Positions 1 through 64,000 of a DNA stretch of 64,000 nt are shown in pieces. Source of the DNA: Halobellus salinus (GTDB lineage: Archaea; Halobacteriota; Halobacteria; Halobacteriales; Haloferacaceae); NCBI RefSeq assembly GCF_014646875.1, contig NZ_BMOC01000016.1, positions 1 through 64,000 of the forward strand, in the 5' to 3' direction. The notes under the pieces were generated by a model. The model made no database searches, was not told where the DNA came from, and was given only the letters and a program-made list of their open reading frames with translations. The position numbers and the translations under genes are program-made. Each line of letters begins with the position of its first letter. Positions within the stretch are counted from its first letter, which is position 1.

Positions 1-333
1 AGAGGGACGACCAAGGAGTGCGCGTCTTGCGGCGTTTCGACGGATAAGCCGTTGTGGGTCCGTGAACACTCCTGTCCTGCCTGCGGGTTTGAGGCGGACA
101 GGGACGCGAACGAGGTCGCCAGACTACGTCTGGCGGGCAGCCAGAAATCGAAGATTTCTGGCAACGGCGTGGAACATTCTTTCTCGCGGTCTCGAAGATG
201 TAGGAGTGGGACACTCCGAATCAATGCCTGTGGAGACTGCGCTCCCTGTGGATACGCCTGTATCTGCAAAGCGCGTCGTGGAAGCAGGAAGCCCTACCCT
301 CAAGGGGCGAACGGCGCAGCCGTGAGCGAGTAG
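1..333 (+). pseudogene. 3' remnant of IS200/IS605-family tnpB (IS1341-type)
   Basis: The reading frame open from the window edge encodes the C-terminal zinc ribbon of TnpB: CASC followed by CPAC 16 residues later, then the conserved DRDAN. From there the frame is broken. The expected continuation AWNILSRG and the tail VVEAGSPTLK lie in another frame (about 164-325), while the final AVSE-stop is back in the first. A segment near 112-165 that forms two perfect hairpins interrupts the conserved DAN-AAWN join. The sequence after the stop (GTAGGGTAGGGTAG near 331-345) pairs loosely with CCCTACCCTC at 293-302, as expected for the right end of such an element. It is a decayed, probably inactive copy; its 5' part lies outside the window. 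Confidence 0.85.
117..162. repeat. Two adjacent perfect triloop hairpins inside tnpB remnant
   Basis: Positions 117-135 form an 8-bp perfect stem (CGCCAGAC / GTCTGGCG) with a 3-nt loop. Positions 140-162 form a 10-bp perfect stem (GCCAGAAATC / GATTTCTGGC) with a 3-nt loop. They sit exactly where conserved tnpB codons should be contiguous, so they look inserted. The short sequence AACG occurs on both sides (109-112 and 163-166), a possible target duplication. The geometry resembles the hairpins at 1868-2046. Confidence 0.6.
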
Positions 334-375
334 GGTAGGGTAGTTCACACGATCGTCGACACCACCATCGACAAA

Positions 376-386
376 CCCATATAACG
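376..386 (+). promoter_or_regulatory. Putative TATA box of HMG-CoA synthase gene
   Basis: The sequence TATAA at 380-384 lies 22-26 nt before the ATG at 406. In haloarchaea this spacing is typical of leaderless transcripts that start at or beside the A of the ATG. No Shine-Dalgarno-like sequence is seen before the start, which agrees with that reading. Confidence 0.5.
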
Positions 387-405
387 GGCCGCGGAACCCC
401 GACGT

Positions 406-1743
406 ATGACAGCCGTCGGCATCGACGCCATCGAGATCCGAAGCGGCAGGCTGCGGCTCGACCTCGCCGAAACCTTCGCGCCGGCAAAAAACGAGGATCC
501 CGAGAAGTACACGAAGGGGATCGGGATCGAACACTCCTCGCTGCCGGACGTCTACGAGGACATCGTCACGATGGGCGCCAACGCCGCGAAGGCGTTGATC
601 GACCGGAAGGGCCTCACGCCCGACGACATCGGCCGGATCGACGTGGCCACCGAATCCGCGTTCGACAACTCCAAGCCGGTGTCGACGTACATCGCGGGCT
701 GCCTCGAATCGGTCTACGACGGCGACTTCCACCACGCCAACAAGGGCGAGCGGAAGTTCGCGTGTCTCTCGGGCACCCAGAGCATCGACGACGCGTACAA
801 CTGGATCCGCGCGGGCCGAAACCGCGGCCGCGCGGCCTTGGTGATCGCTACCGACACCGCGCTCTACGAGCGGGGCGATCCGGGCGAGGCGACCCAGGGC
901 GCGGGCGCGGTCGCGATGTTGATCGACGAGGACCCGGATATCGTCGCGCTCTCGACCGAGCAGGGGTACGGCAGCGCCGACGAGACCGACTTCCTGAAGC
1001 CCAACCAGCAGTTCCCCAGCGTCGACGGGAAGCGCTCGATCCAGGTGTACCTCGCCCGGATGCGCGAGGCCTTGGAGGACTACGAGTCGGTCGCGGGCGA
1101 CACCCACCCCGACAGCTTCGCGTACTTCCCGTTCCACACGCCCTACCCCGGGATGGTCCGCAAGGCGGCGCTCCTGGGCTACCGCCACATCACTCGCGAC
1201 ACCGACATCGAGGAGGCGCTTGCAGGCGACATCGGGCTGCAGCCGCGCGAGTCCGACTTCGACTCGCGGGAGGGTTACGAGGAGGCGATCCGGGCGTACA
1301 TGGACGATCTGAAGGCGACGAGCCGATACCAAGCGTGGTACGACGAGGCGATCGATCCCACGGTCGACGTCTCCGGGCAGGTCGGCAACTGGTACACCGG
1401 CTCCGTGCACCTCGCCCGGCTCTCGGCGTTGCGGGCGGCCGCCGCCGACGGCGTCGACCTCGCTGGCCAACGGTTCCTGGTCGGCTCCTACGGTTCCGGC
1501 GCGCAGGCGGAGATCCACGCCGAGACGGTACAGGAGGAGTGGCGCGATTCGATCGACCCGATCGACGTCGACGACCAGCTGGCGACCCGCTACGACCTCT
1601 CGTTCGAGGAGTACGAGCTGATCCACGATGTCCACAACCACGAGAAGGAGGTCGAAGTCGAAGCGTTCACCCAGCCCGAGGCGGAGTTCGTGTTCACCGG
1701 GTGGGGCCGGATGAACGAGCGGCGGTACGAGTACGTGGGATGA
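406..1743 (+). CDS. hmgB: Hydroxymethylglutaryl-CoA synthase
   Basis: A 445-aa cytosolic enzyme that condenses acetyl-CoA with acetoacetyl-CoA to HMG-CoA, the step before HMG-CoA reductase in the mevalonate pathway that feeds archaeal isoprenoid lipids. The N-terminus (MTAVGIDAIEIRSGRLRLDL) and the block GIGIEHSSLPD are typical of the thiolase-fold HMGS family. The presumed catalytic cysteine is in FACLSGTQSIDDA (about residue 122). FPFHTPYPGMVRKA carries the active-site histidine region, and QVGNWYTGSVHLARLSAL near residue 325 is another family block. It is monocistronic, with a TATA box placed for a leaderless start, and is followed by a repeat region. Confidence 0.95.
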   Translation: MTAVGIDAIEIRSGRLRLDLAETFAPAKNEDPEKYTKGIGIEHSSLPDVYEDIVTMGANAAKALIDRKGLTPDDIGRIDVATESAFDNSKPVSTYIAGCLESVYDGDFHHANKGERKFACLSGTQSIDDAYNWIRAGRNRGRAALVIATDTALYERGDPGEATQGAGAVAMLIDEDPDIVALSTEQGYGSADETDFLKPNQQFPSVDGKRSIQVYLARMREALEDYESVAGDTHPDSFAYFPFHTPYPGMVRKAALLGYRHITRDTDIEEALAGDIGLQPRESDFDSREGYEEAIRAYMDDLKATSRYQAWYDEAIDPTVDVSGQVGNWYTGSVHLARLSALRAAAADGVDLAGQRFLVGSYGSGAQAEIHAETVQEEWRDSIDPIDVDDQLATRYDLSFEEYELIHDVHNHEKEVEVEAFTQPEAEFVFTGWGRMNERRYEYVG

Positions 1744-2164
1744 GGGCGTGATTTAATTAGAAACGAGACCGCTGGGACCCTTTCGGTGAAGACTCCGGAA
1801 GCCCCCGCGCTCTCGACTCGGGGGCCTCGCTGTCGTTCGAAAGCCGCTCCGCGTCGTTCGCTTTGTCACCGGCGGTAAACCGCCGGTTTCCAGCGAGACC
1901 ACCGGTCTCGCCCGGCTCACTCCTGCGGTGCTTGCTTCACCGGGAGAGCTTCGCTCTCCCGAGCTCACGGCGGCTTTGCCACTGTGAACGCCCGCCTTCA
2001 CCAGAACGCAGAGCGTTCTGTTTGGCTGACGAGAGCTGTGCTCTCGCCAACGTCGTCGAGAGCGCGGCCCCTTCCACTCCCACCCACTGCGGTTTCCTGG
2101 CTGGCAAGCGTCACCCAAGATCGGAGTCAGTCAGATAATTGTCATACCCCGCCGGCGCCGATAG
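1744..2164. repeat. Hairpin-array repeat, copy A (non-coding)
   Basis: This gap between two genes contains at least five perfect short hairpins: 1868-1887 (9-bp stem), 1893-1911 (8 bp, 3-nt loop), 1942-1960 (8 bp, 3-nt loop), 2002-2020 (8 bp, 3-nt loop) and 2030-2046 (7 bp, 3-nt loop). A longer GC stem (GCCCCCG / CGGGGGC) lies at 1801-1825. The blocks CTCCCGAGCTCACGGCG, GTGAACGC and CACCAGAACGC recur in the same order in copy B at 10850-11170. A 121-codon frame is open on the minus strand through it, but I see no protein family in it. I read it as a repetitive, possibly transposon-derived, structured element. Confidence 0.55.
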
Positions 2165-2872
2165 CTACGGCAGCTTCCGCAGCTCCTCGAGCGTCTCGTC
2201 GAGGTTGCGGTTCGAGATCGCGAGCGACAGCCCGTCGATCTTCGCCAGCGCGGGCGCGTGCTCCCAGAGGTCCGATTCGTCGAGGCCGTGGAGCACGACC
2301 GCGGTGGGTGTGGGGTTCACCACGCGCATCGCGACCAGGGCGGCCTCCCCGCGGGTGACGCCGGTGAACACAAGCGCCCGCGAGGTCGACTGGCCGTAGA
2401 GCCGGTAGAACTCCTCGGAGGACAGCCGGGTGATCGCCTCGATGCTGTCGATGACGGTGTGGCCGCTGATCCGGTCCTTGTCGCCGCGCACCAACTCGGT
2501 GGCGTCCATCGCGTCGTAGAGGGTTTCGAGCGGGACCGACCGGGGGTACTCCCGGAGGTCCAGCACGATGTCGCTGTCGAAGCCCGCGGTGATGACGCGG
2601 GCGTACTGGCGGATCCGACCGCCGCCGCGGTCCTCGTCGATGTCGAGCAGCGCCTCGACCATTCGGCGGATCACCCCGATCCCCGGGCTCTCCCGGCGGC
2701 CGCTCTCGTAGTCGGAGATGACCGACGAGGAGACGTCGAGTTGGTTTGCGAGCGTGGTCTGGGAGACGTCGAAGTCGGTGCGCCACTTCCGGAGGGTCGC
2801 CCCGGGATCGTCGCTCAGCGTGATCTCGCCCGCGATCCGACGGGCGAGTTCCGCTCTGGGCACCGTCGTCAC
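2165..2872 (-). CDS. Xre/Cro-type HTH transcriptional regulator, haloarchaeal
   Basis: A 235-aa protein. Residues about 24-70 form a lambda-repressor-like helix-turn-helix (RKWRTDFDVSQTTLANQLD, then SSSVISDYESGRRESPG). The remaining 150 residues are a conserved-looking domain with several short hydrophobic strands and GDKDRISGHTVIDSIEAI; I cannot assign a ligand to it. The architecture matches the archaeal HTH family COG1709. It is divergent from the membrane hydrolase gene that starts at 3009, with 136 bp between them, so autoregulation or control of the neighbour is possible but only inferred. Confidence 0.8.
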   Translation of the reverse strand: MTTVPRAELARRIAGEITLSDDPGATLRKWRTDFDVSQTTLANQLDVSSSVISDYESGRRESPGIGVIRRMVEALLDIDEDRGGGRIRQYARVITAGFDSDIVLDLREYPRSVPLETLYDAMDATELVRGDKDRISGHTVIDSIEAITRLSSEEFYRLYGQSTSRALVFTGVTRGEAALVAMRVVNPTPTAVVLHGLDESDLWEHAPALAKIDGLSLAISNRNLDETLEELRKLP

Positions 2873-3008
2873 GGCCCGCTACCCCCACCCGGTGGGGTCT
2901 CTCGACACATACGTTCCGATGGCGTGGGCGGCCGCAAAAGCGTACCGGGGCGGGAACGGAGGCCTGCACGCAGGAACGTTCAAGTCCGGGCACGCGTCAG
3001 GTACCTGC

Positions 3009-3722
3009 GTGCCCTCGACGCTGATTCACGTGTCGCTCGCGCTGTTGCTCGCTGCGGGGCTACTCGGCACCGAGTTCGACGGTCGGAGCGTCCTTGTCGT
3101 CGCGGCAGCGACCGCGGTGCCCGACCTCGACGTGGCGCTGGAGCCGGTGCTGTCGGGTGCCCACCGGTCGGTGGGGCACAACTTCGTCCTGCCCGGACTA
3201 GTTTTGCTCGCGCTCGCGGCCGACCTCCGGCGCGGCCCCGACTCGCTGCTTCACCGACGGTACGGCGACCGCGGGGTGACGCTCGCGTTCACCGCGGTGG
3301 TGTGTCTGGTCGGTGCCGGAATCGTCCCCGACCTCGTTGTCGGCGGCATCAACGCGTTCTACCCGCTCCACGACGCGTTCTACACGGTCGACGGCCGACT
3401 GTTCTACTCGACCGACCGCGGGTGGGTACAGACGTTCGTGGACCTCTCGCCCGACGACCCGGAGCCGCAACGAACCACGAGCAACTTCGACTTCCGGACG
3501 GTGCTCGACGCCGAACCGACACTCGGCGTCGAGGACTCCGGCGGTGGGAGTGGCGAGGCCGGAGGCGGCGGCGGCTCACAGCGCGTCGAGCGCCTCTTCC
3601 CGGTGGCGATGACGGGGTTTCGGGCGTGGCTCCTCCCGCTCGCGGCGTTCGTCACCGGTACGCGGCTGTGGCGGGCGCGGCGGTCGGCGAACGCTGGAGT
3701 CGACGGAGGTGACCGCGCGTGA
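3009..3722 (+). CDS. Membrane-bound metal-dependent hydrolase, YdjM/DUF457-like
   Basis: A 237-aa integral membrane protein. I chose the GTG at 3009 because the frame upstream overlaps the opposite HTH gene and only from here does the family pattern begin: a short N-terminal helix with His (STLIHVSLALLLAAGLLG), AVPDLDVALEPV, and HRSVGHNFVLPG, which supply the His/Asp residues thought to bind metal. At least four hydrophobic segments are visible. Residues 150-205 form a soluble Gly-rich loop. The gene overlaps the downstream acetyltransferase by 4 nt (GTGA), so they are probably co-translated. The substrate is unknown. Confidence 0.75.
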   Translation: MPSTLIHVSLALLLAAGLLGTEFDGRSVLVVAAATAVPDLDVALEPVLSGAHRSVGHNFVLPGLVLLALAADLRRGPDSLLHRRYGDRGVTLAFTAVVCLVGAGIVPDLVVGGINAFYPLHDAFYTVDGRLFYSTDRGWVQTFVDLSPDDPEPQRTTSNFDFRTVLDAEPTLGVEDSGGGSGEAGGGGGSQRVERLFPVAMTGFRAWLLPLAAFVTGTRLWRARRSANAGVDGGDRA

Positions 3723-4267
3723 CGGACGGCGTCACGATCCGGCCGTACGACGCTGAGCGCGACGAATCGTCGTTGTGGGGGCTGAAACGCGACTTCGAGC
3801 TGGAACTCGGGGCGGAGACCGGCGGCGACGACAAGGCTGCCGTCTACGCCGAGAAACTGACGCCGCGATACCGGGACCGGTGGCTGGCGTGGGTCGACCG
3901 GTGCGTCGACGACGACCCGGGGTGCGTGGTGGTCTGTGACCCCGAGGTGGGCGTTGAAGCCGGGAGAGGCGAAGTCGACGGCGACGCCGCGGCGACGGGT
4001 CTCGTCGGCTACGCGTTCCTGTTGCCGGAGTCGCTGTCGTTCGTGTGGGACGCTGCAGTGCTCAACGAGATCTACGTCGCTCCAACCCGCCGGGGGACAG
4101 CGGTCGCCGACGAACTGTTCGGCGCCGTAGTAGAGCAGGCGCAAACCCAGGACCTCCCGCTCGACCGGCTGGTTTTGGATGTCGACGCCGAAAACGACAG
4201 GGCGCAGGCGTTCTACCGCCGGCACGGCTTCGAGCCGTGGGGCGAGATGGTCGCACGGGAGTTGTGA
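3719..4267 (+). CDS. GNAT family N-acetyltransferase
   Basis: A 182-aa protein starting at a GTG that overlaps the previous stop. The N-terminal half (TIRPYDAERDESSLWGLKRDFE) and the C-terminal half (VLNEIYVAPTRRGTAVADEL, then ENDRAQAFYRRHGFE) show the Gcn5 fold. The RRGTAV segment corresponds to the acetyl-CoA pyrophosphate-binding loop, and AFYRRHGFEPWG is the usual C-terminal strand motif. The acceptor is unknown. Linkage to the membrane hydrolase by a 4-nt overlap suggests a two-gene operon. Confidence 0.8.
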   Translation: MTDGVTIRPYDAERDESSLWGLKRDFELELGAETGGDDKAAVYAEKLTPRYRDRWLAWVDRCVDDDPGCVVVCDPEVGVEAGRGEVDGDAAATGLVGYAFLLPESLSFVWDAAVLNEIYVAPTRRGTAVADELFGAVVEQAQTQDLPLDRLVLDVDAENDRAQAFYRRHGFEPWGEMVAREL

Positions 4268-4379
4268 CCGACGGTTCAGCGCCGCTCGCCGACGGCTGCG
4301 GCGCCGGGTGTTCAGCCGTCCGCGGGGAGACCGGTGAGACCCCACAACCACTAAACCGAGGTCACGCCAAGAACAACCG

Positions 4380-5879
4380 ATGACCGATTGGACCGAACGG
4401 TACCGGCCGACGACCCTCTCGGAGGTCCGCGGGAACAACAAGGCCCGCGACACGTTGGAGGAGTGGGCACGGACGTGGGACGACCACCGCGAACCCGTCG
4501 TCGTCCACGGCGCTCCCGGAGTCGGCAAGACCTCCGCGGCCCACGCGCTGGCGAACGACATGGGGTGGGAGGTCGTCGAGTTGAACGCCTCCGACCAGCG
4601 AACCGGCGACGACATCGAGCGGTTCGCCGGGCGGGCCGCGCAGAACGCCACGCTCGCGGGGTCAGTGGGCGGCGGCGACGGAGGCGGCGGGACCGGTGGC
4701 GACGGCAGCGGCGGTCGGCAACTGATCGTGCTCGACGAGGCCGACAACATCCACCACCAGTACGACCGCGGCGGGAAGCGCGCGGTCACGGAGCTTCTGA
4801 AGGACGCCAACCAGCCGGTCGTGTTGATCGCAAACGAGTATTACGACATGTCGAACAGCCTCCGGAACGCCGCCCGAGAGATCGAGTTCCGCGACGTCTC
4901 CGCGCGGTCGACCGTGCCGGTCCTCAGAGACATCCTCCGGAAGGAAGGAATCGAGTTCGACGAGGATGCCTTAGAACGCATCGCCGACGACAACGACGGT
5001 GACCTCCGGGCGGCAGTCAAGGATCTCCAGGTGACAGCCGAAGACCGGAGTCGGATCGCTCTCGAGGACGTGTCCACCGGCTCCCGGAACCGCGCGGTCG
5101 GGCTGTTCGAGTTCCTCGATACAGTCCTGAAGGAGGAAAGGTCCGCGGAGGCGGCGCTCCGAACCGCCTACGACGTCGACGAGACCCCGGAGGACCTCCT
5201 CCAGTGGGTCGAGGACAAGGTGTCGCTGGTCTATGAGGGCCGCGAGCTCGCGCGAGCGTACGAGTTCCTCGCGAACGCGGACATATGGACAAGCCGGGTG
5301 TACGCCACCGACTACGACTACACGTGGTGGCGGTACGCCACCGACAACCTCGCCGGCGGGGTCGCGGCCGCCCGCGACGGCACCTACGGCGGGTGGACGC
5401 GGTACGGCGGCGCACCCTACCGCTCGACCCGGGATTCGACCCGCGGCGAGGTGGTCCGCGCGATCGCGGAATCGGGGGGGTTCTCCATGACGACCGCCCG
5501 GCTCGACGTGCTTCCGTTCCTCTCGGCGGTGACCCACCATTGCAAGCCGCGGGACCTGACTGTCGCGATGGCCGCGTGGTACGATCTCGACGAGGCCGGG
5601 GTCGCCTACGTCACCGGCAGCGGGAAGACCACGAACAAGGTCCAGTCGATCGTCGAAGACGCGGCTGCCCTCCGGGCCGAGGCGCTCGAAGACCACGCCG
5701 GCGGCGCGTTCGACGGCGGGGAGGGTGGAGACAGTGTCGGCGACGGCAGCGCCGACGGCGGGCCCGACGACCCTACCGACGCGGACGTGCTCGACCGCAC
5801 GGACTCAGAGGTCGATACCGAGGACACCGCGGATGCGGCGGACGGCGACAGCCAGGCGGGGCTGTCGGAGTTCATGTGA
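4380..5879 (+). CDS. rfcL: Replication factor C large subunit
   Basis: A 499-aa AAA+ clamp-loader subunit that, with RfcS, loads PCNA onto primed DNA. The start MTDWTERYRPTTLSEVRGN is the family N-terminus. Walker A is GAPGVGKTSAAHAL (about residue 45) and Walker B is LIVLDEADN (about 117). A Gly-rich low-complexity loop of about 20 residues sits directly before Walker B. The collar domain spans about residues 230-430. The acidic tail (about 440-499) ends in QAGLSEFM, which fits the PCNA-interacting PIP box (QxxLxxF). The start is supported by the family alignment as remembered. Confidence 0.95.
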   Translation: MTDWTERYRPTTLSEVRGNNKARDTLEEWARTWDDHREPVVVHGAPGVGKTSAAHALANDMGWEVVELNASDQRTGDDIERFAGRAAQNATLAGSVGGGDGGGGTGGDGSGGRQLIVLDEADNIHHQYDRGGKRAVTELLKDANQPVVLIANEYYDMSNSLRNAAREIEFRDVSARSTVPVLRDILRKEGIEFDEDALERIADDNDGDLRAAVKDLQVTAEDRSRIALEDVSTGSRNRAVGLFEFLDTVLKEERSAEAALRTAYDVDETPEDLLQWVEDKVSLVYEGRELARAYEFLANADIWTSRVYATDYDYTWWRYATDNLAGGVAAARDGTYGGWTRYGGAPYRSTRDSTRGEVVRAIAESGGFSMTTARLDVLPFLSAVTHHCKPRDLTVAMAAWYDLDEAGVAYVTGSGKTTNKVQSIVEDAAALRAEALEDHAGGAFDGGEGGDSVGDGSADGGPDDPTDADVLDRTDSEVDTEDTADAADGDSQAGLSEFM

Positions 5880-5927
5880 GTCTCGCGACGCGATCGAACG
5901 GGATCGGGTCGTCCCGTTTCCGGGGGT

Positions 5928-6665
5928 TCAGAACAGTTTTGACAGGAACTGCGCGCCCCGGTCCGTGTCCGGGCGCTCAAAGAAGGGTGTCGGCGCCCCG
6001 GTCTCTACGATCCGCCCCTCGTCCATGAGGACGACCCGATCAGCCACCTCGCGGGCGAACCCCATCTCGTGGGTGACAACCATCATGGTCATTCCGTCGT
6101 CGGCGAGACTCCGCATCACGCCCAGGACTTCCCCGACGAGTTCCGGGTCTAAGGCGCTTGTGACCTCGTCGAACAGCATTACTCGTGGGTCCATCGCGAG
6201 CGCGCGGGCGATCGCGACCCGCTGCTGTTGGCCCCCCGAGAGCTGGCTGGGGTACGACGCCGCCTGATCGGAGAGCCCGACCTCCGCGAGCAGGTCGACG
6301 CCCCGCTCCCGTGCGGTGTCGTCGTCGACACCGCGTACCTTCCGGGGAGCGAGTGTCACGTTTTCGAGGGCGGTCTTGTGCGGAAAGAGGTTGAACGACT
6401 GAAAGACCATCCCGATTCGTTGTCTGAGCCGGTTGATGTCGGCGCCGGGGTCGGAGATCGACCGGTCGTCGAGCCTGATCTCGCCCGCTTGGATCTCCTC
6501 GAGCCGGTTCGCACACCGGAGCAGCGTCGACTTCCCGGAGCCCGAGGGGCCGACGACGACACAGACTTCACCGTTGGCGATGTCCAACGAGACGTCTTTG
6601 AGCACGTGGGTGTCGCCGAAGTACTTGTCGACGTGTTCGAACTCCAGGAGGGAGCCGTCGGTCAT
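5928..6665 (-). CDS. glnQ: Polar amino-acid ABC transporter, ATP-binding protein
   Basis: A 245-aa ATPase of the GlnQ/HisP type. Walker A is [13 protein letters not shown], the Q-loop is [18 protein letters not shown], the ABC signature is [15 protein letters not shown], Walker B is [13 protein letters not shown] and the H-loop is [12 protein letters not shown]. The phrases [12 protein letters not shown] and [14 protein letters not shown] are characteristic of the polar amino-acid subfamily. It is the last gene of a minus-strand operon with permease and binding protein, and overlaps the permease stop by 4 nt. Confidence 0.93.
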
Positions 6666-7489
6666 CGGGCGTCACCACCCCAGTCGCCGCGGTTCTCGAG
6701 ATACTCCACGAGCCGCCCCATCGGAATGGTGATCGAGAGGTACGCGATCGCGACCAACACGATCGGGGTCCAGGGGTCGAACGTCGCGCTGTTGACGTCG
6801 CGGAACTGCTGGATGAGTTCGGGGATCGCGATGACGGTCAGAAGCGAGGTGTCTTTCACCAGGATAATCTGGTCGTTGCCGACCGCCGCCAGAGCGTTCC
6901 GCCACGCTTGCGGGACGACGACCTCCCGCATCGCCTGAATGTACCCCATTCCAAGCGACCGGGCGGCCTCCATCTGGCCGTCGTGCACCGCGCCGATCCC
7001 GCCGCGGACCGCCTCGCCGACGTACGCCGCATGGTTCAGCGTCAACGCGATAATCGCCGTCGGTAACCCCCAGTTCTGGATCGGGAAGAGGCCGGGCCAC
7101 AGCGTCGGGATCCCGAAATAGATCACGAAGATCTGGAACAGCAGCGGCGTGCCGCGGAAGAACTGGACGTACGCCGCGGAGATCCCGCTCGTGAGCCGCG
7201 TCTTCGAGACCCGCGCGAGGCCGACGAAAATCCCCGACGTCACCGACAGGATGCTGCTCGTCACCACGATCCCGAGCACCAGCCCGTACGCACCGATGAA
7301 CTGCGGGAGGATCGTCGGGATCAGCCCGTAGTTGACCTCGGTCGCCAGGATGTAGAGGATCAAGAGGGCCACACCGAGCGCAAACAGGCTCGACAGTCCG
7401 ACCCCGATGTATTTCAGGGTCTGATCGTCGGCGAACCCGTCGGCGGTGGCGTTCGCGTTCGGCTGGACGCTCGAGTGGGAATCTGCCAT
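6662..7489 (-). CDS. Polar amino-acid ABC transporter, permease
   Basis: A 275-aa membrane protein of the HisM/GlnP type. About 40 hydrophilic residues are followed by five or six hydrophobic segments. The cytoplasmic coupling loop is [20 protein letters not shown], with the following [15 protein letters not shown] typical of this family; [17 protein letters not shown] is another family block. The N-terminal extension with an extra hydrophobic segment (residues 30-50) is somewhat long for the family. It overlaps glnQ by 4 nt and follows the binding-protein gene by about 30 nt. Confidence 0.9.
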
Positions 7490-7519
7490 AGTGTGGGGTA
7501 GAGAGCGGATCCGGCGTCG

Positions 7520-8437
7520 TCAGCCCGCGAAGTACTCCGAGTAGACCTCGTCGTAGGTCCCGTTCTCCCGGATCGTCGCCAGCGCCTCGTTGACACGTTC
7601 GAGGAACTCGTCGTCGTCCTCGCGGAACGCGATCCCGTAGCTTTCGATGGTGAGCGTCAGGTACGGCGGGGCGTCTTGGTCACTGTCGGCGGCGACGCCG
7701 TCGCCTTTGAGGAAGACCACGCCGTCCTGTTCGTTCGCGAACTCCGCGTTCACGGTGTTGTCGTTGATGACGGCGTTTACCTGGCCGTTGAGAAGCGCCT
7801 GGAACGCGCCGTTGATCTGGTCGTACTCGTTTATTGAGAGGTCGCCGCCGAACTCCTCTTGAAGCCCCGTGGCCGCGCCCGCGCCGGTGGTCCCCTTCTG
7901 GACGCCGACGGTCTCTCCCTCGAGGTCCGCGCGGGCGGAGATCGAACTGTCCTCCCGGACGATGACGGTCTGGTACGCGGTGAAGTACGGATCCGAGAAG
8001 TCGACTTCCTCGTCGCGCTCGTCGTTGATCGTCATCGCGGACATGATGATCCGGAAGTTGCCGTTGTTGAGCGACGGGATAATCGAGTCGAAGCTGGTTG
8101 GCTGGAACTCGTAGTCGATGCCGAGTTGATCCTCGAAGACCGCCGCTGCGATGTCGACGTCGAACCCGGTCAGATCGCCCGACGTCGTCTCGTACTCGAA
8201 GGGCCGGTAGGGGATGTCGGAGCCGATGACGACCGTCTCCGGGACCGTTGGCTCCGCGGTCGCTTCGGCCGTCTCGGTCGTCGCTGTCGGGTCGGCCGTG
8301 ACTTCAGTCTCCGTTTCCGTCTCGGTGTCTGCGGTTGTCGTCGTGGCCTCCCCACCGGAGTCGCCGCCGGAACAGCCTGCGAGCAACCCACCGACCAGAA
8401 CCCCGCCACCACTTTTCAGATACGTCCGTCTGTCCAT
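7520..8437 (-). CDS. Polar amino-acid ABC transporter, substrate-binding lipoprotein
   Basis: A 305-aa extracytoplasmic binding protein. I chose the ATG at 8437 because from there the N-terminus is MDRRTYLKSGGGVLVGGLLA followed by GC: a twin-arginine (Tat) signal with the lipobox LAGC, typical of haloarchaeal lipoproteins. The longer frame upstream is Pro/Gly-rich non-family sequence. A Thr/Glu-rich linker (residues 30-70) precedes the SBP-family-3 domain (IPYRPFEYETTSGDLTGFDV, then VGVQKGTTGAGAA). It is first in the operon; the 190-bp divergent gap to the dehydrogenase at 8628 should hold both promoters. The ligand is probably a polar amino acid; the exact one is not predictable. Confidence 0.92.
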   Translation of the reverse strand: MDRRTYLKSGGGVLVGGLLAGCSGGDSGGEATTTTADTETETETEVTADPTATTETAEATAEPTVPETVVIGSDIPYRPFEYETTSGDLTGFDVDIAAAVFEDQLGIDYEFQPTSFDSIIPSLNNGNFRIIMSAMTINDERDEEVDFSDPYFTAYQTVIVREDSSISARADLEGETVGVQKGTTGAGAATGLQEEFGGDLSINEYDQINGAFQALLNGQVNAVINDNTVNAEFANEQDGVVFLKGDGVAADSDQDAPPYLTLTIESYGIAFREDDDEFLERVNEALATIRENGTYDEVYSEYFAG

Positions 8438-8627
8438 TTCACAGTCCGATAACGCGTAGGAGTATAACAAAGTGTCGTTCGGACGGACACCCGTCCACTC
8501 TGTGGGGTGGCCGGTGGGACCGGTCTCGGGTCCGTCCGGGGTCGTCCCGGGCGGCGTTGTGGGTCCCGGCCCAGTGCCGCTGCGACCGGTATCAAAGTAC
8601 AAACCCGACCCCGACGAACCGCCCGGT

Positions 8628-9686
8628 ATGGACTCGTATGAGGTCGCGGTGATTCCGGGCGACGGGATCGGGGTGGAAGTCGTCGACGCGGGGCTCTCAG
8701 TTGTCGAGCGCGCCGCCGCCGACGCGGGGTTCGAGGTCGAAACGACGCGGTTCGACTGGGGGACAGAACACTACCTCGACCGCGGGGAGATGATGCCCGA
8801 CGATGGGCTTGACCGGTTGCGCGGGTTCGACAACATCTTCCTCGGCGCCGTCGGCCACCCCGAGGTCCCCGACCACGTCACCCTCCACGGCCTGTTGCTC
8901 CCGATCCGGAAGGGGTTCGACCAGTACGTCTGCAAGCGCCCGAACGTCCTCTTCGAGGGGATCGACAGCCCGCTCCGGGGGTACGGCCCCGGCGACATCG
9001 ACTTCGTCGTCTACCGGGAGAACACCGAGGGCGAGTACGCCAGCGTTGGCGGGCGGGAGCACCGCGGGTTCGACCACGAGACCGCGGTCCAGTCGGCGCT
9101 TTTCACCCGGCGTGGCACCGAGCGGATCGTCCGCGCGGCGTTCCGGGCCGCCGCGGAGCGGGAAGGCCACCTCACCTCGATCACGAAGTCGAACGCCCAG
9201 GCGCACAGCATGGTGTTCTGGGACGACATCGTCGCGGAGGTGAGCACGGAGTTCCCGTCGGTCGACGTCGAGCGGTTGCTTGTCGACGCCGCGGCGATGG
9301 ATCTGATCCGCCGCCCACACGAGTTCGATGTGGTGGTCGCCTCGAACCTCTTCGGCGACATCCTCACCGATATCGGGGCACAGATCACCGGGAGTATGGG
9401 ACTGGCACCCTCGGGGAACGTCCACCCCGGCGACGCGAACCCCTCGATGTTCGAGCCGGTCCACGGCAGCGCGCCCGATATCGTCGGCGACGGCGTCGCG
9501 AACCCGCTTGCGACGGTGCTGTCGTGGTCGATGCTGCTCGATGACCTCGGCGAGACCGCCGCCGGCGACGCGCTGTGGAGCGCGGTCGTCGACCAACTCG
9601 CCGAGGAGTCGGCCCCGCGGACCCCAGACATCGGCGGGACCGCCGGCACCGAGGACGTCGTTGCTGACCTCCGGTCCCGGCTGTAG
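8628..9686 (+). CDS. Tartrate/D-malate dehydrogenase-type decarboxylating dehydrogenase
   Basis: A 352-aa protein of the isocitrate/isopropylmalate dehydrogenase superfamily. I chose the ATG at 8628 since MDSYEVAVIPGDGIGVEVVD is the family N-terminus; the upstream in-frame sequence lies in the divergent promoter region. Blocks seen: FLGAVGHPEVPDHVTLHGLL and PIRKGFDQYVCKRP, DFVVYRENTEGEY, KSNAQAHS with MVFWDD, VVASNLFGDILTDIGAQITG and EPVHGSAPDI (adenosine-binding loop). VPDHVTLHGLLLPIR resembles the tartrate/D-malate (TtuC/DmlA) branch more than LeuB. LeuB activity cannot be excluded, as no leu genes are adjacent to decide. Confidence 0.8.
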   Translation: MDSYEVAVIPGDGIGVEVVDAGLSVVERAAADAGFEVETTRFDWGTEHYLDRGEMMPDDGLDRLRGFDNIFLGAVGHPEVPDHVTLHGLLLPIRKGFDQYVCKRPNVLFEGIDSPLRGYGPGDIDFVVYRENTEGEYASVGGREHRGFDHETAVQSALFTRRGTERIVRAAFRAAAEREGHLTSITKSNAQAHSMVFWDDIVAEVSTEFPSVDVERLLVDAAAMDLIRRPHEFDVVVASNLFGDILTDIGAQITGSMGLAPSGNVHPGDANPSMFEPVHGSAPDIVGDGVANPLATVLSWSMLLDDLGETAAGDALWSAVVDQLAEESAPRTPDIGGTAGTEDVVADLRSRL

Positions 9687-9688
9687 GT

Positions 9689-9806
9689 CGTCGCCGACCG
9701 ATAGGGGCCGGCACTCAGTCCCGCCGCTCGGGGTCCTCCGCGGTGGCCGTCGCCGACCGATAGGGGCCGGCACTCAGTCCCGCCGCTCGGGGTCCTCCGC
9801 GGTGGC
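9689..9806. repeat. 59-bp perfect tandem duplication
   Basis: Two head-to-tail copies of 59 bp (9689-9747 and 9748-9806) lie between the dehydrogenase stop and the CDF transporter gene. The second copy contains the last codons and the stop of the minus-strand CDF gene (9774-9776). The first copy is therefore a duplicated 3' end lying just past the stop. The identity implies a recent slip or recombination event. Confidence 0.9.
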
Positions 9807-10787
9807 CGCCTCCGACCGGACGTCTTCGCCGGCACCCCGCTTTGGCGGAGCGTGTCCCTCCCCAGCGACCGCGGTCCCCACCAACCGGTCGGCGTTGTCG
9901 TCGGGCTTCCACTCGCCGAGTTCTTTCGGGTCCACATGGACGAACACGTCGTCGACCTCCGGGACCGCGCGGACCGACTCGACCACCTCGGATTCGATGC
10001 TGTGGGCCTCGAACAACGACATGTGCCCCTCAACCTCGATGTGGAGGCTCACGTCCACTTCGGGGCCGACGTAGTGGGCCACCACGTCGTGTGCGCCGCG
10101 GACCCGCGGGTGTTCTAACGCGCGCTCGAGAATCTCCCGGCGGAGGTCCTCCGGCGGCGCGGCGCCGACCAGGTAGCTGACGTTGTCGCGGACGATCTCG
10201 AACCCGGTGTAGAAGATCCCCACCGACACGACCCCGGCGGCGATGGGATCAAGCACCGGCACGCCGAACGATGCCCCCAACACCCCCACGAGCGCCGCCG
10301 TCGCGGTCAGGATGTCGTTGCGGTTGTCGAGCGCCGCAGCGACGACCGCCGGAGAGTGCCGCTTCCGTCCGACCGCCAGACAGTACCGGTAGAGTCCGAA
10401 CTTCACCCCCGCGGAAGCGACTAACACGGCGACACCCGCGGCACCTGCCTCGACGCCGTAGGTTCCGTTCGCCACCGACGTCACCGCGTTCCAAAGCACC
10501 ACCCCGCCCGCCACGAAGATCCCGAGCGCGACGAACAGCGACACGAACGGCTCGATCCGCTCGTGGCCGTGGGGGTGCTCGAAGTCCGGGGGTCGGGTGG
10601 TGAGATACAGTCCCGCGAGCACGATCAGGCTGTAGGCGGTGTCGGCGAGGCTGTTGACCGCCTCCGACCCGACCGCGAGGCTGCCGGTGACCCACCAGAC
10701 GCCCCCTTTGGCGGCCACGAGACCGAGGTTGGCGGCGAGCACGACCACACCCACGCGGCGGACGGCGCGTCGCCGGTCGTCGCTCAT
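9774..10787 (-). CDS. Cation diffusion facilitator (CDF) metal transporter
   Basis: A 337-aa inner-membrane metal/proton antiporter. The start at 10787 (MSDDRRRAVRRVGVVVLAAN) is preferred over an ATG 9 nt upstream. Six hydrophobic segments are visible in the first 210 residues. The metal site is seen as SLADTAYS in helix 2 and NRNDILTA in helix 5; the loop after helix 2 is DFEHPHGHERIEP, diagnostic of the family. Residues 215-300 form the C-terminal cytoplasmic domain with His/Asp-rich HVDPKELGEW, followed by a charged tail. The likely substrate is Zn, Mn or Fe. Its 3' end is inside a tandem duplication. Confidence 0.92.
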   Translation of the reverse strand: MSDDRRRAVRRVGVVVLAANLGLVAAKGGVWWVTGSLAVGSEAVNSLADTAYSLIVLAGLYLTTRPPDFEHPHGHERIEPFVSLFVALGIFVAGGVVLWNAVTSVANGTYGVEAGAAGVAVLVASAGVKFGLYRYCLAVGRKRHSPAVVAAALDNRNDILTATAALVGVLGASFGVPVLDPIAAGVVSVGIFYTGFEIVRDNVSYLVGAAPPEDLRREILERALEHPRVRGAHDVVAHYVGPEVDVSLHIEVEGHMSLFEAHSIESEVVESVRAVPEVDDVFVHVDPKELGEWKPDDNADRLVGTAVAGEGHAPPKRGAGEDVRSEAATAEDPERRD

Positions 10788-10796
10788 TGGTCGCAC

Positions 10797-11223
10797 CTAC
10801 CCGTTCGACGGCTAAGGTGCTTCGGTCTGCCCGAGAGGTGCTGGTTAGTTGGGGACGGAACCGCCGAGAACGGTGGCAGAAAACCTCGGAACCGCCCGCG
10901 GTCTCGGTTTCGGCGGCGCTTCCCGCCGACTGCCAGCGTGACTGGAGCCCCCTCCCAGGCTGCGACTCGGCGTCATTCGAGAGACGGGTTGCGTCGTTCG
11001 TGGCCACGAGAGAGCTTCGCCCGTTCGAACGACTCGAGGCGGCGCTGCCACTGGGAGCACGGAGCGCTCCCGAGCTCACGGCGCCGCCATCGTGAACGCA
11101 TCACTGCTCGCGTCGCGGTCGTCACCAGAACGCGCCGGGTTCTGGGTGGCTCTCCGGCCGGTGCGGAGCGAAGCGATCGGCGTCGCTGCGATTCAAACGA
11201 ACTGAGCTTCGGGTGCAGGCCCC
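10797..11223. repeat. Hairpin-array repeat, copy B (degenerate, non-coding)
   Basis: This gene-free stretch shares ordered blocks with 1744-2164: a GGAACCGCCCGCGGTCTCGG block like 1797-1820, the GGGAGC...GCTCCC hairpin followed by CGAGCTCACGGCG (11053-11083), CGTGAACGC (11091-11099), and CACCAGAACGC with GGTTCTGG forming a hairpin (about 11120-11147). Sequences between the blocks differ, but the pairing potential is kept. I find no convincing gene here. Confidence 0.5.
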
Positions 11224-11287
11224 TGTTCACAGCACGGCGTTGTTCACAACACGATTGTTCACAGCACGGCGTTGTTCACAACACGAT
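11224..11287. repeat. Two perfect 32-bp repeats with four TGTTCACA boxes
   Basis: The 32-bp units 11224-11255 and 11256-11287 are identical. Each holds two TGTTCACA boxes, so four boxes occur with starts at 11224, 11241, 11256 and 11273 (spacing 17, 15, 17). The second unit covers the stop codon (11276-11278) of the minus-strand membrane protein gene and the last three codons. The pattern looks like an iteron or operator array but sits at a gene 3' end. Confidence 0.85.
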
Positions 11288-12181
11288 ATTTTTAACGTAC
11301 GTGTGTGCGTACGCACTTGCCCACGCGACCGAGAGCAACTCTCCAACGCTCGCTGAGGCCACACTCAGGACGGGAGATACCAGAGCCGATCCCGTGCCGA
11401 ACTCGAGGAAGGCCGTTGGCAGATGGGTGCTGATTGCACTCCCGATTACGATCACGATGATGAGCGCGAACCGTCCGCGGTAGTTCGTCGTGAGGCGCCA
11501 ACTGACCTCCAGTGCTTCGATCGGACCATACTGACCGATGACACAGGCTTCCGGTGCGAACCAGAACTTGAACAGGAGAAACAAAGACGGTACGGCGACG
11601 ACAAGCACACCGACTGCCGCAGTAAGCGGGAACCCAACCACCCCCACTGGACTACCCAGAGTCAATCCGAGCAAAAGCAAGAGTGGCAGAGAGACAAGAG
11701 ACGGGATCACCAGCACGGAGAACGCGACGAGCAGGACGACGCCGATTAACGCCGGCGTTCGGGCGAGGCTTCGGTACAGCCCCTCGCGCACCGTGACCGG
11801 CTCACCGGTCAGTTCTCCGGCCACAACTGTTCCCGCGTACGCGCGAATCGATACAACAAGTGCGAACGCGGCCACGCCTTCGACGACACCCACCGCGGGC
11901 GTCGGGAAGGCGGCGGTGAGACCCGTTTCGAGAAGCCGGTTACCGAGGATGATCACGCCAGCGAAGGCGACAATCGATGGGTGGGACCGACACGGGCGGA
12001 CGGACCAGACAAGCGCGTCAAGAACGGTCCGGTTAGTGGTGGTCGTGTCGATGTTCCGGCATTCGAGACACCCACACCCGTCGGTGTCGTCTCGGGCTCT
12101 GATCGTCGGACCCACGTCACACGTGAGTGGGCCGTCAACGGTCGAACTACTTCGGGTCGCTGAACCGGTGCGTTTGCTCAT
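11276..12181 (-). CDS. Polytopic membrane protein, haloarchaeal, function unknown
   Basis: A 301-aa protein. Residues 1-65 are hydrophilic with three cysteines (CGCLEC near 36-41). They are followed by about six hydrophobic segments (for example LIGVVLLVAFSVLVIPSLVS, VGVLVVAVPSLFLLFKFWFA). The block FAPEACVIGQYGPIEALEVS with SWRLTTNYRG matches the segment VLEKQTHTDCFRRSIGLVRS of the protein at 12716-13534 in placement and character, so the two are probably paralogues of a glycerophosphodiesterase-membrane-domain-like family (DUF7847-type). The start overlaps the wHTH gene stop by 4 nt, giving one operon. The function is unknown. Confidence 0.65.
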   Translation of the reverse strand: MSKRTGSATRSSSTVDGPLTCDVGPTIRARDDTDGCGCLECRNIDTTTTNRTVLDALVWSVRPCRSHPSIVAFAGVIILGNRLLETGLTAAFPTPAVGVVEGVAAFALVVSIRAYAGTVVAGELTGEPVTVREGLYRSLARTPALIGVVLLVAFSVLVIPSLVSLPLLLLLGLTLGSPVGVVGFPLTAAVGVLVVAVPSLFLLFKFWFAPEACVIGQYGPIEALEVSWRLTTNYRGRFALIIVIVIGSAISTHLPTAFLEFGTGSALVSPVLSVASASVGELLSVAWASAYAHTYVKNIVL

Positions 12182-12630
12182 TCGCCGGTGACGATCCGCG
12201 AGATGGATTCGCCGGCGGCAAGCAGAATCGAAGGGGGGCCGAGCAGAGACGCGAAGGATTTGAACGCGCGTTTGAGGCTCGTCCGGTCGTCCTCGGTGCC
12301 GAGAAACAGCAGCGTCGGGTCCTGAGAGACGACAAACACGTTCATTTCACGCCCCTTCTCCGAGTAGCAGGTGTCGGTGACTTCGATGACGCCAGCCGAT
12401 TCGAGGTTCGTCAGGTGGTAGTGGACGTTCTGGATACTCTGGTCGAGTTCCGCGGCGATCCGTGCCGGGGTCGCCGGCGTCTGGTTGAGCAGCCGAAAGA
12501 TCTCGTAGGCGGTCTCGGAGGACAGTGCTTCGAGCACATCCCGTGTTTCGTCGTCGTCGAGGCTCAGGACGTCAGGGTTACAGCTCCGTTCGACAGCGGC
12601 ATCCGTTCGTGTGGGCAGGAGTCGTGACAT
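12178..12630 (-). CDS. ArsR-like winged-helix transcriptional regulator
   Basis: A 150-aa protein with a wHTH domain at about residues 27-100: DDETRDVLEALSSETAYEIF, RLLNQTPATPARIAAELDQS, IQNVHYHLTNLESAGVIEV. The wing is DTCYSEKGREMNVFVVSQ. The C-terminal 45 residues (TLLFLGTEDDRTSLKRAFKS, then FASLLGPPSILLAAGES) are mildly hydrophobic and may aid dimerisation or membrane proximity. It is translationally coupled (4-nt overlap) to the membrane protein downstream and lies 85 nt from a second, related membrane protein, so it probably regulates this locus. The signal is unknown. Confidence 0.8.
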   Translation of the reverse strand: MSRLLPTRTDAAVERSCNPDVLSLDDDETRDVLEALSSETAYEIFRLLNQTPATPARIAAELDQSIQNVHYHLTNLESAGVIEVTDTCYSEKGREMNVFVVSQDPTLLFLGTEDDRTSLKRAFKSFASLLGPPSILLAAGESISRIVTGE

Positions 12631-12715
12631 GTGCGGTGGGTTCGTTGGGTGGGTGTCGGAGGCGCTTCGGGTCAGTGGGCGTTCGAAACCATCGATTGTA
12701 GTTGTTGGTGTGTGG

Positions 12716-13534
12716 CTATGCTGCGTCCGTGGGGAGCGGTGAGTCGTTGATCAATCGCAGGTAGTACGCTGTGTACACCGTATAGAGGTACGCGAAACCG
12801 ACCGCCGACACGACGGTTCCGATCGGGAGCAAGAGCGCGACCGGAATCCCGAGGTCGACCGGGAGTACATCACCAGGCCCGGCGTCGGTCACCGTCAACT
12901 GGACCAGGTATTCGGGGATGCGGAACGCGTTCACTAGGAGGACCCACACGAGCGAGAATCCGACGACGCTTCCGACGTTCGAGCGGACGAGCCCGATGCT
13001 TCGCCGGAAACAGTCAGTATGCGTTTGCTTTTCGAGCACGACCGCGGCGTCATAAAACTGCACGAACATAACGACGACGAGAATCGCCACCAACCAGACG
13101 AGCGCCGCGGCAACGCCTGCGGCGAAGGCGGCCATCTCGTGTATTGCACTGATCGCCCACAGTCCGACACCGAGGACAAGCCCGACAAGTCCGAGTCCGA
13201 TCACGGTTCCGAGAACGATCAGCACGAACACCACGGTCGCGAGGAGGAGTCGAACGTAATGTGCCCGCGCTTCGGTGGCAAAGTGGGAGAGAGACGTGTC
13301 CGTGCCTTCGATCGCAGCGCGGGCCGTTCCCATGAATCCGCCGAGAACGAACGGGAAGACGATCAGCCACGCGACCGAGGCGCCGGCTGACAACACCGGA
13401 GAGTCGATGAACTGATCGACGTACTGCAGTTGGCTTCCAGCCCCAACCAGGAGGCCGGCGACGAGCAGGATCGGGTTCGCTCTGAGGGCAGCGGATCCGT
13501 CTTTGAATGCGGAGACCAGCACCATCGTATCCAC
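12716..13534 (-). CDS. Polytopic membrane protein, related to 11276-12181
   Basis: A 272-aa protein with five to six hydrophobic segments (LLATVVFVLIVLGTVIGLGL, AALVWLVAILVVVMFVQFYD, VGFSLVWVLLVNAFRIPEYL). The cytoplasmic-type segment VVLEKQTHTDCFRRSIGLVR corresponds to the one in the neighbouring membrane protein. It is encoded on the same strand upstream of the wHTH gene with an 85-nt gap, which suggests a regulator sandwiched between two paralogues. No enzymatic motif is visible and I do not assign a function. Confidence 0.65.
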   Translation of the reverse strand: MDTMVLVSAFKDGSAALRANPILLVAGLLVGAGSQLQYVDQFIDSPVLSAGASVAWLIVFPFVLGGFMGTARAAIEGTDTSLSHFATEARAHYVRLLLATVVFVLIVLGTVIGLGLVGLVLGVGLWAISAIHEMAAFAAGVAAALVWLVAILVVVMFVQFYDAAVVLEKQTHTDCFRRSIGLVRSNVGSVVGFSLVWVLLVNAFRIPEYLVQLTVTDAGPGDVLPVDLGIPVALLLPIGTVVSAVGFAYLYTVYTAYYLRLINDSPLPTDAA

Positions 13535-13757
13535 AACGTACCGCTGTTGCGTATTAGGTCGAATGAAGTATCAAAACCATATTTGACCGTTTTCACGGCC
13601 TGTACCTACAGCCTTCGCGGCGCAGGTAGGGTACCGATCGCGACCGACCGCGGGGAGCAAAAGACCGATTGGGCGTCCACCCCGCGGCTGTTTCGTCGCT
13701 GCAACGCCGAGACAAGCGATTATCGGCTGTTTCAGTATCTCAGGCCCATCGGGAAAG

Positions 13758-13841
13758 TGCCACGGACAGGATTTGAACCTGTGGACCCCTACGGGAGAGC
13801 ATCTTGAGTGCTCCGCCTTTTCCGAACTTGGCTACCGTGGC
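13758..13841 (-). tRNA. tRNA-Leu (anticodon CAA)
   Basis: Reading the minus strand, the 7-bp acceptor stem GCCACGG/CCGTGGC is perfect with discriminator A. The D stem is GCC/GGC, and the anticodon stem GAGCA/TGCTC encloses the loop CTCAAGA with anticodon CAA. A long class-II variable arm (TCCCGTAGGGG) and the T arm ACAGG-TTCAAAT-CCTGT follow. The length of 84 nt and the long variable arm fit tRNA-Leu. CCA is not encoded. Confidence 0.95.
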
Positions 13842-14268
13842 GCAGCCAAGCGTTGCCACCGACGAGTCTTGAATCGTGTGGTATTGACCTGTGCTGGTGG
13901 AGCTCCCATAGCGGTGCACGCTCGCGTGTCGGACACGGCGTACGAGCGAGAACGACACTGTTCCGCCGGCGCACGAGGGTACTCGCCGTCGGCGGCGGAG
14001 CCGTGCGTTCGACCTGCGCTGGATCCGGCACGAACGGGGTCTTGGCCGCCGGGACAACGGTCGCCAAGGGGGCGTTGTCGGGAGCGATCCTCGGGTCCGT
14101 GAGCGTCCCCGCTGCCTCCGCGAGGGTCGACTCCGACAGACACGCGGCTGTTAGGTGGGATGGGTGGAAACTGACGAGTACGTCCCGACTCCGCCTCGGA
14201 GGCCGTCGCCCTCCGGCCCGCGGTCTGCGCCGCGCTGAGACGACGGGTACGGCCGGACGGATCGGTGG
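13842..14268. other. Gene-free interval upstream of tRNA-Leu
   Basis: No convincing gene is seen. A plus-strand frame of 204 codons (13808-14422) and a minus-strand frame of 92 codons cross the tRNA and the end of the phosphoglycerate mutase gene and have no recognisable family. The interval should contain the tRNA-Leu promoter (minus strand) next to 13841, but I could not identify a clear TATA box. Confidence 0.5.
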
Positions 14269-15798
14269 CTACTCGCCGATGCCGCGCTCCACCAGGGACT
14301 CGCCGGTCATCGCCGCCGGCGCCTCGACCCCCAGCAGCGCCAGCATCGTCGGCGCGATGTCGCAGAGCGATCCGTTCTCGCGGACCTGTTTCCCGCCGGC
14401 GTCGCCGTCGGGCGTTAGGTAGACGAACGGCACCGGGTTCGTGGTGTGGGCGGTGTGTGGCTGCTTGGCCGTCCCCATATCGTCGGCGTTGCCGTGATCC
14501 GCCGTGAGGAGGACGTGGCCGCCCGCTCCCCGGACCGTCGGCACCAGCCGGCTCAGCTCCCGGTCGACGGTCTCGACTGCGGTCACGGCCGCCTCGAAGT
14601 CGCCGGTGTGGCCGACCATATCCGGGTTCGCGTAGTTGAGCACCATCGCGTCGGGGTCGTTCGATTCGATGAGATCGACCGCGGCGTCGGTCACACCGGG
14701 CGCGCTCATCTCCGGCTGGTGGTCGTACGTCGGCACGTCCGGGCTCTCAACGATCCGGCGGATCTCCCCCTCGAACGCGACCTCGCGGCCGCCGTTGAGA
14801 AAGTATGTGACGTGCGGGTACTTCTCGGATTCGGCGATCCGGAGCTGGGTCATGTCGGCCGTGGCCAGGGCGTCACCGAGTGTCTGTGTGGGCTCCGCCG
14901 GCGGGAACGCAACCGGGAGGTCGAACGTTTCGTCGTACTCGGTCATCGTCACGACCATCGCCTCCGGGGGATCAGTATCGAACGGCCACTCGGGGTTGAT
15001 GTCGGCGAGGAGTCGAACCAACTGGCGGGCGCGGTCCGGCCTGAAATTGAACACGACCACCACATCGCCGTCGTCGAGCCCCGGCCGATCCCGGATCAGC
15101 GTCGGCTCGACGAACTCGTCGGTGTCGCCGCGGTCGTAGGAGTCCCGGACCGCCTCGACCGCCGTATCGGCCTTGTGGGCTGCGTCGCGGTCGACGATCG
15201 CGTCGTACGCGCGCTCGGTCCGCGCCCAGTTCTCGTCCCGATCCATGGCGTAGTAGCGGCCGGAGACGGTCGCGACCCCGCCGGTCCCGCAGTCGTCGAC
15301 GACGTCCCGAAGCCGAGTGAGGTACGCCTCCCCGCCGTGGGGGTCGGTGTCGCGGCCGTCAGTGAACACGTGGGTGACGGCGTCGATATCGCGATCGGCG
15401 GCGGCCTGGATCAGCGCGTGGAGGTGGCCCTGTTCGGAGTGGACGCCGCCGTCGCTGAGCAGCCCCATACAGTGGAGCCGTCCGCCGGTGTCGGCGGCGC
15501 GGTCGAGGCTCCCCCGGATCGTGGGGTTCGACCGGAACTCACCCGCCGCGATGGCGTCTTCGATCCGGGTGTACGCCTGCGTGACCACGCGCCCGGCCCC
15601 GATGGTGAGGTGACCGACCTCGCTGTTGCCCATCTGGCCCTCCGGGAGGCCGACGCGCCGGCCGGACACCTCAAGGCTCCCGGACGCCCCGGCGTCGGCG
15701 AACCGCTCGAAGGTCGGCGTCGACGCCGCTTTCACCGCGTCCCGCCGGTTGTGGTCGCCGATACCCCACCCGTCAAGCACGACGAGCCCTACGTTCAT
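14269..15798 (-). CDS. gpmI: 2,3-bisphosphoglycerate-independent phosphoglycerate mutase
   Basis: A 509-aa cytosolic enzyme that interconverts 3- and 2-phosphoglycerate in glycolysis/gluconeogenesis. I chose the ATG at 15798 because MNVGLVVLDGWGIG with the metal-binding Asp is the family N-terminus; upstream in-frame residues are non-family. The catalytic serine is in MGNSEVGHLTIGAGR (about residue 62). The phosphotransferase insert includes HVFTDGRDTDPHGG and VFNFRPDRARQL. The second metal cluster is NYANPDMVGHTG and LLTADHGNADDM. Length and motifs match the bacterial-type iPGM; it is not the ApgM type. Confidence 0.95.
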   Translation of the reverse strand: MNVGLVVLDGWGIGDHNRRDAVKAASTPTFERFADAGASGSLEVSGRRVGLPEGQMGNSEVGHLTIGAGRVVTQAYTRIEDAIAAGEFRSNPTIRGSLDRAADTGGRLHCMGLLSDGGVHSEQGHLHALIQAAADRDIDAVTHVFTDGRDTDPHGGEAYLTRLRDVVDDCGTGGVATVSGRYYAMDRDENWARTERAYDAIVDRDAAHKADTAVEAVRDSYDRGDTDEFVEPTLIRDRPGLDDGDVVVVFNFRPDRARQLVRLLADINPEWPFDTDPPEAMVVTMTEYDETFDLPVAFPPAEPTQTLGDALATADMTQLRIAESEKYPHVTYFLNGGREVAFEGEIRRIVESPDVPTYDHQPEMSAPGVTDAAVDLIESNDPDAMVLNYANPDMVGHTGDFEAAVTAVETVDRELSRLVPTVRGAGGHVLLTADHGNADDMGTAKQPHTAHTTNPVPFVYLTPDGDAGGKQVRENGSLCDIAPTMLALLGVEAPAAMTGESLVERGIGE

Positions 15799-15952
15799 AC
15801 GCGCCCAACGGCGAGCAGCGAGGAATAGGCTTCGTTTCCGGAGGTGATCGGTTGCGCTCACGGGCCTCCCGGCCCTCCCAGGCCGTTCCCCGTGGTCCCG
15901 TCGCTAACGACACAGTACCGACGCGACACCTTCTTTCGGCTCCCCGGCGTCG

Positions 15953-16633
15953 GTGGAAGCGATGGGCGAGTCACCCGATGGATCCACTCTCCGGGCCCGG
16001 CTGCAACGCCCGTTCCCGGAGCAGTGGGTGCAGTACTACCTCGGCAACCCCGCGAGTCTGGGGTGGGTGCTCGTCGCCGACGCCGCGGCGTTCCTCGTCG
16101 GCGTCAGTTTCTACGTCCACTCCGACCCCTCACTCGGGGACCTCAGCGCCCTCGCGTACCCGCTGTTCGGCGATTCACCGACCGCACTCGCGCTCGCGGC
16201 GCTCTCGGTCGCGACGCTGCTTCCGCACCTTGGGCGCCCGGTCGGTGCGACACCGTCGAACCGGCTGCTCACCGTCGTCCACACACTGGCGTTCGTGTGG
16301 CTCGCGAAGTACGGTGTCTGGACCGCGGTCGCGCTCAACCTCCGGCCAGACCTCTACGTCGGATTCACCCCCGCGTTGCTCTGGGAGTACTGGGGGATCC
16401 TCGTGACACACCTCTTTTTTTTGCTCCAGGCGGCGACGATTCCCTACTACGGCCGCACGTCCCGTGAGGCACTGGTGGCGGCGCTTCTCCTGCTCTTGCT
16501 CAACGACGCTTTCGACTACGGGCTCGGGCTCTACCCGCCGCTGCGCTACGAGGCGGGGCCGCTGCTCGCCGGGATCACCGTGACGCTCTCGTTTCTGGTC
16601 GTTGGGTACGCGAGTTGGGTGTTCGACAGATAG
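15953..16633 (+). CDS. DUF1405 family membrane protein
   Basis: A 226-aa protein with about six hydrophobic segments. Family-like blocks are YYLGNPASLGWVLVADAAAF, VVHTLAFVWLAKYGVWTA, LLWEYWGILVTHLFFLLQA and LLLLNDAFDYGLGLYPPLR, with conserved aromatic and Asp/His residues in the membrane (WEYWG, THLFF, NDAFDYG). The function of DUF1405 is not established. The start could be the GTG at 15953 or the ATG at 15962; neither has a clear ribosome-binding site. It is divergent from gpmI. Confidence 0.75.
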   Translation: MEAMGESPDGSTLRARLQRPFPEQWVQYYLGNPASLGWVLVADAAAFLVGVSFYVHSDPSLGDLSALAYPLFGDSPTALALAALSVATLLPHLGRPVGATPSNRLLTVVHTLAFVWLAKYGVWTAVALNLRPDLYVGFTPALLWEYWGILVTHLFFLLQAATIPYYGRTSREALVAALLLLLLNDAFDYGLGLYPPLRYEAGPLLAGITVTLSFLVVGYASWVFDR

Positions 16634-16686
16634 ACGGCTTGTCTGCGCCGAATGCGACGTTTTTCACTTGGCGTGAAATAAGACAG

Positions 16687-16697
16687 CTTTTTATAGT
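16687..16697 (+). promoter_or_regulatory. Putative TATA box of ArsR-like regulator gene
   Basis: TTTATA at 16690-16695 lies 23-28 nt upstream of the ATG at 16718, the spacing of haloarchaeal leaderless genes. It also argues against the alternative TTG start at 16697, which would fall at the box itself. Confidence 0.5.
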
Positions 16698-16717
16698 TGA
16701 AGGGTTTACCTCCGGTT

Positions 16718-17596
16718 ATGGACTCTGCGGTACTGCTTGACCTTCTCGGGAACGAGAACCGGCGGCGCATTCTCCGGCTGCTCTCTAATAAACCCTGTTA
16801 CGTCACCGAGATCAGCGAGTACCTCGGGGTCAGCCCCAAGGCAGTCATCGATCACCTCCGGCAACTCGAGGACGCGGGGCTGATCGAGAGCCGGACGGAT
16901 GAAAAGCGCCGGAAATACTTCCACATCGCGCGGAACCTTCGGCTGGAGGTCAGCGTCTCGCCGTATCGGTTCGGCGCAAAGAGCGCGTACCCCGCCAGTC
17001 GGAGCCTCGATATGCGCGGGCGGTGTCAGCACATCTCGCTGGAACTGCCCGGCGGCACCACCGGTGCGGGTGCCGACGCTCGCGCCGAATTCGATGATAG
17101 TACACCCGTGCCCGGCGACAACGACCGCGCCGCGACCGACAGCGACCGCGCCGCGACCGACAACGACCGCGCCGCGACCGACAACGACCGCGCCGCGACC
17201 GACGGCGAACCCGGGCGGTCTACACGGCCGGACGGGCCGACAGATGGGGTCGGTCCCGAACGCGACGACACGGATGACATGGGCCGCGTCGGCGTCGCCG
17301 AACTCGCCCGCCGGTACGCCTACCTGGAGGACGTCGAAAGCGAACTCTCCTTGGCGCAGCGGTGGGTTCACGGGCGCGTGACCGACGTTCTCGACAGCCT
17401 GAGCAACCGGCTCGGATCGGAGGCCGACAGCCGGTTCCACGCCGAGGTGCTCGCCGCGATCGCCCGCGGCAACCGTCGCGCGGGTGCGATCGCGGGCGAC
17501 CTCCACGCCGACTCCGAGCGGGTCGAGACTGCGCTCGACCGGCTCGCCGAGCGCGGCCTGATCGACCGCGACGGTCGCCGCTGGACGATCCGGTGA
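16718..17596 (+). CDS. ArsR-like regulator with heptapeptide-repeat linker
   Basis: A 292-aa protein. Residues 4-85 form a winged-helix ArsR domain (LLGNENRRRILRLLSNKPCY, VTEISEYLGVSPKAVIDHLR, QLEDAGLIESRTDEKRRKYF). Residues about 86-125 contain SPYRFGAKSAYP. Residues about 130-190 are a low-complexity acidic linker with four copies of the heptad DNDRAAT encoded by 21-bp repeats (17117-17200). The C-terminal 100 residues contain a helical stretch (YAYLEDVESELSLAQRWVHG) and a second wHTH-like module (NRRAGAIAGDLHADSERVET, LDRLAERGLIDRDGRRW). The start is supported by a leaderless-type TATA box. The target is unknown. Confidence 0.8.
   Translation: MDSAVLLDLLGNENRRRILRLLSNKPCYVTEISEYLGVSPKAVIDHLRQLEDAGLIESRTDEKRRKYFHIARNLRLEVSVSPYRFGAKSAYPASRSLDMRGRCQHISLELPGGTTGAGADARAEFDDSTPVPGDNDRAATDSDRAATDNDRAATDNDRAATDGEPGRSTRPDGPTDGVGPERDDTDDMGRVGVAELARRYAYLEDVESELSLAQRWVHGRVTDVLDSLSNRLGSEADSRFHAEVLAAIARGNRRAGAIAGDLHADSERVETALDRLAERGLIDRDGRRWTIR
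17117..17200 (+). repeat. 21-bp x4 in-frame tandem repeat
   Basis: Four units (17117-17137, 17138-17158, 17159-17179, 17180-17200) encode D-N-D-R-A-A-T, with one N-to-S change in the second. They lie in the linker of the ArsR-like regulator. Such in-frame repeats are prone to copy-number change. Confidence 0.9.
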
Positions 17597-17681
17597 GCCC
17601 CTGGGTTCCGGGGCTCGGGACCCGACACGCTGGGTCCGGTTCCGCCACGCTCTTGACCGCCGGTCGCCTATGATCCGGTGA

Positions 17682-18323
17682 ATGGCGGGGGAAACGCAGC
17701 CGTCCGACCACGAACTCGACGCCGCGGCGGCGGCCGTCCACGACGGTGACGCCGTCGTCTATCCAACGGAGACGGTCTACGGGCTGGGCGCCGACGCCGC
17801 CGACGCCGACGCCGTCGATCGAGTGTTCGAGCTGAAGGGTCGCGACCGGTCGAAGCCGCTCTCGCTCGGTGTCCCGAGCGCTGACGCCGCGCTCAGGTAC
17901 ACGAGACCGAGCAACCGCGCGCGCCGGTTTCTGCGAGGATTTCTCCCCGGCCCAGTCACTGTCGTCGTCGAGTGTGACCCCTCGCTGCCGGACGCGCTCA
18001 CTGCCGGACGGCCTCGGGTCGGCGTCCGCGTCCCCGACGACGAGGTGGCGCTGTCGCTGTTCGAGCGAGCCGCGCCCGTCCCGGTGACCGCAACGAGCGC
18101 GAACCGCAGCGGGTCCCCAAGTGTCACCCACCCCGACGATCTCGACCCGGGGCTCCGCGAATCCGTCGCCGCGGTTGTCGACGCCGGATCCAGGACCGGC
18201 ACCGAAAGCACGGTCGTCGACCCCGAGCAGAACATGATCCACCGTCGCGGCGCGATGGCGGACGCCATCACAGCGTGGCTCGCCGACGAGGCCGGAACGG
18301 AGCCGGTCGTCGAGGACGGGTAG
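17682..18323 (+). CDS. L-threonylcarbamoyladenylate synthase (Sua5/YrdC family)
   Basis: A 213-aa protein that forms threonylcarbamoyl-AMP from Thr, bicarbonate and ATP for the t6A37 modification of ANN-decoding tRNAs. The family blocks are VVYPTETVYGLGADAADADA (residues 25-44), ELKGRDRSKPLSL, FLPGPVTVVVECD, VGVRVPDDEVALSLFERAAP and PVTATSANRSGSPSVT. It has the YrdC domain alone, without a C-terminal Sua5 domain. It is convergent with the Cas4-like gene, 47 nt apart. Confidence 0.92.
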   Translation: MAGETQPSDHELDAAAAAVHDGDAVVYPTETVYGLGADAADADAVDRVFELKGRDRSKPLSLGVPSADAALRYTRPSNRARRFLRGFLPGPVTVVVECDPSLPDALTAGRPRVGVRVPDDEVALSLFERAAPVPVTATSANRSGSPSVTHPDDLDPGLRESVAAVVDAGSRTGTESTVVDPEQNMIHRRGAMADAITAWLADEAGTEPVVEDG

Positions 18324-18370
18324 TCCGCGGCGTCGCCGGTTCCGCCCGCGACACCCGCGTGTCCTGGGGT

Positions 18371-19066
18371 TCACCCCAACCCGAGTATCGTCTTCAGCGA
18401 GCGGGTTCGCGTCCCACAGGTCTCCCGGTACTCACAGGCGTCGCACTTCGACTCGTCGTCAATCCGGCTTGGCACCCCGTCCATCGACCGGACGGTCCAC
18501 AACGCGCGACGGTAGACGCCCCTGTTGCGCGTGGTCAGTCGGACCGTCCGGACGACGCCGTGCCGTGGATACTCCACGATCGCCTCGGGGACCTCCCGAT
18601 TGCGTTCCCACGCGAGTGCGAGCGCCAGTGCGACCGCCCGGACGCGCTGTGGTTCCCATACCCCGCGCGGCGGGGGTTCGCCCGTCGAGATGACCGCAGG
18701 AACCGGCGGCGACTCCTCGGTGTCCTCGTCAGCCTCGAGGAGTTTGTGTGCTACGCCGTGGCAGTCCCGGCCGCGGAGCAACGCGTCTCGGGATCCCGGG
18801 TCCACGAGCCGGTGGTACACGTCGCGGTCGGCCAGCGTAGCGAGGTTCGACCGGTACGCTTCCGGGGAGACCTCGATCGGTCGGTCCCGGAGCCGCTTGT
18901 TGGGAGCCTCGCGGAGCGACTCGTACTCGAACGCCAGGTCCCGTGCGGTCGCGACCGACTCCGGCGGGCCACGGTCGTCGTCGCGTCGGGCGTAATAGAG
19001 CTGTCGCGGGCAGTACGCGGCGCGAGCGAGGTCGGAAACCGGGACGGTGTTGGCTCGGGCAGTCAC
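18371..19066 (-). CDS. Cas4-like protein with four Cys but degraded nuclease site
   Basis: A 231-aa protein. The N-terminal VSDLARAAYCPRQLYYARRD and the C-terminal CDACEYRETCG place one plus three cysteines as in the Fe-S-binding Cas4/RecB family (COG1468). The PD-(D/E)XK positions look lost: GVAHKLLE has His where the first Asp (GxxD) is expected, AVISTGEPPPRG replaces the D/E-x-K strand, and WEPQRVRAVALALAL keeps the Q-R of the last motif but lacks its Tyr. No cas1, cas2 or CRISPR repeats lie in the window. It may be a structural or regulatory relative rather than an exonuclease. Residue-level loss is my reading without an alignment. Confidence 0.7.
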   Translation of the reverse strand: MTARANTVPVSDLARAAYCPRQLYYARRDDDRGPPESVATARDLAFEYESLREAPNKRLRDRPIEVSPEAYRSNLATLADRDVYHRLVDPGSRDALLRGRDCHGVAHKLLEADEDTEESPPVPAVISTGEPPPRGVWEPQRVRAVALALALAWERNREVPEAIVEYPRHGVVRTVRLTTRNRGVYRRALWTVRSMDGVPSRIDDESKCDACEYRETCGTRTRSLKTILGLG

Positions 19067-19137
19067 AGGCTGGATGGTCCCGGCCCGGTATTTGAACGTT
19101 CGGCGTGGTCGTGGGGAGACCGGGACGGCGATTCGTC

Positions 19138-19566
19138 TCAGTCCATTCCGGCCAACGGGCCGAAATCATCCACCGGCAGCACGGAGTAGTCGATCGTGAG
19201 CGTGTCTTTCGTTGCCCGGATCTTCCCGACGAACGTCGAGATCTCCTCGAGTGACCCCTCCAGAACGAACAGCTCCATGCAGTGGCGGCCGCCGACGTGG
19301 CTGTGGAAGTTCGAGGCGACGATCCCCTCGTGTTCGTGGCGGAGGTGCATCATTTTCTCCTCGACGCTCGTTGTCTCGTAGTCGAAGAGTACGGTGACGA
19401 CACCCATCAGCTCACGATCCTCGAGTTTCTTGTCCTCGAACTCGCCGAGCAGGTTCCGACTCGCCTCCCGGAGTACCTCGCTCCGACCGGTGTAGCCGTG
19501 ATCGTCCGCAAACTGGTCGATCCGGTCGACGAGTTCCTCCGGCATAGAGACGCTGACAACACTCAT
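19138..19566 (-). CDS. NikR-like ribbon-helix-helix metal regulator
   Basis: A 142-aa protein. Residues 1-45 are the RHH DNA-binding domain ([37 protein letters not shown]). Residues 55-138 are the ACT-like metal-sensing domain, with [19 protein letters not shown] giving the His-x-His and Cys ligands of NikR and the upstream His in HLRHEHEG. The start at 19566 gives the correct RHH strand at the N-terminus; the longer upstream frame is not family sequence. No nickel transporter or Ni-enzyme is adjacent, so the metal and targets are open. Confidence 0.88.
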
Positions 19567-19710
19567 ATCATAACCCAATGCGACGCAAATATTAAACATT
19601 AGTATTCGACCCCGGCCCGGGGTGGCCGACCGGGTCGCGGTGCGGTCCCACCGGAACCGGTCTCGCCCCGTCGGAGGTACATCCAAGTTGTCGGCCACGA
19701 ACAGGTAGGT

Positions 19711-20088
19711 ATGGCCGAATCCGACCAGACGCCACAGGTCCGCCGCGCGGCCGACGTCGAGTACGAATCCGTCGACCTCGCCGAGGGGCTTCGGAAGGGG
19801 GTCCTCCTGGGCGACGGCCAGGGAACGCCCAACTTCGATATGCGCCGGTTCGTGCTGGAACCGGGCGCGCGCGTCCCGCGGCACACCAACGAGGTCGAGC
19901 ACGAGCAGTTCGTCGTCGAGGGCGACTACGCCGTCGGGATCGACGAGGAGACACACACCGTTTCGGCGGGCGATTCGCTTCTGATCCCCGCCGGCGTCGA
20001 CCACTGGTACCGGAACGACACCGACACCCGGGGCTCGTTCCTGTGTATCGTACCGAAGGGCGACGACCGGATCGAGATCCACGAGTAG
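19711..20088 (+). CDS. Cupin-domain protein
   Basis: A 125-aa single-domain cupin. The two cupin motifs are visible: [20 protein letters not shown] with G-x5-H-x-H/E-x4-E character (residues 52-71), and [17 protein letters not shown] (87-103) with P and H. The conserved residues can hold a metal ion. The function of small stand-alone cupins varies (isomerases, dioxygenases, sensors), and none is indicated by the neighbours, a divergent NikR-like regulator and a downstream phosphoesterase. Confidence 0.8.
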
Positions 20089-20173
20089 CCGTCCGGAGCC
20101 GCCGAACCGCTCGCTCGCCAGCGAACAGGCGTCGCCCGGCCGTCGGACCCGATCGGCGGCGGTCGCCAGAACG

Positions 20174-20180
20174 TTTAATA
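20174..20180 (+). promoter_or_regulatory. Putative TATA box of phosphoesterase gene
   Basis: TTTAATA lies 28-34 nt upstream of the ATG at 20208. It supports that start over the longer in-frame extension that runs into the cupin gene. Confidence 0.4.
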
Positions 20181-20207
20181 CCCCATCGACCGGTTGTCGG
20201 GTCCAGA

Positions 20208-21089
20208 ATGGTGTTCGACCCAGGCGCCGCCCCGGACAGTATCGAGTGGTTCCGGAAACGGGGGGAGGCGCCGGCGATTGTGAGTCTCAGCGACGTGCAC
20301 GGCTACCTCGACGCGGCCCGGAACGCCCTGACTGCCGTCGGCGAGACCGACGAGTACCCACCCCTCGTCACGGTGGACGGCGACGGGTGCCTCCACTGGG
20401 CGGGCAACGACTACGTCTTGCTCCTCAACGGCGACCTGCTCGACCGCGGCGACAAGAATCCCGAGTGTCTGGCGCTTGTCGAACGACTCGCAGGGGAGGC
20501 GCCGGCGGGTCGCGTCCGCTACCACCTGGGGAACCACGAGATGGCCGTGCTGTTCCCCGAGCGATTCCGGTGGCCCGGAGTGTACAGTATCGAGATGGAC
20601 GATGACCGCCGGCGGTCGTTCGTCGAAACGGTCGCGGAGTCGCGAATCGGGGTCGCCTTCGACGGGTATGCACACACCTACTCACACGCGGGCGCGAACG
20701 AACCGTTCAATGTTGCCGCTGCCAACAAACAGGCGCGCAGCGCCGCCCGACGGCTGGCGACGATGTTCCGAGAGGGTCGGTACCGGGAGCACCAACTCGA
20801 CATCCTCCCGGAGTACGACCTGGTGTTCGGCGTCGGTGGGCAGTTCGGCCGGGGGCCGTCGGCCGGGCTCTTGTGGATGGATTTCAAGCACATGCGGCCG
20901 GCAGCGCCCCCGCAGATCGTCGGCCACTCCCGACACCAGGCGCCGACACGAAACGGAAACGTGATCTGCGAGAACGTGATCCGGGACAATCTGGGCGTCC
21001 CCGGCGGTGAGGCCGTCGTCATCGAACGGCCGGGCGGGATCGCAGCCGTCACGCACTCGCCGTCCGGGGCGACGGTGACCGAACTGTAG
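20208..21089 (+). CDS. Calcineurin-like metallophosphoesterase
   Basis: A 293-aa protein. The dimetal phosphoesterase motifs appear in order: [12 protein letters not shown] (DxH, about residue 28), [15 protein letters not shown] (GDxxDRG, about 72), [14 protein letters not shown] (GNHE, about 106), THAYSHAG-like [11 protein letters not shown] and [10 protein letters not shown] (GH). The GDLLDRG and GNHEM pattern is close to protein-phosphatase/ApaH-like enzymes. It has a long insert after GNHE. The substrate (phosphoprotein, Np4N or other) cannot be told from the sequence. The gene is monocistronic with its own likely promoter. Confidence 0.85.
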
Positions 21090-21137
21090 CTGACCGGCGT
21101 TGCGGGTGCGGCTCCCGGTTCGGACCCGACACGCGGG

Positions 21138-21635
21138 TCACTCGGACTCGGAGGCGCCTCCGGAGCGATGAGTCACCACCTCGATGTCGAACACGAGTGT
21201 CTTCCCGGCGAGTTCGTGGTTGAAATCGACCTCGACGCTCTCCTCCCGGACCGCAACCACGTCGCCGTGAAGCCCGTTCTGTGCGTGGACGTGAAGCCCG
21301 GCCTCGGCGTCGGCGTCGACCATCGCCTCAAACGGCTCCCGGTCGTACTCCCGGAGCCGGTCGTCGCGAACCTCGCCGTAGGCTGCCGCCGGCGGGACCG
21401 TCACGGTCGCTTCCTCCCCGACTGTCATCCCGCGAACCGCGTCGTCGAGTCCTTCGATCACCTCACTCTCGCCGACCGTGAACGTGCGGGGCCCGTAGTC
21501 GTCGGGGGTGCGGTCCTCCGCCGCTGCGAGGCCGGTCTCGGCGGCGACGGCGTACATCGAGGTCCCGAACACGGTGCCGTCTTCGAACCGTCCCACGTAC
21601 TCGATCGCGACCCGGTCGCCCGGCTCGATAGTCAT
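21138..21635 (-). CDS. FKBP-type peptidyl-prolyl isomerase, SlyD-like
   Basis: A 165-aa protein. I chose the ATG at 21635 because MTIEPGDRVAIEYVGRFEDG is the family N-terminus; the longer frame is spurious. The FKBP core includes GTVFGTS, TFTVGESEVIEGLDDAVRGM and VGEEATVTVPPAAAYGE. The inserted chaperone (IF) domain at about residues 80-130 contains HVHAQNGLHGDVVAV, and DFNHELAGKTLVFDIEVV returns to the core. It probably catalyses Xaa-Pro isomerisation and assists folding in the cytosol. Confidence 0.93.
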   Translation of the reverse strand: MTIEPGDRVAIEYVGRFEDGTVFGTSMYAVAAETGLAAAEDRTPDDYGPRTFTVGESEVIEGLDDAVRGMTVGEEATVTVPPAAAYGEVRDDRLREYDREPFEAMVDADAEAGLHVHAQNGLHGDVVAVREESVEVDFNHELAGKTLVFDIEVVTHRSGGASESE

Positions 21636-21797
21636 ACACGCCGGTGTGGCGTCAATCCAGAATACGCTGTCGGGTCGAACGCGACCGCCGGGAGTCCGGA
21701 TGGCTCTCTGACCCGTCGTCACCAGATTCGGACCTACCTAACCGATATCCGGAATAATGGCCGAACGCTTATTTGCGCCGCGGGAGTGGTCAGAGGT

Positions 21798-22184
21798 ATG
21801 AGCGACGACACTGCCGACAGCGGCGCTCCCTCCCGAATCGGCCGGCTCCTGCTCGGACTGGGGCTCGCGCTCCAGGCTTCGGAGGACTTCCGTGACATAG
21901 AGGACTCGATCGAGTACGCCGAATCAGCCGACGTCCCGATGCCGGACCTTGCGGCCCCGTTCGCGTCGGGGATGATGCTGGTCGGCGGCCTCGGGGTCGC
22001 GCTCTGGCGGTTCCCCCGGATCGCGACCGGCGCAGCAGCCGCGTTTCTCGCGGTCGTGACGCCGACGATGCACGACTTCTGGAACGCCGAGGAGGGTTCG
22101 GGCAGCGGCGAACGCTTGGCGTTCTTCGGAAATATGGCCATGCTTGGGGGCGTGCTCGTGTTCCTGCGCGAGGCGTACGACTGA
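21798..22184 (+). CDS. DoxX family membrane protein
   Basis: A 128-aa protein with four hydrophobic segments. The first (RIGRLLLGLGLALQASEDFR), the third with PRIATGAAAAFLAVVTPTMH and DFWN, and the last (AFFGNMAMLGGVLVFLREAYD) match the DoxX/DUF6790-type four-helix family. I chose the ATG at 21798 because the longer upstream frame overlaps the opposite FKBP gene. The stop lies inside a tandem-repeat array. The function of archaeal DoxX proteins is not settled; membrane redox or sulfur roles are known for a few relatives. Confidence 0.75.
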   Translation: MSDDTADSGAPSRIGRLLLGLGLALQASEDFRDIEDSIEYAESADVPMPDLAAPFASGMMLVGGLGVALWRFPRIATGAAAAFLAVVTPTMHDFWNAEEGSGSGERLAFFGNMAMLGGVLVFLREAYD

Positions 22185-22306
22185 TATCGTCGGGGAAAGG
22201 CTGCCCTCGGATCGATATCGTCGGGGAAAGGCTGCTCTCGGATCGATATCGTCGGGGAAAGGCTGCTCTCGGATCGATATCGTCGGGGAAAGGCTGCTCT
22301 CGAATC
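22183..22306. repeat. 31-bp x4 tandem repeat array
   Basis: Four direct copies begin at 22183, 22214, 22245 and 22276, each opening with GATATCGTCGGGGAAAGG. The first differs at one base (CCC for CTC) and the last at its end. There are no spacers, so it is not a CRISPR. The array begins one base into the stop codon of the DoxX-like gene (22182-22184) and runs downstream. Confidence 0.95.
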
Positions 22307-22579
22307 AACCCCCGGTTGTCGGACGCTGTTCGCCGGGGTCGCCGGCGTCAACGAGGCGGTTGCGGCCGAGAAAGCTCAAGAGTGCGAGGGACGGCCCACC
22401 CGGGCCCCGACCACCGACACCGAGACGGCGGCGACCGGGCCCGCCACTCCGAAGGGTGAGACAACAACAGCGACAGAGGCCGAAGACGGTGGTGAGACAA
22501 CCCACGCCGAGTCGGTCAGGCCGGGCGAAACAGAGTCGGGACGACGAGAAACGCTCGTAGCGCACTGTTGGCATCGCGG
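22307..22579. other. Gene-free interval between repeat array and SDR pseudogene
   Basis: No gene is recognised. A plus-strand stretch around 22408-22560 reads as Thr/Glu/Gly-rich low-complexity protein (TDTETAATGPATPKGE) without a start codon or family, perhaps a relic of a surface-protein linker. Confidence 0.4.
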
Positions 22580-23079
22580 CGGTCTACAGAAGTTCGGTGC
22601 TCTGCGGCCCGTTTGTGATGTGAATCTCGAACGGCCGTGTACTGGGGTCGTTCTGTTCGACCAGGTGCCAGTACGTCTCGGCCACCCCATCGGGGCCGAG
22701 GAAGGTGTCGGTCTCCCGGTCGGAGGGTGGCTCGCGCTCGGCCCGTCAATCTGGCCGTCGGTCGCGACGTGGGCGACGCGGACTCTCTCCGGGGCGGTGT
22801 CCATCGCCATCCCGCGGGCGTTGACCGCCCACGCCGACTCGAGGTCGTCGACGCTCGAATCGAGCAGCCCGGTCCACGACGCGGTGCTGGCGTGGTTGAC
22901 GGGGATGTCGACCCGGCCGAAGGCGTCGCGGACGGCCTCGAACCCCTGCCGGATTGGGTCGACGTCGGCGAGGTCAACCGCGCGAACAGCGCGACCTCAC
23001 GCCCTTCGGTGGTGAATGCCCAGGCGAGTGACTCCCCGGTTCCCGGGCCGAAACCCGCGATGACGGCAGTGCGTGTCAT
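22580..23079 (-). pseudogene. Short-chain dehydrogenase/reductase pseudogene
   Basis: The start codes for MTRTAVIAGFGPGTGESLAW, an SDR nucleotide-binding N-terminus, up to EVALFAR. A frameshift and deletion then lead directly to VDLADVDPIRQGFEAVRDAF. The reading continues to ESAWAVNARG and then jumps in frame to MAMDTAPERVRVAHVATDGQ, skipping about 60 residues that normally include the catalytic Tyr-x3-Lys. A second frameshift precedes VAETYWHLVEQNDPSTRPFE and the end at about 22584. With the active site deleted and two frameshifts it cannot make an active SDR. Confidence 0.8.
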
Positions 23080-23153
23080 ACCCGCCCGTGAAGACCGGGT
23101 CGCAAAACCGTGATCGTCGCGGCGTCGCCGTCGACACGCCTGGGGTGTCGCTG

Positions 23154-23531
23154 TTAGAACGGGGTGGCCGTGCTCACGTGCATCCCGACGAACACCGGCT
23201 TCGAGTCGTCACGGGCTTCGAGCGCCCCGCTCCACCGGGTCTCGAAGGTGTGCCGGGTTCCGGACTCGACGTCCCGCCACGACAACACTATCTTGTCGCT
23301 GAACCACGCGTGGCAGTCCCGGCCGATCACCCGAAGCGCGCGGCTGTCCACGTCCCAGTCGGCGGTCCGTTGGGTTTGCTCACGAAGGCCCTGCCGGACC
23401 GCGTCGCCGCCGACCAAGCGCTCAGAGATGCCGAACTTGACGACATCGCTGCTGTCGGCGAGAAACCGGCCGAGCGGCGCGCCGGCTTCGAGCGCGTCGT
23501 AATACTCCCGGATTCTGGCTTCGGCGTCCAT
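23154..23531 (-). CDS. NTF2-like/SnoaL-fold protein
   Basis: A 125-aa protein with an alpha+beta-barrel pattern: an N-terminal helix (MDAEARIREYYDALEAGAPL), a strand with VVKFGISERLVGGDAVRQGL, then alternating strands (WDVDSRALRVIGRDCHAWFS, then DKIVLSWRDVESGTRHTFET and RWSGALE). It resembles the DUF4440/SnoaL-type NTF2 superfamily, whose members are small-molecule-binding or isomerase-like. The substrate is unknown. It is upstream of the SDR pseudogene and on the same strand, so the two may once have been partners. Confidence 0.65.
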   Translation of the reverse strand: MDAEARIREYYDALEAGAPLGRFLADSSDVVKFGISERLVGGDAVRQGLREQTQRTADWDVDSRALRVIGRDCHAWFSDKIVLSWRDVESGTRHTFETRWSGALEARDDSKPVFVGMHVSTATPF

Positions 23532-23624
23532 ACCGAACCACTTCGGGAGGTACCGTCTTACCGCTGTGGGTGGGTGCTGTCCTCCCTATGGCTTTCCGAG
23601 GGAGCGACCCGACCGAGCAGAACG

Positions 23625-23650
23625 AGAGTGGGACCGCCCGGATTCGAACC
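23625..23650 (-). repeat. Partial copy of tRNA-Pro 3' end
   Basis: The 26 bp at 23625-23650 are identical to 23753-23778, which is the T-arm/acceptor 3' end of tRNA-Pro plus four flanking bases. The offset is 128 bp. Such partial tRNA 3' copies usually mark attachment sites of integrated elements. The 102 bp between the copies hold short GGATCC-type repeats (about 23688-23715) and no gene. Confidence 0.85.
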
Positions 23651-23756
23651 ACGGTCGCTCCGCTTACTCCGTTCGCGTCGCTCCCTGATCCGGATCCGGA
23701 TCTGGATCCGGATGGGTGCCACTCTTGGCTCGTCACATCGGTTCCTCGATCAAGAG

Positions 23757-23829
23757 TGGGACCGCCCGGATTCGAACCGGGGTCACGGGCACCCAAGGCC
23801 CGAAGTATACCAGGCTAACCCACGGTCCC
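23757..23829 (-). tRNA. tRNA-Pro (anticodon TGG)
   Basis: On the minus strand the acceptor stem GGGACCG/CGGTCCC is perfect with discriminator A. The anticodon stem CGGGC/GCCCG encloses the loop CTTGGGT with anticodon TGG, and the T arm is CCGGG-TTCGAAT-CCGGG. The length is 73 nt. CCA is not encoded. A partial copy of the 3' end lies 128 bp downstream. Confidence 0.95.
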
Positions 23830-23971
23830 ACACCAGGCTATCGATCGGTCAGCGAGTAAAACATTTCGTTCGACCGGCGACCCCACAACCGAGTCGGGGC
23901 GCCCCCAGTGGTCGGAACCACCACCGCGTCCCGACACGCTGGTCGGGCAACTCCCGTCCAGCCACGGGAAG

Positions 23972-24000
23972 GCGCCCCGGCGCCCCGGCGCCCCGGCGCC
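23972..24000. repeat. 8-bp GC-rich microsatellite
   Basis: Three and a half copies of CGCCCCGG lie in the gap between the helicase stop and tRNA-Pro. The surrounding 200 bp contain no gene. Confidence 0.85.
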
Positions 24001-24030
24001 AGAGGCCGTGGATCGATGCCAGTCGCCGGG

Positions 24031-26088
24031 TCAGAACGCGTCCTGTAGTTCCATCTCCGCCACCAGATCGTGAGGGGCGGTCCCCGACCGGATGCAGTCG
24101 AGGATCCGGAACGCGTCGCTCGGCGAGAGGAAGTGTCGGCAGACCGCATCGCCCAACGGCGTGGGTGCGAAGCCGTCGATGAACTCCCACTGGAGCAGTT
24201 TCCCGACCGCGTGTTTTGTGGGCACGTCACCAACCATCCGGTCGTTGAGCCGCTTTGCGTGCTTGCCGGCGACGACGACGTTTGCGAGGGTCTCCTCGGC
24301 GGCGGCGGTCTCGTCGTACCGGGTCGCGACGTCCTCCATATCGCCTTTCAGGAGCGTGAACGCCACCTCGTCTTCGGTCATCTCCATCGAGTTGTGGTAG
24401 CTGCAGTCGGGTTCGACGAGCAGGTAGACGGCCCCTTTGTCGTGGTAGTCCGGCCGGCCGGCCCGCCCGAGCATCTGCTCGAACTCCTGGACCGACAGCC
24501 ACTCGATGCCCATCGCCAGCGAGTCGAAGAGCACCTGCGAGGCGGGGAAGTCAACGCCGGCCGCGAGCGCGGCAGTCGTGACTACCGCCGCGAGGTCCTG
24601 GTTGCCGAACTGCCGCTCAACGCGCTTCCGCTGGCCGTAATCAAGGCCGGCGTGGTACGGCGCGGCGTCGTACTCCAGCTTCCGGGAGATTTGGTGACAC
24701 CGCCGGCGGGAGTTGGTGAAGACGATGGTCTGGCCGCGATACCCCTTCGACGATTCGGAATCGAACTCGCGTCTGACCAGCTTGTTGATGATGTCGGGCT
24801 TCTCCCGGCCGTCGGCGAAGGTGACGTGCCGCTCGATCGGAACCGGTCGCTCCTCGAACTCGATCAGCGTCGCGCGGAGCCGTTCGGCGAGCGACTCGGG
24901 GTTCCCGACGGTGGCCGAGAGGTAGACGTACTGCGCGCCGTCGTAGCCGCTTCGCTCCTTCGACCGCTCCTCGCAGTAGTATTTCAGCCGGCTGATGAGT
25001 CCGTCGAGCCGGTGGCCGCGGTCTTCCTCTTTCAGAGTGTGGATCTCGTCGATCACCACGGCTCCGATGTCGCCGAGTTCCTTGCCGGTCCGGAGCGCGT
25101 GGTCGATTCCCTCGTAGGTCCCGACCACGACGTCAGCGCTTGGGTCGAAGCGGTTCCCATCGTCGTTGATCCGGGAGGCGCCGACGCGGATGGTCACGTC
25201 GAGGACGTCGCCGTAGCGCTCCTCGAAATCCTCGTGTTTCTGGTTCGCGAGCGCGACCAACGGGACTAAAAAGAGCAGTTTCCCCTCCCCTTTCAGCGCC
25301 CGGTCGACCCCCGCGAGCTCGCCGACGAGGGTCTTGCCCGTCGCGGTCGCGCTCACGACCAGTTGGTCGCGCTCCTCGAACAGCCCGTTGTCGACCGCGA
25401 GCGACTGGACCGGTAGCAGCGTCTCGAATCGGTCCTCGGTCCGGCGCTGAAGCTCAGGGTGCAGATCCAGCGCCGCCGTCTCCACGGGATCGACCTCGTC
25501 AGTGGTGGCGCTGACGGTGTCGAACTTGGTGAGGTCCGGGTCGAGCCCGCCAGCAAGCAGGTTCGTGACGCGGTCGAGGTCCTGGGTTTCGAGGAGGAGG
25601 TCCTCGAGCCGATCTTGGGCCGCACCGGTCAGCCGACCCGACGCCGAGAGGTCGAGTTCGCGCTCTAACTCCCGTTTTGCGCAGTCGGGGCAGATGTGCT
25701 CGCGGTCAGTCGCGATCGCGGTCTCCGCTGTGATCGGGGAGTATCGCCCGTCCGACGCGCAGTACCGGCAGGTTCGGACCACGAGCGCCTCGAGTTGGTA
25801 GCCGTCGAGCATCTCGCGCAACTCGTTGCGGCGCCGCTTCGACGTCTGCTCGGAGATGCGGATCCGGGAGGCCCGCCTCGCGATCTCGACGAACTGGTCG
25901 GGGTCCCGAGGGTCTTCGGTCGACCCGCGCGTGAGCCGGAACTTTCCGGGACGCGGGCCTGCGTCGGTCTGCTTCAGAACCAGCCGTCCGCGGAGGACGC
26001 GCTCGCCATCCCGGCGGACGACCACGAGGAAGTCGTCGCCGGTCTCGTGGAGAAAGAGCGTGTCGACGCGACCGACCTGTTTGGACAC
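24031..26088 (-). CDS. Archaea-specific SF2 DEAD/DEAH-box helicase (COG1202-like)
   Basis: A 685-aa helicase. I prefer the GTG at 26088 (SKQVGRVDTLFLHETGDDFL) over the GTG at 26163 because the family-like sequence starts there. The N-terminal accessory region carries a zinc-ribbon: CRYCASDGRYSP and CPDCAKRELE. Helicase motifs: SATATGKTLVGELAG (Walker A), VPLVALANQKHEDF (Ia), VVIDEIHTL (DEIH box), YLSATVGNP (III), TIVFTNSRRRC (IV), TTAALAAGVDFPASQV (V) and QMLGRAGRPDYHDKG (VI). It ends in a winged-helix-like tail. It is likely a DNA or RNA helicase; no partner is adjacent. Confidence 0.88.
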   Translation of the reverse strand: MSKQVGRVDTLFLHETGDDFLVVVRRDGERVLRGRLVLKQTDAGPRPGKFRLTRGSTEDPRDPDQFVEIARRASRIRISEQTSKRRRNELREMLDGYQLEALVVRTCRYCASDGRYSPITAETAIATDREHICPDCAKRELERELDLSASGRLTGAAQDRLEDLLLETQDLDRVTNLLAGGLDPDLTKFDTVSATTDEVDPVETAALDLHPELQRRTEDRFETLLPVQSLAVDNGLFEERDQLVVSATATGKTLVGELAGVDRALKGEGKLLFLVPLVALANQKHEDFEERYGDVLDVTIRVGASRINDDGNRFDPSADVVVGTYEGIDHALRTGKELGDIGAVVIDEIHTLKEEDRGHRLDGLISRLKYYCEERSKERSGYDGAQYVYLSATVGNPESLAERLRATLIEFEERPVPIERHVTFADGREKPDIINKLVRREFDSESSKGYRGQTIVFTNSRRRCHQISRKLEYDAAPYHAGLDYGQRKRVERQFGNQDLAAVVTTAALAAGVDFPASQVLFDSLAMGIEWLSVQEFEQMLGRAGRPDYHDKGAVYLLVEPDCSYHNSMEMTEDEVAFTLLKGDMEDVATRYDETAAAEETLANVVVAGKHAKRLNDRMVGDVPTKHAVGKLLQWEFIDGFAPTPLGDAVCRHFLSPSDAFRILDCIRSGTAPHDLVAEMELQDAF

Positions 26089-26362
26089 GCTATCCGGTAT
26101 GGGGACGAGGTATTTCAGCGATTCGTCTCCGGGTGTGTCGGGAGTAGCGAACAGTCGGCACACCGCCGTGCCCGCGCCGGTGTGCCGAGCAACCGCTGCC
26201 CGGCGCGGGGCGGATGTCAGGTCACGGGCGGTGTGGTCCCGTTATCGAGCATATACCTCAGGGTCCGAACGCGCGACGACGCTTGGGACGGTCCCCGGGG
26301 CAGACCGGCTGATACCGTTGCGCGTGGCTGGAGTTAAGTTCCGGCGTTAATTACGTCAGAGT

Positions 26363-27538
26363 ATGCGCGGCATCCGCATCGGCAGCGCGTTCGGAATCCC
26401 GATCAGGCTCGATCTCACGTTCCTGCTTGTGCTACCGCTCTTCGCGTGGCTGATCGGCAGCGACATCGCGTCGCTGGCCGGCGTCGTCAACGGCCTGTTC
26501 GGGTCGGGTATCGACCCGGAGGTGCTCACGTCGGGGTCGGTGCGGTGGGTGCTCGGATCGGCGGCGGCGATCGGGCTCTTCTTGTGTGTGCTGCTCCACG
26601 AATTCGGCCACTCGGTGGTGGCGATGCGGTACGGCTACGGGATCGAGTCGATCACGCTTTGGCTGTTCGGTGGCGTGGCGCGCTTTACCGAGCTGCCCGA
26701 AAACTGGAGACAGGAGTTCACCATCGCCGTCGCAGGGCCGGTCGTCAGCCTCGCGTTGGGGGTGATCGCGTACCTCGGATTTCTGGTGCTGCCGACGACG
26801 CTTGACCCGATCAAGTTCGTCGTCGGTTACCTCGCGTTGACGAATGTCGTCCTCGCGGTGTTCAATATGCTTCCGGGGTTCCCGATGGACGGAGGACGGG
26901 TCCTCAGAGCGCTCTTGGCCCGGACTCGCCCGCACGCGCAGGCGACTAAGATCGCCGCGGAGGTCGGGAAGGTCTTCGCCTTCTTGCTCGGGATCTTCGG
27001 CCTCTTCACCAACCTCTTTCTCATCGCCTTGGCCTTTTTCATCTACATTGGCGCCTCCTCGGAGGCCCAACAGACCGTCATGAAGGCCGCTTTCGAGGGC
27101 GTGACCGTCCGGGACGTCATGACCCGCCGGGGGGACCTCGACACCGTCCGCACCGACACCAGCATCGCGGAGCTCTTAGACCGGATGTTAACCGACCGCC
27201 ACACCGGATATCCGGTGATGCAGAACGGCCGGCTGGTCGGGGTGGTGACACTCGACGACGCCCGGTCGATCAAAGAGGTTGAACGCGACGCTTACCGCGT
27301 TGAGGACGTTATGTCCGCGGAACTGAGCACCGTCACTCCCGACGCCGACGCCATGACCGCGCTCCAGCAGATGCAGGAAAAGAAGGTCGGCCGGCTCCCG
27401 GTGGTCGACGAGACGGGCGAGATCGTCGGGCTGATCTCGCGGTCGGACCTCGTCACGGCGTTCAACGTCATCCAATCGCGGGGGGCGATCCCGTCGCTAT
27501 CCATCGGTGATGCAGCTGACCTGCCGAACCCCAGGTAG
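26363..27538 (+). CDS. Site-2-protease-like M50 metallopeptidase with CBS pair
   Basis: A 391-aa membrane protease. The zinc site is LLHEFGHSVVAMRYGY (HExxH, about residue 77) with the third ligand Asp in NMLPGFPMDGGRVLRALLA (about 174). Six hydrophobic segments span residues 10-235. Two CBS domains follow: TVRDVMTRRGDLDTVRTDTS and VVTLDDARSIKE (about 247-310), then VEDVMSAELSTVTPDADAMT and GLISRSDLV (about 312-370). The CBS pair probably senses an adenine nucleotide and gates intramembrane proteolysis. The substrate is unknown. Confidence 0.93.
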   Translation: MRGIRIGSAFGIPIRLDLTFLLVLPLFAWLIGSDIASLAGVVNGLFGSGIDPEVLTSGSVRWVLGSAAAIGLFLCVLLHEFGHSVVAMRYGYGIESITLWLFGGVARFTELPENWRQEFTIAVAGPVVSLALGVIAYLGFLVLPTTLDPIKFVVGYLALTNVVLAVFNMLPGFPMDGGRVLRALLARTRPHAQATKIAAEVGKVFAFLLGIFGLFTNLFLIALAFFIYIGASSEAQQTVMKAAFEGVTVRDVMTRRGDLDTVRTDTSIAELLDRMLTDRHTGYPVMQNGRLVGVVTLDDARSIKEVERDAYRVEDVMSAELSTVTPDADAMTALQQMQEKKVGRLPVVDETGEIVGLISRSDLVTAFNVIQSRGAIPSLSIGDAADLPNPR

Positions 27539-27544
27539 CCGGGG

Positions 27545-28321
27545 TCAACCGGATTCGGCCGGGTTTCGAGTGTCGTTGTCCGCGGCGCTCTCCGACGCCG
27601 ATTCAAGCGAAATCTCCGCCCGTTCGCGGAGCCACGACACCGCCTCGGACACCGTGGCGTTGCCGCCGCCGGTGACCGTGATCCGCGTCCGGTCGGCACG
27701 CTGGTTCGGGTAGCTGCCGACGCGAACCTCGAACCGCTCGGTGAGTTCCCCCAGCGGCGACGCCAGCGCGCCTTCGGGCTCCGGCGAGTACACTGTCCGA
27801 GTGACCACGTCGCCCGCGAAGTCGCCGGCGACGTTGTCGAAGACGGCTTTCATCTCCTCGGGGATCCCCGGGAGGACGTAGACGTTGTCGGCCACACACC
27901 CCGGCGCGAGCCCTTCGGAGTTCGGGATCGGCGTCGCGTTCGCGGGCATCGACGCGTACCACTCCGGACGGAGCTCGAAGCCGAGATCGGGGTTCTCCTC
28001 GTAGATCCGGTCGATCTTCTCTCCGACCTCCGTCTCGGCGAGGGGGTCAACGATCAACTCCCGATCGAGCCCCGCGGCGACAGCGGGCATCGTCACGTCG
28101 TCGGGCGTCCCGCCGAGCCCGCCGGTCACGAGCACGGCGTCGAACTCCGCGGCCCACGCCCTGATCCGTGCTGCGACGACCGGTTCGTCGTCCGGGACGA
28201 CAATGACCCGCGCTACGTTGACGCCACGGTCGGCCAGTGCCGCAGCCAGCCACGTCGCGTTCGTGTTTTCGATGTCGCCTGCGAGCAGTTCGTTGCCCAC
28301 GGTGACGATGGCAGCGTTCAT
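27545..28321 (-). CDS. CinA/MoaB-like molybdopterin-binding-fold protein
   Basis: A 258-aa protein. The COG1058 (competence/damage-inducible CinA N-terminal) domain fills residues 1-170: AAIVTVGNELLAGDIENTNA, DAVLVTGGLGGTPDDVTMPA and VADNVYVLPGIPEEMKAVFD. Residues 175-245 form a second small domain (RFEVRVGSYPNQRADRTRIT). The C-terminal nicotinamide-nucleotide amidohydrolase domain of full CinA is absent. Relatives have ADP-ribose or NMN pyrophosphatase activity; here the role is inferred only. It is convergent with the M50 protease gene. Confidence 0.85.
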   Translation of the reverse strand: MNAAIVTVGNELLAGDIENTNATWLAAALADRGVNVARVIVVPDDEPVVAARIRAWAAEFDAVLVTGGLGGTPDDVTMPAVAAGLDRELIVDPLAETEVGEKIDRIYEENPDLGFELRPEWYASMPANATPIPNSEGLAPGCVADNVYVLPGIPEEMKAVFDNVAGDFAGDVVTRTVYSPEPEGALASPLGELTERFEVRVGSYPNQRADRTRITVTGGGNATVSEAVSWLRERAEISLESASESAADNDTRNPAESG

Positions 28322-28409
28322 ATGTTCCCGTGTGTGGGTAGCGATTTAATACCGGCCTTTGCACACGGCGAAACGGAACATCCATATTCTCCGGCGTGAA
28401 TCCGGAGGT

Positions 28410-28598
28410 ATGACACTATTCGACAACACCCGCGTGCTCGTTGGCATCGCGCTCATCCTCGTTGGGTCGGTGCTTTTCGTGCCGGCGATACTACCGAACG
28501 CTTCGACGGTTTCGACATACGCGCTCGTCCCGGCGGCGTTGCTCCTTACCGCCGGGACGTGGCTCGTGGGCACGTCCAGTGATTCGTCGGCGGTGTGA
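28410..28598 (+). CDS. Small two-helix membrane protein
   Basis: A 62-aa protein with two hydrophobic segments, VLVGIALILVGSVLFVPAIL and ALVPAALLLTAGTWLVG, joined by a short loop. I chose the ATG at 28410 since upstream in-frame residues run into the divergent promoter region. The stop lies in a 38-bp tandem duplication. No family is recognised. Low complexity and small size leave some doubt, but codon usage and hydropathy look real. Confidence 0.6.
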   Translation: MTLFDNTRVLVGIALILVGSVLFVPAILPNASTVSTYALVPAALLLTAGTWLVGTSSDSSAV

Positions 28599-28645
28599 GT
28601 ATATGTAGCACGTCCAGTGATTCGTCGGCGGTGTGAGTATATGTA
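28570..28645. repeat. 38-bp perfect tandem duplication
   Basis: The copies 28570-28607 and 28608-28645 are identical. The first holds the last codons and stop of the small membrane protein; the second is an untranslated duplicate. The unit ends in GTATATGTA, so the duplication also doubles a TATA-like sequence upstream of the next gene (28679). Confidence 0.92.
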
Positions 28646-28678
28646 AGTTTATTGTGTACGGCCACGTTAACTCAGTGT

Positions 28679-28921
28679 ATGATCGCCGAAATACGTCGCG
28701 CGAACAGGGGGACACGGGTCCAGTATGTTATGATGGTAATCTTCGGAGGCCTCTGCGTCCTCGCGGCGTTCGCGCCGTTTCAGGACAGCATCAGGATCAC
28801 GACCGTCGGAACACTGTTCGGCTTCACCGCAGGCCTGTGGGTCTCGCACCTGATACAGGTGCTCAGGCGGGCTATCGACGCACAGGAGTCGAACGCCCCG
28901 GCCGCCGCCGAGACACAGTGA
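28679..28921 (+). CDS. Small membrane protein, function unknown
   Basis: An 80-aa protein. The ATG at 28679 is chosen because a TATA-like TATATGTAAG (about 28639-28648) precedes it and the upstream codons are in the tandem duplicate. Two hydrophobic segments are seen: VQYVMMVIFGGLCVLAAFAP and TVGTLFGFTAGLWVSHLIQV. Charged termini and an Ala-rich tail follow. Its stop overlaps the next start (GTGA), so the two genes are translationally coupled. No homologue is recognised. Confidence 0.6.
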   Translation: MIAEIRRANRGTRVQYVMMVIFGGLCVLAAFAPFQDSIRITTVGTLFGFTAGLWVSHLIQVLRRAIDAQESNAPAAAETQ

Positions 28922-29811
28922 CTCAGCCCGAACCACGCTCACAGCCGGAGGAACCGTCGGGGCAACCCACGTTTCTCAGAGGGATCGAGTTTCTCACCGG
29001 ACCGGACCCAAACCTCGGCTCGTTCCTGCTCGTAATCGGGATCGTTACGTGTGTGTTCATCGCGCTGTTCCAGTTCACGATGTCCGCTCCGGTGTCGCAC
29101 CTGCTCACCGCCGGTGTGATCACCATCACGGTCGTCAGTGCCGGCTTCGCCGCCCTGCTCGACTCGCTGAACTACTTCGACCAGTCAACCGAGTCCACGT
29201 CCCGGGCCGATCCGGAGCCGGTGGGGAACAGCAAGCCGTGGGTTCCTGAGGGGAAGGTCTCGGCGGCGTTACCCCCGATGATCAACTTCGACGAGGAACT
29301 CAGCGAGTTGCAGGCGCATTTCGACGGGGAGCTCCCCAGCCAGTTGACGGCCTTCGTTGAGGATTACCGACGGTTGAAGACCAACCCATCAAACCGGATG
29401 ACGATTGCGAGTGACCTCCGTGCGGACCTGAACCCTGTGGGGGTGACACTCGATGAGGGCACCCCCGAGTACGAACTCTACGAACAGATCAGCGATGGTC
29501 TGTTCCGATATATCGGCGACAGCGCCGACCACCTCACCGTCGCCGATACCACCTGCCGCGACGCGGCCGGTCAGCCACAGGACATCGCAGCGGTCGCCGG
29601 CGACCTCGCTGTCTTCGATTTCTCGGTGCACAACGAGGGCGAAGCGACGGATGTTGAGGTGGTCGCCGAGTTTTACGACGGCGACGAGTCGCTGTCGAGT
29701 TGGACCGGGTCGTTGAAATCTGTGAGTCCGGCGGCGACTGAGACCATCTCGACCAACATCTACGTCCCGGAATCGGCGGACCGGATACGTACCGACGCCC
29801 GACCCGCCTAA
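28918..29811 (+). CDS. Membrane-anchored protein with C-terminal Ig-like domain
   Basis: A 297-aa protein starting at a GTG overlapping the previous stop. Residues 30-85 hold two hydrophobic segments (LGSFLLVIGIVTCVFIALFQ, LLTAGVITITVVSAGFAALL). Residues 110-200 are predicted soluble and mainly helical. The last 85 residues (AVAGDLAVFDFSVHNEGEAT, DVEVVAEFYDGDESLSSWTG) resemble a CARDB-like beta-sandwich. It seems specific to haloarchaea; no function is assigned. It is coupled to the 80-aa membrane protein. Confidence 0.6.
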   Translation: MTQPEPRSQPEEPSGQPTFLRGIEFLTGPDPNLGSFLLVIGIVTCVFIALFQFTMSAPVSHLLTAGVITITVVSAGFAALLDSLNYFDQSTESTSRADPEPVGNSKPWVPEGKVSAALPPMINFDEELSELQAHFDGELPSQLTAFVEDYRRLKTNPSNRMTIASDLRADLNPVGVTLDEGTPEYELYEQISDGLFRYIGDSADHLTVADTTCRDAAGQPQDIAAVAGDLAVFDFSVHNEGEATDVEVVAEFYDGDESLSSWTGSLKSVSPAATETISTNIYVPESADRIRTDARPA

Positions 29812-30608
29812 GACTGCCGATAGGGGACCGAGGAGGACGGTCAGCGACGTTCCCGGATCACCGGTCGCGTCGCCTCCCCGTCTGGTCGGTGTCGGCACCG
29901 ACGCCGAAACGGCGGCCGGGGCTCCGACCCCACCGACCGGCGCGCTCCTCCTGCTGTCCTGCGTCACGTTGGGGAACGCTCTCGCGGTGCTTTCGGTTCG
30001 TCGGTTGTGCCCATCCCTCGTGACGGGCGTTTTGCCGCCCGTACGCCGCTCGGTACGGTTTCTGAGCGCGGTCGGTGGTGTGGGTTCGCAGGGATTGCCG
30101 CCGCAGTTCAATTCCGTCGTGTCCAGTCGGTCGACCGCAACCGTGTCACCCGACCGGCGGGTGATGGTCGCGCTGTGGGTGTCTGTATCGTACCAACTCA
30201 GATAGTTTTTGGCGTCCGGACGGTCGCCGGTCCCGACTCACTGCTCCGGCGGTGCTGGCGCGGTCGCTCCGGCGGTGCTGGCGCGGTCGCTCCGGCGTGG
30301 CTTCGGCAGGTGTGTGAGTGTGGACAACGTTCCCCAGCCCCGTCCGACGCCGGACGCACACGGGGAGTGCCAACCCAACCGCGGGCCGTGAACAGCGTAC
30401 ACCCGGTCGAGAGCAAGTGAGACACTGGCAGCCACACAAAACATATGTCCCCGTATTGTGTCCGATTTACTTGGACAGTCGGGTCGCGGTCGCCCTGTGG
30501 CGGGTGCCCGCGGGTCTGGCTGACGCTCCCGTTCCCGTAGGCTTCCGCCGCGGCCGACACGCCCCCGCTCGGACGCCTTCCGCCGACCCGAACTCCCCGC
30601 CCTCAACT
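29812..30608. other. Gene-free interval upstream of surface protein gene
   Basis: About 800 bp without a recognisable gene. A plus-strand stretch near 29890-30000 could encode GTDAETAAGAPTPPTGALLL followed by hydrophobic residues, but there is no good start and no family. A 23-bp tandem repeat lies at 30243-30297. The surface-protein promoter should lie here; no TATA box close to the ATG at 30609 is evident, so a leader of 100 nt or more is possible. Confidence 0.5.
30243..30297. repeat. 23-bp x2.4 tandem repeat
   Basis: Units 30243-30265 and 30266-30288 (GCTCCGGCGGTGCTGGCGCG plus GTC) are identical and followed by a 9-bp partial copy. The array lies in the non-coding interval upstream of the surface glycoprotein gene. 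Confidence 0.9.
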
Positions 30609-33600
30609 ATGACACGCCTCACTCCACGGATTCACGCGGTGTTGCTCGCAGCGCTGATCGTTCTCTCGGTCGTCGCCGGTAGCATCGCGTTTACCGGATC
30701 GACTGTCGGCATCAGCGACGGCGACGTGTCGGCTGAGGAGGCGATCAGTCCGACCGATCCCGGCGAGGATAGCACAGTGACGTTCTCGTTCAACTACTCG
30801 TTTAGCAACGTCGACACGTCCGGCACCACGACCCTCGAGCTTTCGACGCCGTCGGATTTCACCGTCGAGAGCACAACCGCCAGTATGACCAACGCCTCCG
30901 GGGCCGTGGTGCAGCAGGCGTCGGTCAACGGCAACGCGGACGGAATCGAAGTCACTGCCAGTCCGTCGACCTCGACGGTGTATCTCAACGGCACTGTCGA
31001 TATCACGACGCCTTCGGTCGACACTAATACCGATGCGGACATCGATATCACCGGCGACGACGGCACCGGAACCGGCACGCTGACCGAGACGATCATCGTA
31101 CAGGCCGACTTTGCGGTCTCTGACGTCAACGCGTTCTCTCCCACAACGGTCGACGAGAACACCGACAACAAATACACCATCAACTACTCGTTCACCGGAG
31201 TCAACACTACTGGGACGACTGACCTTTCGATTTCGACACAGAGCGACCTCAGTATCAAGAATCCTGACATAGCCATGTTGGACGCCAGTGGTAACGTACT
31301 CGATAGGAACGATACGAGTGGTACCACCCAGACGGTGTCCGTCAGCAGCAACCCCCCCACCGATGTCGTGTATGTCAGCGGTATTTTGACCGTCGCTTCC
31401 GCACCCGTCGACAGGGATACAACGAGCGATATCACGATCAATGGAACCGACAACGACGGGGATGACGCGTCAAAGACGGAGCAGTTCACGATAGAGAATA
31501 CGGCGCTCACTGCGAGCACTGTTTCGTCGTTCAGCCCGAACAAGGCCGACGAGCAGACCACGAACCAGCACGCGTTCAACTACTCCTTCACCAACCTCAG
31601 CACGGGGGACACCACGTTCGAGTTGTCCGGGCCGTCGGGGTCGACGATTACCGACACCGACCTCGAAATCACGGACCCGTCCGGAACGACGCTGAACGCG
31701 ACGCCGGACGTGAGCGGTAACAGTTTAAGTATCGTCGACGACACCGGAGCGTCGACGGTGTATCTCGTGGGGACGGTCAATCTGACCAGCCCCGAAATCC
31801 CCGAAGACCAGGAGGACAAGACGTACGACGTCACCGCGAGCGCGAACGACCCCGGCGGGAGCGCCTCCGTGACGAACCCGCTGACAGTCGAGTTCGTCGG
31901 TGGGGGACAACCCGGTGATCCCGAACTCGAAAGCGCGATCCAGTACGTCCAGTCCGACGACACACCCGCCGTTGAGGTCGCGTTCTCCGAGGACGTCGAG
32001 AACTTCAGGTCGAACTTCGAGCTGTACGTTGAGGGCGAGGGTCAGTTGACCGGCGGCCAAGTCCAAGTTACCTCAAGCGAGATCCGGTCGATTTCCGAAG
32101 CGCGCGGCCGTGCCGTTATTGTACTCGATCAGTCGTACAGTTCCTCGATGACCCTCCAATTGAATAGCGGGATCCAAGACACCGACGGCAACGTCTTAGT
32201 CTCCGGCGACACCGGCAACACCTCGGTCCGGTTCGCGCCGACCTCCGTGGCCGCCAACGAGGACGTGACGGCCTACCAGGGCGCGAACGTCTCGATCGTC
32301 GCCTCGGCGTCGAACACAGGCGTCGTAGTCGAGGGTACCGAGAGTGATACCGACGACTACTTCTTCGACGGATCCACCGGCACCAACAGCCGGATCTTCG
32401 TCTTCTCGACCGCCGACCGGAACGCCGGCGACTACGAGGCCGACATCGACGGCGAGGGGACGGCCGACATCACGGTTCGAGGCCTCGGACTCGCCGTCAA
32501 CATCGACGACCGGAACGTCACGAACCTCCAGGCACTCGAAGGGACCGTTGAGGCCCGGTCCGGCGGCCGACCCGTTCGACTCGAATTCCTCGACGAGAAC
32601 GGCGACCCCGTCGACGAGGTCGACGACCGGATCGTGAGCCTCTCCGGGCAGGGCGAACACGAGTTCAGCTACGACCTCGAATCCCTGGCGGCCGAAACCG
32701 GCGAGTATCTGATCCGCGCGACCGACACCACCTCCGGCGTCTCAGTGGAGTCAGACACCGTCGTCGTCCGGGAGGCGGGCGACACCGAGGCCACATTCCC
32801 CGGTGGCACCATCACCGAAGCGCGGGGTGACGTGGCGACGATCCCGATCGAACTGGCCAACACCCGCGAGGCAACCCTGACGATCGGCGGGGAGAACCTC
32901 GGGTTCGAGTCGAACGTGACCGTCCGCGACGACGACCAGGACGGGGAGGTCACCGTCTACTTCAACACCTACGCGGCGTCGACAGCCAGCGAGGGTGACC
33001 TCGGCAGCAACAACGACGTGTTCAGCGTCGGCGACGACGACGAGGTCGTCAGCAGCGACGTCTCCATCGGGGTCTCGAACCTCCTCGACGCGGAGTCGTA
33101 CGACATGTCGGTGTCGGCTGAGGGGCGGGAGACCGACGTCGACCTCCTGGTGTTGGAGCCGCGCGATACCACCGCGATCCGCACCTGGACCGCGCCGCAG
33201 AACCGCTACGGCGACCTCGACGCCGCCGGGGACGTCCGCGAGGGCGACGGCGGGTGGCTGACCCGGACCGACGAGGTCGCGGTCGGCGACACCGTCGTCT
33301 ACGAGATCCAGGCGTCCGGGCTCGAGGGGCCGCTCGACGCCCGCAACGAGGACACCGTCACCTCGGAGTTCTACGACTTCGCGAACGGCTCCGAGAGCGA
33401 TCCTGCGGCGCAGTTCGCGGTGGCTCAGGAGAATCCCGGACCCAATCAGAACCCGCTGCTCCTGCGACTGAACGGGTCGAACAGCCGCGTCGTGGCCGAC
33501 TCCCAAAACAACAGCTACTACGTGGTAACGCGCACGGGCGCGGACGGCCCAAGCGCGGTCGAAGACGATGACGACGACGGGGCGATCGACCCCGGCGAGA

Positions 33601-34250
33601 CCGACTACGGGCAGGTCAGCACCGACGACGACCTCCGGGCGTCGTTCACTATCTTCGGCGACGACGAGAACGACCTCGACCTGACGACCGACGGCGACGA
33701 CGAGGTCGTCGAGACCACCCACTCGCTCACCGAAGCCGAACTCTCGATGTCGGAGCCGTTCAACGTGACCGAAGTCAGCGGCCAGGAGGTCTTCGGCGAG
33801 GCGACGGTCGCGCCCGGCACCGAGATCAGAGTGCGGGTTCGGAGCGGCGACAACGTCCGCCCCGCGTTCCTGAAGACCGCCGAGACGACCGTCGACGGCG
33901 ACGGCCAGTTCCTGGTGACGCTGTCGTTCAACGACACCAGCCCCGGCGACCGGTACAACGTCATTGTCGACGACACCGGCCCGGCCTCGGAGCTATCTGT
34001 CGAGGGGACGGTCCAGCCGGTGATCCAGACCCCGACAACGGACACGCCCGCGGAGACCACGGTGATCACGTCCACATCGACACCGACGACCACGACATCG
34101 ACGCCGACGGAGACCACCACGTCAGCGCCGGTCACGACGACGACCGAGATCCCGACGGTCCGGACGCCGACAACCACGCCCGGCTTCGGGGTCGTGGCCG
34201 CCCTGGTGGCGCTCGCGGCGGCCGCGGCCTTGGCGCTCCGCCGGGAGTGA
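30609..34250 (+). CDS. S-layer-like surface glycoprotein with PGF-CTERM anchor
   Basis: A 1,213-aa exported protein. The ATG at 30609 gives an S-layer-type signal peptide (IHAVLLAALIVLSVVAGSIA). Three tandem Ig-like repeats of about 131 aa follow, aligned on FNYSF, INYSF and FNYSF (codons near 30789, 31179 and 31576). Residues about 440-1130 resemble the haloarchaeal BGTF surface region, with a central VTAYQGANVSIVASASNTGV segment. A Thr-rich stalk (about 1140-1188) leads to TTPGFGVVAALVALAAAAAL with Arg-Arg, the PGF-CTERM signal for archaeosortase processing and lipid anchoring. Many N-x-S/T sites suggest N-glycosylation. It may be the S-layer protein or a second surface protein. Confidence 0.85.
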   Translation: MTRLTPRIHAVLLAALIVLSVVAGSIAFTGSTVGISDGDVSAEEAISPTDPGEDSTVTFSFNYSFSNVDTSGTTTLELSTPSDFTVESTTASMTNASGAVVQQASVNGNADGIEVTASPSTSTVYLNGTVDITTPSVDTNTDADIDITGDDGTGTGTLTETIIVQADFAVSDVNAFSPTTVDENTDNKYTINYSFTGVNTTGTTDLSISTQSDLSIKNPDIAMLDASGNVLDRNDTSGTTQTVSVSSNPPTDVVYVSGILTVASAPVDRDTTSDITINGTDNDGDDASKTEQFTIENTALTASTVSSFSPNKADEQTTNQHAFNYSFTNLSTGDTTFELSGPSGSTITDTDLEITDPSGTTLNATPDVSGNSLSIVDDTGASTVYLVGTVNLTSPEIPEDQEDKTYDVTASANDPGGSASVTNPLTVEFVGGGQPGDPELESAIQYVQSDDTPAVEVAFSEDVENFRSNFELYVEGEGQLTGGQVQVTSSEIRSISEARGRAVIVLDQSYSSSMTLQLNSGIQDTDGNVLVSGDTGNTSVRFAPTSVAANEDVTAYQGANVSIVASASNTGVVVEGTESDTDDYFFDGSTGTNSRIFVFSTADRNAGDYEADIDGEGTADITVRGLGLAVNIDDRNVTNLQALEGTVEARSGGRPVRLEFLDENGDPVDEVDDRIVSLSGQGEHEFSYDLESLAAETGEYLIRATDTTSGVSVESDTVVVREAGDTEATFPGGTITEARGDVATIPIELANTREATLTIGGENLGFESNVTVRDDDQDGEVTVYFNTYAASTASEGDLGSNNDVFSVGDDDEVVSSDVSIGVSNLLDAESYDMSVSAEGRETDVDLLVLEPRDTTAIRTWTAPQNRYGDLDAAGDVREGDGGWLTRTDEVAVGDTVVYEIQASGLEGPLDARNEDTVTSEFYDFANGSESDPAAQFAVAQENPGPNQNPLLLRLNGSNSRVVADSQNNSYYVVTRTGADGPSAVEDDDDDGAIDPGETDYGQVSTDDDLRASFTIFGDDENDLDLTTDGDDEVVETTHSLTEAELSMSEPFNVTEVSGQEVFGEATVAPGTEIRVRVRSGDNVRPAFLKTAETTVDGDGQFLVTLSFNDTSPGDRYNVIVDDTGPASELSVEGTVQPVIQTPTTDTPAETTVITSTSTPTTTTSTPTETTTSAPVTTTTEIPTVRTPTTTPGFGVVAALVALAAAAALALRRE

Positions 34251-34282
34251 GGTGAGCCCCCGGTGCCGTGGCTCTCGAGTGC

Positions 34283-34594
34283 TCACTCCCCGCCGCGGGC
34301 GGGCCGGCCGAGGTGGTCTTCGACTGCGTCCACCTTCTCCCCCGCCGGACCCTCCACGGTGCGCTTGTCGTCGATCTTCAGCACTGTGCTCACCCGGTCG
34401 CCGTCGACCGCCTCGTGGGCGGCGTGGGCGGCCGCGAACACCGTCCCGACGTCGTCGGCCTCGATCACGGTCCCCATCGGGTTCGTCTCGTAACGCACGT
34501 CGAAGCCCTCCAGAGCGTCGACCGCCTTTGCGACCTCCCCGGCCATACTCCCCTCGGTCACGGGTGCGACGCTGAGTAGTGCGACGACTGTCAC
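34283..34594 (-). CDS. MTH1187-family thiamine-binding protein
   Basis: A 103-aa protein. MTVVALLSVAPVTEGSMAGE, AKAVDALEGFDVRYETNPMG, VIEADDVGTVFAAAHAAHEA and RVSTVLKIDDKR follow the MTH1187/YkoF-like ferredoxin fold, members of which bind thiamine or related pyrimidines. The C-terminal EDHLGRPARGGE is a charged tail. It is convergent with the surface glycoprotein gene, 32 nt apart. Confidence 0.85.
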   Translation of the reverse strand: MTVVALLSVAPVTEGSMAGEVAKAVDALEGFDVRYETNPMGTVIEADDVGTVFAAAHAAHEAVDGDRVSTVLKIDDKRTVEGPAGEKVDAVEDHLGRPARGGE

Positions 34595-34680
34595 ATCCCT
34601 GTTCCGACCCGGAGTCGCAAAACGTTTTCTCGGGACGGTAACGGCTACGGATGAGCTGACACCGCGCGGTCACACACCCG

Positions 34681-34950
34681 GTGGCAGCAATACACCTGTG
34701 CGCACCGGCACGGACGCCGAGACGGTCGCCGACGGCAGTCCTCGCGGTCACTGCCGACGCTCCGCTCACCCGGGTCTTCGCCGTCGGCCTCGGGTTGGGT
34801 GTGGTCGTCGCCGCCCTGGTGGGACTTTCGGGCGACCGGATGGTCCCGTCGCACAGCGCTGCGGTCTACCGTGGAGCGTTCGTCGGGATGGCCTCACTGG
34901 CGCTTCTCGCCGGATCGGCGGCTGTGACGGCCGCAGGACTCGCGTGCTGA
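34681..34950 (+). CDS. Putative small membrane protein
   Basis: An 89-codon frame with two hydrophobic segments (VFAVGLGLGVVVAALVGLSG, GMASLALLAGSAAVTAAGLA). No family is recognised. The true start is uncertain: the first 25 residues (MAAIHLCAPARTPRRSPTAV) look non-native and a downstream GTG may be used. Hydropathy and codon use favour coding, but this is a weak call. Confidence 0.4.
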   Translation: MAAIHLCAPARTPRRSPTAVLAVTADAPLTRVFAVGLGLGVVVAALVGLSGDRMVPSHSAAVYRGAFVGMASLALLAGSAAVTAAGLAC

Positions 34951-35169
34951 GCGTGAGAGTAGCTGTTATCGTCTCTTGTTGAACGCAAGACAGCGACGGG
35001 GGAGGGTCGATTGGTTGTAGTCTCTGGCTGTCAGAGACGCGATCTTGCAGTCAGAAGATGCGGCGGCTGTTACTGACAGCGGTTGCCGAAGGGTCAAAAC
35101 TATCGTATCTTGCTCCGTTGTGTCAGTGACGACGGCGATGCCTTTCCCGGATACGTACGGAGAAAGGGA
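34951..35169. other. Gene-free interval at transposase 3' side
   Basis: About 220 bp with no gene. A possible inverted-repeat end of the IS (TGTAGTCTCTGGCTGTCAGA at about 35016) resembles the reverse complement of 36044-36067 (TGTAGTTTCAGACG). If correct, the element spans about 35016-36067. No clear target duplication is seen, so the limits are tentative. Confidence 0.35.
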
Positions 35170-35199
35170 GCAGGCGGCGAGGCCTAACTCGCCGCCTGC
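35170..35199 (-). terminator. Strong hairpin at transposase stop
   Basis: An 11-bp perfect stem (35170-35180 with 35189-35199, GCAGGCGGCGA/TCGCCGCCTGC) with an 8-nt loop contains the transposase stop codon (35184-35186). It may end transcription or protect the mRNA, or block read-in translation, as is common in IS elements. Confidence 0.45.
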
Positions 35200-35999
35200 G
35201 TCAGGTTATGGACGATGCACTTTCGAGTCAGCTCCCGAAACTGGCCGTGCCAGCTCCCGGAGCGGAGCTTCTCGCCGTCGTCTTCCTTCAACTGGGAGAA
35301 CCCCGTCTCACTCATCCAGCGTTGGTTGTAATCCTCGTTCATTCGGGCGTTGTGGGCCTTCTGCAACGGTGTTTGTTCCCTGTGCTTGATCAGTGGTCGC
35401 GTTGGGTTGGAGCGACACTCCTCACGAAGCTCGCCCCACGAATAGTTCGCGTCAGCAGACAATATACGCAGGTCTTCCGCGTTCCGGCGGAAGACCTGCA
35501 TCCCGATGTGGCCGTCCCACGCCTTCTGTGTCGTGAAATGAACGTCTTTGATCGCTAGAGAGTTCACGTCGATCAAGATCGTTGTCTTCATCGACTGCAA
35601 CGAGTAGTTCGCACGGTCACGGTAGTGATAGCTGGTCTGATCACGCTGGAAGCCACTTGCATTGACTGCGGCTTCACCACTCCAGCCCGCCTGCTCCGCC
35701 GACGCGCGGAGCAGGCGGCGGAGTTCACGCATCCGATACTCGTCTTCCCACCGGCAGACCGAACTGTAGTGTGGTGCCTCGTCGAGATCAAATACAGCGA
35801 GGATACCAGGCATCTCGTCGAGGTAGTCTTCAGTTTCACGAAGACTCTTCTCCAACTCAACGCGGAACAAAATCAACGCGATCTGTGTCCACTTGGCGTA
35901 CCCGTCCGCGCCGTCCGGCGCGGCGGGTACGTCAGGGTCATCTACGTGCTGTTTGGCAAGATCTCGACACAGCATCGCTAGCCGTCTGAGCGAACCCAT
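35184..35999 (-). CDS. IS5-family transposase (haloarchaeal), first catalytic Asp changed to Asn
   Basis: A 271-aa DDE transposase. The core is GEAAVNASGFQRDQTSYHYR, TTILIDVNSLAIKDVHFTTQ, LRILSADANYSWGELREECR, TRPLIKHREQTPLQKAHNAR and RWMSETGFSQLKEDDGEK. In the IS5 families I know, the first motif reads VDASGF/VDATGF; here it is VNASGF, so the first catalytic Asp appears to be Asn. The second Asp (SADANYSW) and the Glu (MSETGF) are present. The frame is otherwise full length. Bounds of the element are only tentative (about 35016-36067). Confidence 0.85.
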   Translation of the reverse strand: MGSLRRLAMLCRDLAKQHVDDPDVPAAPDGADGYAKWTQIALILFRVELEKSLRETEDYLDEMPGILAVFDLDEAPHYSSVCRWEDEYRMRELRRLLRASAEQAGWSGEAAVNASGFQRDQTSYHYRDRANYSLQSMKTTILIDVNSLAIKDVHFTTQKAWDGHIGMQVFRRNAEDLRILSADANYSWGELREECRSNPTRPLIKHREQTPLQKAHNARMNEDYNQRWMSETGFSQLKEDDGEKLRSGSWHGQFRELTRKCIVHNLTQAAS

Positions 36000-36065
36000 A
36001 TCGCCAGACGGCGTCCAATTCCTGGTTAGCTTGACGGAATCTTCCTGTGAGAGCGTCTGAAACTA

Positions 36066-36128
36066 CAGTCAGCCAGCGGCAAAACAAGGCATCCTCATTG
36101 GCCTCCTCGTCATCGCTGGGATCATCTG
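36066..36128 (+). pseudogene. Possible C-terminal fragment of a membrane protein cut by the IS
   Basis: Directly outside the presumed IS end, the plus strand reads QPAAKQGILIGLLVIAGII and stop (36066-36128), a plausible C-terminal transmembrane helix without any start. Upstream the frame meets a stop within the IS end. I infer that the insertion truncated a small membrane protein gene; the other half is not identified. Confidence 0.3.
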
Positions 36129-36270
36129 AGTGGGCTCGGCTGGTCCGGCTGACACACCACGATCTGGAACGCCCCGAGCGTCCAAGACGCTGTCTGTACG
36201 TTCGATGTATGCTCTCGATGTGCCGATCGGTCGGTGACAACCGCGGGAGGCGCCCGGCCGAAACGGGACG

Positions 36271-37971
36271 CTACTGTCGATTATCCGCGTGGGGACTTGT
36301 CCCGAACATCTCGGCGTACGACGCCGCAATCGGGTACCGCCACCCGCTGTCGAACGCTTTCGTCGTGACTCGGAGGGCCGGCGGCGTTTGCTTGCGTTTG
36401 AACTCCGACCGCGTGAGGCGGTGCACGACCGTCTCAGCCTGCTCCTGTGTTGCGTCGGTTTCGGTGACGATCCGTTGTAACGGCTGTTTGTCACCGACGT
36501 ACCGCTTGACCACGGCATCAACGACCTCGTACGGGGGGATGTCGTCCGCGTCGGTCTGTTCCTCGGCTAACTCCGCCGTCGGTGCCTTCTCCAGGACGGC
36601 GGTCGGTATTGGTGGCGAATCGGTCCACGTCGGCGGGTCGGAGTTGAACTCCTCGGCAAGCGCGTACACGCGGCGTTTCGTACAGTCTCCCAGCGGTGCG
36701 ATAGCACCGACCGCATCTCCGTACAAAGTGCAGTAGCCGACCGCCGCCTCGCTTTTGTTATCGGGGGTTAAGACGAGCGCTCCAATATCGTTGGCGACGC
36801 CCATCAACAACAGCCCGCGAATCCGGGCCTGTACGTTTTCGCGGGTGATGCTCTGCGTCTCGTCGCCCGCGGTGAGGCTGTTGATCGACGCAACCGCGGC
36901 ACGCGAGAGGCGTTCGATCTCCTCTTCGCTGAACCGTATCGACAGGTTGCGCGCGACGCGTTCCGCATCTGTGCGGTTCGCATCGGCGGTGATGGCGCTG
37001 GGGAGCGTGATGCCGTAGACGTGTTTTGGACCGACTGCCTCAGCCGCGAGCGCGGCCGTGACCGACGAGTCGATTCCGCCCGACAAGCCGATCACGACAT
37101 CCTCAAAGCCGGTCTTACGTAGGTAGTCCTGGATCCCGAGTTCGAGCATCCGCCGGAGCTGGGCCGCCCTGGACGGGATGTCCAAGGCGGTGGCGTCTCC
37201 GTCCGTTGGCTCAATCAAGACGTGTGACTCGCCGAGCGGCGCGGACGCGAGGCGGGAGCCGTCGGTGTCGAGTATTATTGACGTGCCGTCGAAGATGATA
37301 TCATCGTTCCCACCGACCTGGTTGGCGAAGACTACCGGCGCGCCGGTTCGCTCGGCGTGGGCTCCGAATCGGGCGACGCGTGAGGAGGGCTTGCTGATCC
37401 GGTAGGGGCTTGCCGACAGGTTCACCAGGAGATCAACACCCTCATACGGTTCGATCGGGTCTGTTGCGTGGCGTTGCTGGCCGGTCACTTCGTGGTCGAA
37501 CCACGCGTCCTCGCAGATCGTGATTCCGATCGTGGTCCCGTTCACGAGGACGGCCTGTGGTTTGTTCCCCCGAGAGAAGTACCGATGCTCGTCGAAGACA
37601 TCGTACGTCGGGAGGAGGCGTTTATCGTACGTCCCGGCAGCCGTGCCGTCGCTGAAGACGGTCGCGCTGTTCGTCAACGGCGGGCCACTGTCGCGATTCG
37701 ACGGGGCAGTGTGCCCGACGATGAGTGCAGGGCCGTCCTCGGTGGCGCTTCGAAGGTCTTCAAGCGCGGCCTGTTCAGCGTCGAGGACGGCTTGCCGGTG
37801 GAGGAGGTCACGGGGGGGATACCCGAGGAGCGCGAGCTCCGGGGTGATAGCCAGGTCGGCGCCTGCGTTGGCAGCCTGTGCGTATCCGTCGAGGATCTGC
37901 GTACGATTGCCGGAAACGTCGCCGACGGTGGGGTTGTGCTGAATGACAGCCGCTCGGATCGGCAGGTTCAC
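36271..37971 (-). CDS. nadE: Glutamine-dependent NAD+ synthetase
   Basis: A 566-aa two-domain enzyme that amidates nicotinic acid adenine dinucleotide to NAD+. Residues 1-260 are a nitrilase-fold glutaminase: AITPELALLGYPPRDLL (Glu), TYDKRLLPTYDVFDEHRYF (Lys) and GITICEDAWFD (Cys). Residues 275-560 are the synthetase, with PP-loop VIGLSGGIDSSVTAALAAEA, LTPDNKSEAAVGYCTLYGD and IAPLGDCTKRRVYALAEE. The start is a GTG. Base composition is visibly less GC-rich than neighbouring genes. It sits between an IS5 element and a truncated integrase, which suggests acquisition by transfer. Confidence 0.93.
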   Translation of the reverse strand: MNLPIRAAVIQHNPTVGDVSGNRTQILDGYAQAANAGADLAITPELALLGYPPRDLLHRQAVLDAEQAALEDLRSATEDGPALIVGHTAPSNRDSGPPLTNSATVFSDGTAAGTYDKRLLPTYDVFDEHRYFSRGNKPQAVLVNGTTIGITICEDAWFDHEVTGQQRHATDPIEPYEGVDLLVNLSASPYRISKPSSRVARFGAHAERTGAPVVFANQVGGNDDIIFDGTSIILDTDGSRLASAPLGESHVLIEPTDGDATALDIPSRAAQLRRMLELGIQDYLRKTGFEDVVIGLSGGIDSSVTAALAAEAVGPKHVYGITLPSAITADANRTDAERVARNLSIRFSEEEIERLSRAAVASINSLTAGDETQSITRENVQARIRGLLLMGVANDIGALVLTPDNKSEAAVGYCTLYGDAVGAIAPLGDCTKRRVYALAEEFNSDPPTWTDSPPIPTAVLEKAPTAELAEEQTDADDIPPYEVVDAVVKRYVGDKQPLQRIVTETDATQEQAETVVHRLTRSEFKRKQTPPALRVTTKAFDSGWRYPIAASYAEMFGTSPHADNRQ

Positions 37972-38109
37972 ACTGATTGTTTGCGTTACTGGGTTGTAAA
38001 ACTATAGACCACAACTTGGCGGGAGTCTATTACTACACGGAGAATCTCATACAGGACCCGAAGCCAGTCGCGTACGAGACGCGCGTTGTTTATATTCGGA
38101 GGATTCATT

Positions 38110-38256
38110 ATGGACCTGGCCCCGGAAGACGCTCCTACTCCGATAGAGAAGATTGACGAGAAACTGGAAAACCAAGAGACGGCACTCAAAAATGTGTATG
38201 AGTCGTCGGGTTGGACATTGGCCAATCTCAGCGAGATCCAGTGGAAAAATCAGTAG
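38110..38256 (+). CDS. Small hypothetical protein (48 aa)
   Basis: A short frame from the ATG at 38110 to the TAG at 38254-38256 encodes MDLAPEDAPTPIEKIDEKLE then NQETALKNVYESSGWTLANL and SEIQWKNQ. The sequence is acidic and helical, with haloarchaeal-like composition and no low-complexity bias, so it is plausibly coding. TTTATATT occurs about 25 nt before the ATG (38090-38097), suiting a leaderless start. No family is recognised. An antisense frame (37986-38225) looks less protein-like. Confidence 0.45.
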   Translation: MDLAPEDAPTPIEKIDEKLENQETALKNVYESSGWTLANLSEIQWKNQ

Positions 38257-38279
38257 GGTAGTACCTACGGTCTCTGTAT

Positions 38280-38624
38280 CTACCAGTTAGCAAACCTTTC
38301 GTGAAGATCAGCTCCTGCCCCACCTCCGTGGAATTCCATCCACGCGCCCGCGTTCGAGGTAGATACAGCCTCGGTGTAGCCGTCTTCCTGTTTCCAGACC
38401 CAGCGGTAGAACTTGTCGAGCCGGGCCGTCCGCGTTTTCACTGTGGATTCGGCGTACCCGTTTGCTTTCTCGGGGTCTTTGCCGAGGTTCTGCATCCACT
38501 GGGCGAGTTGGCGGCGGTGTTCGCGGTAGGATACGAGTTGTCGGGGGTTTAGGTATGCTCTTGACTCGCCGGTCACGGGCACGGCCGCGCCGATATGGTT
38601 CTCGTCGTCAGTCACCGATTCCAC
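38280..38624 (-). pseudogene. Truncated tyrosine integrase (N-terminal SAM-like domain only)
   Basis: The 114-codon frame matches the N-terminal core-binding domain of haloarchaeal XerC/D-type integrases: LNPRQLVSYREHRRQLAQWM, NLGKDPEKANGYAESTVKTR and LDKFYRWVWKQEDGYT. It ends after about 95 such residues in unrelated sequence (GADLHERFANW). The catalytic domain with the R-H-R-Y residues is missing. It lies 290 bp from tRNA-Gly, which carries a partial 3' copy, so it is probably what remains of an element integrated at that tRNA. Confidence 0.7.
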
Positions 38625-38803
38625 CTCACACTAGAGTTTAGACTAGCTCTCCCCGACTTTTTTATACGTACTGTTGAAGTGACCCTGACACGTTTGCTAA
38701 TCGCTGTCCTGTTCCGGGGTGCAGATTTGGAACCCGCCTCGTGACCTGTAACGTACATGTATTGCTCCCAGCGAAAACGGCGGAATTCGGGAGGAAGAAG
38801 CCT

Positions 38804-38833
38804 GCAGAACTGCGCTGGCTAGGATGTTGAACC
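38804..38833 (-). repeat. Degenerate partial copy of tRNA-Gly 3' end
   Basis: The 17 bp at 38804-38820 (GCAGAACTGCGCTGGCT) are identical to 38904-38920, exactly 100 bp away, and the following 12 bases remain similar (AGGATGTTGAACC against GGGATTTGAACCC). This region is the T arm and acceptor 3' end of tRNA-Gly. A further T-arm-like segment, GATTCAAATCCCTGG, lies at 38861-38875 between the copies. Confidence 0.75.
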
Positions 38834-38910
38834 ACGGTCGCTCTGCTCGCTTCGCTCCCTGATTCAAATCCCTGGAGCGATCTCACTGCTCACTTCGTTC
38901 GCAGCAGAAC

Positions 38911-38981
38911 TGCGCTGGCTGGGATTTGAACCCAGGTTGTGACCATGGCAAGGTCACGTGATACCACTACACTACCAGCGC
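38911..38981 (-). tRNA. tRNA-Gly (anticodon GCC)
   Basis: On the minus strand the acceptor stem GCGCTGG/CCAGCGC is perfect with discriminator A. The anticodon stem GTGACC/GGTCAC encloses TTGCCAT with anticodon GCC. The T arm is CTGGG-TTCAAAT-CCCAG. The length of 71 nt fits tRNA-Gly. CCA is not encoded. A partial 3' copy lies 100 bp downstream. Confidence 0.95.
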
Positions 38982-39137
38982 CTTGTTGCACTTTGGAGAA
39001 GTCGGGATCGATAAATAAGACTTGCGGATCAGGGGGAAACCAGCCGATAGCGTGGGGGTCGTTGTCACGACTCGCGCACCGCGAAACCACCATATCCGGC
39101 CGTGTGACGGCCTCACACCCCGAGCCACCTTTCGCTA

Positions 39138-39150
39138 CTCTTTTAGGTTC
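39138..39150 (+). promoter_or_regulatory. Candidate TATA box of the ribosomal protein operon
   Basis: CTTTTAGG at about 39140-39147 is the most AT-rich element upstream of the first operon gene (ATG 39200) and would place the transcript start near 39170, giving a leader of about 25-30 nt. This is a weak assignment by composition and spacing only. Confidence 0.3.
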
Positions 39151-39199
39151 CCCTCCGGTATCGGTTGTACAGTCTAGACGTGACGCCGAAGGGATCGGT

Positions 39200-40045
39200 A
39201 TGACGCTGACCGTGCTCGTTCCGTCCTCCCTCGTCCGGGAAGCCGAGGACAAACGCGAGGCAACTCGCAAACTCGGCTACGTCGCCCGCGCGGCGACGGT
39301 GTTCCGGGCGGACCGCCTCGCCGTCTTCCCCGACCGGGAAGGCGAGCGGCGCTGGGGGGGCGAGTTCGTCGAAACGGTGCTGCAATACGCCGCCACGCCA
39401 CCGGACCTCCGAAAGGCGGTCTGGGGGCGACGCGACGAACTCGAGTACGTTGGCGTCCTACCGCCCCTCCGCGTCCCGTCTACGACCGGCTCCGAATCGA
39501 ACGGTTCGGGGTCGTTAACACAGGGAATCGTGACCGAGGTCGGACCTGACGGCCGCGTCCGGGTCAATTGCGAACTGCAACACCCAACCACCCTCCGTGC
39601 GCCTCCGTCGGTGGAGGTGCGGGAGGGGCAACGCGTCGCCATCAGGATCTCTTCGCGAGAACCGGTCCGTGCGCGGATCGTCGACGAACCCGTTCCGGGG
39701 TTCGACGTGTCCCGCATGGACCTCGAGGAAGCACTCGGCCGCGCCGACACGGGTGTCGCTATCGCGACGTCCCGCCACGGCGAGACGCTGACCACCACGC
39801 GGCTGCCGAATCTCGCCGCCCGTATCGAGCGGGATGGCGCGACAGTCGCGTTCGGGTCGCCCGGCCGTGGGCTTCCGGCCATCCTCGGCGACGGCGTCGA
39901 TGCCGACGCTGAGGGGGTGGTCGAACCCGGAGCCGATCCGGGGTTCGACCTCTGGCTGAATACGATTCCGCGGCAGGGAAGCGAGACGGTGCGTACCGAG
40001 GAAGCGGTGTTCACCACGCTTGCTTCCCTGACACTCACGGAGTGA
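39200..40045 (+). CDS. SPOUT-type RNA methyltransferase, DUF171 (putative uridine N3)
   Basis: A 281-aa protein at the head of the ribosomal operon, where this family is commonly found in archaea. I chose the ATG at 39200 (MTLTVLVPSSLVREAEDKRE); the upstream in-frame sequence overlaps tRNA-Gly. Seen in order: the first half of a SPOUT fold (KLGYVARAATVFRADRLAVF, ETVLQYAATPPDLRK), an inserted OB-like domain (TQGIVTEVGPDGRVRVNCEL to RARIVDEPVPGF), and the C-terminal half (GVAIATSRHGETLTTTR, VAFGSPGRGLPAILG), which would hold the knotted SAM site. It probably methylates rRNA. It is 4 nt from rpl3. Confidence 0.75.
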   Translation: MTLTVLVPSSLVREAEDKREATRKLGYVARAATVFRADRLAVFPDREGERRWGGEFVETVLQYAATPPDLRKAVWGRRDELEYVGVLPPLRVPSTTGSESNGSGSLTQGIVTEVGPDGRVRVNCELQHPTTLRAPPSVEVREGQRVAIRISSREPVRARIVDEPVPGFDVSRMDLEEALGRADTGVAIATSRHGETLTTTRLPNLAARIERDGATVAFGSPGRGLPAILGDGVDADAEGVVEPGADPGFDLWLNTIPRQGSETVRTEEAVFTTLASLTLTE

Positions 40046-40049
40046 TCAC

Positions 40050-41066
40050 ATGCCACAACCAAGCAGACCACGAAAAGGTTCGATGGGTTTCAGCCCGCGG
40101 AAGCGCGCGGCCAGCGAGGTCCCGCGTATCCGGTCGTGGCCCGACGACGACGGGGCCCCGGCTATCCAGGGGTTCGCCGGCTACAAGGCCGGAATGACCC
40201 AGGTGATGATGGTCAACGACCAGGCCAACTCCCCCCGCGAAGGGATGGAGGAGGCCGTGCCGGTGACCGTCGTGGAGACGCCGCCGATGCGCGCCGTCGC
40301 CCTTCGAGCCTACGAAGACACGCCGTACGGTGCAAAGCCACTGACCGAAGTGTGGGGCGGGGAGTTCGACGAGTCGCTCGACCGCGTCCTCGACCTCCCC
40401 AACGACGACACCTTCGAGTCGGACAGAGAGGATCTCCGCTCGGCCGTTGAGGCCGGCGACGTCGACGACGTCCGCCTCATCACCCATACTGTTCCCGCCG
40501 AGATGCGGAACATCCCCAAGAAAGACCCCGACGTTATGGAGACGCGGGTCGGCGGCGGCTCCCTCGAGGAGCGCGTCGACTTCGCACTCGAACTCCTCGG
40601 TGACGACGGCGAGCACGAGCTCTCCGACGTCTTCCGTTCGGGTGAGTACCTCGACGCCGCGGGCGTCACCAAAGGGAAGGGAACGCAGGGCCCCGTCAAG
40701 CGGTGGGGCGTCCAGAAGCGGAAGGGCAAACACGCTCGCCAGGGGTGGCGGCGCCGGATCGGCAACCTCGGTCCGTGGAACCCCTCGCGCGTGCGCTCAA
40801 CCGTCCCCCAGCAGGGCCAGACGGGCTACCACCAGCGGACTGAACTGAACAAGCGCCTTCTCGACATCGGGTCGGGGAGCGAACCGACAGTCGACGGCGG
40901 CTTCGTCGGCTACGGCGAGGTCGACGGACCGTACGCGCTGATCAAGGGCTCGCTTCCGGGCCCCGACAAGCGCCTCCTTCGGTTCCGACCCGCCGTCCGG
41001 CCGAGCGACCAGCCGCGCCTCGATCCCGAGGTACGCTACGTGTCGACCGAATCGAACCAGGGCTAG
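40050..41066 (+). CDS. rpl3: 50S ribosomal protein L3 (uL3)
   Basis: A 338-aa large-subunit protein that binds 23S rRNA near the peptidyl transferase centre. The N-terminus QPSRPRKGSMGFSPRKRAAS, QGFAGYKAGMTQVMMV and the rRNA-facing loop AGVTKGKGTQGPVKRWGVQK with HARQGWRRRIGNLGPWNPSR identify it. The length is normal for haloarchaea. It starts 4 nt after the methyltransferase stop and precedes rpl4 by 3 nt. Confidence 0.97.
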   Translation: MPQPSRPRKGSMGFSPRKRAASEVPRIRSWPDDDGAPAIQGFAGYKAGMTQVMMVNDQANSPREGMEEAVPVTVVETPPMRAVALRAYEDTPYGAKPLTEVWGGEFDESLDRVLDLPNDDTFESDREDLRSAVEAGDVDDVRLITHTVPAEMRNIPKKDPDVMETRVGGGSLEERVDFALELLGDDGEHELSDVFRSGEYLDAAGVTKGKGTQGPVKRWGVQKRKGKHARQGWRRRIGNLGPWNPSRVRSTVPQQGQTGYHQRTELNKRLLDIGSGSEPTVDGGFVGYGEVDGPYALIKGSLPGPDKRLLRFRPAVRPSDQPRLDPEVRYVSTESNQG

Positions 41067-41069
41067 ATT

Positions 41070-41816
41070 ATGAAAGCAACAATTCGCGACCTGAGCGGCG
41101 ACGACGCCGGCACGCTCGATCTTCCGGAGGTCTTCGAGACGGCCTACCGTCCGGACCTCATCGAGCGCGCCGTGGTCGCCGCGCAGGCCAACCGAAAGCA
41201 GGCGTACGGTGCCGACCCCTACGCGGGGTTGCGGACCCCAGCCGAGTCGTTCGGCAGCGGCCGCGGGATGTCGCACGACCCCCGCGAGAACGGACGCGCT
41301 CGACGCGTCCCCCACGCGGTCTCCGGCCGGCGGGCCCACCCGCCGAAAGCCGAGAAAGACCAGGGGAAAGACATCAACGACAAGGAGCGAAAGCTCGCCG
41401 TCCGGTCGGCGATCGCCGCCACCACGGACGCGGAGATCGTCGCCGATCGCGGCCACGAGTTCGACGACGGCGTCGAACTCCCCGTGGTCGTCTCCGACGA
41501 CTTCGAGGACCTGGTGAAGACCCGCGAGGTCGTCGATCTGCTCGAAAGCCTCGGCGTCCACGCCGACATCGAGCGGTCCGACGAGAACAAGAAGGTGAAG
41601 GCGGGTCGCGGCAAGACCCGGGGCCGGAAGTACACTCGGCCGAAGTCGATTCTCTTCGTGACCTCGGCGGCGCCCTCGAAGGCGGCGCGGAACCTCCCGG
41701 GCGCCGACGTGGTCACCGCCGACAACGTGAGCGCGGAGGACCTCGCGCCGGGCACGCACGCCGGCCGGCTCACGCTGTACACCGAGAGCGCAATCGAGGA
41801 GGTGGCGAACCGATGA
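41070..41816 (+). CDS. rpl4: 50S ribosomal protein L4 (uL4)
   Basis: A 248-aa protein lining the exit tunnel. MKATIRDLSGDDAGTLDLPE, YRPDLIERAVVAAQANRKQA, and the extended loop rich in Arg/Gly/His (GSGRGMSHDPRENGRARRVP, HAVSGRRAHPPKAEKDQGKD) are diagnostic; KVKAGRGKTRGRKYTRPKSI is the rRNA-binding globular part. It overlaps rpl23 by 4 nt (ATGA). Confidence 0.97.
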   Translation: MKATIRDLSGDDAGTLDLPEVFETAYRPDLIERAVVAAQANRKQAYGADPYAGLRTPAESFGSGRGMSHDPRENGRARRVPHAVSGRRAHPPKAEKDQGKDINDKERKLAVRSAIAATTDAEIVADRGHEFDDGVELPVVVSDDFEDLVKTREVVDLLESLGVHADIERSDENKKVKAGRGKTRGRKYTRPKSILFVTSAAPSKAARNLPGADVVTADNVSAEDLAPGTHAGRLTLYTESAIEEVANR

Positions 41817-42067
41817 GCACGATCATCGAGCACCCCCTCGTGACCGAGAAGGCGATGGACGAGATGGACTTCGACAACAAACTGCAGTTCATCGTCGACA
41901 TCGACGCCACCAAGGCGTCGGTTGTCGAGGAAGTCGAGTCGCGCTACGAGGTGTCCGTCGTGAACGTCAACACGCAGGTGACACCGCAGGGTGAGAAGAA
42001 AGCGACTGTCCGACTCCACGAGGACGACGACGCACAGGAAGTCGCCTCGCGAATCGGGGTGTTCTAA
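41813..42067 (+). CDS. rpl23: 50S ribosomal protein L23 (uL23)
   Basis: An 84-aa protein at the exit-tunnel mouth, a docking site for SRP and SecY. STIIEHPLVTEKAMDEMDFD, KLQFIVDIDATKASVVEEVE and VSVVNVNTQVTPQGEKKATV are the family blocks. It is translationally coupled to rpl4. Confidence 0.97.
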   Translation: MSTIIEHPLVTEKAMDEMDFDNKLQFIVDIDATKASVVEEVESRYEVSVVNVNTQVTPQGEKKATVRLHEDDDAQEVASRIGVF

Positions 42068-42068
42068 C

Positions 42069-42803
42069 ATGGGACGACGAATCCAGGGGCAACGTCGCGG
42101 CCGCGGCACGTCCACGTTCCGGGCGCCGTCGCACCGCTACAAGTCCGACCTCTCGCACAAGAAGGACGAATCGGACGACACCGTCTCCGGGACGGTCGTC
42201 GACATCGAACACGACCCCGCGCGCAGCGCGCCGGTCGTCGCCGTCGAGTTCGACGATGGCGACCGGCGACTCGTGCTCGCCCCGGAGGGCGTCGCCGTCG
42301 GCGATTCCATCCAGGTTGGGGTCAGCGCCGAAATCAAGCCCGGGAACACGCTGCCGGTCGCGGAGATCCCAGAGGGCGTCCCCGTGTGTAACATCGAGCG
42401 CCAGCCCGGCGACGGCGGGAAGTTTGCCCGGGCGTCGGGCACCAGCGCCCAGATCATCACCCACGACCGTCACGTGACGGCCGTGAAACTGCCCTCGGGA
42501 CAGACCAAGCGGCTGAACCCCGAGTGCCGCGCTACGGTCGGCGTGGTCGCGGGCGGCGGCCGAACCGAAAAACCGTTCGTGAAGGCCGGCAAAAAGCATC
42601 ACAAGATGAAATCGCGCGGAACCAAGTGGCCCCGCGTCCGCGGGGTCGCCATGAACGCCGTCGATCACCCGTTCGGTGGCGGCGGCCGCCAACACCCCGG
42701 ACAGCCGAAGTCGGTCTCGCGGGACGCCCCGCCGGGACGGAAGGTCGGTGACATCGCCTCGAAGCGCACCGGTCGCGGTGGCAAAGGAGGCAGAGACAAC
42801 TAA
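42069..42803 (+). CDS. rpl2: 50S ribosomal protein L2 (uL2)
   Basis: A 244-aa protein needed for subunit joining. I chose the ATG at 42069 for the archaeal N-terminus [20 protein letters not shown]. The OB- and SH3-like domains include [20 protein letters not shown] and [20 protein letters not shown]. The C-terminal [20 protein letters not shown] carries the conserved loop near the peptidyl transferase centre, with the His residue. Its stop overlaps the rps19 start by 1 nt. Confidence 0.97.
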
Positions 42804-43225
42804 TGAGCTCGGAATACCGAACCGGCCGCGAGGGTGAGTTCACCTACCGCGGCTACACGCTCGACGAGCTGCAGGACATGTCGCTCGACGAGGTCGCGGA
42901 ACTGCTCCCCGCACGCCAGCGGCGAACCATCGAACGAGGCCTCTCGGTCCAAGAGGAGAAACTCCGGGACCGCGCCGCGGAGGCCGGCGAACAGGAGACG
43001 GCTAACGACCCGATCCGGACGCACCTCCGGGACATACCGGTCCTACCGGAGTTCGTCGACCTCACGTTCGAGGTCTACACCGGCCAGTCCTTCGAGCGCG
43101 TCCGCGTCGACCCCGAGATGATCGGCCACTACCTGGGCGAGTTCCAGTTGACACGCACGTCGGTTGAACACGGCCAGGCCGGCATCGGCGCGACCCGGTC
43201 CTCGAAGTTCGTGCCGCTCAAATAA
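42803..43225 (+). CDS. rps19: 30S ribosomal protein S19 (uS19)
   Basis: A 140-aa small-subunit head protein. [20 protein letters not shown] is the archaeal N-terminal extension. The core has [34 protein letters not shown]-like [13 protein letters not shown] and [20 protein letters not shown] with [14 protein letters not shown]. It starts within the rpl2 stop (TAATG). Confidence 0.97.
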
Positions 43226-43228
43226 CCC

Positions 43229-43699
43229 ATGGGTATCAACTACAGCGTCGAGGCCGACCCGGAGACCACCGCCAAGGGGATGCTCCGCGATCGGCCCATC
43301 AGCCTGAAGCACAGCAAGGCCATCTCGCGCCAGATCAAGGGACGGACGGTCGCGGAGGCGGAGTCGTACCTCCACGACGTGATCGACGAGGTCCAGTCGG
43401 TCCCGTTCAAGCAGCACAACACCGGCGTCGGCCACCGGTCGGACATCGACGGGTGGGACGCGGGTCGCTACCCCGAGAAGGCGTCGAAGGCGTTCCTCGA
43501 ACTCATCGAGAACGTCGCCAACAACGCCGACGAGCAGGGGTTCGACGGTGAGGACATGGTTATCACACACGTCGCTCCTCACAAGGTCGGCGAGCGCCAG
43601 GGCCGCAAGCCTCGGGCGTTCGGCAGCGCCGACCCGTGGAACACCCCGATCTGTGACGTCGAACTCGTGATCGAACAGCACGAGGAGGTCGAAGCCTGA
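43229..43699 (+). CDS. rpl22: 50S ribosomal protein L22 (uL22)
   Basis: A 156-aa protein with a hairpin reaching into the exit tunnel. GINYSVEADPETTAKGMLRD, PISLKHSKAISRQIKGRTVA, NTGVGHRSDIDGWDAGRYPE and APHKVGERQGRKPRAFGSAD are characteristic of the archaeal form. The stop overlaps the rps3 start by 1 nt. Confidence 0.97.
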   Translation: MGINYSVEADPETTAKGMLRDRPISLKHSKAISRQIKGRTVAEAESYLHDVIDEVQSVPFKQHNTGVGHRSDIDGWDAGRYPEKASKAFLELIENVANNADEQGFDGEDMVITHVAPHKVGERQGRKPRAFGSADPWNTPICDVELVIEQHEEVEA

Positions 43700-44622
43700 T
43701 GGCGGACGAACACCAGTTCATCGAGGATGGCCTCCAGCGCTCCCAGATCGACGAGTTCTTCGCTGACGAACTCGGTCGCGCCGGCTACGGCGGGATGGAC
43801 GTCGCGAAGACCCCGATGGGCACCCAGATCGTTCTCAAAGCGGAGAAGCCAGGAATGGTCATCGGCAAAGGCGGGAAGAACATCCGGAAGGTCACCACTG
43901 CACTCGAAGAGCGGTTCGATCTCGACGACCCCCAGATCGACGTCCAGGAGGTCGACGAGCCGGATCTCAACGCCCGCATCGTCGCGGACCGGCTGGCCAA
44001 CGCCCTCGAACGAGGGTGGTACTTCCGGAAGGCGGGACACACCACGATCGACCGAATCATAGAGGCCGGCGCGCTCGGGGCGGAGATCGTCCTGAGCGGG
44101 AAGGTCACCGGCGCCCGCTCGCGGGTCGAGAAGTTCAATCGCGGCTACATCAAACACAACGGCGAGCCCGCCCAAGAGATCGTCGACGAAGGGCAGGGCG
44201 TCGCAGTGATGAAGCTCGGCACGATCGGGGTGACGGTCAAGATCATCCCGCCGGGTGCAGAGCTGCCCGACGACTTCGAGATCCACGAGGATGTCGACGT
44301 CGAGCCCGTCGAACAGATCGCAGACAGCGAGGGTGTCGAGTCACTGCTTGAGGAGGAACCGGAGGCGGTGCCCGAGGCCGGAGAGGGTGACGAGGTCGAA
44401 GTCCCCGACGAGAGTCCCGAGGAGGTCATCGACGAGGACGTTGTCGAGGAAGTCATCGAGGAGACCGACGACGAGCCCGTTGAGACGGTCGAGGCCGACG
44501 AGGACGAACCCGACCTCGACGACCTCGACGAGGACGTCGAGGCCGAGGCCGAGGAACTCCTCGACGAGATGGACGGAGCGGACGGAGACGACGCGGACGC
44601 TGACGGAGCGGAGGGGGCCTGA
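43699..44622 (+). CDS. rps3: 30S ribosomal protein S3 (uS3) with long acidic tail
   Basis: A 307-aa mRNA-entry protein. The KH domain includes [20 protein letters not shown] (GKGGKN loop). The second domain has [20 protein letters not shown] and [20 protein letters not shown]. Residues from about 210 to the end are a Glu/Asp-rich tail ([20 protein letters not shown]), common in haloarchaeal S3 and of no known specific function. rpl29 follows after 2 nt. Confidence 0.97.
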
Positions 44623-44624
44623 CG

Positions 44625-44843
44625 ATGGCGATTCTCTACCCCGAAGAGATCCGCGACATGACCGCCGCCGAGCGGGAGGCCGAACTCGACGAACTCGAAA
44701 CGGAGCTCCTGAACGCGCGGGCGGTCCAGGCCGCCGGTGGCGCGCCGGAGAACCCCGGCCGCGTCGGCGAGTTGAAGCGGACAATCGCGCGGATCAAGAC
44801 GATCCAGCAGGAAGAAGGCGACCGCGACGAGACACAGGAGTAA
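44625..44843 (+). CDS. rpl29: 50S ribosomal protein L29 (uL29)
   Basis: A 72-aa helical-hairpin protein at the exit-tunnel opening. [40 protein letters not shown] and [20 protein letters not shown] match the family. rnp1 follows after 7 nt. Confidence 0.96.
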
Positions 44844-44850
44844 CACAGCA

Positions 44851-45309
44851 ATGGCACTGACACCCGAGACACTCACGCGACACGAACTCAACGGCCTCCG
44901 CGTGGCCGTCGCCGACGCGCCCAACCCCGACCTCGTCGGGGTCGCGGGTCGCGTCGTCGGCGAGACGATGCGGACGCTGCGTGTCGCCGCGGGGGGCGAC
45001 AGCGCCTCCGGCGACGGACCCGACGCGTCCGAGACGGAGTCTCGGGTGAAACAGGTGCCCAAGCGGGACTCGACGTTCGAGTTCGAGCTCCCCTCGAAGG
45101 GTGACGCCCCCGAGTGCACAGATGAAGCCGCCGACGCCGCGAAGGCGTCGGGGACCGCGTCCAAACGTCGGTCGGAAACTGCCGGTAGATTCGAAGCCGG
45201 TCAGTCCGGTCGTTGCCAGGGCGTGGCCTACGTTACGGTGGATGGCGCACGGCTGCTCTCACGACCCGCCTTGCGGACGGAGAAGACAGGAGATTCATTA
45301 TGGCGATAG
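44851..45309 (+). CDS. rnp1: Ribonuclease P protein component 1 (Rpp29/Pop4)
   Basis: A 152-aa protein subunit of RNase P, which matures tRNA 5' ends. The Sm-like barrel is seen as [40 protein letters not shown] and [14 protein letters not shown] hydrophilic insert of about 45 residues separates these from the final strands [20 protein letters not shown]. The position between rpl29 and rps17 is the conserved archaeal location. The 3' end overlaps rps17 by 10 nt. Confidence 0.92.
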
Positions 45310-45626
45310 GACTGAACGTAGAAGAACCGGAGGAGCCGTGCTCCGACGCGAACTGTCCGTTCCACGGGACGCTTTCCGTGCGCGGACAGACGCTCGAGGG
45401 TACGGTGGCCTCCACCGACATGGAGAAAACCGTCGTTGTGGAGCGTGAATACGACGTTCACGTGCCCAAGTACGACCGCTACATGAAGCGGCGTAGTCGC
45501 ATTCCGGCCCACGCACCACCGTGTGTGGACCTCGCGGAAGGCGACACGGTGCGCATCGCAGAGACCCGACCGCTGTCGAAGACCAAAGCGCACGTTGTGG
45601 TCGAGACCCTCGGAGGTGACGCGTGA
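45300..45626 (+). CDS. rps17: 30S ribosomal protein S17 (uS17)
   Basis: A 108-aa OB-fold 16S rRNA-binding protein. I chose the ATG at 45300 ([20 protein letters not shown], the archaeal N-terminus). The core has [40 protein letters not shown] and [20 protein letters not shown]. The start lies inside the rnp1 gene. Confidence 0.96.
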
Positions 45627-46024
45627 TGGAGGCGCTGAAAGCCGACGTCACGCAGGGCCTCGAACGGGGCTCGCTCATCACCTGCGCGGACAACACTGGC
45701 GCGCGCCAGTTGAAGGTCATCAGCGTGAAAGGCTCCGGAGGAACAAAGAACCGACACCCCAAGGCGGGCATCGGCGACCAGGTCACCGTGTCGGTGACCA
45801 AAGGGACGCCGGAGATGCGCCGCCAGGTGCTGCAGGCCGTTATCGTCCGCCAGCGGAAGCCGATCCGCCGGCCGGACGGGGTGCGCGTGAAGTTCGAGGA
45901 CAACGCCGGCGTCATCATCGACGAGATGGAGGAGCCGCGCGGGACCGAGATCAAGGGCCCCGTCGCGCGTGAGGTCGCAGAGCGCTTCGGGAGCATCGCA
46001 TCCACGGCGACGATGATCGTATAG
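45626..46024 (+). CDS. rpl14: 50S ribosomal protein L14 (uL14)
   Basis: A 132-aa protein at the subunit interface. The ATG at 45626 gives [20 protein letters not shown]; a GTG one codon upstream is an alternative. [36 protein letters not shown] and [20 protein letters not shown] are family blocks. It overlaps the rps17 stop. Confidence 0.97.
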
Positions 46025-46025
46025 C

Positions 46026-46382
46026 ATGACGGAACAACCACGCAAACAGCGAACACAGACGCGAAACGCGCCGCTTCACAAGCGGCAGAACCAGGTCCGG
46101 GCCGCGCTTTCGGAGGACCTCCGCGAGGAGTACGGCCAGCGGAACGTCCGGGTCAACACCGGGGACACCGTCGAGGTGCTCCGCGGCGACGACGCCGGCA
46201 CCGAGGCCGAGGTTCTCGCGGTCGACCTCCGGGACACCGTCGTCCACGTTGAGGACGTGACAGTCGAGAAGGCCGACGGGGAAGAGGTCCCCCGGCCGCT
46301 TGACGCGTCGAACCTCCGGGTGACGGAGCTGGATCTGGAAGACGACCGCCGCGAGAAGCGGCTCCAGGAGGACACCGAATGA
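46026..46382 (+). CDS. rpl24: 50S ribosomal protein L24 (uL24)
   Basis: A 118-aa assembly-initiator protein with a KOW motif: RRAPLHKRQ-like [40 protein letters not shown] and [20 protein letters not shown]. The acidic C-terminus is usual for haloarchaea. It overlaps rps4e by 4 nt. Confidence 0.96.
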
Positions 46383-47158
46383 CCCGACACCAGAAGCGAC
46401 TCTCGGCACCGAACGCCTGGCCCGTCGAGCGGAAGACGGCCACGTTCACTGTCAAGGCCGGCGCGGGACCGCACGGGGAGGCCGGGGTTCCCCTGGTCGT
46501 CCTGCTGCGGGACGTGCTCGGCTACGTCGACTCGACGAAGGAGGCGCGCTACGCCCTCAACGAGGGGTCGGTCCTCGTCAACGGCGCCGCGGTCTCCGAC
46601 GAGCAGCGCCCGGTGGGGATGTTCGACATCCTCGCGTTCACCGAGCGCAAAGAGTACTACCGGGTCTTCCCACGGACCGGCGGCCGGTTGGCGCTGACCG
46701 AGATTGGCGCCGACGCCGCGGGCAGCCGACTCGGGAAGATCGTCGGCAAACAGTACGTCGCCGGCGGGGCGACCCAACTGACGCTGCACGACGGCGAGAA
46801 CATCCGGCTTGAGGGCGACGTTGAGTACGACACGAAGGACTCGCTGGTCGTCGACAACGACACGGGCGAGATCGTCGCGCACTTCCCGTACGAGGAGGGT
46901 GCGTTGGTGACCGCGGTCGATGGGTCGCACTCGGGCGACATCGGCCGGATCGACGAGATCACCGTCACTGCCGGCAGCGGCGACAACACCGTCACCGTCG
47001 ACACGGACAATGGCGGCTTCGAGACGATCGAGGAGTACGTCGTGGTTATCGACGATCAGTTCGTCGACGACGATGCGTCCGCTGCTGCGGACGACGCTGA
47101 CGACTCGGCCGACACCGACGCGGACGACGAGTCCGCCGAAGGGGGTGACGACGAATGA
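46379..47158 (+). CDS. rps4e: 30S ribosomal protein S4e (eS4)
   Basis: A 259-aa archaeal/eukaryotic small-subunit protein. [20 protein letters not shown] is the N-terminus. The S4-like domain includes [20 protein letters not shown] and YPVG-type [24 protein letters not shown]-like part follows ([20 protein letters not shown]), then an Asp-rich tail from residue 225. It overlaps rpl5 by 4 nt. Confidence 0.97.
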
Positions 47159-47682
47159 GCGAGTCGTTCCACGAGATGCGCGAACCACAGGTAGAGAAGG
47201 TCGTCGTCCACATGGGCGTCGGCGAGGGTGGTCGCGAACTCGCAAACGCCGAGGAGATCTTAGAGGAGATCGCGGGCCAGGAGGCGGTCCGGACGACCGC
47301 CACCCGCGCCGCCACGCAGTTCGGCGCCCGAACCGGCGATCCGGTCGGCGCGAAGGTCACCCTTCGCGGTGACGCGGCCCACGAGTTCTTAGCGACCGCG
47401 CTTGCGTTCACCGACCTCTCGGTCCGGCAGTTCGACGACACCGGGAACTTCAGCTTCGGCGTTGAGGAACACACCGAGTTCCCCACCCAGGAGTACGACC
47501 CGCAGATCGGGATCTACGGCCTGGACGTGACGGTTAACCTCACGCGCCCCGGCTACCGGGTCGCGAAACGCGACAAGGCGTCGCGGTCGATCCCGGCGAG
47601 TCACCGGCTGACGCCCGAGGATGCCGCGGCGTTCGTCGACGAGACGTTCGGTGTCGACATCGAACACGAGGACACAGCATGA
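47155..47682 (+). CDS. rpl5: 50S ribosomal protein L5 (uL5)
   Basis: A 175-aa 5S rRNA-binding protein of the central protuberance. [60 protein letters not shown] and [20 protein letters not shown] identify it. It overlaps rps14 by 4 nt. Confidence 0.97.
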
Positions 47683-47855
47683 GCGAATCAGAAGCAGAAG
47701 CGACGGGCGAACACGCCACCCGCCGGACGGGGCAGAGCAACGAGTGTCGACGGTGTGGCCGCAACCAGGGCCTCGTCGGCAAATACGATATCAACCTGTG
47801 CCGGCAGTGTTTCCGTGAGGTCGCCCGCGAGATGGGATTCAAGAAGTACAGATAA
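47679..47855 (+). CDS. rps14: 30S ribosomal protein S14 (uS14), zinc-binding
   Basis: A 58-aa protein encoded from the ATG overlapping the rpl5 stop to the TAA at 47853-47855. Two CxxC pairs form the zinc ribbon: [13 protein letters not shown] and [20 protein letters not shown]. An acidic, Thr/Glu-rich extension ([15 protein letters not shown]) precedes it. It is easily missed because of its length. Confidence 0.96.
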
Positions 47856-47856
47856 T

Positions 47857-48249
47857 ATGGCAGGAAACGATCCACTGGCGGACGCGCTCGCAGGTGTCGA
47901 CAACGCAGAGGGTGTCGGCCACCTGTCCCACGAGGTACAGCCCGCCTCAAACATCATCGGCTCGGTCCTCGAGGTCTTCTACGACCGCGGGTACATCGGC
48001 GGCTTCGAGTTCGTCGACGACGGCAAGGCCGGCCGGTTCGAGGTCGAACTGAACGGCGCAATCAACGAGTGTGGCGTCGTCAAGCCCCGCTACTCGGCGG
48101 GCGCAGACGAGTACGAGCAGTGGGAGAAGCGATACCTCCCCGCCCGCGACTACGGGACGCTCATCGTCACGACGAGCCACGGCGTGATGAGCCACTACGA
48201 CGCCCGGGAGGCGGGTGTCGGCGGCCAAGTAATCGCCTACGTGTACTGA
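47857..48249 (+). CDS. rps8: 30S ribosomal protein S8 (uS8)
   Basis: A 130-aa 16S rRNA central-domain protein. I chose the ATG at 47857 (AGNDPLADALAGVDNAEGVG). The family blocks are SNIIGSVLEVFYDRGYIGGF, GRFEVELNGAINECGVVKPR and ARDYGTLIVTTSHGVMSHYD. It is one base after the rps14 stop. Confidence 0.97.
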   Translation: MAGNDPLADALAGVDNAEGVGHLSHEVQPASNIIGSVLEVFYDRGYIGGFEFVDDGKAGRFEVELNGAINECGVVKPRYSAGADEYEQWEKRYLPARDYGTLIVTTSHGVMSHYDAREAGVGGQVIAYVY

Positions 48250-48250
48250 T

Positions 48251-48787
48251 ATGACGGAAACAGCAATCGAGATTCCGGACGAGGTCTCCGCCGAGGTGTC
48301 AAACCTCGATCTGACGGTCGAGGGGCCGAACGGCAGCGTCACGCGGACGCTGTGGTACCCCTCCGTGAGCGTCAGCGTCGAGGGCGACGAGGTCGTCATC
48401 GCTGCCGACGCGGACGACGCCAAGACGAACGCCACCGTCGGGACCTTCGAGAGCCACGTGTCGAACATGATCCACGGGGTTACCGAAGGCTGGGAGTACG
48501 AGATGGAAGTCTACTACGCCCACTTCCCGATGCAGGTCGACGTCAACGGCGACGAGATCGTCATCGAGAACTTCCTCGGGGAGCGCTCCGAGCGACGGAC
48601 GCCCCTCCGCGGGGACACGGACGTACAGGTCGACGGCGAGGTGGTCACCCTGAGCGGTCCATCGAAGGAGGACGTGGGCCAGACCGCCGCCGACATCGAA
48701 CAGCTCACCCGCGTGACCGACAAGGACAACCGCGTTTTCCAGGACGGGGTCTACATCACGCAGAAACCCCAGACGGGGGGTGCCTGA
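48251..48787 (+). CDS. rpl6: 50S ribosomal protein L6 (uL6)
   Basis: A 178-aa protein near the sarcin-ricin loop, with two related domains. EIPDEVSAEVSNLDLTVEGP, SNMIHGVTEGWEYEMEVYYA, HFPMQVDVNGDEIVIENFLG and DVQVDGEVVTLSGPSKEDVG are typical of the archaeal/eukaryotic L9-type L6. rpl32e follows after 3 nt. Confidence 0.97.
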   Translation: MTETAIEIPDEVSAEVSNLDLTVEGPNGSVTRTLWYPSVSVSVEGDEVVIAADADDAKTNATVGTFESHVSNMIHGVTEGWEYEMEVYYAHFPMQVDVNGDEIVIENFLGERSERRTPLRGDTDVQVDGEVVTLSGPSKEDVGQTAADIEQLTRVTDKDNRVFQDGVYITQKPQTGGA

Positions 48788-48790
48788 TCG

Positions 48791-49690
48791 ATGGCCGACG
48801 ATGAACCAACCGAGGCCGACGAGGTCGCAGAGACCGAGGCTGAAGATGCCGAAGAAATTGAAGCCACCGAGGAGGTCGCAGAGACCGAGGCTGAAGATGC
48901 CGAAGAAGTTGAAGCCACCGAGGAGGTCGCAGAGACCGACGAGGTCGAGGGGACCGAAGCCACCGACGGCAGCGCTGACGAGAGCGACGGCTCCGGAGAG
49001 GAGCTCTCCTCGCTCGAAGACATCAGCGGCGTCGGCGCCTCGAAGGCCGACGCGCTGCGGGCGGCCGGCTACGAGTCGATCGACGACGTGAAAGCCGCGA
49101 GCCAGTCGGAACTCTCCGAGGTCGACGGGGTCGGGAACGCCCTGGCGGCCCGGATCAAAGCCGACGTCGGCGGGCTCGAAGTCTCCGAGGAAACGGACGC
49201 CGAGGTCGAAGACGACAGCGCCGACGAGGACGACGAGGAGGAAGTCGAGACGGAACTCCGTCCCCGCGGCCACGCCGACAAGACGCCGACGCTCAACGAC
49301 GAGACCGCGCGCGCGCTCGCACAGAAGCACCGCGAGGGCAAGCCCGCGTTCCGTCGACAGAAGTACCACGCGAAAAAGCGCGTGCCCGAATCGTGGCGGA
49401 AACCCCGCGGCAACCTCTCCAAGCAGCGGCGAGGCATCAAGGGCAAGGGCGACATGGTCGAGGCGGGCTTCCGCTCGCCGACGGCCGCCCGCGGCCTGCA
49501 CCCGTCGGGCTTCGAGGAGGTCCACGTCCACAACGTGGACGATCTCGAGGGCGTCGACGGCGACACCCAGGCCGTCCGCATCGACTCGAAGGTCGGCGCA
49601 CGGAAGCGCGAGCGGATCGAAGAGGTGGCCGAAGACGAGGAGATCCGCGTCCTCAACCCCACCTACGTCGAGACGGAGGTCGAAGAATGA
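48791..49690 (+). CDS. rpl32e: 50S ribosomal protein L32e (eL32) with acidic and HhH extension
   Basis: A 299-aa protein, long for the family (the core is about 130 aa). Residues 1-75 are an acidic tract that includes a 17-aa repeat ([17 protein letters not shown]). Residues about 76-130 form a helix-hairpin-helix domain ([40 protein letters not shown]). The L32e core begins near residue 175 ([40 protein letters not shown]). HhH extensions occur in other haloarchaeal L32e; the role is unknown. It overlaps rpl19e by 4 nt. Confidence 0.95.
48821..48940 (+). repeat. 51-bp x2.4 in-frame tandem repeat in rpl32e
   Basis: Copies begin at 48821, 48872 and 48923 (the last partial). The unit encodes a 17-residue acidic peptide. 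Only one base differs between the full copies, changing Ile to Val. Confidence 0.92.
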
Positions 49691-50148
49691 CGAACCTACG
49701 AGCACAGAAACGAATGGCCGCAGACGTCCTCGACGTGGGCAAGAACCGCGTCTGGTTCGATCCCGACGAGCAATCGGAGATCGCCGACGCGATCACCCGA
49801 GAGGACATCCGCGATCTGGTCGACCAGGGAGTCGTCCGCGCGGCGGACGCGAAAGGCAACTCCAAGGGTCGGGCCCGCGAGCGCGCCGACAAGCGCGCGT
49901 ACGGTCACCGCAAGGGCGCCGGCACCCGCAAGGGGAAAGCCGGCGGCCGGAAAAGTGGGAAAGACGAGTGGGTCAGCCGCATTCGCGCCCAGCGTCGTCG
50001 CCTGAAGGAGCTTCGCGACGACGGCCCGCTCACTCCGACGCAGTACCGCGAAACGTACAACAAGGCGTCGGGTGGCGAGTTCGAGGACGTGGCGCGGCTC
50101 GAAGCGTACCTACGGAACGAACACGACATCGATACGGAGACAACATAA
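49687..50148 (+). CDS. rpl19e: 50S ribosomal protein L19e (eL19)
   Basis: A 153-aa helical protein. [40 protein letters not shown], the basic loop [20 protein letters not shown] and [13 protein letters not shown] are characteristic. The start overlaps the rpl32e stop by 4 nt and the stop overlaps the rpl18 start by 1 nt (TAATG). Confidence 0.97.
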
Positions 50149-50702
50149 TGGCAACAGGACCACGCTACACGGTGCCGATGCGACGTCGGCGCGAGGTCCG
50201 GACGGACTACCACCAGAGGTTGCGCCTGCTGAAATCGGGCAAACCCCGCCTCGTTGCTCGCGTGAGCAACAAACACGTCAGGGCGCAGCTGATCACCCCC
50301 GGACCGGACGGAGACGAAACGCACGCGGCCGCCTCGAGCGAGGATCTCGGAGCGTACGGCTGGGAGGCTCCCACGGGGAACCTTCCCAGCGCGTACCTCA
50401 CGGGCGTTCTCGCCGGAGCCCGCGCCGTCGACGCCGGCCTCACAGAGGCCGTTCTCGACATCGGACTCAACACCGCGACACCCGGCAACAAGGTGTTCGC
50501 GGTCCAGGAAGGAGCGATCGACGCTGGCCTCGATATCCCCCACAACGAGTCGGTGCTCGCCGACTGGTCGCGTACTCGCGGCGAACACATCGCCGACTAC
50601 GCCGAACAGCTCGACGAGCCGCTGTACTCGTCGGAGCTCGACGCCACGAACCTCCCGGAGCACTTCGACGACGTGCTCGGGCGACTGCAGGAGGACGCAT
50701 GA
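50148..50702 (+). CDS. rpl18: 50S ribosomal protein L18 (uL18)
   Basis: A 184-aa 5S rRNA-binding protein. [60 protein letters not shown] and [20 protein letters not shown] match the archaeal L18/L5e family. It overlaps rps5 by 4 nt. Confidence 0.97.
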
Positions 50703-51352
50703 GCCAACGCAACAACAACGGCTGGACGCCGCGCACGCGGCTCGGTCGAATGGTACAGGACGGCGACGTCACGTCCATGGAACAGGCGTTAGACACCGGC
50801 CTCCCGCTGAAGGAGCCGGAGCTCGTCGACCAGCTCCTGCCGGGGCTGGACGACGAAGTACTCGACATCAATATGGTCCAGCGGATGACCGACTCCGGCC
50901 GCCGGGTGAAGTTCCGGTGTGTGGTCGCGATCGGTAACCGCGACGGCTTCCTCGGCTACGCCGAGGGCCGCGACGACCAAGTCGGGTCGGCGATCCAGAA
51001 GGCAATCGACGTCGCGAAGCTGAACATCATCTCGGTGGACCGCGGCTCCGGGTCGTGGGAGGACTCCGCCGGCGGCGTGAACTCCCTGACGCGGAAGGCC
51101 GAGGGCAAAGCCGGTTCGGTCACCGTCGAGATCATCCCTGCCCCGCAGGGGCTGGGGTTGGCGGCGGCGCCGACCGTCCGGAACATCCTCGAACTCGCCG
51201 GCGTCCAGGACGCTTGGACCCGCTCGAACGGGAACACCCGGACAACGGTCAACCTCGCGAAGGCGACGTACAACGCGTTGCAGAACGCGTCGCAGTCGCG
51301 GACGCCGCGGCGCGCGGCGGCCAAACAACGCGAAGCGGAGGTCGAGGAGTGA
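50699..51352 (+). CDS. rps5: 30S ribosomal protein S5 (uS5)
   Basis: A 217-aa decoding-fidelity protein. [20 protein letters not shown] is the archaeal N-terminus. The dsRBD-like domain is [40 protein letters not shown], and the C-terminal fold has [20 protein letters not shown]. The stop overlaps the rpl30 start by 1 nt. Confidence 0.97.
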
Positions 51353-51816
51353 TGCAGGCGATCGTCCAACTCCGCGGCGAAGTGAATATGAGTGGGGACG
51401 TCCACGACACGCTCAAGATGCTCAACGTCCACCGTGTGAACCACTGTGCGTTCGTGCCCGAGACGGACACCTACCGCGGGATGATCACGAAGGTGAACGA
51501 ATACGTCGCTCACGGCGAGCCGAGCGTCGACGTCGTGGAGACGGTGCTCTCGACGCGTTCCGAGCCCGCGGAAGGCGACGCCGAAGTCGACGGGGCGTGG
51601 GTGGCTGAACACACCGACTACGACGGCTTCGGCGCGCTCGCCGAAGCGTTAGTCAGCGAGGAGACCACCCTGCGGGAACAGGGGCTCTCGCCGGCGCTGC
51701 GGCTCCACCCGCCGCGCGGCGGCCACCGCGGCCAGAAGCATCCGACCACCGAGGGCGGACAGCTCGGGAAGCACGCAACCGAGGACATCGACGAACTCCT
51801 GGAGGCCATGCGATGA
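51352..51816 (+). CDS. rpl30: 50S ribosomal protein L30 (uL30)
   Basis: A 154-aa protein of the archaeal long form. [60 protein letters not shown] and RLHPPRGGHRGQKHPTTEGG identify it. It overlaps rpl15 by 4 nt. Confidence 0.97.
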   Translation: MQAIVQLRGEVNMSGDVHDTLKMLNVHRVNHCAFVPETDTYRGMITKVNEYVAHGEPSVDVVETVLSTRSEPAEGDAEVDGAWVAEHTDYDGFGALAEALVSEETTLREQGLSPALRLHPPRGGHRGQKHPTTEGGQLGKHATEDIDELLEAMR

Positions 51817-52310
51817 CGTCGAAGAAACGGCGCCAGCGCGGCTCCCGGACCCACGGCGGCGGCACGCACAAGAACCGCCGCGGTGCCGGACATCGCGGCG
51901 GCCGCGGCCGTGCGGGACGGGACAAACACGAGTTCCACAACTACGAGCCGATCGGGAAACACGGGTTCAAGCGTCCGGACGATTCGGTTCGGACGGTCGC
52001 GGAGGTCAACGTCCGACAGCTCGACGAGGACGCGGCGTTGCTTGTGGCAGACGGCCTCGCGGAGGCCGACGGCGACACCTACCACATCGACGCCCGCGAC
52101 GTTGCCGAGGACGCCGCCGAGGCCGACCTGGTGAAGGTGCTCGGCGGCGGACAGGTTCGACAGGAACTGCACGTCGTGGCGGACGCGTTCACCGGGAGCG
52201 CGGTCGAACTGATCGAGAACGCCGGCGGGAGTGTCGATCTCACCGACCGCGGCGAGGAGCTCCTCGCCGAGGCCGAACCCGACGACGAAGACGACGATAC
52301 AGAGGAGTAA
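51813..52310 (+). CDS. rpl15: 50S ribosomal protein L15 (uL15)
   Basis: A 165-aa protein with a basic, Gly/Arg/His-rich N-terminus (KKRRQRGSRTHGGGTHKNRR, GAGHRGGRGRAGRDKHEFHN) and a globular C-terminal part (AEADLVKVLGGGQVRQELHV, AVELIENAGGSVDLTDRGEE). It ends in an acidic tail. secY follows after 3 nt. Confidence 0.97.
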   Translation: MTSKKRRQRGSRTHGGGTHKNRRGAGHRGGRGRAGRDKHEFHNYEPIGKHGFKRPDDSVRTVAEVNVRQLDEDAALLVADGLAEADGDTYHIDARDVAEDAAEADLVKVLGGGQVRQELHVVADAFTGSAVELIENAGGSVDLTDRGEELLAEAEPDDEDDDTEE

Positions 52311-52313
52311 CCT

Positions 52314-53783
52314 ATGGGATGGAAGGAGGCCGCCGAACCGGTGCTAACGCGGATGCCCTCGGTCGCTCGTCCGGAGGGACACGTCCCCTTCAAGCGGAAG
52401 ATCGGGTGGACCGCGGGCATCCTGGTGCTGTATTTCTTCCTGACGAACGTGGTGCTGTTCGGACTGCAGACCGGCGGTACGGGCGGTGACTTCTACGGGC
52501 AGTTCCGGAGCATTCTCGCCGGTTCTCAGGGGTCGATCCTCCAGTTGGGGATCGGCCCGATCGTCACCGCGAGCATCGTGCTCCAGCTGCTCGGCGGCGC
52601 CGACCTGCTGGGACTCGACACCGACGACCCGCGTGATCAAGTGCTCTACCAGGGGCTTCAGAAGCTGCTGGTGGTCGTGATGATCTGTCTGACCGGGTTG
52701 CCGATGGTGTTCGGCGGGAACTTCCTGCCGCCCAGCCAGGCGCTCGGGCAGTCGCTGGGTATCGGGACTGGCGGCGTGCGCGCGCTGCTTTTCGCCCAGA
52801 TCGCCGTCGGCGGTATCCTCATCCTCTTCATGGACGAGATCGTGAGCAAGTGGGGCGTCGGGTCCGGCGTCGGGCTGTTCATCATCGCCGGCGTCAGCCA
52901 GCAGCTCGTCGCCGGGTTGTTCAGCTGGGAGTCGCTTGGCGGCCAGAGCGGCTTCTTTCCGACGTGGATCGGGATCCTCACCGGCGCCGTCGACATCGGG
53001 TCGCCGCTGACGCCGGGTGGGCTCTCGGATCTGTTCCTCGGCCAGGGCCAGATCCTGGCGTTGATCACGACGGTCCTGATCTTCAGTATCGTTGTCTACG
53101 CCGAGAGCGTCCGGGTCGAGATCCCGCTGTCGCACGCGAACGTCAAGGGCGCCCGTGGACGGTTCCCGGTGAAGCTGATCTACGCGTCCGTCCTGCCCAT
53201 GATCCTCGTCCGCGCGCTCCAGGCCAACCTCCAGTTCCTGGGGCAGATCCTGAACAACTGGTGGGCGGCGATGCCCGGGTGGGTCGGCCAGTACAGCCAG
53301 GGACAGATCACTGGCGGACTGTTCTGGTATCTCGCGCCCATCCAGTCGAGACAGGACTGGATGTGGTTCCTGGGGTTCACCTCCCAGGACCCGGCGGCGA
53401 TCGCGTTTCGGGTCGCTATCGACCTGACGTTCATGATCATCGGCGGTGCGGTCTTCGCGATCTTCTGGGTTGAGACCACGGGGATGGGCCCCGAAGCGAC
53501 CGCCCGGCAGATCCAAAGCTCCGGGATGCAGATCCCCGGATTCCGCCGCAACCCGCAGGTCATAGAGAAGGTGATGGAGCGGTACATCCCGCAGGTGACT
53601 GTCATCGGCGGCGCCTTGGTTGGCCTGCTCGCGGTGCTTGCGAACATGCTCGGCACCATCGGCGGTGTCTCGGGAACCGGGCTGCTGCTGACGGTCTCGA
53701 TCACGTACAAACTGTACGAGGAGATCGCCGAAGAGCAGTTGATGGAGATGCATCCGATGATGCGCGAGATGTTCAACAACTAA
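52314..53783 (+). CDS. secY: Preprotein translocase subunit SecY
   Basis: A 489-aa channel subunit of the Sec translocon. Ten hydrophobic segments can be traced. The N-terminus ends in PSVARPEGHVPFKRKIGWTA. Later blocks include LQLLGGADLLGLDTDDPRDQ, YAESVRVEIPLSHANVKGAR (the cytosolic loop that contacts the ribosome and SRP receptor) and IPGFRRNPQVIEKVMERYIP with the loop before TM9. It is the last gene of the ribosomal operon here. The adk gene, often found next in archaea, is not present. Confidence 0.97.
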   Translation: MGWKEAAEPVLTRMPSVARPEGHVPFKRKIGWTAGILVLYFFLTNVVLFGLQTGGTGGDFYGQFRSILAGSQGSILQLGIGPIVTASIVLQLLGGADLLGLDTDDPRDQVLYQGLQKLLVVVMICLTGLPMVFGGNFLPPSQALGQSLGIGTGGVRALLFAQIAVGGILILFMDEIVSKWGVGSGVGLFIIAGVSQQLVAGLFSWESLGGQSGFFPTWIGILTGAVDIGSPLTPGGLSDLFLGQGQILALITTVLIFSIVVYAESVRVEIPLSHANVKGARGRFPVKLIYASVLPMILVRALQANLQFLGQILNNWWAAMPGWVGQYSQGQITGGLFWYLAPIQSRQDWMWFLGFTSQDPAAIAFRVAIDLTFMIIGGAVFAIFWVETTGMGPEATARQIQSSGMQIPGFRRNPQVIEKVMERYIPQVTVIGGALVGLLAVLANMLGTIGGVSGTGLLLTVSITYKLYEEIAEEQLMEMHPMMREMFNN

Positions 53784-53846
53784 CTCCATCTCGGCCCCCG
53801 AACCGCGGCGCTTTTGCCCGCGGATCCGGTAGCATACACCGACGGA

Positions 53847-55100
53847 ATGGCCCGGTATCACATCGAGACGTACGGGTGTGCCTCGAACCGCGGCGAGAGC
53901 CAGCAGATCGAGACCGCGCTCCGCGACGCCGGTCACTACCCCGTGGACGGCCCCGGAGCCGCCGACGTCGCGATCATGAACTCCTGCACGGTCGTCGAGA
54001 AGACAGAGCGGAACATGCTCCGCCGGGCCAAAGAACTCGAGTCCGAGACCGCGGACCTGATCGTCACCGGGTGTATGGCGCTCGCACAGGCCGAGGAGTT
54101 CCGCGAGGAGGGCGTCGACGCACAGATCCTCCACTGGGACGATGTGCCCGCCGCGGTCACCAACGGCGAGTGCCCGACACCCGGCCCCGGCACCGAACCC
54201 GTTCTCGACGGCGTGGTCGGTATCCTGCCGATCGCCCGGGGGTGTCTCTCGAACTGCTCGTACTGCATCACCAAGTTCGCGACCGGTCGCGTCGACTCCC
54301 CGCCGGTCGAAGAGAACCTCGAGAAGGCCCGGGCGTTGGTCCACGCCGGCGCGAAGGAACTCCGGATCACCGGGCAGGACACCGGCGTCTACGGGTGGGA
54401 CGAGGGCGAACGAAAGCTGCCGGAGCTGCTGGATCGGATCTGCGCCGAGATCGGCGGCGACTTCCGGGTCCGGTTGGGGATGGCCAACCCCGGCGGCGTC
54501 CACGGGATCCGCGACGAACTCGCCGACGTGTTCGCCCGCCACGACGAGCTCTACAACTTCATCCACCTGCCGGTTCAGTCGGGATCGGACACGGTCCTCG
54601 AGGACATGCGCCGCCAACACCGCGTCGACAAGTTCGTCGAGATCGTGGAGACGTTCGACGATCGGCTGGACCACTGGACGCTGTCGACCGACTTCATCGT
54701 GGGGTTTCCGACCGAGACGCCCGACGACCACGCACAGAGCATGGCGTTGTTCCGCGAGGTGAGGCCCGAAAAAGCGAACGTCACCCGGTTCTCGAAGCGT
54801 CCCGGGACCGACGCCGCCGACATGAAGGGGCTGGGTGGGCAGGTCAAAAAGGACCGCTCGAAGGAGATGTCGGCGCTGCAGCGGGAAGTCACCGCCGAGG
54901 CCTACGAGTCGATGATCGGCGACACCGCGGAGGTGATCGCGGTCCGGGAGGGCACCGGCGACTCGATGAAGTGCCGCGACAGCGCCTACCGCCAGATCAT
55001 CGTGCGCGACGCCCACAGCCGGGGAATCGAACCCGGCGACACGCTCGCAGTCGAGGTCACGAGCCACCAGACCGTCTACGCGTTCGGCGACCCGGTGTGA
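53847..55100 (+). CDS. tRNA t6A methylthiotransferase (e-MtaB, radical SAM)
   Basis: A 417-aa protein that converts t6A37 to ms2t6A in ANN-decoding tRNAs. I chose the ATG at 53847 (ARYHIETYGCASNRGESQQI). The N-terminal MTTase domain has Cys in YGCASN, NSCTVVEKTE and TGCMALAQ, ligands of the second Fe-S cluster. The radical-SAM cluster is RGCLSNCSYCITKFATGR (CxxxCxxC). The body has ELRITGQDTGVYGWDEGE and HLPVQSGSDTVLEDMRRQH. A TRAM domain ends the protein. It complements the Sua5 gene at 17682 functionally. Confidence 0.93.
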   Translation: MARYHIETYGCASNRGESQQIETALRDAGHYPVDGPGAADVAIMNSCTVVEKTERNMLRRAKELESETADLIVTGCMALAQAEEFREEGVDAQILHWDDVPAAVTNGECPTPGPGTEPVLDGVVGILPIARGCLSNCSYCITKFATGRVDSPPVEENLEKARALVHAGAKELRITGQDTGVYGWDEGERKLPELLDRICAEIGGDFRVRLGMANPGGVHGIRDELADVFARHDELYNFIHLPVQSGSDTVLEDMRRQHRVDKFVEIVETFDDRLDHWTLSTDFIVGFPTETPDDHAQSMALFREVRPEKANVTRFSKRPGTDAADMKGLGGQVKKDRSKEMSALQREVTAEAYESMIGDTAEVIAVREGTGDSMKCRDSAYRQIIVRDAHSRGIEPGDTLAVEVTSHQTVYAFGDPV

Positions 55101-55226
55101 CCGGCCGCCGGACGCCGCAGTCGCGGTGAACAAAGGTTATATGCGTCTCACGGGTACGTGCGGGACACCGGTACAAGGTGATCCCGTATTCTTCGCATCG
55201 AGTTCCAGACCGCCCCATCCGGCGTC

Positions 55227-55907
55227 GTGAGCCAGCTCACGGACCGGGCGCCGGACGTTCGGCAGATCGAGTTCGAGAACGCCTTCTACGCCGACGAGGG
55301 GAGCTGGATCGAATCGCTGCTCGTCACGTCGGGACCGTCGTTCGACCCGGCAGCGGTCACCGACGACCTGTCGCGGGTCGAACTGTTCCACCACGAGCGG
55401 GTGACGGTCGGACCCGCTGATCGGCCGACCCACCGGATGACGGTCGTCGCGCACGAGCCGTACCCGTTTCTGCTCGGGGAGATCCTCCGAGGAAACGCGA
55501 TCCCGAACCGACTGGGGCTACAGACCGGGCGTTTCGACAGCGTCGTCACCGTCAAGCAGTGGGACGCGTTCCGGGCGCTCGCCGACAGGATTCAAAACCG
55601 GTTCGGTCGGTTCGAGCTCCTGAGCGTGAATCAGGTGGAAACCACGGGTGAAGCGCTCGGGAGCGGACAGCTCGGCCGGGTGCTTCGGAACGAACTTTCA
55701 CCCGACCAACTCACCGTGCTCCGGACCGCCCACCGGATGGGCTACTTCGAGGTACCACGGGCGGCCTCGGCGGACGACATCGCCGCGGAACTCGACATCG
55801 CCCAGTCCACACTCAGCGAACGCCTGCGGCTCGCGGAACACCAGCTGTTCGACCTCGTGTTTTCGGGGAGCGACGGGGGGGCCGCGACCGACGACACCGA
55901 AGAGTGA
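55227..55907 (+). CDS. Bat-type HTH-10 transcriptional regulator
   Basis: A 226-aa protein beginning at a GTG. Residues 1-155 form a domain like the bacterio-opsin activator region (DVRQIEFENAFYADEGSWIE, VELFHHERVTVGPADRPTHR). Residues 160-215 are the HTH_10 domain: LSPDQLTVLRTAHRMGYFEV, ASADDIAAELDIAQSTLSER, LRLAEHQLFDLVF. It lies 204 bp upstream of the peptide transporter operon on the same strand and may regulate it; that link is inferred from position only. Confidence 0.82.
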   Translation: MSQLTDRAPDVRQIEFENAFYADEGSWIESLLVTSGPSFDPAAVTDDLSRVELFHHERVTVGPADRPTHRMTVVAHEPYPFLLGEILRGNAIPNRLGLQTGRFDSVVTVKQWDAFRALADRIQNRFGRFELLSVNQVETTGEALGSGQLGRVLRNELSPDQLTVLRTAHRMGYFEVPRAASADDIAAELDIAQSTLSERLRLAEHQLFDLVFSGSDGGAATDDTEE

Positions 55908-56111
55908 CCGGCCGCACGCTTCCGGGTCGGCCCGCTCGCCGCGAAACGGATAACAGCCGTACTGATCGGATTTTGCAACCGAAAACAGCTAGTTCGGGCC
56001 GGTCCCGTCGACGCAGGGCGTGTCGATTCCGGAGTCCCTAATAAAGGATGATGTGTATTGAGGGGAATCGGCGACACGTTCAAACCAATCCCTGAATATT
56101 GATTGGGTGGA

Positions 56112-58079
56112 ATGTCGCAAGACAAGCGCTTCGAAATCGAGACAGGGACCTCATCGCGGCGCCGGTTCATCCAGATCGCGGGGGCAACGGGCCTCGCGGG
56201 GATGGCGGGGTGTGGTGGTAGCGGTGGCAGCGATGGTGGCAGCACCGACGCCGACTCGGGTGGCGACTCCGGCGGGGACAGTGGTGGCGACTCCGGCGGG
56301 GACGCCGAGTCTATCGAGACCCGCTTCTGGGAGGAGTGGCCGGTCGAGACGAAAGGGTCCGAGGTTAACAGCGAGGCGATCCAGTTCGAGTATACGGCGG
56401 TCGAGGGCGAATCCGTCCCCGAGGTGGACACCCACTTCGCGCAGGCGGAGACTCCGTGGATGCGGGAGTTCGCGCTCTTGGTTCAGCAGTCGCTGAACGA
56501 CCTCGGTGTTCCGGTCAACCTCGTCAACGTTCAGCCCAGCACCCGGTACGGGGAGTTCTGGCGGGCCGACATCGGCCACCCGATGCCGGTCACGATGAAC
56601 CTCCACGGCCCGGACCCCCAACGCGGACTCGACCCCAACCCGTTCCTGATGCGCGCGCACCCGGAGACCGGTGGGAACTACTACAACTACAAGAACGACG
56701 AGGTCACCGAACTCCTCGACGAGCAGTCACAGACGATCGGTGACCCGGAGGCCCGCGCGGAGATCTGTGCGGAGGTCGCACAGCTGCTCAACGAGGACGC
56801 CTACCTCATCGCGGCCAACTTCCCCGAGGTCATCACGGTGGCAGACATCGACAACTGGGAGGGGTACGTTCCCACGCCCGGCAACGGGACGACCCGTGAC
56901 TCGTTCATCTGGACGCAGGTCAACCTCCAGCCGCAGGGTGACTCCACCACTTGGGTGAAGGGTGTCACCGCCGGTATGCAGGGCACCAACCTGCCGTTCT
57001 CAAGCGGCGGCCTGGAGGAGAAGCGCCTCCTCAACGTGTATGACGGGCTGTTCGACGCGTCGCCACAGTTGGAGATCGTGCCCGCGCTGGCGACTAACGC
57101 GGACGTCGTCGACGACACGACCATCGAGATGGACCTGCGCGAGGGTGTCGAGTGGCACGACGGCGAGTCGTTCGGTCCGCAGGACGTCAAGTTCAGCGTC
57201 GAGTACTACCAGGAGAACAACGCGCCGCAGCAGGCCGCGTTCGTCCGGCCGATCGATAGCGTCGAGGTGTTGTCGGAGAGCGGCGGCGGCCGCGTCCGGT
57301 TCACCCTCACCGAACCCGACGCCGCGTTCCTCACACAGCGCGTGGTCCGGAGTGCAATCATCCCGGAACACCGGTGGTCCGACGTCGACAGCCCCGGCGA
57401 GTACAACCCCGACAATCCGGTCGGAACCGGACCGTTCGCGTTCGAGAACTGGGAACAGGGGTCGGAGCTCCGCCTGACGAAACACGAGAACAACTGGATG
57501 TGGGACGACGACATCCGTCGCGAACTCGTCGGCGAGGAGTATTTCGTCCCCGGCGACGGTATCGACGAGATGGTGCACGCGAACGTGGGGAACGTCTCCA
57601 CGCTCATCGGCGCCATGCAGTCCGGCGACATCGACGCCATCGGGACGACCGTCTCGAACGCCCAGGCCGACCGCGCGGCAAACGCAAGCGGCGTCGAAAA
57701 GCAGACCTCACGGAACTACGTCCCCACGGACGTTCACCTCAGCCACCTGGTTCCGCTATTCCGTGACAAGACGTTCCGCGTCGCCCTGAGCCACGCCTTC
57801 GACAAGGAGGGGTTCGTGGAGAACACCCTCGGGGGCCGCGGCGAGGCGATCGAGGGACAGAACCTGCTCACGCCGCTTCTGACGCCGTACCACGCCGAAA
57901 CCGAACCCTACGAGTACAACCCCGAGATGGCCCAGGAGATGCTCCAGCAGGCCGGGTACACCTACGACGGCGACGACAACCTCGTGTGGCCCGAGGGCGA
58001 CGCGTGGGACGCCTTCGCCGAACGGGTCGAAAACGGCCACGCGAGCCGCGAGGACCTAGATCAGTCCGACTTCTCCTAA
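56112..58079 (+). CDS. Peptide ABC transporter substrate-binding lipoprotein, apparently circularly permuted
   Basis: A 655-aa family-5 binding protein. The ATG at 56112 gives a Tat signal (SSRRRFIQIAGATGLAGMAG) with lipobox Cys34, then a Gly/Asp/Ser linker to about 64. Residues about 113-258 (WMREFALLVQQSLNDLGVPV, NYKNDEVTELLDEQSQTIGD, LLNEDAYLIAANFPEVI) match what is normally the C-terminal segment of DppA/OppA. Residues about 300-635 match the N-terminal and middle parts (RLLNVYDGLFDASPQLEIVP, DLREGVEWHDGESFGPQDVK, NPVGTGPFAFENWEQGSEL, DKTFRVALSHAFDKEGFVEN, NPEMAQEMLQQAGYTYDGDD). After them the protein ends, without the usual C-terminal segment. It is the first gene of the transporter operon. 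Confidence 0.88.
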   Translation: MSQDKRFEIETGTSSRRRFIQIAGATGLAGMAGCGGSGGSDGGSTDADSGGDSGGDSGGDSGGDAESIETRFWEEWPVETKGSEVNSEAIQFEYTAVEGESVPEVDTHFAQAETPWMREFALLVQQSLNDLGVPVNLVNVQPSTRYGEFWRADIGHPMPVTMNLHGPDPQRGLDPNPFLMRAHPETGGNYYNYKNDEVTELLDEQSQTIGDPEARAEICAEVAQLLNEDAYLIAANFPEVITVADIDNWEGYVPTPGNGTTRDSFIWTQVNLQPQGDSTTWVKGVTAGMQGTNLPFSSGGLEEKRLLNVYDGLFDASPQLEIVPALATNADVVDDTTIEMDLREGVEWHDGESFGPQDVKFSVEYYQENNAPQQAAFVRPIDSVEVLSESGGGRVRFTLTEPDAAFLTQRVVRSAIIPEHRWSDVDSPGEYNPDNPVGTGPFAFENWEQGSELRLTKHENNWMWDDDIRRELVGEEYFVPGDGIDEMVHANVGNVSTLIGAMQSGDIDAIGTTVSNAQADRAANASGVEKQTSRNYVPTDVHLSHLVPLFRDKTFRVALSHAFDKEGFVENTLGGRGEAIEGQNLLTPLLTPYHAETEPYEYNPEMAQEMLQQAGYTYDGDDNLVWPEGDAWDAFAERVENGHASREDLDQSDFS

Positions 58080-58104
58080 ACGGGTCACGGGAACCGATTC
58101 ACCA

Positions 58105-59088
58105 ATGAGTTTTCGACGCTTTTTGCTCAAACGAACCCTGATTGCGGCGTTGCTGACGCTGATCGCCGTCAGTGTCATCTTCGCCACCCTCCGGATGCTC
58201 CCCGCAGACCCGTTCAGCGGACTGGTCGCCTCGGGGTCGCTCACGCCGGACGAAGTGGATCAAATACGCGCGATGTACGGGCTGGACGAACCCATCTACG
58301 TCCAGTATGTCAAATACATCCAGAACCTCTTCACCTTCCAGTTCGGGATCTCGCTCACCCAGCAGCGCCCGGTCGGGGAGATCATCATCCCCGCGCTAGT
58401 CAACACGATGGTGCTGCTGCTGCCGGCGCTTGTCGCCACCGCGATCGTGAGTTCGCTGGCCGGAATGTACGCCGGCTGGAACCGCGGGTCGTGGTTCGAG
58501 CAGTCCAGCATCGTGGTCACCACGGTCTTTCGTGCGACCCCGATCTTCGTGACCGGGATCCTCTTTCTCATCATCTTCTCGTATGGGTTGGGGTGGCTCC
58601 CAGCCTTCGGGATGCGCAGTCCGTTGGCCAACCCGGACGGCTACCTCGAGACGTACCTCTCGGTGGACTTCCTCAAACACTACCTCCTCCCGTTCGCCGC
58701 AACGGTGCTGTTCTACAGCGGCGACTTCCTGATGCTTGCGCGCAACTCGGTCGTCGAGCGGATGGGGTCGGAGTTCCTGATGCTCCACCGCGCGAAGGGG
58801 CTCTCCGAGATGGAGCAACTCGGCCGCGCCGGCCGGAACTCGCTTCTGCCGCTTGTCACCTACTTCGCGCTCCGGACCGGGATGCTGTTCCAGGGCGTCA
58901 TCACCCTAGAGGTCGTCTTCGCGTGGCCCGGAATCGGCCGCGCGCTGGTCCAGGCCATCCTCAACCAGGACTACCCAACCGTGCAGGCAGCCGTGTTCAT
59001 CATGGCACTCGCAGTAATCATCATGAACCTCACCGCCGACGTAGCGTACGCGAAACTCGACCCGACCGTGGAGGCAGGTGACGTCTGA
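58105..59088 (+). CDS. Peptide ABC transporter permease (DppB/OppB type)
   Basis: A 327-aa membrane protein with six hydrophobic segments. The N-terminus FLLKRTLIAALLTLIAVSVI and the following DEVDQIRAMYGLDEPIYVQY are typical of the OppB class. The coupling loop is MLHRAKGLSEMEQLGRAGRN (EAA-like with G at the centre). The block LEVVFAWPGIGRALVQAILN is diagnostic. It starts 25 nt after the binding-protein stop and overlaps the next permease by 1 nt. Confidence 0.93.
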   Translation: MSFRRFLLKRTLIAALLTLIAVSVIFATLRMLPADPFSGLVASGSLTPDEVDQIRAMYGLDEPIYVQYVKYIQNLFTFQFGISLTQQRPVGEIIIPALVNTMVLLLPALVATAIVSSLAGMYAGWNRGSWFEQSSIVVTTVFRATPIFVTGILFLIIFSYGLGWLPAFGMRSPLANPDGYLETYLSVDFLKHYLLPFAATVLFYSGDFLMLARNSVVERMGSEFLMLHRAKGLSEMEQLGRAGRNSLLPLVTYFALRTGMLFQGVITLEVVFAWPGIGRALVQAILNQDYPTVQAAVFIMALAVIIMNLTADVAYAKLDPTVEAGDV

Positions 59089-60011
59089 TGTCCTCGGGGT
59101 ACTTTTTGGATCCGGAGACCGTGATCGAGCGGCTCCGGTCGCAGGGCGGACGGGCGTGGCGGACGCTCCGGTTCGTTCTCCGGGACAACTCGGCGAAACT
59201 CGGGTTCGTTATTATCGTCACGTTCGGATTTATGGGGATCTTCGGGCCGATGCTGGCGCCGTACCACCCGATCGAGGACACGCTCCAGCAGGGCGGGTCG
59301 ATGATGCGGCTCCAGCCGCCGGGCGGGAAGGCGGTCCTGGGAACGACGTCGTTCGGGAAAGACATCCTCAGCCAGTTCCTCGCCGGTGCGCGGCCGACGC
59401 TGATCGTCGGCCTCTTCGGCGGGGTCGGCACCGGCGTGGTTGGGTTCCTCGTCGGCCTCACGAGCGGGTACTTCGGCGGCCGCGTCGACGAGTTCCTCAT
59501 GCGATTGACGGATCTGACGTTCGCGCTGCCGTTCCTGCCGATGGCGCTCGTGATCCTCTCGTTCGTGACGCCGAGCATCTGGATCATCACCGCCGTCCTC
59601 GTGACGTTCCTCTGGAAGATGCCCGCCCGGGTCATCCGGTCGGAAGTGATGACTGTCAAGGAACGGACGTTCGTGAAGTCCGCACGCGCACGCGGCGCGG
59701 GCCACCTCCGGACAATGTTCCTCCACGTCGCGCCGAACGTGCTCGGGATCGGCTTTCTCTACACCGCCTACGCCGTCGGCTGGTCGATCGTGGCCGGGGC
59801 GTCGTTGGCGTTTCTCGGGTTCGGCGACCCGACCACGACCTCCTGGGGCCGCATGCTCGAGCAGGTCTTCCGGTCGGGCGCCATCCGGGTGGCGTGGTGG
59901 TGGGTGCTCCCGCCGGCGATCGGCATCGGCGCGGTCACCACGGGCGTCTTCCTGGTCGGGCGGGCGTTCGAGGAGATAGTCAACCCCGACCTCCAAACGG
60001 AACAAGAATGA
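59088..60011 (+). CDS. Peptide ABC transporter permease (DppC/OppC type)
   Basis: A 307-aa membrane protein. FVLRDNSAKLGFVIIVTFGF with MLAPYHPIEDTLQ begins the OppC pattern. GTTSFGKDILSQFLAGARPT is the diagnostic loop after TM1. The coupling loop is FVKSARARGAGHLRTMFLHV, and FLGFGDPTTTSWGRMLEQ follows near the end. The stop overlaps the ATPase start by 4 nt (ATGA). Confidence 0.93.
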   Translation: MSSGYFLDPETVIERLRSQGGRAWRTLRFVLRDNSAKLGFVIIVTFGFMGIFGPMLAPYHPIEDTLQQGGSMMRLQPPGGKAVLGTTSFGKDILSQFLAGARPTLIVGLFGGVGTGVVGFLVGLTSGYFGGRVDEFLMRLTDLTFALPFLPMALVILSFVTPSIWIITAVLVTFLWKMPARVIRSEVMTVKERTFVKSARARGAGHLRTMFLHVAPNVLGIGFLYTAYAVGWSIVAGASLAFLGFGDPTTTSWGRMLEQVFRSGAIRVAWWWVLPPAIGIGAVTTGVFLVGRAFEEIVNPDLQTEQE

Positions 60012-62113
60012 GTCTACTCGAAGTCGACGACGTGAAGATCACGTATCGGATGCCGGGCGACGACGTCCACGCGGTCAACAACGTCTCGTTCTCGATCGAC
60101 GAGGGCGACAACTACGGGCTGGTGGGCGAGTCGGGGTGTGGGAAATCCACCATCGCGAAGTCCGTGCTCGGACTCCTCGACGACAACGGCGACGTCCGGT
60201 CGGGGAGCATCCGGTTCGACGGCCGGGAACTCCGCGACCTCTCGGAGCGCGACTGGATGTCGGTCCGGTGGGAGGACATCGCCTACATCCCACAGAGCGC
60301 CATGGACTCGTTGGATCCCGTGATGTCCGTCGGCGCGCAGATCCGACAGGCCATCCGGAAACACCGCGACGTCTCGAAGGCCAAAGCCGACGAGCGTGTC
60401 GCCGAGGTGTTCGAGATGGTGGGGTTGGATCCGACCCGGACGGGGGATTACCCCCACCAGTTCTCCGGCGGCATGCGCCAGCGGGTCACCATCGCTATGG
60501 CGCTGGCGCTCGACCCGGACCTCATCATCGCGGACGAGCCCACCACGGGGCTTGACGTGATCGTCCAGGACAAGATCCTGAACAAGCTCATGGAGCTCCA
60601 GGAGGAGCTCGGCAGTTCGCTGTTGCTTATCACCCACGACGTGGGCGTCGTCGCCGAGACCTGCGACGAGGTGTCGGTGCTGTACGGCGGGAAGGTGATG
60701 GAGCAGGGCGACACCGACCGGGTGTTCCGGAACCCCACGAACCCCTACACCATGGGGTTGAAGAACGCGTTCCCGGAGGTCGACGAGTTCGACGAGCAGG
60801 CCATCTCGATTCCGGGGTCGCTGCCGGACCTCACCGAGGAGCCCACGTCGTGTGTGTTCGAAAACCGGTGTCCGTTCGCCACAGAGGAGTGCGGGGCGAG
60901 CCACCCCGACCTGGTCGCGGCCAACGAACAGCTGTCGGCGTGCCACCACGTCGACGAGGCCGACGAGATGCGCGATCAGGCCAAAGACCCCGAGACCTGG
61001 GGGATCGATGTGCGGAACGAGGTCGAGCGGACGGGCGGGGTGGGCGACGTCATCCTCGAAACCGACGGCCTCGAGAAGTGGTTCAAACAGCCGCAGGGGA
61101 TCCTCGACGACTTCCGCGGCAAGGAGCCCGACTACGTCAAGGCGGTCAATAGCGTCGACCTCACGGTCCACGAGGGCGAGATCGTCGGTGTCGCCGGGGA
61201 GTCGGGGTGCGGGAAGTCGACGCTTGCGGAGGTGATCGCCGCGCTCCAGGACCGAACCGGCGGCGAGATCACCATCGACGCCACGCCGATCGACGACCTG
61301 CTGGCGGAGAACACGAAGGAGTTCCGCTCGCAGGTGCAGTTCATCTTCCAGGACCCCTTCGACTCGTTGAACCCCCGCCAGCGGGTCCGGGCGGCGGTCT
61401 CGGAACCATTGAAGATTCAGGGTCACGACCCCGAGACCATCGACCGTCGGGTCAGACAGACCGTCGAGGACGTCGGGCTCAAACCCGCCGACAAATACCT
61501 CGACCAACTCCCCGCCCAGCTGTCCGGCGGGGAGCGCCAGCGGGTCGCGATCGCACAGGCGCTCGTGCTCGAACCGACGCTGCTGATCTGCGATGAGCCG
61601 GCGTCCATGCTCGACGTGTCGTTGAAGGCGAACATCCTCAACATCCTCCGGGAGATGGCGGACGACCGCGACATCGGCATCGTCTACATCTCCCACGACC
61701 TCGCGAGTCTCACTCAGATCGCCGACCGACTGGCGGTCATGTATCTGGGTCGGATCGCGGAGATGGGGGCCACCGAGGACGTGGTCCGCACGCCGAAACA
61801 CCCCTACACGGCGTCGTTACTCGCGGCCTCGCCGCGGACCGACCCCGACGCCGACCGGAAGCGGGTGTTGCTGCCGGGCGAGCCGCCGAACCCGGTCAAC
61901 CTTCCCACCGGGTGCAACTTCGCGCCCCGGTGTCCCAAAGCCGGCGAGCAGTGTTACCGCGGCGACCCCGAGCGGTCGGAGTGCACCGAAGGCGACCACG
62001 AGGCCGCCTGCTACTTCCCGGTCGAGGACGTCGAGACGGAACTGCTTGAACGCTACATCGAGGCGCGCGAAGACGACGTCGAGGAGGTCCTCGAAGGTGG
62101 GATGACGCCTTGA
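60008..62113 (+). CDS. Fused double ATP-binding protein of peptide ABC transporter (DppD-DppF)
   Basis: A 701-aa protein with two complete ABC domains. I chose the ATG at 60008 because the open frame upstream lies within the permease gene. First half: [20 protein letters not shown], signature [33 protein letters not shown] and the oligopeptide C-terminal domain with Cys in [20 protein letters not shown]. Second half: [20 protein letters not shown], signature [34 protein letters not shown] and [17 protein letters not shown]. Both halves end in the Cys-rich motif. DppD and DppF are usually separate; a fused pair is also known in other transporters. Confidence 0.93.
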
Positions 62114-62221
62114 CAACCTCCCCACGCTAAACCACGGTGCGTTCTCCTTGACTCTCGGTACGCGACTGCACGCGGCGTTTTGATCGGGACAAACGTACGG
62201 CGGCGGGACGGCCGGGTGGCG

Positions 62222-64000
62222 CTACTCGTCGGTCCGAACCAGCACATCGACCGCAACGGGGCCGTCGGCGGTGACGACCACCGGATTGAGGTCGAGTTCC
62301 GCCACCGCGTCGACCGACGCCGCGAGGTCGCCGACGTGCACGAGCATGTCCACGACGCCGTCAACGGGGAGCGGGTCGCCCTCTCGGCGGTCGGTCAGCA
62401 GTTCGTCTAACGCGGTCGCTTCGACCGCGCGCCGCGCGTCGCTGTGGTCGAACGGCGGCACGAGCGTCTCGCTGCCGCCGAGTGCCTCCACCAACACGCC
62501 GCCGGGACCGACCGTGACCAGCGACCCGAACACTTCACCCGGCGCGACGCCGAGCATCGCCTCGACGCCGTCGTCGATCATCGGCTGAACCAGCACGCCG
62601 GCGACGTCGTCCGCGTCGGCGTCAGCGTGGGCCACGGCGGCGCCCATCACGTCGTCGTACGCCGCCCGCACCGTCGCGGGCGAGTCGAGGCCGAGTGCCA
62701 CCGCCCCCACGTCCGTCCGGTGGGGCAGCGCCGGGGAGTCGATCTTACACACCACCGGGAACCCGAGATCCTCGGCGGCCGCAGCCGCCTCGTCGGCGTC
62801 GGTTGCTACGCGGGTGTCGACGACAGGCACGTCGTACGCGTCGAGCAGGGGTTCGGCCTCCGCCCAGGTCAGAACGCGCCCGCGGGGCAGATCGACCGCG
62901 GCGCCTCCGAGGCCCGCCGCGAGGTCGGCCCTGGAGGGCCGGGACGCCACGCGGTCGCTGTCGGCGACGTACTGCGTTGTCGAGGCGACGGCGTCGAGGC
63001 ACCGGCCCGGGTCCTCGTAGACCGGCACCGACTGCCTGAGCCGGGCGTACGGCGGTGTCGCGGTCGGGTCGTCGGGCGCCTTCCGGCCGGTCCAGAGCAC
63101 GTACACCGGGTCGTCGGCGCGATCGGCGATGGTTTCCAGATCCGCCGCGATGGTCTCGGCGCGCTCGTCGACGCCGGAGAGCCCGATCGCGAACACGTAG
63201 GCGTCGAAGGCGTCGTCGTCAAGCACTGCGTCGGCGATCTCGGGGAGCACCTCCGCGCCGTATCCTCGGATGTCCGCGGGGTTGTGGAACTCGCCGTAGG
63301 TCAGGAGTTCCTCGATGCCGAGGAGGTCGTCCTGGGTCGCCCCGTCAATGTCCGGCAGCGACAGGTCGCGCTCGGCGGCCATGTCCGCGAGCAGGCTCGC
63401 GAGCCCCCCGCTGGTGGAGGCGATACACACCCTGTCGCTGTCGGGGTCGTCGTAAGCGGTGTGGGCGGTGGCCCGCGACAGCAGGTCCGGGATGTCCGGG
63501 ACCCGCTGGACCCCGGTCTGGTCGACGGCCGCGTCCCACCCCTCGTCGCTCCCGGTGAGCGACCCCGTATGCGAGAGGGTGGCCTCCTCCGCGAGGTCGG
63601 ACTGGCCGATCTTCACGGTCAACACTGGGGTTCCGTTCCGGACCGCCCGTTCGGCCACCCGCATGAACCGCTCGGGGTCGTCGACGCCCTCGACGTAGGT
63701 ACACACCACGTCGACGGTGTCCTGTTCGGCGAGGTACGCGACGTAGTCGGTCAACCCCAGGTCGGCCTCGTTGCCGGTGGAGACGATGTGGCTGAAGTGG
63801 AGGTCCCGGTCGGCCGCGCGCTCGAAGAACGTGGTGAACGCGAGCGCTCCCGACTGGCTGACGAGGCCGATCCGGCCGGGGTCGGGCTTGCGGGAACACG
63901 TCGAGGTGAGCGTCGCGCCGCGGGCGGCCATCACACCGATGCAGTTGGGGCCGACCACCCGGATCCCGGCGGCGGCGGCGGCCTCGGCCAACCGGGCTTC
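62222..64000 (-). CDS. ADP-forming acyl-CoA synthetase (acetate-CoA ligase type), partial
   Basis: The gene runs off the window; 592 C-terminal codons are present. The N-terminal part seen is the CoA-ligase domain (GIRVVGPNCIGVMAARGATL, GRIGLVSQSGALAFTTFFER, FSHIVSTGNEADLGLTDYVA, TLSHTGSLTGSDEGWDAAVD). The last 230 residues form the ATP-grasp beta domain (VLTWAEAEPLLDAYDVPVVD, LGFPVVCKIDSPALPHRTDV, VLVQPMIDDGVEAMLGVAPG, AELDLNPVVVTADGPVAVDV). Alpha and beta are fused, as in haloarchaeal ACD. It makes ATP from acyl-CoA or activates acids. The 5' end and start are outside the window. Confidence 0.9.
   Translation of the reverse strand, partial: EARLAEAAAAAGIRVVGPNCIGVMAARGATLTSTCSRKPDPGRIGLVSQSGALAFTTFFERAADRDLHFSHIVSTGNEADLGLTDYVAYLAEQDTVDVVCTYVEGVDDPERFMRVAERAVRNGTPVLTVKIGQSDLAEEATLSHTGSLTGSDEGWDAAVDQTGVQRVPDIPDLLSRATAHTAYDDPDSDRVCIASTSGGLASLLADMAAERDLSLPDIDGATQDDLLGIEELLTYGEFHNPADIRGYGAEVLPEIADAVLDDDAFDAYVFAIGLSGVDERAETIAADLETIADRADDPVYVLWTGRKAPDDPTATPPYARLRQSVPVYEDPGRCLDAVASTTQYVADSDRVASRPSRADLAAGLGGAAVDLPRGRVLTWAEAEPLLDAYDVPVVDTRVATDADEAAAAAEDLGFPVVCKIDSPALPHRTDVGAVALGLDSPATVRAAYDDVMGAAVAHADADADDVAGVLVQPMIDDGVEAMLGVAPGEVFGSLVTVGPGGVLVEALGGSETLVPPFDHSDARRAVEATALDELLTDRREGDPLPVDGVVDMLVHVGDLAASVDAVAELDLNPVVVTADGPVAVDVLVRTDE

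Follow-up and report, generated by a model that had tools for sequence, protein, structure and literature searches.

The stretch of Halobellus salinus DNA analyzed here (hereafter the window; the first 64,000 nucleotides of contig NZ_BMOC01000016.1) carries an ABC importer operon on its forward strand. The operon is led by an intact ORF encoding 655 aa (56112-58079, +) that opens with ATG and has an alternative TTG start upstream at 56103; its coordinates and the motifs quoted for it in an earlier, sequence-only reading of this DNA were all reproduced when we re-read the sequence. About 25 bases 3' of this ORF begins an OppB/DppB-type permease gene (58105-59088, +), assigned by its NCBIfam Opp4B match (E of 4e-60) and by a permease tree, followed by an OppC/DppC-type permease (59088-60011, +; NCBIfam Opp4C, E of 3.5e-57) and a fused DppD-DppF type ATPase of 701 aa with two ABC_tran and two oligo_HPY matches (60008-62113, +). 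ATPase genes of about this length also stand 3' of the permeases in annotated orthologous plasmid loci. On the 5' side of the operon lies an HTH_10 regulator of the bacterio-opsin-activator type (55227-55907, +; Pfam HTH_10, E of 1.5e-17), a homologue of which adjoins 16 of the 18 orthologous loci examined in a tblastn neighborhood count. At the other end, a gene of the ADP-forming acyl-CoA synthetase family runs convergently with the operon (62222-64000, -, continuing to contig position 64438). Two features of the surroundings deserve mention in their own right: some 2.3 kb 5' of the transporter region are what appear by eye to be genes for ribosomal protein L15 and secY (51813-53783, +), an unusual vicinity for a peripheral importer, and just past the window the same contig encodes a protein predicted to join a Rieske [2Fe-2S] domain to an FMN domain of the glutamate-synthase type (contig 16, 65306-67087, -).

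The first gene of the operon encodes a circularly permuted family-5 (cluster C) substrate-binding lipoprotein. By its sequence, it starts with a twin-arginine signal (S-RRRF) and a lipobox ending at Cys34 (GMAGC; 56112-56213, +), although Pfam TAT_signal matches it at a sub-threshold level (E of 0.11). Residues 35-101 (56214-56414, +) form a Gly/Ser/Asp-rich tether and a low-confidence leader; the mature model has low pLDDT over its first ~30 residues. Next comes what we call the C-part, residues 102-277 (56415-56942, +), whose homologue in conventional family-5 substrate-binding proteins (SBPs) is the C-terminal segment, and then the N-part, residues 278-628 (56943-57995, +), which corresponds to their N-terminal two thirds. 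The sequence-only reading had placed these two blocks at residues 113-258 and 300-635; both are confirmed, with their limits redrawn. A 27-aa tail ending in DLDQSDFS (57996-58076, +) closes the protein, and its conserved pattern WDAFxERxxxGHxxREDLxQxDFS is characteristic of the orthologue clade of the window protein.

The segment order is apparent from profile searches. Pfam PF00496 (SBP_bac_5) scores 183 bits, well past the curated cut-off of 32.4 that marks the family-5 SBP superfamily, but does so in two pieces: profile positions 1-285 of 368 match residues 321-623 (E of 1e-53), while the remainder, 289-329, matches residues 105-148, upstream of the first match. Tested alone, the C-part region gives a weak PF00496 match (E of 0.026), and the principal match in sequence searches of NCBIfam and the PDB covers the N-terminal part of known SBPs. 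When the sequence is rotated so that the N-part precedes the C-part, a single continuous PF00496 match results (profile 1-328 of 368), and rotation of two divergent relatives likewise yields single matches (1-365 and 2-364). Since both pieces already score in their native order, rotation adds a modest number of bits (183 to 189; 177.5 to 187.6), and this gain is lost when the C-part is shuffled. HMMs of the N-part and C-part, built from permuted proteins alone, find conventional SBPs with the parts in opposite order, with C-part E-values from 1e-8 to 1e-25. For example, the two HMMs match E. coli DppA at 31-368 (N-part) and 384-516 (C-part) and E. coli OppA at 39-383 and 406-510, with C-part E-values of 5e-21 and 6e-15, respectively, in a three-sequence set. 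The 655-aa protein thus contains all segments of the family-5 domain, the C-terminal one included, and departs from the conventional linear order in having its C-part before its N-part.

Structure prediction agrees with this assignment. Given the mature protein and 36 permuted sequences but no templates, AlphaFold2 returned a single compact fold (pLDDT of 91.3, pTM of 0.89), for which the top structural matches listed are cluster C SBPs. Model residues 206-567 align with AppA 18-358 (Z of 24.3), and nearly the same N-part region aligns with NikZ (4oet) 1-328, CtaP (5isu) 37-363 and OppA (1ola) 1-361, with Z-scores of 21-24 for the N-part against OppA, AppA and NikZ. Sequential aligners skip the C-part in a run with the full model, so the C-part was predicted and searched separately. 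Nearly all Foldseek matches of the lone C-part are family-5 SBPs (best E of 3e-3), and it falls on 4oet 330-452, 5isu 361-482 and 1ola 358-477, the stretch that directly follows the N-part ranges. These C-part alignments, made with sequential aligners from a poor model, have low Z-scores (4-7) and a high rmsd (~11 A), as can be expected of a fragment that extends over two lobes; it is the complementary N-part and C-part ranges, rather than the Z values, that carry the structural argument. Taken as a prediction, the model suggests that the bilobed cluster C fold is kept in the permuted protein. A solved structure of a permuted relative was absent from the best 60 of 112 sequence matches in the PDB.

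The arrangement is shared widely. Using the two HMMs to classify all collected SBP loci, we found the permuted order in 129 ORFs (109 distinct proteins) and the conventional order in 46 relatives; no third order of the parts occurs among these ORFs. The breakpoints are nearly identical throughout the permuted set: the joint between C-part and N-part measures 2-15 residues in all permuted proteins but one, and all but one end no more than 40 residues past the N-part, most members outside the orthologue clade of the window protein ending 0-14 residues past it. In the conventional relatives the gap between the two parts is 7-25 residues. In the order that was searched, matches across the junction come from about 22 orthologues and from many relatives of 25-33% identity, and a scan of genome contigs adds bacteria to the named organisms with permuted members. 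We estimated prevalence as the share of genomes with a match of E <= 1e-90 to the permuted profile, each group being the taxon of the organism of the centre locus and the centre genome being counted where it matched. By this measure a permuted SBP occurs in 71 of 194 genomes of Halobacteria, in 10 of 111 from the phylum of a Trueperaceae locus, in 8 of 190 from the class of an Aliihoeflea locus (Alphaproteobacteria), in 5 of 198 from the phylum of a Desulfobacteraceae locus, in 5 of 229 from the phylum of an Evansella locus (Bacillota) and in 2 of 227 from the phylum of a Rubrobacter locus (Actinomycetota). Gammaproteobacteria are ruled out as the main home of the family, as 1 of 229 genomes from the class of a Halomonas locus has a match, that one being the search centre. 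The homologue search suggested in the sequence-only reading thus returned more than 100 proteins with the shared order, in haloarchaea and in bacterial groups. Permeases follow the SBP on its 3' side in 37 of 39 long permuted loci, and Halobellus salinus itself has a second permuted SBP (L004; contig 3, 58478-60196), 33% identical to the first and with its own permease gene.

Together, segment order, profile searches, rotation, structure prediction and homologues bear out the circular permutation proposed from the sequence alone, and the ORF at 56112-58079 is very probably the receptor of an Opp/Dpp-type ABC importer with a permuted cluster C fold. It is conceivable that residues 102-277 are instead an unrelated extra N-terminal domain on a truncated SBP that lacks the C-terminal segment; Pfam does give this region a weak match, and annotation gives the family no label beyond SBP. 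Such a reading is very hard to reconcile with a C-part HMM that matches conventional C-terminal segments, those of DppA and OppA among them, or with Foldseek matches that are nearly all family-5 SBPs aligned on their C-terminal segments. Furthermore, the isolated C-part folds poorly (pLDDT of 67.5, pTM of 0.46 in AlphaFold2), which argues that it is not a separate domain. We accordingly discard the unrelated-domain possibility that the sequence-only reading had raised for residues 113-258. Least probable of all, to the point of being almost negligible, is that the order reflects an assembly artifact, a frameshift or a rearrangement pseudogene in one genome. The Halobellus salinus genome is in 54 contigs, but we found no support for an artifact; the ORF is intact, and its order is shared by the 129 ORFs, which come from many independently assembled genomes, complete plasmids included. 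The same reading of the sequence had considered that a normal C-terminal segment might be encoded after residue 635 through a frameshift, and the C-part HMM found neither this nor a second C-part in six frames of the 64-kb window.

As for the number of origins, we rotated 37 permuted representatives into conventional order and placed them in trees with conventional proteins. All 37 permuted SBPs fall on one side of a branch with support of 99/96, and 98% of the bootstrap trees of the full domain need one change of order. The OppB-like permeases, which are not themselves permuted, show the same division: the partners of permuted SBPs form a clade (32 of 32) with support of 99 and a branch length of 0.41. 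This is independent evidence that a single permutation was followed by inheritance of the transporter as a whole. Most likely, then, the permutation was one ancient event, older than the dispersal of the family among haloarchaea and bacterial phyla, and the permuted SBPs have most likely been co-inherited with their cognate permeases. It might be argued that several independent permutations occurred at the same favorable site, for instance through frequent recombination of tandem SBP genes; tandem genes of this kind do exist, as in Evansella, and two changes are required when the tree is built from the N-part by itself, though no supported branch in it forces two. We regard repeated origin as improbable given that the full-domain and permease trees each need one change with strong support, that all members start and end at nearly identical points, and that no C-N-C duplication intermediates were found in the SBP loci examined. 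The trees are unrooted and draw their conventional proteins mainly from close matches, a bias that leaves the sister group of the permuted clade unsettled.

The position of the break indicates what the permutation may have done to the architecture. The N- and C-termini of OppA both lie in domain I, and domain III, which we take to be residues 271-486 of OppA, holds the point to which structural mapping assigns the break (~358-361). With a break inside domain III, the old termini are joined in domain I and the new ones open in domain III; by the same mapping, the number of hinge crossings stays at two. In cluster C SBPs generally, domain III is contiguous and flanked by two hinge strands; in EppA it spans 303-530 (PMC7312458). 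We therefore infer from the mapping that the termini have moved to the opposite lobe and that the two hinge crossings remain. The old domain I termini would have been joined directly and the chain reopened inside domain III, past a helix ending in AGY and the hairpin that follows it. The new chain would then run from the export signal through the rest of domain III and the second hinge strand to the old C-terminal portion of domain I, and from there through the whole old N-terminal part and the first hinge strand to the first portion of domain III. With both crossings retained, Venus-flytrap closure and docking could presumably proceed as in DppA. A likely route to such a gene, and the simplest, would be duplication of an SBP gene, direct fusion of the two ends and loss of the outer segments. 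In Evansella vedderi, three or more conventional family-5 SBP genes stand in tandem, the type of array that could yield a permuted gene.

The relocated terminus also bears on membrane tethering. Among archaeal permuted members, a pattern search found an RR motif together with a lipobox in 54 of 56, and their lipoprotein tether would leave from the opposite lobe (domain III). The signals of 14 named bacterial members resemble Sec/signal peptidase I (AxA) types, the sole regex lipobox match among them (locus L054) sitting in the n-region; at least one Bacillota member (locus L170) resembles a lipoprotein. That named bacterial members lack the lipobox means that anchoring is not a general consequence of the permutation. 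The sequence-only reading had inferred that the lipid anchor, now joined to the former C-terminal part, may reorient the binding cleft relative to the membrane permeases; in haloarchaea the tether does move to the other lobe, but this does not extend to the family as a whole, with named bacterial members bearing ordinary Sec signals.

The ligand is a separate matter. In DppA, R383 and D436 bind both the dipeptide termini and the scoop residues E41/R42 of DppB (PMC12136057). These two positions align with Q111 and Q170 of the window protein, the second less surely owing to a two-residue gap near D436, and in the permeases that partner permuted SBPs the E41-R42 scoop pair is mostly lost (R42 in all but 2). 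At about the D436 position, a motif R-x(1,2)-D-P occurs in 95 of 112 permuted proteins compared with 3 of 46 conventional ones, with a double DP in the clade of the window protein, and possibly marks a clade-specific ligand residue. Near 10 of the 18 orthologous loci lies a homologue of one or more of three enzymes: CoA-ester lyase, CoA transferase and ADP-forming acyl-CoA synthetase (the synthetase homologue accompanying the transporter in 6 of the 18), whereas of 66 other SBP loci 4 have the CoA transferase and none the lyase or the synthetase. In the window, the convergent gene at 62222 belongs to this synthetase type. The neighboring CoA-ester lyase and CoA-ligase genes suggest a carboxylate, and we tentatively propose a small CoA-activated carboxylate, e.g., a hydroxy- or dicarboxylate, as the likeliest substrate for the orthologue group of the window protein. 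A genuine role in di- or oligopeptide capture, in keeping with its homology to Dpp/Opp systems, seems to us rather unlikely for the permuted receptor when both clamp residues are replaced, the scoop pair has largely gone and CoA-related genes, nearly absent from the 66 other loci, recur beside its orthologues. The "peptide-binding" label of the sequence-only reading is accordingly unsupported for this protein. Other permuted subclades, that of L004 included, lie near M20/M28/M81 peptidase or hydantoinase/oxoprolinase genes, which speaks for a peptide ligand in some of the family; these subclades may take peptides or their derivatives.

Compared with DppA, OppA, AppA and NikA/NikZ, the conventional PF00496 proteins, the permuted SBPs are alike in whole-domain homology, predicted fold, OppB/C permeases and Opp-type ATPase. 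They differ in having the C-terminal third first and their termini in domain III rather than domain I, and in forming a separate clade; the window protein further lacks the DppA clamp residues. In E. coli DppABCDF, the SBP closes on its ligand and docks on permeases that carry the scoop motif (PMC12136057); the window's system shares this subunit plan, but the chain order in E. coli is the conventional one and neither R383/D436 nor the E41/R42 scoop is conserved in the system described here. A naturally circularly permuted ABC-importer SBP is known in Tp0684 (MglB-2) of Treponema pallidum and its relatives, termed type Ic or cluster Bc, in which the permutation adds a fourth hinge crossing and the topology was linked by the authors to membrane tethering (PMC4990184). 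Tp0684, however, has a type I (cluster B) sugar-binding fold, whereas the window protein is homologous to family 5; the mapping of the permuted family-5 proteins implies that the two cluster C crossings are kept rather than increased, and many of these proteins are untethered. In literature that took in few of the subscription papers, a search for natural permuted family-5 or cluster C SBPs returned Tp0684, of another fold, and engineered proteins. RefSeq labels the members simply "ABC transporter substrate-binding protein", and the natural permutation of family 5 has apparently gone unnoticed.

Few transport receptors are as common as the family-5 SBPs. Recognizing the permutation explains split or truncated family matches and should alter annotation. 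Furthermore, the permuted family offers a natural experiment, conserved in several phyla, that allows chain order to be separated from hinge, tether and permease docking, and a single event co-inherited with permeases leads to testable predictions on docking. Perhaps, though we would not favor it, the permuted receptors and their permease clade constitute a separate importer class, with docking, tethering or ligand release unlike that of Dpp/Opp. If so, termini in domain III would free the part of the domain I surface that holds the termini in DppA and may have changed the contact with the permeases; a first sign of such a change would be that the scoop E-R pair and R383/D436 have been lost.

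The second permuted SBP of Halobellus salinus, L004, is flanked by genes for two peptidases (one M28, one M20-type) and a luciferase-like monooxygenase, and it probably binds a different substrate from the window protein. Next to it on contig 3 is a gene for a fusion of a class-V aminotransferase of the cysteine-desulfurase type with a NifU/IscU-like N-terminal domain (56744-58363, -).
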